The notes beneath the pieces were generated by a model. It saw only the letters and a list, made by a program, of their open reading frames with translations, ran no database searches and was not told where the DNA came from. Positions 1-6,413 of a stretch of DNA of 6,413 nt are shown in pieces. The position numbers and the translations under genes are program-made. Positions within the stretch are counted from its first letter, which is position 1. Each line of letters opens with the position of its first letter. This DNA comes from Alphaproteobacteria bacterium (GTDB lineage Bacteria; Pseudomonadota; Alphaproteobacteria; UBA3830), in the NCBI GenBank assembly GCA_025998595.1, contig BNWE01000077.1, forward strand, positions 1 to 6,413, read 5' to 3'.

Positions 1-535
1 TATCTGTCCTATGTTGCGGTAACTCCAAATTTGTAAAACTTCTTTTTAGTGCGTCGAAAGCTGCATTAAATTTTCCCGCATTATAGTTGAACTCGCGGCT
101 GCGTATTTTTTCTCGCACAGAAAACGCCAAATCACAAGCTGCAACTGCAGATATAGAATTAGTAACTTTCAACACTTTTTCCACTTGCACATCGTCTCTT
201 TCAAACTGATATATGTCCTTTGCCGCCTTAGCTGAGTTGTCCAGATAATCGACGAGCGCGTTAAACTCTTCCTTTCCGGACGTACCAAATAGCGAGACTG
301 AATTAAATTTTTTCTTTGCATCACTTAGATACGCATCTCGCAATGTCTTGGCGAGCTTTTTAAGATTCTTCAATGAACTTTCCAATTTCTTGAAAGATTT
401 CTTAGGATTATCCCATGACTCCTCAAAAACTCCCATCATTGCATTATTATTACGAGAGAATACCCATGCGTCCGAACTATCCATGCTGTACAATAACATC
501 ATTGCAACCGCACACTCTATTACTAATTTTTTCAT
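1..535 (-). CDS. Predicted secreted protein, paralog of the upstream gene; C-terminus beyond the window edge
   Basis: The frame is open from an ATG at 535 to the left edge of the window, giving 178 residues with the C-terminus missing. I do not recognise the family. The start is supported by AGAGGAGG placed 4 nt before the ATG. Residues 1-23 look like a signal peptide: MKK, a short hydrophobic stretch (AVAMMLLY) and a possible cleavage site after SDA23, although Glu7 is unusual in such a position. The rest is mostly helical-looking and charged. It is clearly homologous to the gene at 580-1647: SFKKLESSLKNLKKLA (47-62) matches SFKELETSLKDIKKLA, and GTSGKEEF (84-91), YLDN (97-100), AVAA (130-133) and LELPQ (170-174) all have counterparts. 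From residue 47 to about 133 the two align without gaps at a constant offset of 86 residues, because this copy lacks the glycine-rich segment of its neighbour. It follows that gene by 44 bp and has its own copy of the leader. An exported function is inferred only from the signal peptide. Confidence 0.8.
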   Translation of the reverse strand, partial: MKKLVIECAVAMMLLYSMDSSDAWVFSRNNNAMMGVFEESWDNPKKSFKKLESSLKNLKKLAKTLRDAYLSDAKKKFNSVSLFGTSGKEEFNALVDYLDNSAKAAKDIYQFERDDVQVEKVLKVTNSISAVAACDLAFSVREKIRSREFNYNAGKFNAAFDALKRSFTNLELPQHRTD

Positions 536-584
536 TTTTCCTCCTCTGGCTAACACTACTTGATTATGACAACAAAACGTTAAT
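536..584 (-). promoter_or_regulatory. Duplicated leader of the downstream paralog: -10-like box and Shine-Dalgarno
   Basis: This stretch matches the leader at 1648-1698 over roughly 47 positions with only a handful of differences and short gaps. On the minus strand it reads TTAACGTTTTGTTGTCATAAT, then a short spacer, then AGAGGAGG and AAAA before the ATG. CATAAT (563-568) occupies the place of TATAAT in the sister copy. No good -35 hexamer is visible 16-18 nt upstream. The block overlaps the TAA stop of the preceding gene (580-582), so the leader was probably carried along when the gene was duplicated. Conservation between the copies is seen directly; promoter function is inferred. Confidence 0.45.
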
Positions 585-1647
585 GTATTTCCGTTTCATT
601 TAATTGGTTTAATTCCTCTGCTTGCTTGTTATATGCATCATGTAGACTCTTTAGATAAGCTTCTTTTTGAGCCGCTGTGGGATCACCATTTCGCTTGGCG
701 AGCGCTGCGTCTGCTTCTGCATTTGCTATTTCTATCTTCTTGACAGTCACATTATGAATATCGGCGACGTAACTTTTTAGCAAACCAAGTCCATCGACAA
801 ACGCCAGGAAATACATAATTGTCGGTTGCTTCTGCTGTTGACTACTAATTTGCGGTAAATCTAGCATGCCCAATCTTTCTTCCAGTGCTGTCAAAGCCTT
901 CAAAAATTCCATACAAGCACCTGGATCCGTTTTAAATGCAGAATCTCCATGGTCTAATAAGAGATTCCGCAAAAAAACGGCACAATTATAAGCAGCTACT
1001 GCTGGTGTAAAGTCAATTGTTTTTAGCGTTTTTTTCACCCATGCATCAGAGCCTTTGAATCGATTCATGCTACGTGTCACATCAACTGCATTGTCTAGAT
1101 AAGCAATAAATGATTTAAACTCTCCTTTTCCAGATGTTCCATATGTAGAGAAGACGATATCAGAAGACTTTGTGACATTTTTATATGCCGTTTGTAACTT
1201 CTGAGCAAGCTTTTTGATATCTTTCAGTGAAGTTTCCAATTCTTTGAACGAGGTCTGAGAATTACTCTGTGGAACACTCCCAAATGACCGTGTTTTAACC
1301 TTTTCGGATTTTGTTAAAAAGTATCTTTTAAGAAAACTACCTCCTACGCCGATTCCCGTTCCAATAGCGGTTCCTATAGCCGCTCCTATACTTATTCCTA
1401 TAGGTCCACCAGCCATTCCAACAAAACATCCAACCAGAAATCCAAGCACAGATAGGCCAATACCAGCCTCTATAGTGGCTCCCGCAAACGACGTCTCTAC
1501 TGTATAAGAGGTCTTATGGTGCTTTGACCCCACCGAACGAGTCGCGTACCACGCACCATTTATGTAGTCAGCAAAAAGCGCTTCCGAATTATCTACGCTG
1601 CACAATAACATTATTGTGGCGACAGATCTTATTGCTAATTTTCTCAT
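580..1647 (-). CDS. Predicted secreted or membrane protein with a glycine-zipper segment; unrecognised family
   Basis: This 355-residue protein matches no family I know. The ATG at 1647 follows GAGGAG after a run of A. Residues 1-23 resemble a signal peptide (MRKLAIR, then VATIMLLC, possible cleavage after SEA23). Residues 60-106 are hydrophobic and glycine-rich, with glycines every four residues: G69, G73, G77, G81, then G84, G88, G92, G96, G100. This GxxxG periodicity is the signature of glycine zippers, which pack helices closely in membranes and occur in some outer-envelope proteins and pore-forming proteins. A basic stretch (KRYFLTKSEKVKTR, 107-120) follows. Residues 133-266 form the region shared with the downstream paralog (SFKELETSLKDIKKLA, GTSGKGEF, YLDN, AVAA, LDLPQ). 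The tail (about 300-350) is charged and helical, possibly coiled coil (KKIEIANAEADAALAKR, then EAYLKSLHDAYNKQAEELNQL). It lies 98 bp below ribF with its own leader, so it is probably transcribed separately. An envelope or effector-type role is speculation. Confidence 0.82.
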   Translation of the reverse strand: MRKLAIRSVATIMLLCSVDNSEALFADYINGAWYATRSVGSKHHKTSYTVETSFAGATIEAGIGLSVLGFLVGCFVGMAGGPIGISIGAAIGTAIGTGIGVGGSFLKRYFLTKSEKVKTRSFGSVPQSNSQTSFKELETSLKDIKKLAQKLQTAYKNVTKSSDIVFSTYGTSGKGEFKSFIAYLDNAVDVTRSMNRFKGSDAWVKKTLKTIDFTPAVAAYNCAVFLRNLLLDHGDSAFKTDPGACMEFLKALTALEERLGMLDLPQISSQQQKQPTIMYFLAFVDGLGLLKSYVADIHNVTVKKIEIANAEADAALAKRNGDPTAAQKEAYLKSLHDAYNKQAEELNQLNETEIH

Positions 1648-1698
1648 TTTTTTCTCCTCTAGCTAATACTACTTTGATTATAACGACAAAAGGTTAAC
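1648..1698 (-). promoter_or_regulatory. Leader of the glycine-zipper gene: TATAAT box and Shine-Dalgarno
   Basis: Reading the minus strand, a perfect TATAAT (1677-1682) is followed about 30 nt later by GAGGAG, an A run and the ATG at 1647. The block is duplicated at 536-584 ahead of the second paralog. The hexamer at the usual -35 distance (ACAGTA at 1700-1705) is poor, so if this is a promoter it relies on the -10 element or an activator. The predicted 5' leader would be only about 20-25 nt, just enough for the ribosome site. Confidence 0.5.
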
Positions 1699-1715
1699 AT
1701 ACTGTATAGAAGCTA

Positions 1716-1731
1716 GTAGCAAAGCAGAAAA
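1716..1731. repeat. 16-bp relic of the in-gene repeat core, opposite orientation
   Basis: GTAGCAAAGCAGAAAA on the plus strand is an exact reverse-complement match to part of the repeat core in ribF (2041-2056) and rsmE (2577-2592). It lies in the non-coding gap between ribF and the secreted-protein gene and is inverted relative to the in-gene copies. A 16-base exact match to a given 50-base sequence is unlikely by chance in a window this size, but the flanks do not extend the match convincingly, so it is at most a decayed fragment. Confidence 0.45.
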
Positions 1732-1745
1732 TGTTTATGATGCAA

Positions 1746-2318
1746 TTACTGGATGGATTCGATATCTCTATTGATTTGTTCTTTGAGTTCGTCAAGAGAG
1801 GCAAACGATAGTTCGTCTCTAATTTTTTTTACAAATCGAACTTCGATCTCTTCTCCGTAAATATCAGAACAAAAACCATCCAATATGTGGACTTCGGCAA
1901 TTGGCTCTTTAATCTCTCGCTTTATTGAGGGCCTTATCCCAAAATTTACAATGCTTCTGTATATCTTTTGAGTACTACAGATTTTCGTTTCTGCCTGATA
2001 AACTCCGAAAGATGCTTGCACAGTCCGAGCCGGATGGGCGTTTTCTGCTTTGCTACCTGTTGCAGGGTATGCGTGATGTGCTTGCAATGTTGAAGCTGAA
2101 TCTAAAGTAAACGCAGGTGCTGCATTGGATCCAACGTCACATGGAGCGAATATAGTCGTTTCAGCAAGTGGTCTAATATTTGCTGTCTTAAATCCAATTT
2201 TTTGACCAAGTTTGTTCCCGCCAACTACTGTTCCTTTTATTAAAAATTGCCGACTGATAAGTCCATCTTTTCCTTCAATTATTTTAGATTTAATTTCTTT
2301 CACCTCTAACCATTCCAT
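1746..2318 (-). CDS. ribF: Riboflavin kinase domain of RibF, lacking the FAD synthetase domain, with an in-frame repeat insertion
   Basis: Riboflavin kinase phosphorylates riboflavin to FMN in the cytoplasm. Bacterial RibF is normally a bifunctional protein of about 300 residues with an N-terminal FMN adenylyltransferase domain; this one has 190 residues and only the C-terminal kinase domain. Visible kinase motifs are GTVVGGNKLGQKIGF (29-43), KTAN (44-47, the family PTAN motif with Pro replaced by Lys but the metal/nucleotide-binding Thr45 and Asn47 kept), GVYQAE (105-110), VNFGIRPS (124-131), and AEVHILD with likely catalytic Glu142, followed by DIYGEEIEVRFVKKIRDE. The first 20 residues (KEIKSKIIEGKDGLISRQF) look like the linker that normally follows the adenylyltransferase domain, so the gene begins mid-family. 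The ATG overlaps the end of rsmE by 13 nt and has GGAG 6 nt upstream, which argues that the short form is translated. Residues about 60-103 are a repeat-derived insertion between two conserved segments. FAD synthesis would need another enzyme or host supply. Family assignment is firm; activity is inferred. Confidence 0.88.
   Translation of the reverse strand: MEWLEVKEIKSKIIEGKDGLISRQFLIKGTVVGGNKLGQKIGFKTANIRPLAETTIFAPCDVGSNAAPAFTLDSASTLQAHHAYPATGSKAENAHPARTVQASFGVYQAETKICSTQKIYRSIVNFGIRPSIKREIKEPIAEVHILDGFCSDIYGEEIEVRFVKKIRDELSFASLDELKEQINRDIESIQ
2013..2140 (-). repeat. Modular in-frame repeat element, copy in ribF
   Basis: On the plus strand the copy starts at TGCTTGCA (2013-2020). It contains a 50-bp core (2036-2085) 48/50 identical to the rsmE copy, then ATGTTGAAGCTGAATC (2087-2102), and ends with GGATCCAACGTCAC (2127-2140). 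Inside the core, GCTACC and GGTATGC can pair as a six-base-pair stem with one bulged T and an eight-base loop. Read on the ribF strand it encodes a polar Ala-rich peptide including LDSAST, QAHHAY and TGSKAENA. It falls between FAP (57-59) and FGVY (104-107), segments that lie close together in ordinary RibF proteins, so it is an insertion into a surface loop rather than part of the enzyme. Confidence 0.85.
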
Positions 2319-3196
2319 AAAATACTCCAGAGAGCGATGGCCGTTATCGCAGCAGTCTCGCTTCTGAGAATGTTTTTGCCCATTGTCACTTTTTTCACGA
2401 AATTGTAACTATCCATCATTTTCATTTCTTCTGCTGAAAAACCACCTTCAGGTCCTATCAGAAAAGCAACGTTTTCATCAAGAGCGTCTTTTATTGGAAT
2501 ACCAGACATTGTCTCATCTCCCACCACCAGTGCTTGCAGCACACGCGTTTCTGCTTCGGCATCTGCGACACGGGCGTTTTCTGCTTTGCTACCTGTTGCG
2601 TGGTATGCGTGATGTGCTTGCGAATGCGAAGTCGAAGTTGTCTCTACAAAAGAAAATGCATTGTATGCCTGCGCTATTTTCGATGTTGAAGCTGAATCAA
2701 GATTAGTAAATGGATCCAACGTCACGTTGGCAAGTCGGCTTAGGAAAGTGCTCAGCTCCACGGGATCGTGTATTTTCGGTACGGTCATGCGTCGCGATTG
2801 CTCAGCAGCTCCAATGACTATGCTTTTTGCTTTTTCGATATTTAATCTTTTGTGTTGGGTGTATCGGGAGATTACGGGAACTATTTCGGAGACTCCTAAC
2901 TCGGTGGTTTTCTCCAGTAGTATAGACATTCTCGCTGGATTTATCAGAGATATCGCAAGTATGGGACCTCTTTCCTCAATTTGCTCCCGGAGTATGTTTA
3001 GACATCGAATGCGCCGCTTTTTTACATCGATGATTTCGCAATTCCATTCTCCGGAATATCCATTGAAGAGAATTAGCGAATCGTTTTTCCCGAGTCTGAG
3101 AACATTGGAGGCGTGATGCATCTGATGATCCGCAAGCATCACTTCCGTTTCTTCAGATAGTTGATGTTCAACAAAAAATCTTGCCGTATGCTTCAT
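2306..3196 (-). CDS. rsmE: 16S rRNA (uracil1498-N3)-methyltransferase RsmE, with an in-frame repeat insertion
   Basis: RsmE is a SPOUT-class enzyme that uses S-adenosylmethionine to methylate N3 of U1498 in the decoding region of 16S rRNA, acting on the small subunit as a dimer. The N-terminal PUA-like part shows ARFFVEH (5-11) and HHASNVLRLGKND (27-39). The SPOUT part shows SLINPARMSILLEKTTELGV (83-102), IVPVISRYTQ (105-114), AAEQSRR (130-136), then the knot motifs LIGPEGGFSAEE (246-257) and MGKNILRSETAAITAI (272-287), which form the cofactor site. At 296 residues it is about 50-60 longer than usual. The excess is residues about 158-222, a repeat-derived insertion between KIHDPVELSTFLSRLAN and VVGDETMSG. 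All catalytic motifs are intact and the frame is unbroken, so the enzyme is probably functional. The start is supported by AAGG 5 nt before the ATG, inside the end of the SPOR gene 2 nt away; the 3' end overlaps ribF. Confidence 0.93.
   Translation of the reverse strand: MKHTARFFVEHQLSEETEVMLADHQMHHASNVLRLGKNDSLILFNGYSGEWNCEIIDVKKRRIRCLNILREQIEERGPILAISLINPARMSILLEKTTELGVSEIVPVISRYTQHKRLNIEKAKSIVIGAAEQSRRMTVPKIHDPVELSTFLSRLANVTLDPFTNLDSASTSKIAQAYNAFSFVETTSTSHSQAHHAYHATGSKAENARVADAEAETRVLQALVVGDETMSGIPIKDALDENVAFLIGPEGGFSAEEMKMMDSYNFVKKVTMGKNILRSETAAITAIALWSILWNG
2531..2725 (-). repeat. Modular in-frame repeat element, longer copy in rsmE
   Basis: The copy begins with TGCTTGCA (2531-2538), carries the 50-bp core (2572-2621) and ATGTTGAAGCTGAATC (2683-2698), and ends with GGATCCAACGTCAC (2712-2725), the same modules in the same order as in ribF. 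It is longer because about 60 bp (2622-2682) separate the core from the 16-bp block, and because the left part holds an extra segment with a partial echo of the core (GCGTTTCTGCTT at 2545-2556 beside GCGTTTTCTGCTTT in the core). The encoded insert includes LDSAST, QAHHAY and TGSKAENA in the same frame as in ribF. The right-end module, however, is read in a different frame in the two genes (VTLDP here, CDVGS in ribF), so the peptide there is not what is conserved. Confidence 0.85.
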
Positions 3197-3198
3197 AG

Positions 3199-4359
3199 CT
3201 ACCTTGATATGTAGGCGTTAACGCCGCCGTTTTTCATGGAGCGTATGAATTTATTGGCTTCGGTATCGTTCCGAAACGGACCAATCATTACCCGATAGCG
3301 TATGCCTTTTTTGCGTCCCAGATCGACCTTAACGATATTCTTATCGACATTGCGAAGAGCTCTATTATTGGGAAGTAGCCTTTTGTACTCGACTTCAGCT
3401 GCTGATTTTGTTGCCAAAGATGCTATCTGCACCATAACGCCACCATTCCTTTTGGCAGAAGCAGCAGAAGAGACGGAAGACTGCGAGTCATATTCCGACG
3501 ATTTATTTACAAGCTCTTTCAATTTTGATTTTTTGTTTTTACGATGTGACTCACGATCTAATCTCTTTATTGGTGGCTCATAATCGTCATCTTCGGAATA
3601 CTTCTCTCTTGCTTTTTTGCGGAGCGTTTTTTTAGCTGGAGTGCTTATTTCGACAATGTTAGAGGTTTTTTTTATGTTTCTGGCTTTGGGAACATTGGTA
3701 GCCAAAGAATCATCATCTTCGAATACAACCAATCCCTTTGATTCAATGCGATGTTCTTTGGAACTGCTCGTAGAGTTCTTGGATTTTTTTTTGGAACTAC
3801 TCTTTGAGTGATCTCCAGTTGTAGTAGACGATTTATCTATTGTCGATGTTGAGCCTTTTTTTGCTCCACTTTTTACGTAGTTGATTTTATATTCTTTCTC
3901 CGGAGCCAACTCATCAAAAGCTTGTATTATATTCTTTTTTTCTTCGTCCGATAGTGAAGAGTCCATGTCCGTTCCATTTATGGACAGTACTTCCTCCGGT
4001 TGCGGAATGGTCTTGACAGCTACCGCTGCGGTTTTTTCGCCGGATATGTTATCGTAGACTATCTTATCCTGATGACCGATGCCTTCGTTCGGCTGCGGCT
4101 TGATTTTTACTGGTGTTGCATTTGCTCTTATGACCGGCAGCTCTTCTAAGCCAATTGATCTGGAGTTCGAATATATGAGGAAGGCCACGACGCCGAAAGC
4201 GGCAACCGAAGCCATACCGCCAAGAACAATGAACTTCCTGTCATTCTGCTGCAGAGACCAGTTTTTTCCGCTACTCTCCTGTGGCAATGGCTGCACAGGA
4301 TCCATCGCATAGTTTTCGTAGTTATCAAAACTGTCTTCTTCGTCTAAAAAAGGACACAT
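3199..4359 (-). CDS. SPOR-domain inner-membrane protein
   Basis: SPOR domains bind denuded glycan strands of septal peptidoglycan, so proteins like this usually localise to the division site. The 386-residue protein has an acidic cytoplasmic N-terminus (1-40), one membrane segment (about 43-62, FIVLGGMASVAAFGVVAFLI), and then a conserved block LPVIRANATPVKIKPQP plus DKIVYDNISGE (74-108) that I recognise from SPOR proteins encoded beside argS in alphaproteobacteria. Next comes a long low-complexity periplasmic linker rich in Ser, Lys, Asp and Glu (about 165-300). The C-terminal SPOR domain (about 306-386) runs from GGVMVQIASLATKSAAEVEY to YRVMIGPFRNDTEANKFIRSMKNGGVNAYIS. The topology is N-in, C-out. 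The ATG shares one base with the argS stop (TAATG), implying translational coupling. In many alphaproteobacteria nagZ and scpA follow this gene; here rsmE and ribF do. Confidence is high for the domain; the exact division role is inferred. Confidence 0.9.
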   Translation of the reverse strand: MCPFLDEEDSFDNYENYAMDPVQPLPQESSGKNWSLQQNDRKFIVLGGMASVAAFGVVAFLIYSNSRSIGLEELPVIRANATPVKIKPQPNEGIGHQDKIVYDNISGEKTAAVAVKTIPQPEEVLSINGTDMDSSLSDEEKKNIIQAFDELAPEKEYKINYVKSGAKKGSTSTIDKSSTTTGDHSKSSSKKKSKNSTSSSKEHRIESKGLVVFEDDDSLATNVPKARNIKKTSNIVEISTPAKKTLRKKAREKYSEDDDYEPPIKRLDRESHRKNKKSKLKELVNKSSEYDSQSSVSSAASAKRNGGVMVQIASLATKSAAEVEYKRLLPNNRALRNVDKNIVKVDLGRKKGIRYRVMIGPFRNDTEANKFIRSMKNGGVNAYISR

Positions 4360-6074
4360 TAGCGCAGTTCCTTAATAGGTGTTACCCCAATTATCCCAAA
4401 GGCAGACTCTATTACATTTTGCATCACCATAACCAATACCATTTTTGCCGAGGTTCTCTGGAAATCGTCAGCTATAACGAATCTTAACATAGCATTATCT
4501 TTTCCCTGATTCCACAAAAAATGAAACTTTGAGGCCAGCTCAGATAGGTAGAAGGCTAATCTATGAGGTTCTTTGTTCTGGGCAGCCATAACAACTTGGC
4601 GTGGCCAATCGGCTAAAGTTTTCAACAGCTGAAGTTCTGCGTCCGAATCCAACAAACTGAGATTTACGTCAGCCACATCCGAAACAGGCTTATTAAAAGT
4701 CTGGGCAAATTGTTTTAGTACCGAATGCGTTCTGGCATAGGCGTATTGGACATAGAACACCGGATTATCCCGACTCTGATCAACGACTTTTTGGAAGTCG
4801 AAATCCATGGAAGCGTCGTCACGTCTGGTAAGCATAATAAATCTGGTGACGTCTTTACCAACGTTGTCCAGGACGTCTCGAACGGTCACAAATGTTCCGG
4901 CTCGCTTGGACATTCTCACTTCCTGACCGTTTTTCATGAAACGTACCAGCTGAACGATTTTTACCTGTAATTTCTTCTGGTTATCAGACAGAGCGGAAAC
5001 GGCAGACTGCATACGCCTTACGTACCCTCCATGGTCAGCTCCCCAGAAGTTAATCATCTCATCAAATCCTCGAGTGATTTTATCCAGATGATAGGCTATG
5101 TCGGATGCGAAATATGTCCAGGATCCGTCGGATTTCTGCAGAGGGCGATCGACATCATCTCCAAAAAGAGTAGCTCTAAACAGAAGCTGCTCCCTTTCTT
5201 CCCAATCATCCGGCTCTTTTCCCTTGGGAACATCTAGAACTCCCGTATAAATCAATCCTTTGGATCGGAGAAAATCGATGGCATTTTCGACAGCTCCAGC
5301 TTTGATGTGCTTTAACTCGGAGGAAAAAATATCGTGACGTATACCGAGTCCATCGAGATCCTCTTTGATACAATCCATCATGTCAGCAATGGCGAATTCC
5401 TTGAAAAACGGCCCCCATTCACTTTCGTCTTTATCAACGAAAGAATCTCCGTACTTTTCCTTTAGTTTTTTTGCCGTATTAACGAGATATTCGCCCGGAT
5501 ACGCCCAGCTTGGAAGTTCTCCATCAGCTTTCTGAAATAACTCCAGATATCTATACCGAAGCGAGCTCGCCAAAATCTCGATTTGTTTTCCAGCATCATT
5601 TATATAGTATTCTTTTGTAACATCGTATCCCACAAAAGATAGCAGATTCGCAAGAACATCACCGGATACAGCTCCCCTCGCATGTCCTGCGTGCAGTGGG
5701 CCGGTTGGATTTGCAGATACATATTCGATATTTACCCGCTGTCCGTCTCCAATGTTTGTTTTTCCGAAATCCTTCTGCAGCATGTAATTGCAATGCTCGA
5801 TTATGATGCGACTTGGTATTCGCCAATTGATAAAGCCAGGAGCTTTTACGGAAACATCAGCAAAATCCTCCGACGACTTCAACTGTTCACAGAGCTCATT
5901 TGCTATTACCAAAGGAGCTTTTCCGACCTTCTTCGCCAGAATCATGGCGATGTTCGTTGAAAAATCTCCGAATGACTCGTCCTTTGGAGGATCGACGGAA
6001 ACCAGATCTTCATACTCGTTACCGACAAATCGCTTGATTATATTTTTATAGTGAAAAAAAAGAGCGCACTTCAT
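4359..6074 (-). CDS. argS: Arginyl-tRNA synthetase
   Basis: This class I synthetase attaches arginine to tRNA-Arg using ATP in the cytoplasm. I place the start at ATG 6074 (571 residues) because AGGGAG sits 9 nt upstream; the in-frame TTG at 6083 directly abuts that Shine-Dalgarno and could not use it. Domains in order are an N-terminal Arg-tRNA synthetase module (about 1-85, with the conserved FGDFSTNIAM), the Rossmann catalytic domain with NPTGPLHAGHARGA (the HIGH signature as HAGH, residues 128-131), EYYINDAGKQI (156-166), WTYFASDIAYHLDK (319-332), WGADHGGYVRRM (344-355) and the KMSKS-type loop RMSKRAGT (387-394). The C-terminal DALR anticodon-binding domain starts near YVQYAYARTHSV. Length is normal for the family and no repeat insertion is present. 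It heads the four-gene block, overlapping the SPOR gene by one base, with a candidate promoter about 40-70 bp upstream. Confidence 0.97.
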   Translation of the reverse strand: MKCALFFHYKNIIKRFVGNEYEDLVSVDPPKDESFGDFSTNIAMILAKKVGKAPLVIANELCEQLKSSEDFADVSVKAPGFINWRIPSRIIIEHCNYMLQKDFGKTNIGDGQRVNIEYVSANPTGPLHAGHARGAVSGDVLANLLSFVGYDVTKEYYINDAGKQIEILASSLRYRYLELFQKADGELPSWAYPGEYLVNTAKKLKEKYGDSFVDKDESEWGPFFKEFAIADMMDCIKEDLDGLGIRHDIFSSELKHIKAGAVENAIDFLRSKGLIYTGVLDVPKGKEPDDWEEREQLLFRATLFGDDVDRPLQKSDGSWTYFASDIAYHLDKITRGFDEMINFWGADHGGYVRRMQSAVSALSDNQKKLQVKIVQLVRFMKNGQEVRMSKRAGTFVTVRDVLDNVGKDVTRFIMLTRRDDASMDFDFQKVVDQSRDNPVFYVQYAYARTHSVLKQFAQTFNKPVSDVADVNLSLLDSDAELQLLKTLADWPRQVVMAAQNKEPHRLAFYLSELASKFHFLWNQGKDNAMLRFVIADDFQRTSAKMVLVMVMQNVIESAFGIIGVTPIKELR

Positions 6075-6114
6075 ATTAACCAACTCCCTGGAACATGCAA
6101 TAATTCAACTAGCA

Positions 6115-6143
6115 ATGCTATCATCAAAATATTTATTTAACAA
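6115..6143 (-). promoter_or_regulatory. Candidate sigma-70-type promoter for the argS operon
   Basis: On the minus strand TTGTTA (6138-6143) and TAGCAT (6115-6120) are separated by 17 bp and each matches four of six consensus positions. Transcription from here would give a leader of about 35 nt with AGGGAG before the argS ATG. The spacing fits well, but the region is AT-rich and chance matches are easy, so this is only a candidate. Confidence 0.35.
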
Positions 6144-6211
6144 TCCGTTTGCTAATATGATACATGGCCTACGCATGAAATTTTAGTGATACATCAAACT
6201 GATATTTGAGC

Positions 6212-6413
6212 ATCTCGCCCATTCAGAAACGAAGTGCATCAATGGGCAAAACAATCCAATTTGCCACAAAGACCTCTCGAGGTGTTTTGAAGTTTAGCAT
6301 TTTCCGCAGTCGATTGTTAAGTTTATCTTCTATTTCTTGTGTTTTTTTAGAAGCTGCCCTGGAATTGGTTACCGTGTTGCTTTTGAAATTTTTTCCCAAA
6401 AGGGCTTGCAAAA
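6212..6413 (-). mobile_element. 3' end of an IS30-family insertion sequence
   Basis: The segment holds the transposase 3' end and what looks like the terminal inverted repeat. In IS30 elements the last transposase codons typically run into the inverted repeat, ending in a Val-Ala-Leu-type tail; here the gene ends DALRF and stop, encoded by GATGCACTTCGTTTCTGA, followed by ATGGGCGAGA, which resembles such ends from memory. The opposite end of the element is outside the window, so neither repeat pairing nor target duplication can be tested, and the boundary is approximate. Confidence 0.45.
6223..6413 (-). CDS. IS30-family transposase, C-terminal fragment (N-terminus beyond the window edge)
   Basis: Only the last 63 or so codons are present; the frame stays open to the right edge. 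The recognisable signature is EIEDKLNNRLRKMLNFKTP followed by REVF, the C-terminal hallmark of IS30 transposases (usually LNNRPRK-x-L-x-x-x-TP-x-EVF). The near-invariant Pro is Leu here, which a single CCG-to-CTG change would explain, and the preceding part (QALLGKNF) appears one residue short of the usual LPKGTxF. Both hint at decay. The catalytic DDE residues would lie upstream, outside the window. The gene points toward argS, its stop being 148 bp from the argS start codon. Whether the full gene is intact cannot be judged here. Confidence 0.7.
   Translation of the reverse strand, partial: LQALLGKNFKSNTVTNSRAASKKTQEIEDKLNNRLRKMLNFKTPREVFVANWIVLPIDALRF

What the first reader, a model, noticed from the sequence alone, without database searches (positions are those of the whole stretch)
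2013..2725. Same modular repeat inserted in frame into two adjacent housekeeping genes
Seen directly: ribF and rsmE each carry an insertion built from the same modules in the same order (TGCTTGCA edge, 50-bp core at 48/50 identity, a 16-bp block, a 14-bp right end). Both keep the reading frame and leave all enzyme motifs intact. Known: Rickettsia palindromic elements do this in Rickettsia genes. I do not recognise this sequence as one of those families. Inference: a small, non-autonomous element that can be tolerated as a peptide inside essential proteins and may be dispersed genome-wide.
Basis: partly seen in the sequence, partly recalled or inferred. Interest (0 to 1): 0.8.

Follow-up and report, generated by a model that had tools for sequence, protein, structure and literature searches.

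The report
Hairpin-ended repeats inside housekeeping proteins
A roughly 118-base mobile-looking repeat with a tiny hairpin at each end sits in frame inside two neighbouring enzyme genes here, and a close relative carries about a hundred copies, many of them in frame inside basic housekeeping genes.

Summary
The repeat is real (48/50 core) and not a local event. A profile built only from a sister genome (G001, Alphaproteobacteria bacterium PG1894_49; RsmE about 82% identical) hits both window insertions (E 2.8e-20 and 2.5e-15). G001 has 91 model hits, a lower bound although a few overlap; 102 non-redundant profile hits lie in the 224 kb fetched. The unit is about 118 bp: a conserved body between two short hairpins with mostly fixed three-base loops (TGA, GCA) and covarying stems; either hairpin type can occupy either end. 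The consensus has one open frame per strand. Of 50 G001 sites with same-strand open frames on both sides, 36 keep the frame (p about 3e-8 against 1/3); 31 read open through, in genes such as mutS, ligA, polA, leuS, truB, tilS. The rsmE insertion is composite. AlphaFold leaves it as a low-confidence excursion from a confident fold. It works like Rickettsia palindromic elements but lacks their long stem and terminal inverted repeats. No relative was found outside its order in the samples searched. The mobiliser is unknown, and the window's own genome is not held.

The parts
1746..2318 (-). host gene 1: riboflavin kinase (kinase half of RibF only), with about 45 extra residues between the TAN and GVY motifs
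   Evidence: PF01687 E 4.9e-30; alignment with P0122-P0126
2012..2144 (+). element copy in ribF (orientation of the profile; the gene is read on the opposite strand)
   Evidence: nhmmer profile from G001 copies only, env 2012-2137, E 5.7e-22; seed profile E 2.8e-20
2022..2035 (+). left-end hairpin of the ribF copy, type B variant GTCCG-AGC-CGGAT (outer pair imperfect)
   Evidence: sequence; a perfect form AGTCCGAGCCGGACT is an end of G001 copy C3_5600; weak DNA fold, -2.4 kcal/mol, 16 of 200 shuffles as good
2117..2144 (+). right end of the ribF copy: half of a type B hairpin (GTGCTGCA, 2117-2124) followed by a damaged type A hairpin (2131-2144)
   Evidence: sequence compared; profile alignment to 2124
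2306..3196 (-). host gene 2: rsmE (RNA methyltransferase) with 62 extra residues
   Evidence: PF04452, PF20260; 296 versus 234 residues in P0002; 211 nt versus 25 nt in G001 at DNA level
2530..2730 (+). composite insertion in rsmE: outer element 2530-2559 plus 2657-2730
   Evidence: profile hits 2529-2566 (-), 2658-2716 (+), 2705-2731 (-); split points inferred from the sequence
2530..2542 (+). outer left-end hairpin, type B: GTGCT-TGC-AGCAC
   Evidence: sequence; DNA fold -4.0 kcal/mol, 29 of 200 shuffles as good
2560..2656 (+). inner element nested in the outer one; its right hairpin is missing
   Evidence: profile positions 20-99 at 2575-2660, E 2.2e-16; the exact inner limits are inferred from the sequence
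2716..2730 (+). outer right-end hairpin, type A: CCAACG-TCA-CGTTGG
   Evidence: sequence; DNA fold -5.2 kcal/mol, 0 of 200 shuffles as good
1709..1733 (-). possible decayed remnant of a third copy, 3' of ribF
   Evidence: 16 exact bases (I5/I6); profile E 0.043 only

Best explanation
A lineage-specific family of short, non-autonomous, dispersed elements (about 118 bp) in Holosporaceae-type alphaproteobacteria. Shown: high copy number in the sister genome, hairpins at both ends whose stems covary, one open frame on each strand of the consensus, orthologs with and without a copy, nesting, and frame keeping inside genes. Inferred: copies move as DNA, probably through a single-stranded stage in which the end hairpins are recognised by shape and loop more than by stem sequence, by an activity supplied in trans (this step alone about 0.35). 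A copy that lands in a gene survives mostly if its open frame matches the gene and the peptide of about 40 residues falls in a surface loop; it is then translated and tolerated as neutral baggage. Copies that break genes are lost or leave pseudogenes.
For: Dispersal: 91 of 91 scored candidates matched in G001 (850 candidates). Same family as the window. Frame: 36 of 50 same-strand sites keep the frame, p 2.6e-8 against 1/3; 27 of 31 open-through sites use the same two of six frames, and the consensus has one open frame per strand. Hosts: 25 of 29 ORFs have Pfam domains, and the domain match runs across the element in 8. Sites without a copy: MutS and formate-THF ligase orthologs in G005, a paralogous repeat in G001, RsmE in G001. 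Hairpins: 21 double-changed cells versus 6.7 in shuffles for 17 copies; 37 versus 14.8 for 68 left ends and 41 versus 9.3 for 53 right ends; 42 of 69 left and 31 of 60 right ends have perfect stems of 5 or more, 0 of 102 internal segments do. Fold: ten-residue pLDDT means 87-98 outside the insert of RsmE, 38-62 inside it.
Against: No target duplication above the shuffled control (3.5 versus 3.3 nt, 22 copies). No clear mobiliser: one partial Y1 transposase match in G001, profile positions 50-93 of 121 in an 83-residue open frame, over the Pfam cut-off. Of 18 top places examined in other genomes of the order, 1 was in frame and 3 lay at contig edges, so the coding habit is shown for G001 and the window only. 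Native loop sequence seems lost at compared sites. Compensatory stems could come from palindrome-correcting template switching. Shuffle controls do not remove relatedness among copies, and the ends are those the profile alignment reached. Open frames are also common in random G001 DNA (2.1 of 6 over 96 nt). Translation is inferred; no transcript or protein data were seen.
Confidence: 0.75

Rival explanations
1. The elements have no transposition machinery; they spread and change ends through replication template switching or gene conversion between short hairpins.
For: No target duplication; no complete Y1 transposase seen in four genomes searched; ends are mosaic (of 22 copies 13 A/B, 2 A/A, 5 B/B, 2 B/A; sorted by eye); native sequence seems partly replaced at sites; stems stay self-complementary, as palindrome correction would make them.
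Against: A whole 118-bp unit recurs at many loci and sites without a copy exist, which local conversion alone does not explain.
Confidence: 0.3
2. It is a true member (homolog) of the Rickettsia or Wolbachia palindromic element families.
For: Same size range, in-frame insertion in conserved genes, host-associated alphaproteobacteria (RPE traits from passages of PMC2229807 and PMC3767692).
Against: Ends of different type in 15 of 22 copies; no long stem-loop (fold z-scores -0.65 to 0.87 for the window copies; the consensus matches its own complement only weakly); one exact-pattern scan of a collection of 84,980 species gave only L001 plus one apparent chance hit; 1 of 385 genomes in a class sample, G001 itself (nine candidates scored per genome).
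Confidence: 0.08
3. The inserted peptides have been recruited for function, or the segments are removed at RNA level or bypassed in translation.
For: Hairpin-flanked units resemble translational bypass segments (recalled, not searched); 5 of 94 sites keep the frame but contain a stop, and 14 have open frames on one strand that do not match.
Against: Frame and openness are kept, which removal or bypass would not need; at least some different-frame sites read by eye as gene boundaries, for example one that looks like atpD-atpC; the insert of P0003 at the same rsmE site is very different.
Confidence: 0.06
4. A single local gene conversion between ribF and rsmE, or native loops of these proteins.
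For: The two copies are adjacent and 48/50 identical in the core.
Against: About a hundred related copies in a sister genome; orthologs lack the segments. A recent exchange between these two copies remains possible within the family.
Confidence: 0.01

Closest known systems
Rickettsia palindromic elements (RPE) and Wolbachia palindromic elements (WPE)
   Same: RPE: 100-150 bp, dispersed, in frame inside conserved genes, in solvent-exposed areas, host-associated alphaproteobacteria (passages); WPE-like inserts in frame in Wolbachia genes (passage)
   Different: RPE are described as long stem-loops with terminal inverted repeats of 12 bp (PMC2229807); here two separate mini-hairpins of two interchangeable types, no long stem, one open frame on each strand, no sequence relative found outside the order in the samples searched
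CGTC-tagged REP repeats (include RPE-4 and RPE-6)
   Same: short hairpins, most in alphaproteobacteria, some intragenic, no dedicated transposase known (PMC3733652)
   Different: those have 8-9 bp stems, 4-5 nt loops and an unpaired CGTC tag; here mostly 5-6 bp stems and 3-nt loops, with CGTC lying inside the type A hairpin
MITEs such as Correia, ERIC, RUP
   Same: small, non-autonomous, some give in-frame fusions
   Different: those three have terminal inverted repeats, target duplications and TA ends in the table; none of these was seen here
Non-autonomous IS200/IS605-type elements
   Same: hairpins near both ends, no inverted repeats, no target duplication (recalled)
   Different: stem sequence varies between copies; only a partial Y1 transposase match in G001
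PARCELs
   Same: palindromic coding repeats that spread
   Different: tandem arrays, mostly in membrane proteins (passages of PMC2996958), not single inserts in enzymes

Membership tests
Rickettsia palindromic elements | size about 105-146 bp | tested here: met
   hairpin to hairpin 100-152 bp in 22 copies, 16 of them 105-133
Rickettsia palindromic elements | in-frame insertion in conserved protein genes | tested here: met
   36 of 50 same-strand sites in frame; 25 of 29 host ORFs with Pfam domains; in G001 and the window only
Rickettsia palindromic elements | long stem-loop with terminal inverted repeats | tested here: not met
   fold z-scores near zero; ends of different type in 15 of 22 copies
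Rickettsia palindromic elements | sequence homology to an RPE family | tested here: inconclusive
   curated RPE sequences not on hand; no Rickettsia record in the exact-pattern scan
Wolbachia palindromic elements | sequence homology to WPE | not tested
   reference sequences not on hand; no Wolbachia record in the exact-pattern scan
CGTC-tagged REP | 8-9 bp stem, 4-5 nt loop, unpaired CGTC tag | tested here: not met
   stems mostly 5-6 bp with 3-nt loops (which searched 3-nt loops only; RNAalifold also gave 3-nt loops)
MITE | terminal inverted repeats | tested here: not met
   same hairpin type at both ends in 7 of 22 copies only
MITE | target site duplication | tested here: inconclusive
   flank direct repeats 3.5 versus 3.3 nt in controls; one paralog pair suggestive by eye
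IS200/IS605-type non-autonomous element | hairpins at both ends | tested here: met
IS200/IS605-type non-autonomous element | Y1 transposase in the genome | tested here: inconclusive
   one partial match in G001 (positions 50-93 of 121, over the cut-off) and a weaker one in G006; none in G005 and G008

The most novel reading that the evidence does not exclude
A new class of mobile DNA whose ends are defined by shape: two mini-hairpins with near-fixed three-base loops and covarying stems, interchangeable between ends, around a body kept open on both strands so that insertions in either orientation can be translated. It would be a steady source of new protein segments and gene fusions in these symbionts (in G001 one copy lies between DapF and RNase H domains in one reading frame).
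Probability: 0.3. Interest if true: 0.8.

Novelty: new variant of a known kind. Interest (0 to 1): 0.6.

Why it matters
In-frame palindromic coding repeats are described for Rickettsia, Wolbachia and one archaeon (passage), and some Neisseria and enterobacterial repeats also give in-frame fusions; how the Rickettsia-type elements move is, as far as I know, open. A family of about a hundred copies with covarying end hairpins, interchangeable ends, orthologs with and without a copy, and two usable frames makes the mechanism testable by sequence comparison, and is a natural experiment in how far conserved enzymes tolerate foreign loops.

Tried and rejected
Single-strand folding of the two window copies gave nothing beyond shuffles, so a long palindrome was rejected. 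The one Sulfurimonas hit of the pattern scan looks like chance. No match in plasmids or phages (one G001 copy), viral contigs (exact pattern) or, for the window and L001, Rfam at gathering thresholds. Target duplications: none above control. An all-against-all comparison of the fetched G001 DNA listed seven pairs of 220 nt or more; I saw no obvious autonomous parent in that list but did not study the contents. The idea that the whole body is palindromic was dropped: only a short central match to its own complement. Of the 31 open-through sites, one (C53 3085) lies in what looks like a broken gene and is doubtful. G001 copies outside genes and G005 copies also keep about two open frames against 1.0-1.2 in shuffles, but random 96-mers of that genome score alike (2.1), so this is weak. 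The internal control used 32-nt segments against 30 nt (left) and 40 nt (right). The class-level search (1 of 385) scored nine candidates per genome and is insensitive.

Full report
Check of the observation. The described modules are present at the stated coordinates: the 50-bp cores at 2036-2085 and 2572-2621 share 48 of 50 bases, while twelve shuffles of the two regions reached at most 27. Both lie in frame in minus-strand ORFs, a riboflavin kinase and RsmE. The RibF ORF encodes only the kinase half; the FAD synthetase domain is not hit, although homologs P0122-P0124 list PF06574.

Orthologs. P0002, the closest RsmE (82% identity over the aligned half, 81% in the alignment), has no insert of this length. 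P0003 (71% over 69%), named FACS189472_08090, has a different insert at the same place that reads by eye like one forward and one reverse copy of the family. P0002 is encoded by genome G001, the genome in which L001 lies, titled Alphaproteobacteria bacterium PG1894_49. At DNA level the flanks are 81% and 84% identical, with 211 nt in the window against 25 nt in G001: a gain of 186 nt, or 62 codons. The G001 site carries GTCCGGCTCGGAC, a hairpin of the kind found at element ends (compare AGTCCGAGCCGGACT), so it may be a remnant rather than a virgin site. However, its loop has the same length as in more distant homologs, so this is not settled. RibF gains about 45 residues between the TAN and GVY motifs.

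The family in the sister genome. The window's genome is not held. A single copy from L001 found 51 matches in G001. A covariance model from 17 G001 copies matched all 91 candidates scored there, of 850; a few of these overlap on opposite strands. A profile from 11 G001 copies, with no window sequence, found both window insertions with E 2.8e-20 and 2.5e-15. In the 224 kb of G001 fetched around hits, 102 non-redundant profile hits (score 30 or more) form 94 sites. The 22 copies with perfect hairpins at both ends measure 100-152 bp.

Anatomy. The left consensus end is CCAACG-TGA-CGTTGG (type A), with variants CCAGCG-TGA-CGCTGG and CCAGCT-TGA-AGCTGG; the right one is GTGGT-GCA-ACCAC (type B), with variants GTGCT/AGCAC, GTGCG/CGCAC, GTATC/GATAC and others. 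A few loops differ (TCA, TAA, TGC, GCT). Perfect stems of five or more occur in 42 of 69 left ends and 31 of 60 right ends, and in 0 of 102 internal segments (3-nt loops only). Covariation exceeds shuffles: 21 double-changed cells against 6.7 in 17 copies, 37 against 14.8 in 68 left ends, 41 against 9.3 in 53 right ends (these are the ends reached by the profile alignment, and relatedness is not removed). The TGA loop with other stems recurs in other genomes of the order: CAAACG/CGTTTG, CAAGCG/CGCTTG, GCAACG/CGTTGC. Ends combine: of 22 copies 13 are A/B, 2 A/A, 5 B/B, 2 B/A (sorted by eye). The unit is not a long stem-loop. In the window, rsmE holds a composite: the profile matches positions 20-99 at 2575-2660 and again 43-101 at 2658-2716, so I read one copy as lying inside another.

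Reading frames. The consensus has exactly one open frame on each strand. Of 94 sites, 53 have an open frame of 210 nt in both flanks: 31 same frame and open through, 5 same frame with a stop inside, 14 same strand but different frame, 3 opposite strands. Of the other 41 sites, 31 have one open flank, 4 none and 6 lie at an edge of the fetched DNA. Thus 36 of 50 same-strand sites keep the frame (p 2.6e-8 against one third). At random sites without an element the open-through class makes up 0.526 of all, against 31 of 94 here, so coding regions are avoided to some degree. Some different-frame cases read by eye as gene boundaries. Of the 31, 27 use the same two of six frames. Both window copies use the reverse one (by eye). 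In 18 top places checked in other genomes of the order 1 was in frame, 3 lay at an edge and 14 were not in frame, so the in-frame habit is shown for the G001/window lineage only.

Hosts. The 31 sites fall in 29 ORFs; 25 of 29 have a Pfam domain at E 1e-5 or better. Named by me from the domains, they include MnmA, RecD2, MutS, LigA, Sua5, TruB, Mur ligases, formate-THF ligase, TilS, PolA, Lnt, MurJ, an ABC transporter, LeuRS, a HipA-like protein, a radical SAM protein and a Kdo transferase. In 8 of the 25 a single domain match runs across the element (MutS_III, TruB_N, Mur_ligase_M, FTHFS, ATP_bind_3, MurJ, ABC2_membrane_3, HipA_C). In one ORF an element lies between DapF and RNase H domains, a possible fusion. 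G005 orthologs of MutS and formate-THF ligase lack the element, and one G001 repeat has an empty paralog. Some other G001 sites have extra sequence at the matching place in G005 too, but those G005 stretches were fetched because they hold hits. In the MutS and ligase comparisons the net gain (28 and about 14 residues) is smaller than the element, so native loop sequence seems to have been lost. AlphaFold on 42 sequences gives ten-residue pLDDT means of 87-98 outside the RsmE insert and 38-62 inside it.

Distribution. With the model, 15 of 40 genomes of the family match at E 0.01 or better, 7 of 49 in the order at 1e-4, and 1 of 385 in a class sample, which is G001 (insensitive). Relatives in the family include proteins named Holosporaceae bacterium. 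A termite-gut origin of G001 and P0003 is my guess from their names and was not shown.

Mechanism. Supported: a dispersed non-autonomous element, tolerated in frame. Not shown: how it moves. No target duplication above control, and only a partial Y1 transposase match in G001. The covarying stems with near-constant loops point to recognition of a single-stranded hairpin (my best guess, about 0.35), but template switching that perfects palindromes would leave the same trace (about 0.3).

Known relatives. RPE are 105-146 bp, modelled as long stem-loops with inverted repeats, found in frame in Rickettsia genes (passages of PMC2229807; PMC3767692; PMC10969869). WPE-like in-frame inserts are mentioned in a passage of PMC4224334. 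CGTC repeats are described in passages of PMC3733652. The primary RPE papers were not read (PMC186582 not held). Searches for palindromic coding repeats with Holospora, Holosporales, Wolbachia or endosymbionts (listings only) showed no title or abstract start describing them in this order. A Holosporales review has no occurrence of 'palindrom' in its main text, nor has a Holospora genome paper, whose passages report many repeats without naming such a class. The library holds only open-licence papers, so a description elsewhere is possible.

Noticed in passing
window 2-556 and 580-1647 (-): Two neighbouring ORFs without Pfam match look like paralogous exported proteins: 72 nt at their starts are 76% identical (D2).
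   Followed up: no
window 1746-2318 (-): RibF here is only the riboflavin kinase half. A search with a full-length RibF hit 1 of 40 genomes of the family, the one that encodes the query, so loss or low sensitivity is open.
   Followed up: partly
L022:1175-2761 (G001 C35): An element lies between DapF and RNase H domains in one open reading frame, a possible gene fusion made by the element.
   Followed up: partly
L145 (G001 C92), rsmE loop: A solitary end-type hairpin GTCCGGCTCGGAC followed by CGTCACG at the site where the window has the full insertion.
   Followed up: partly
L012, just right of the element at 1499-1640: A different palindrome-like repeat (CTGGATCCCTACGTCGCGCTACG...GGATGAC) that resembles Rickettsia-type repeats from memory.
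   Followed up: no
L010 (G001 C43:8713-8998): Three element copies in tandem with a period near 84 nt, in one open frame.
   Followed up: no
G035, G032, G037 (L059, L072, L081, L061, L062): Type A-like hairpins, mostly with TGA loop, followed by a quite different T-rich body but with GTATGC or GTTTGC at similar spacing: perhaps a distant sister family.
   Followed up: no
L001 2149-3619 (-): A G001 gene that by eye looks phage- or plasmid-like (no Pfam hit for 2759-3619) seems broken by three element copies.
   Followed up: no
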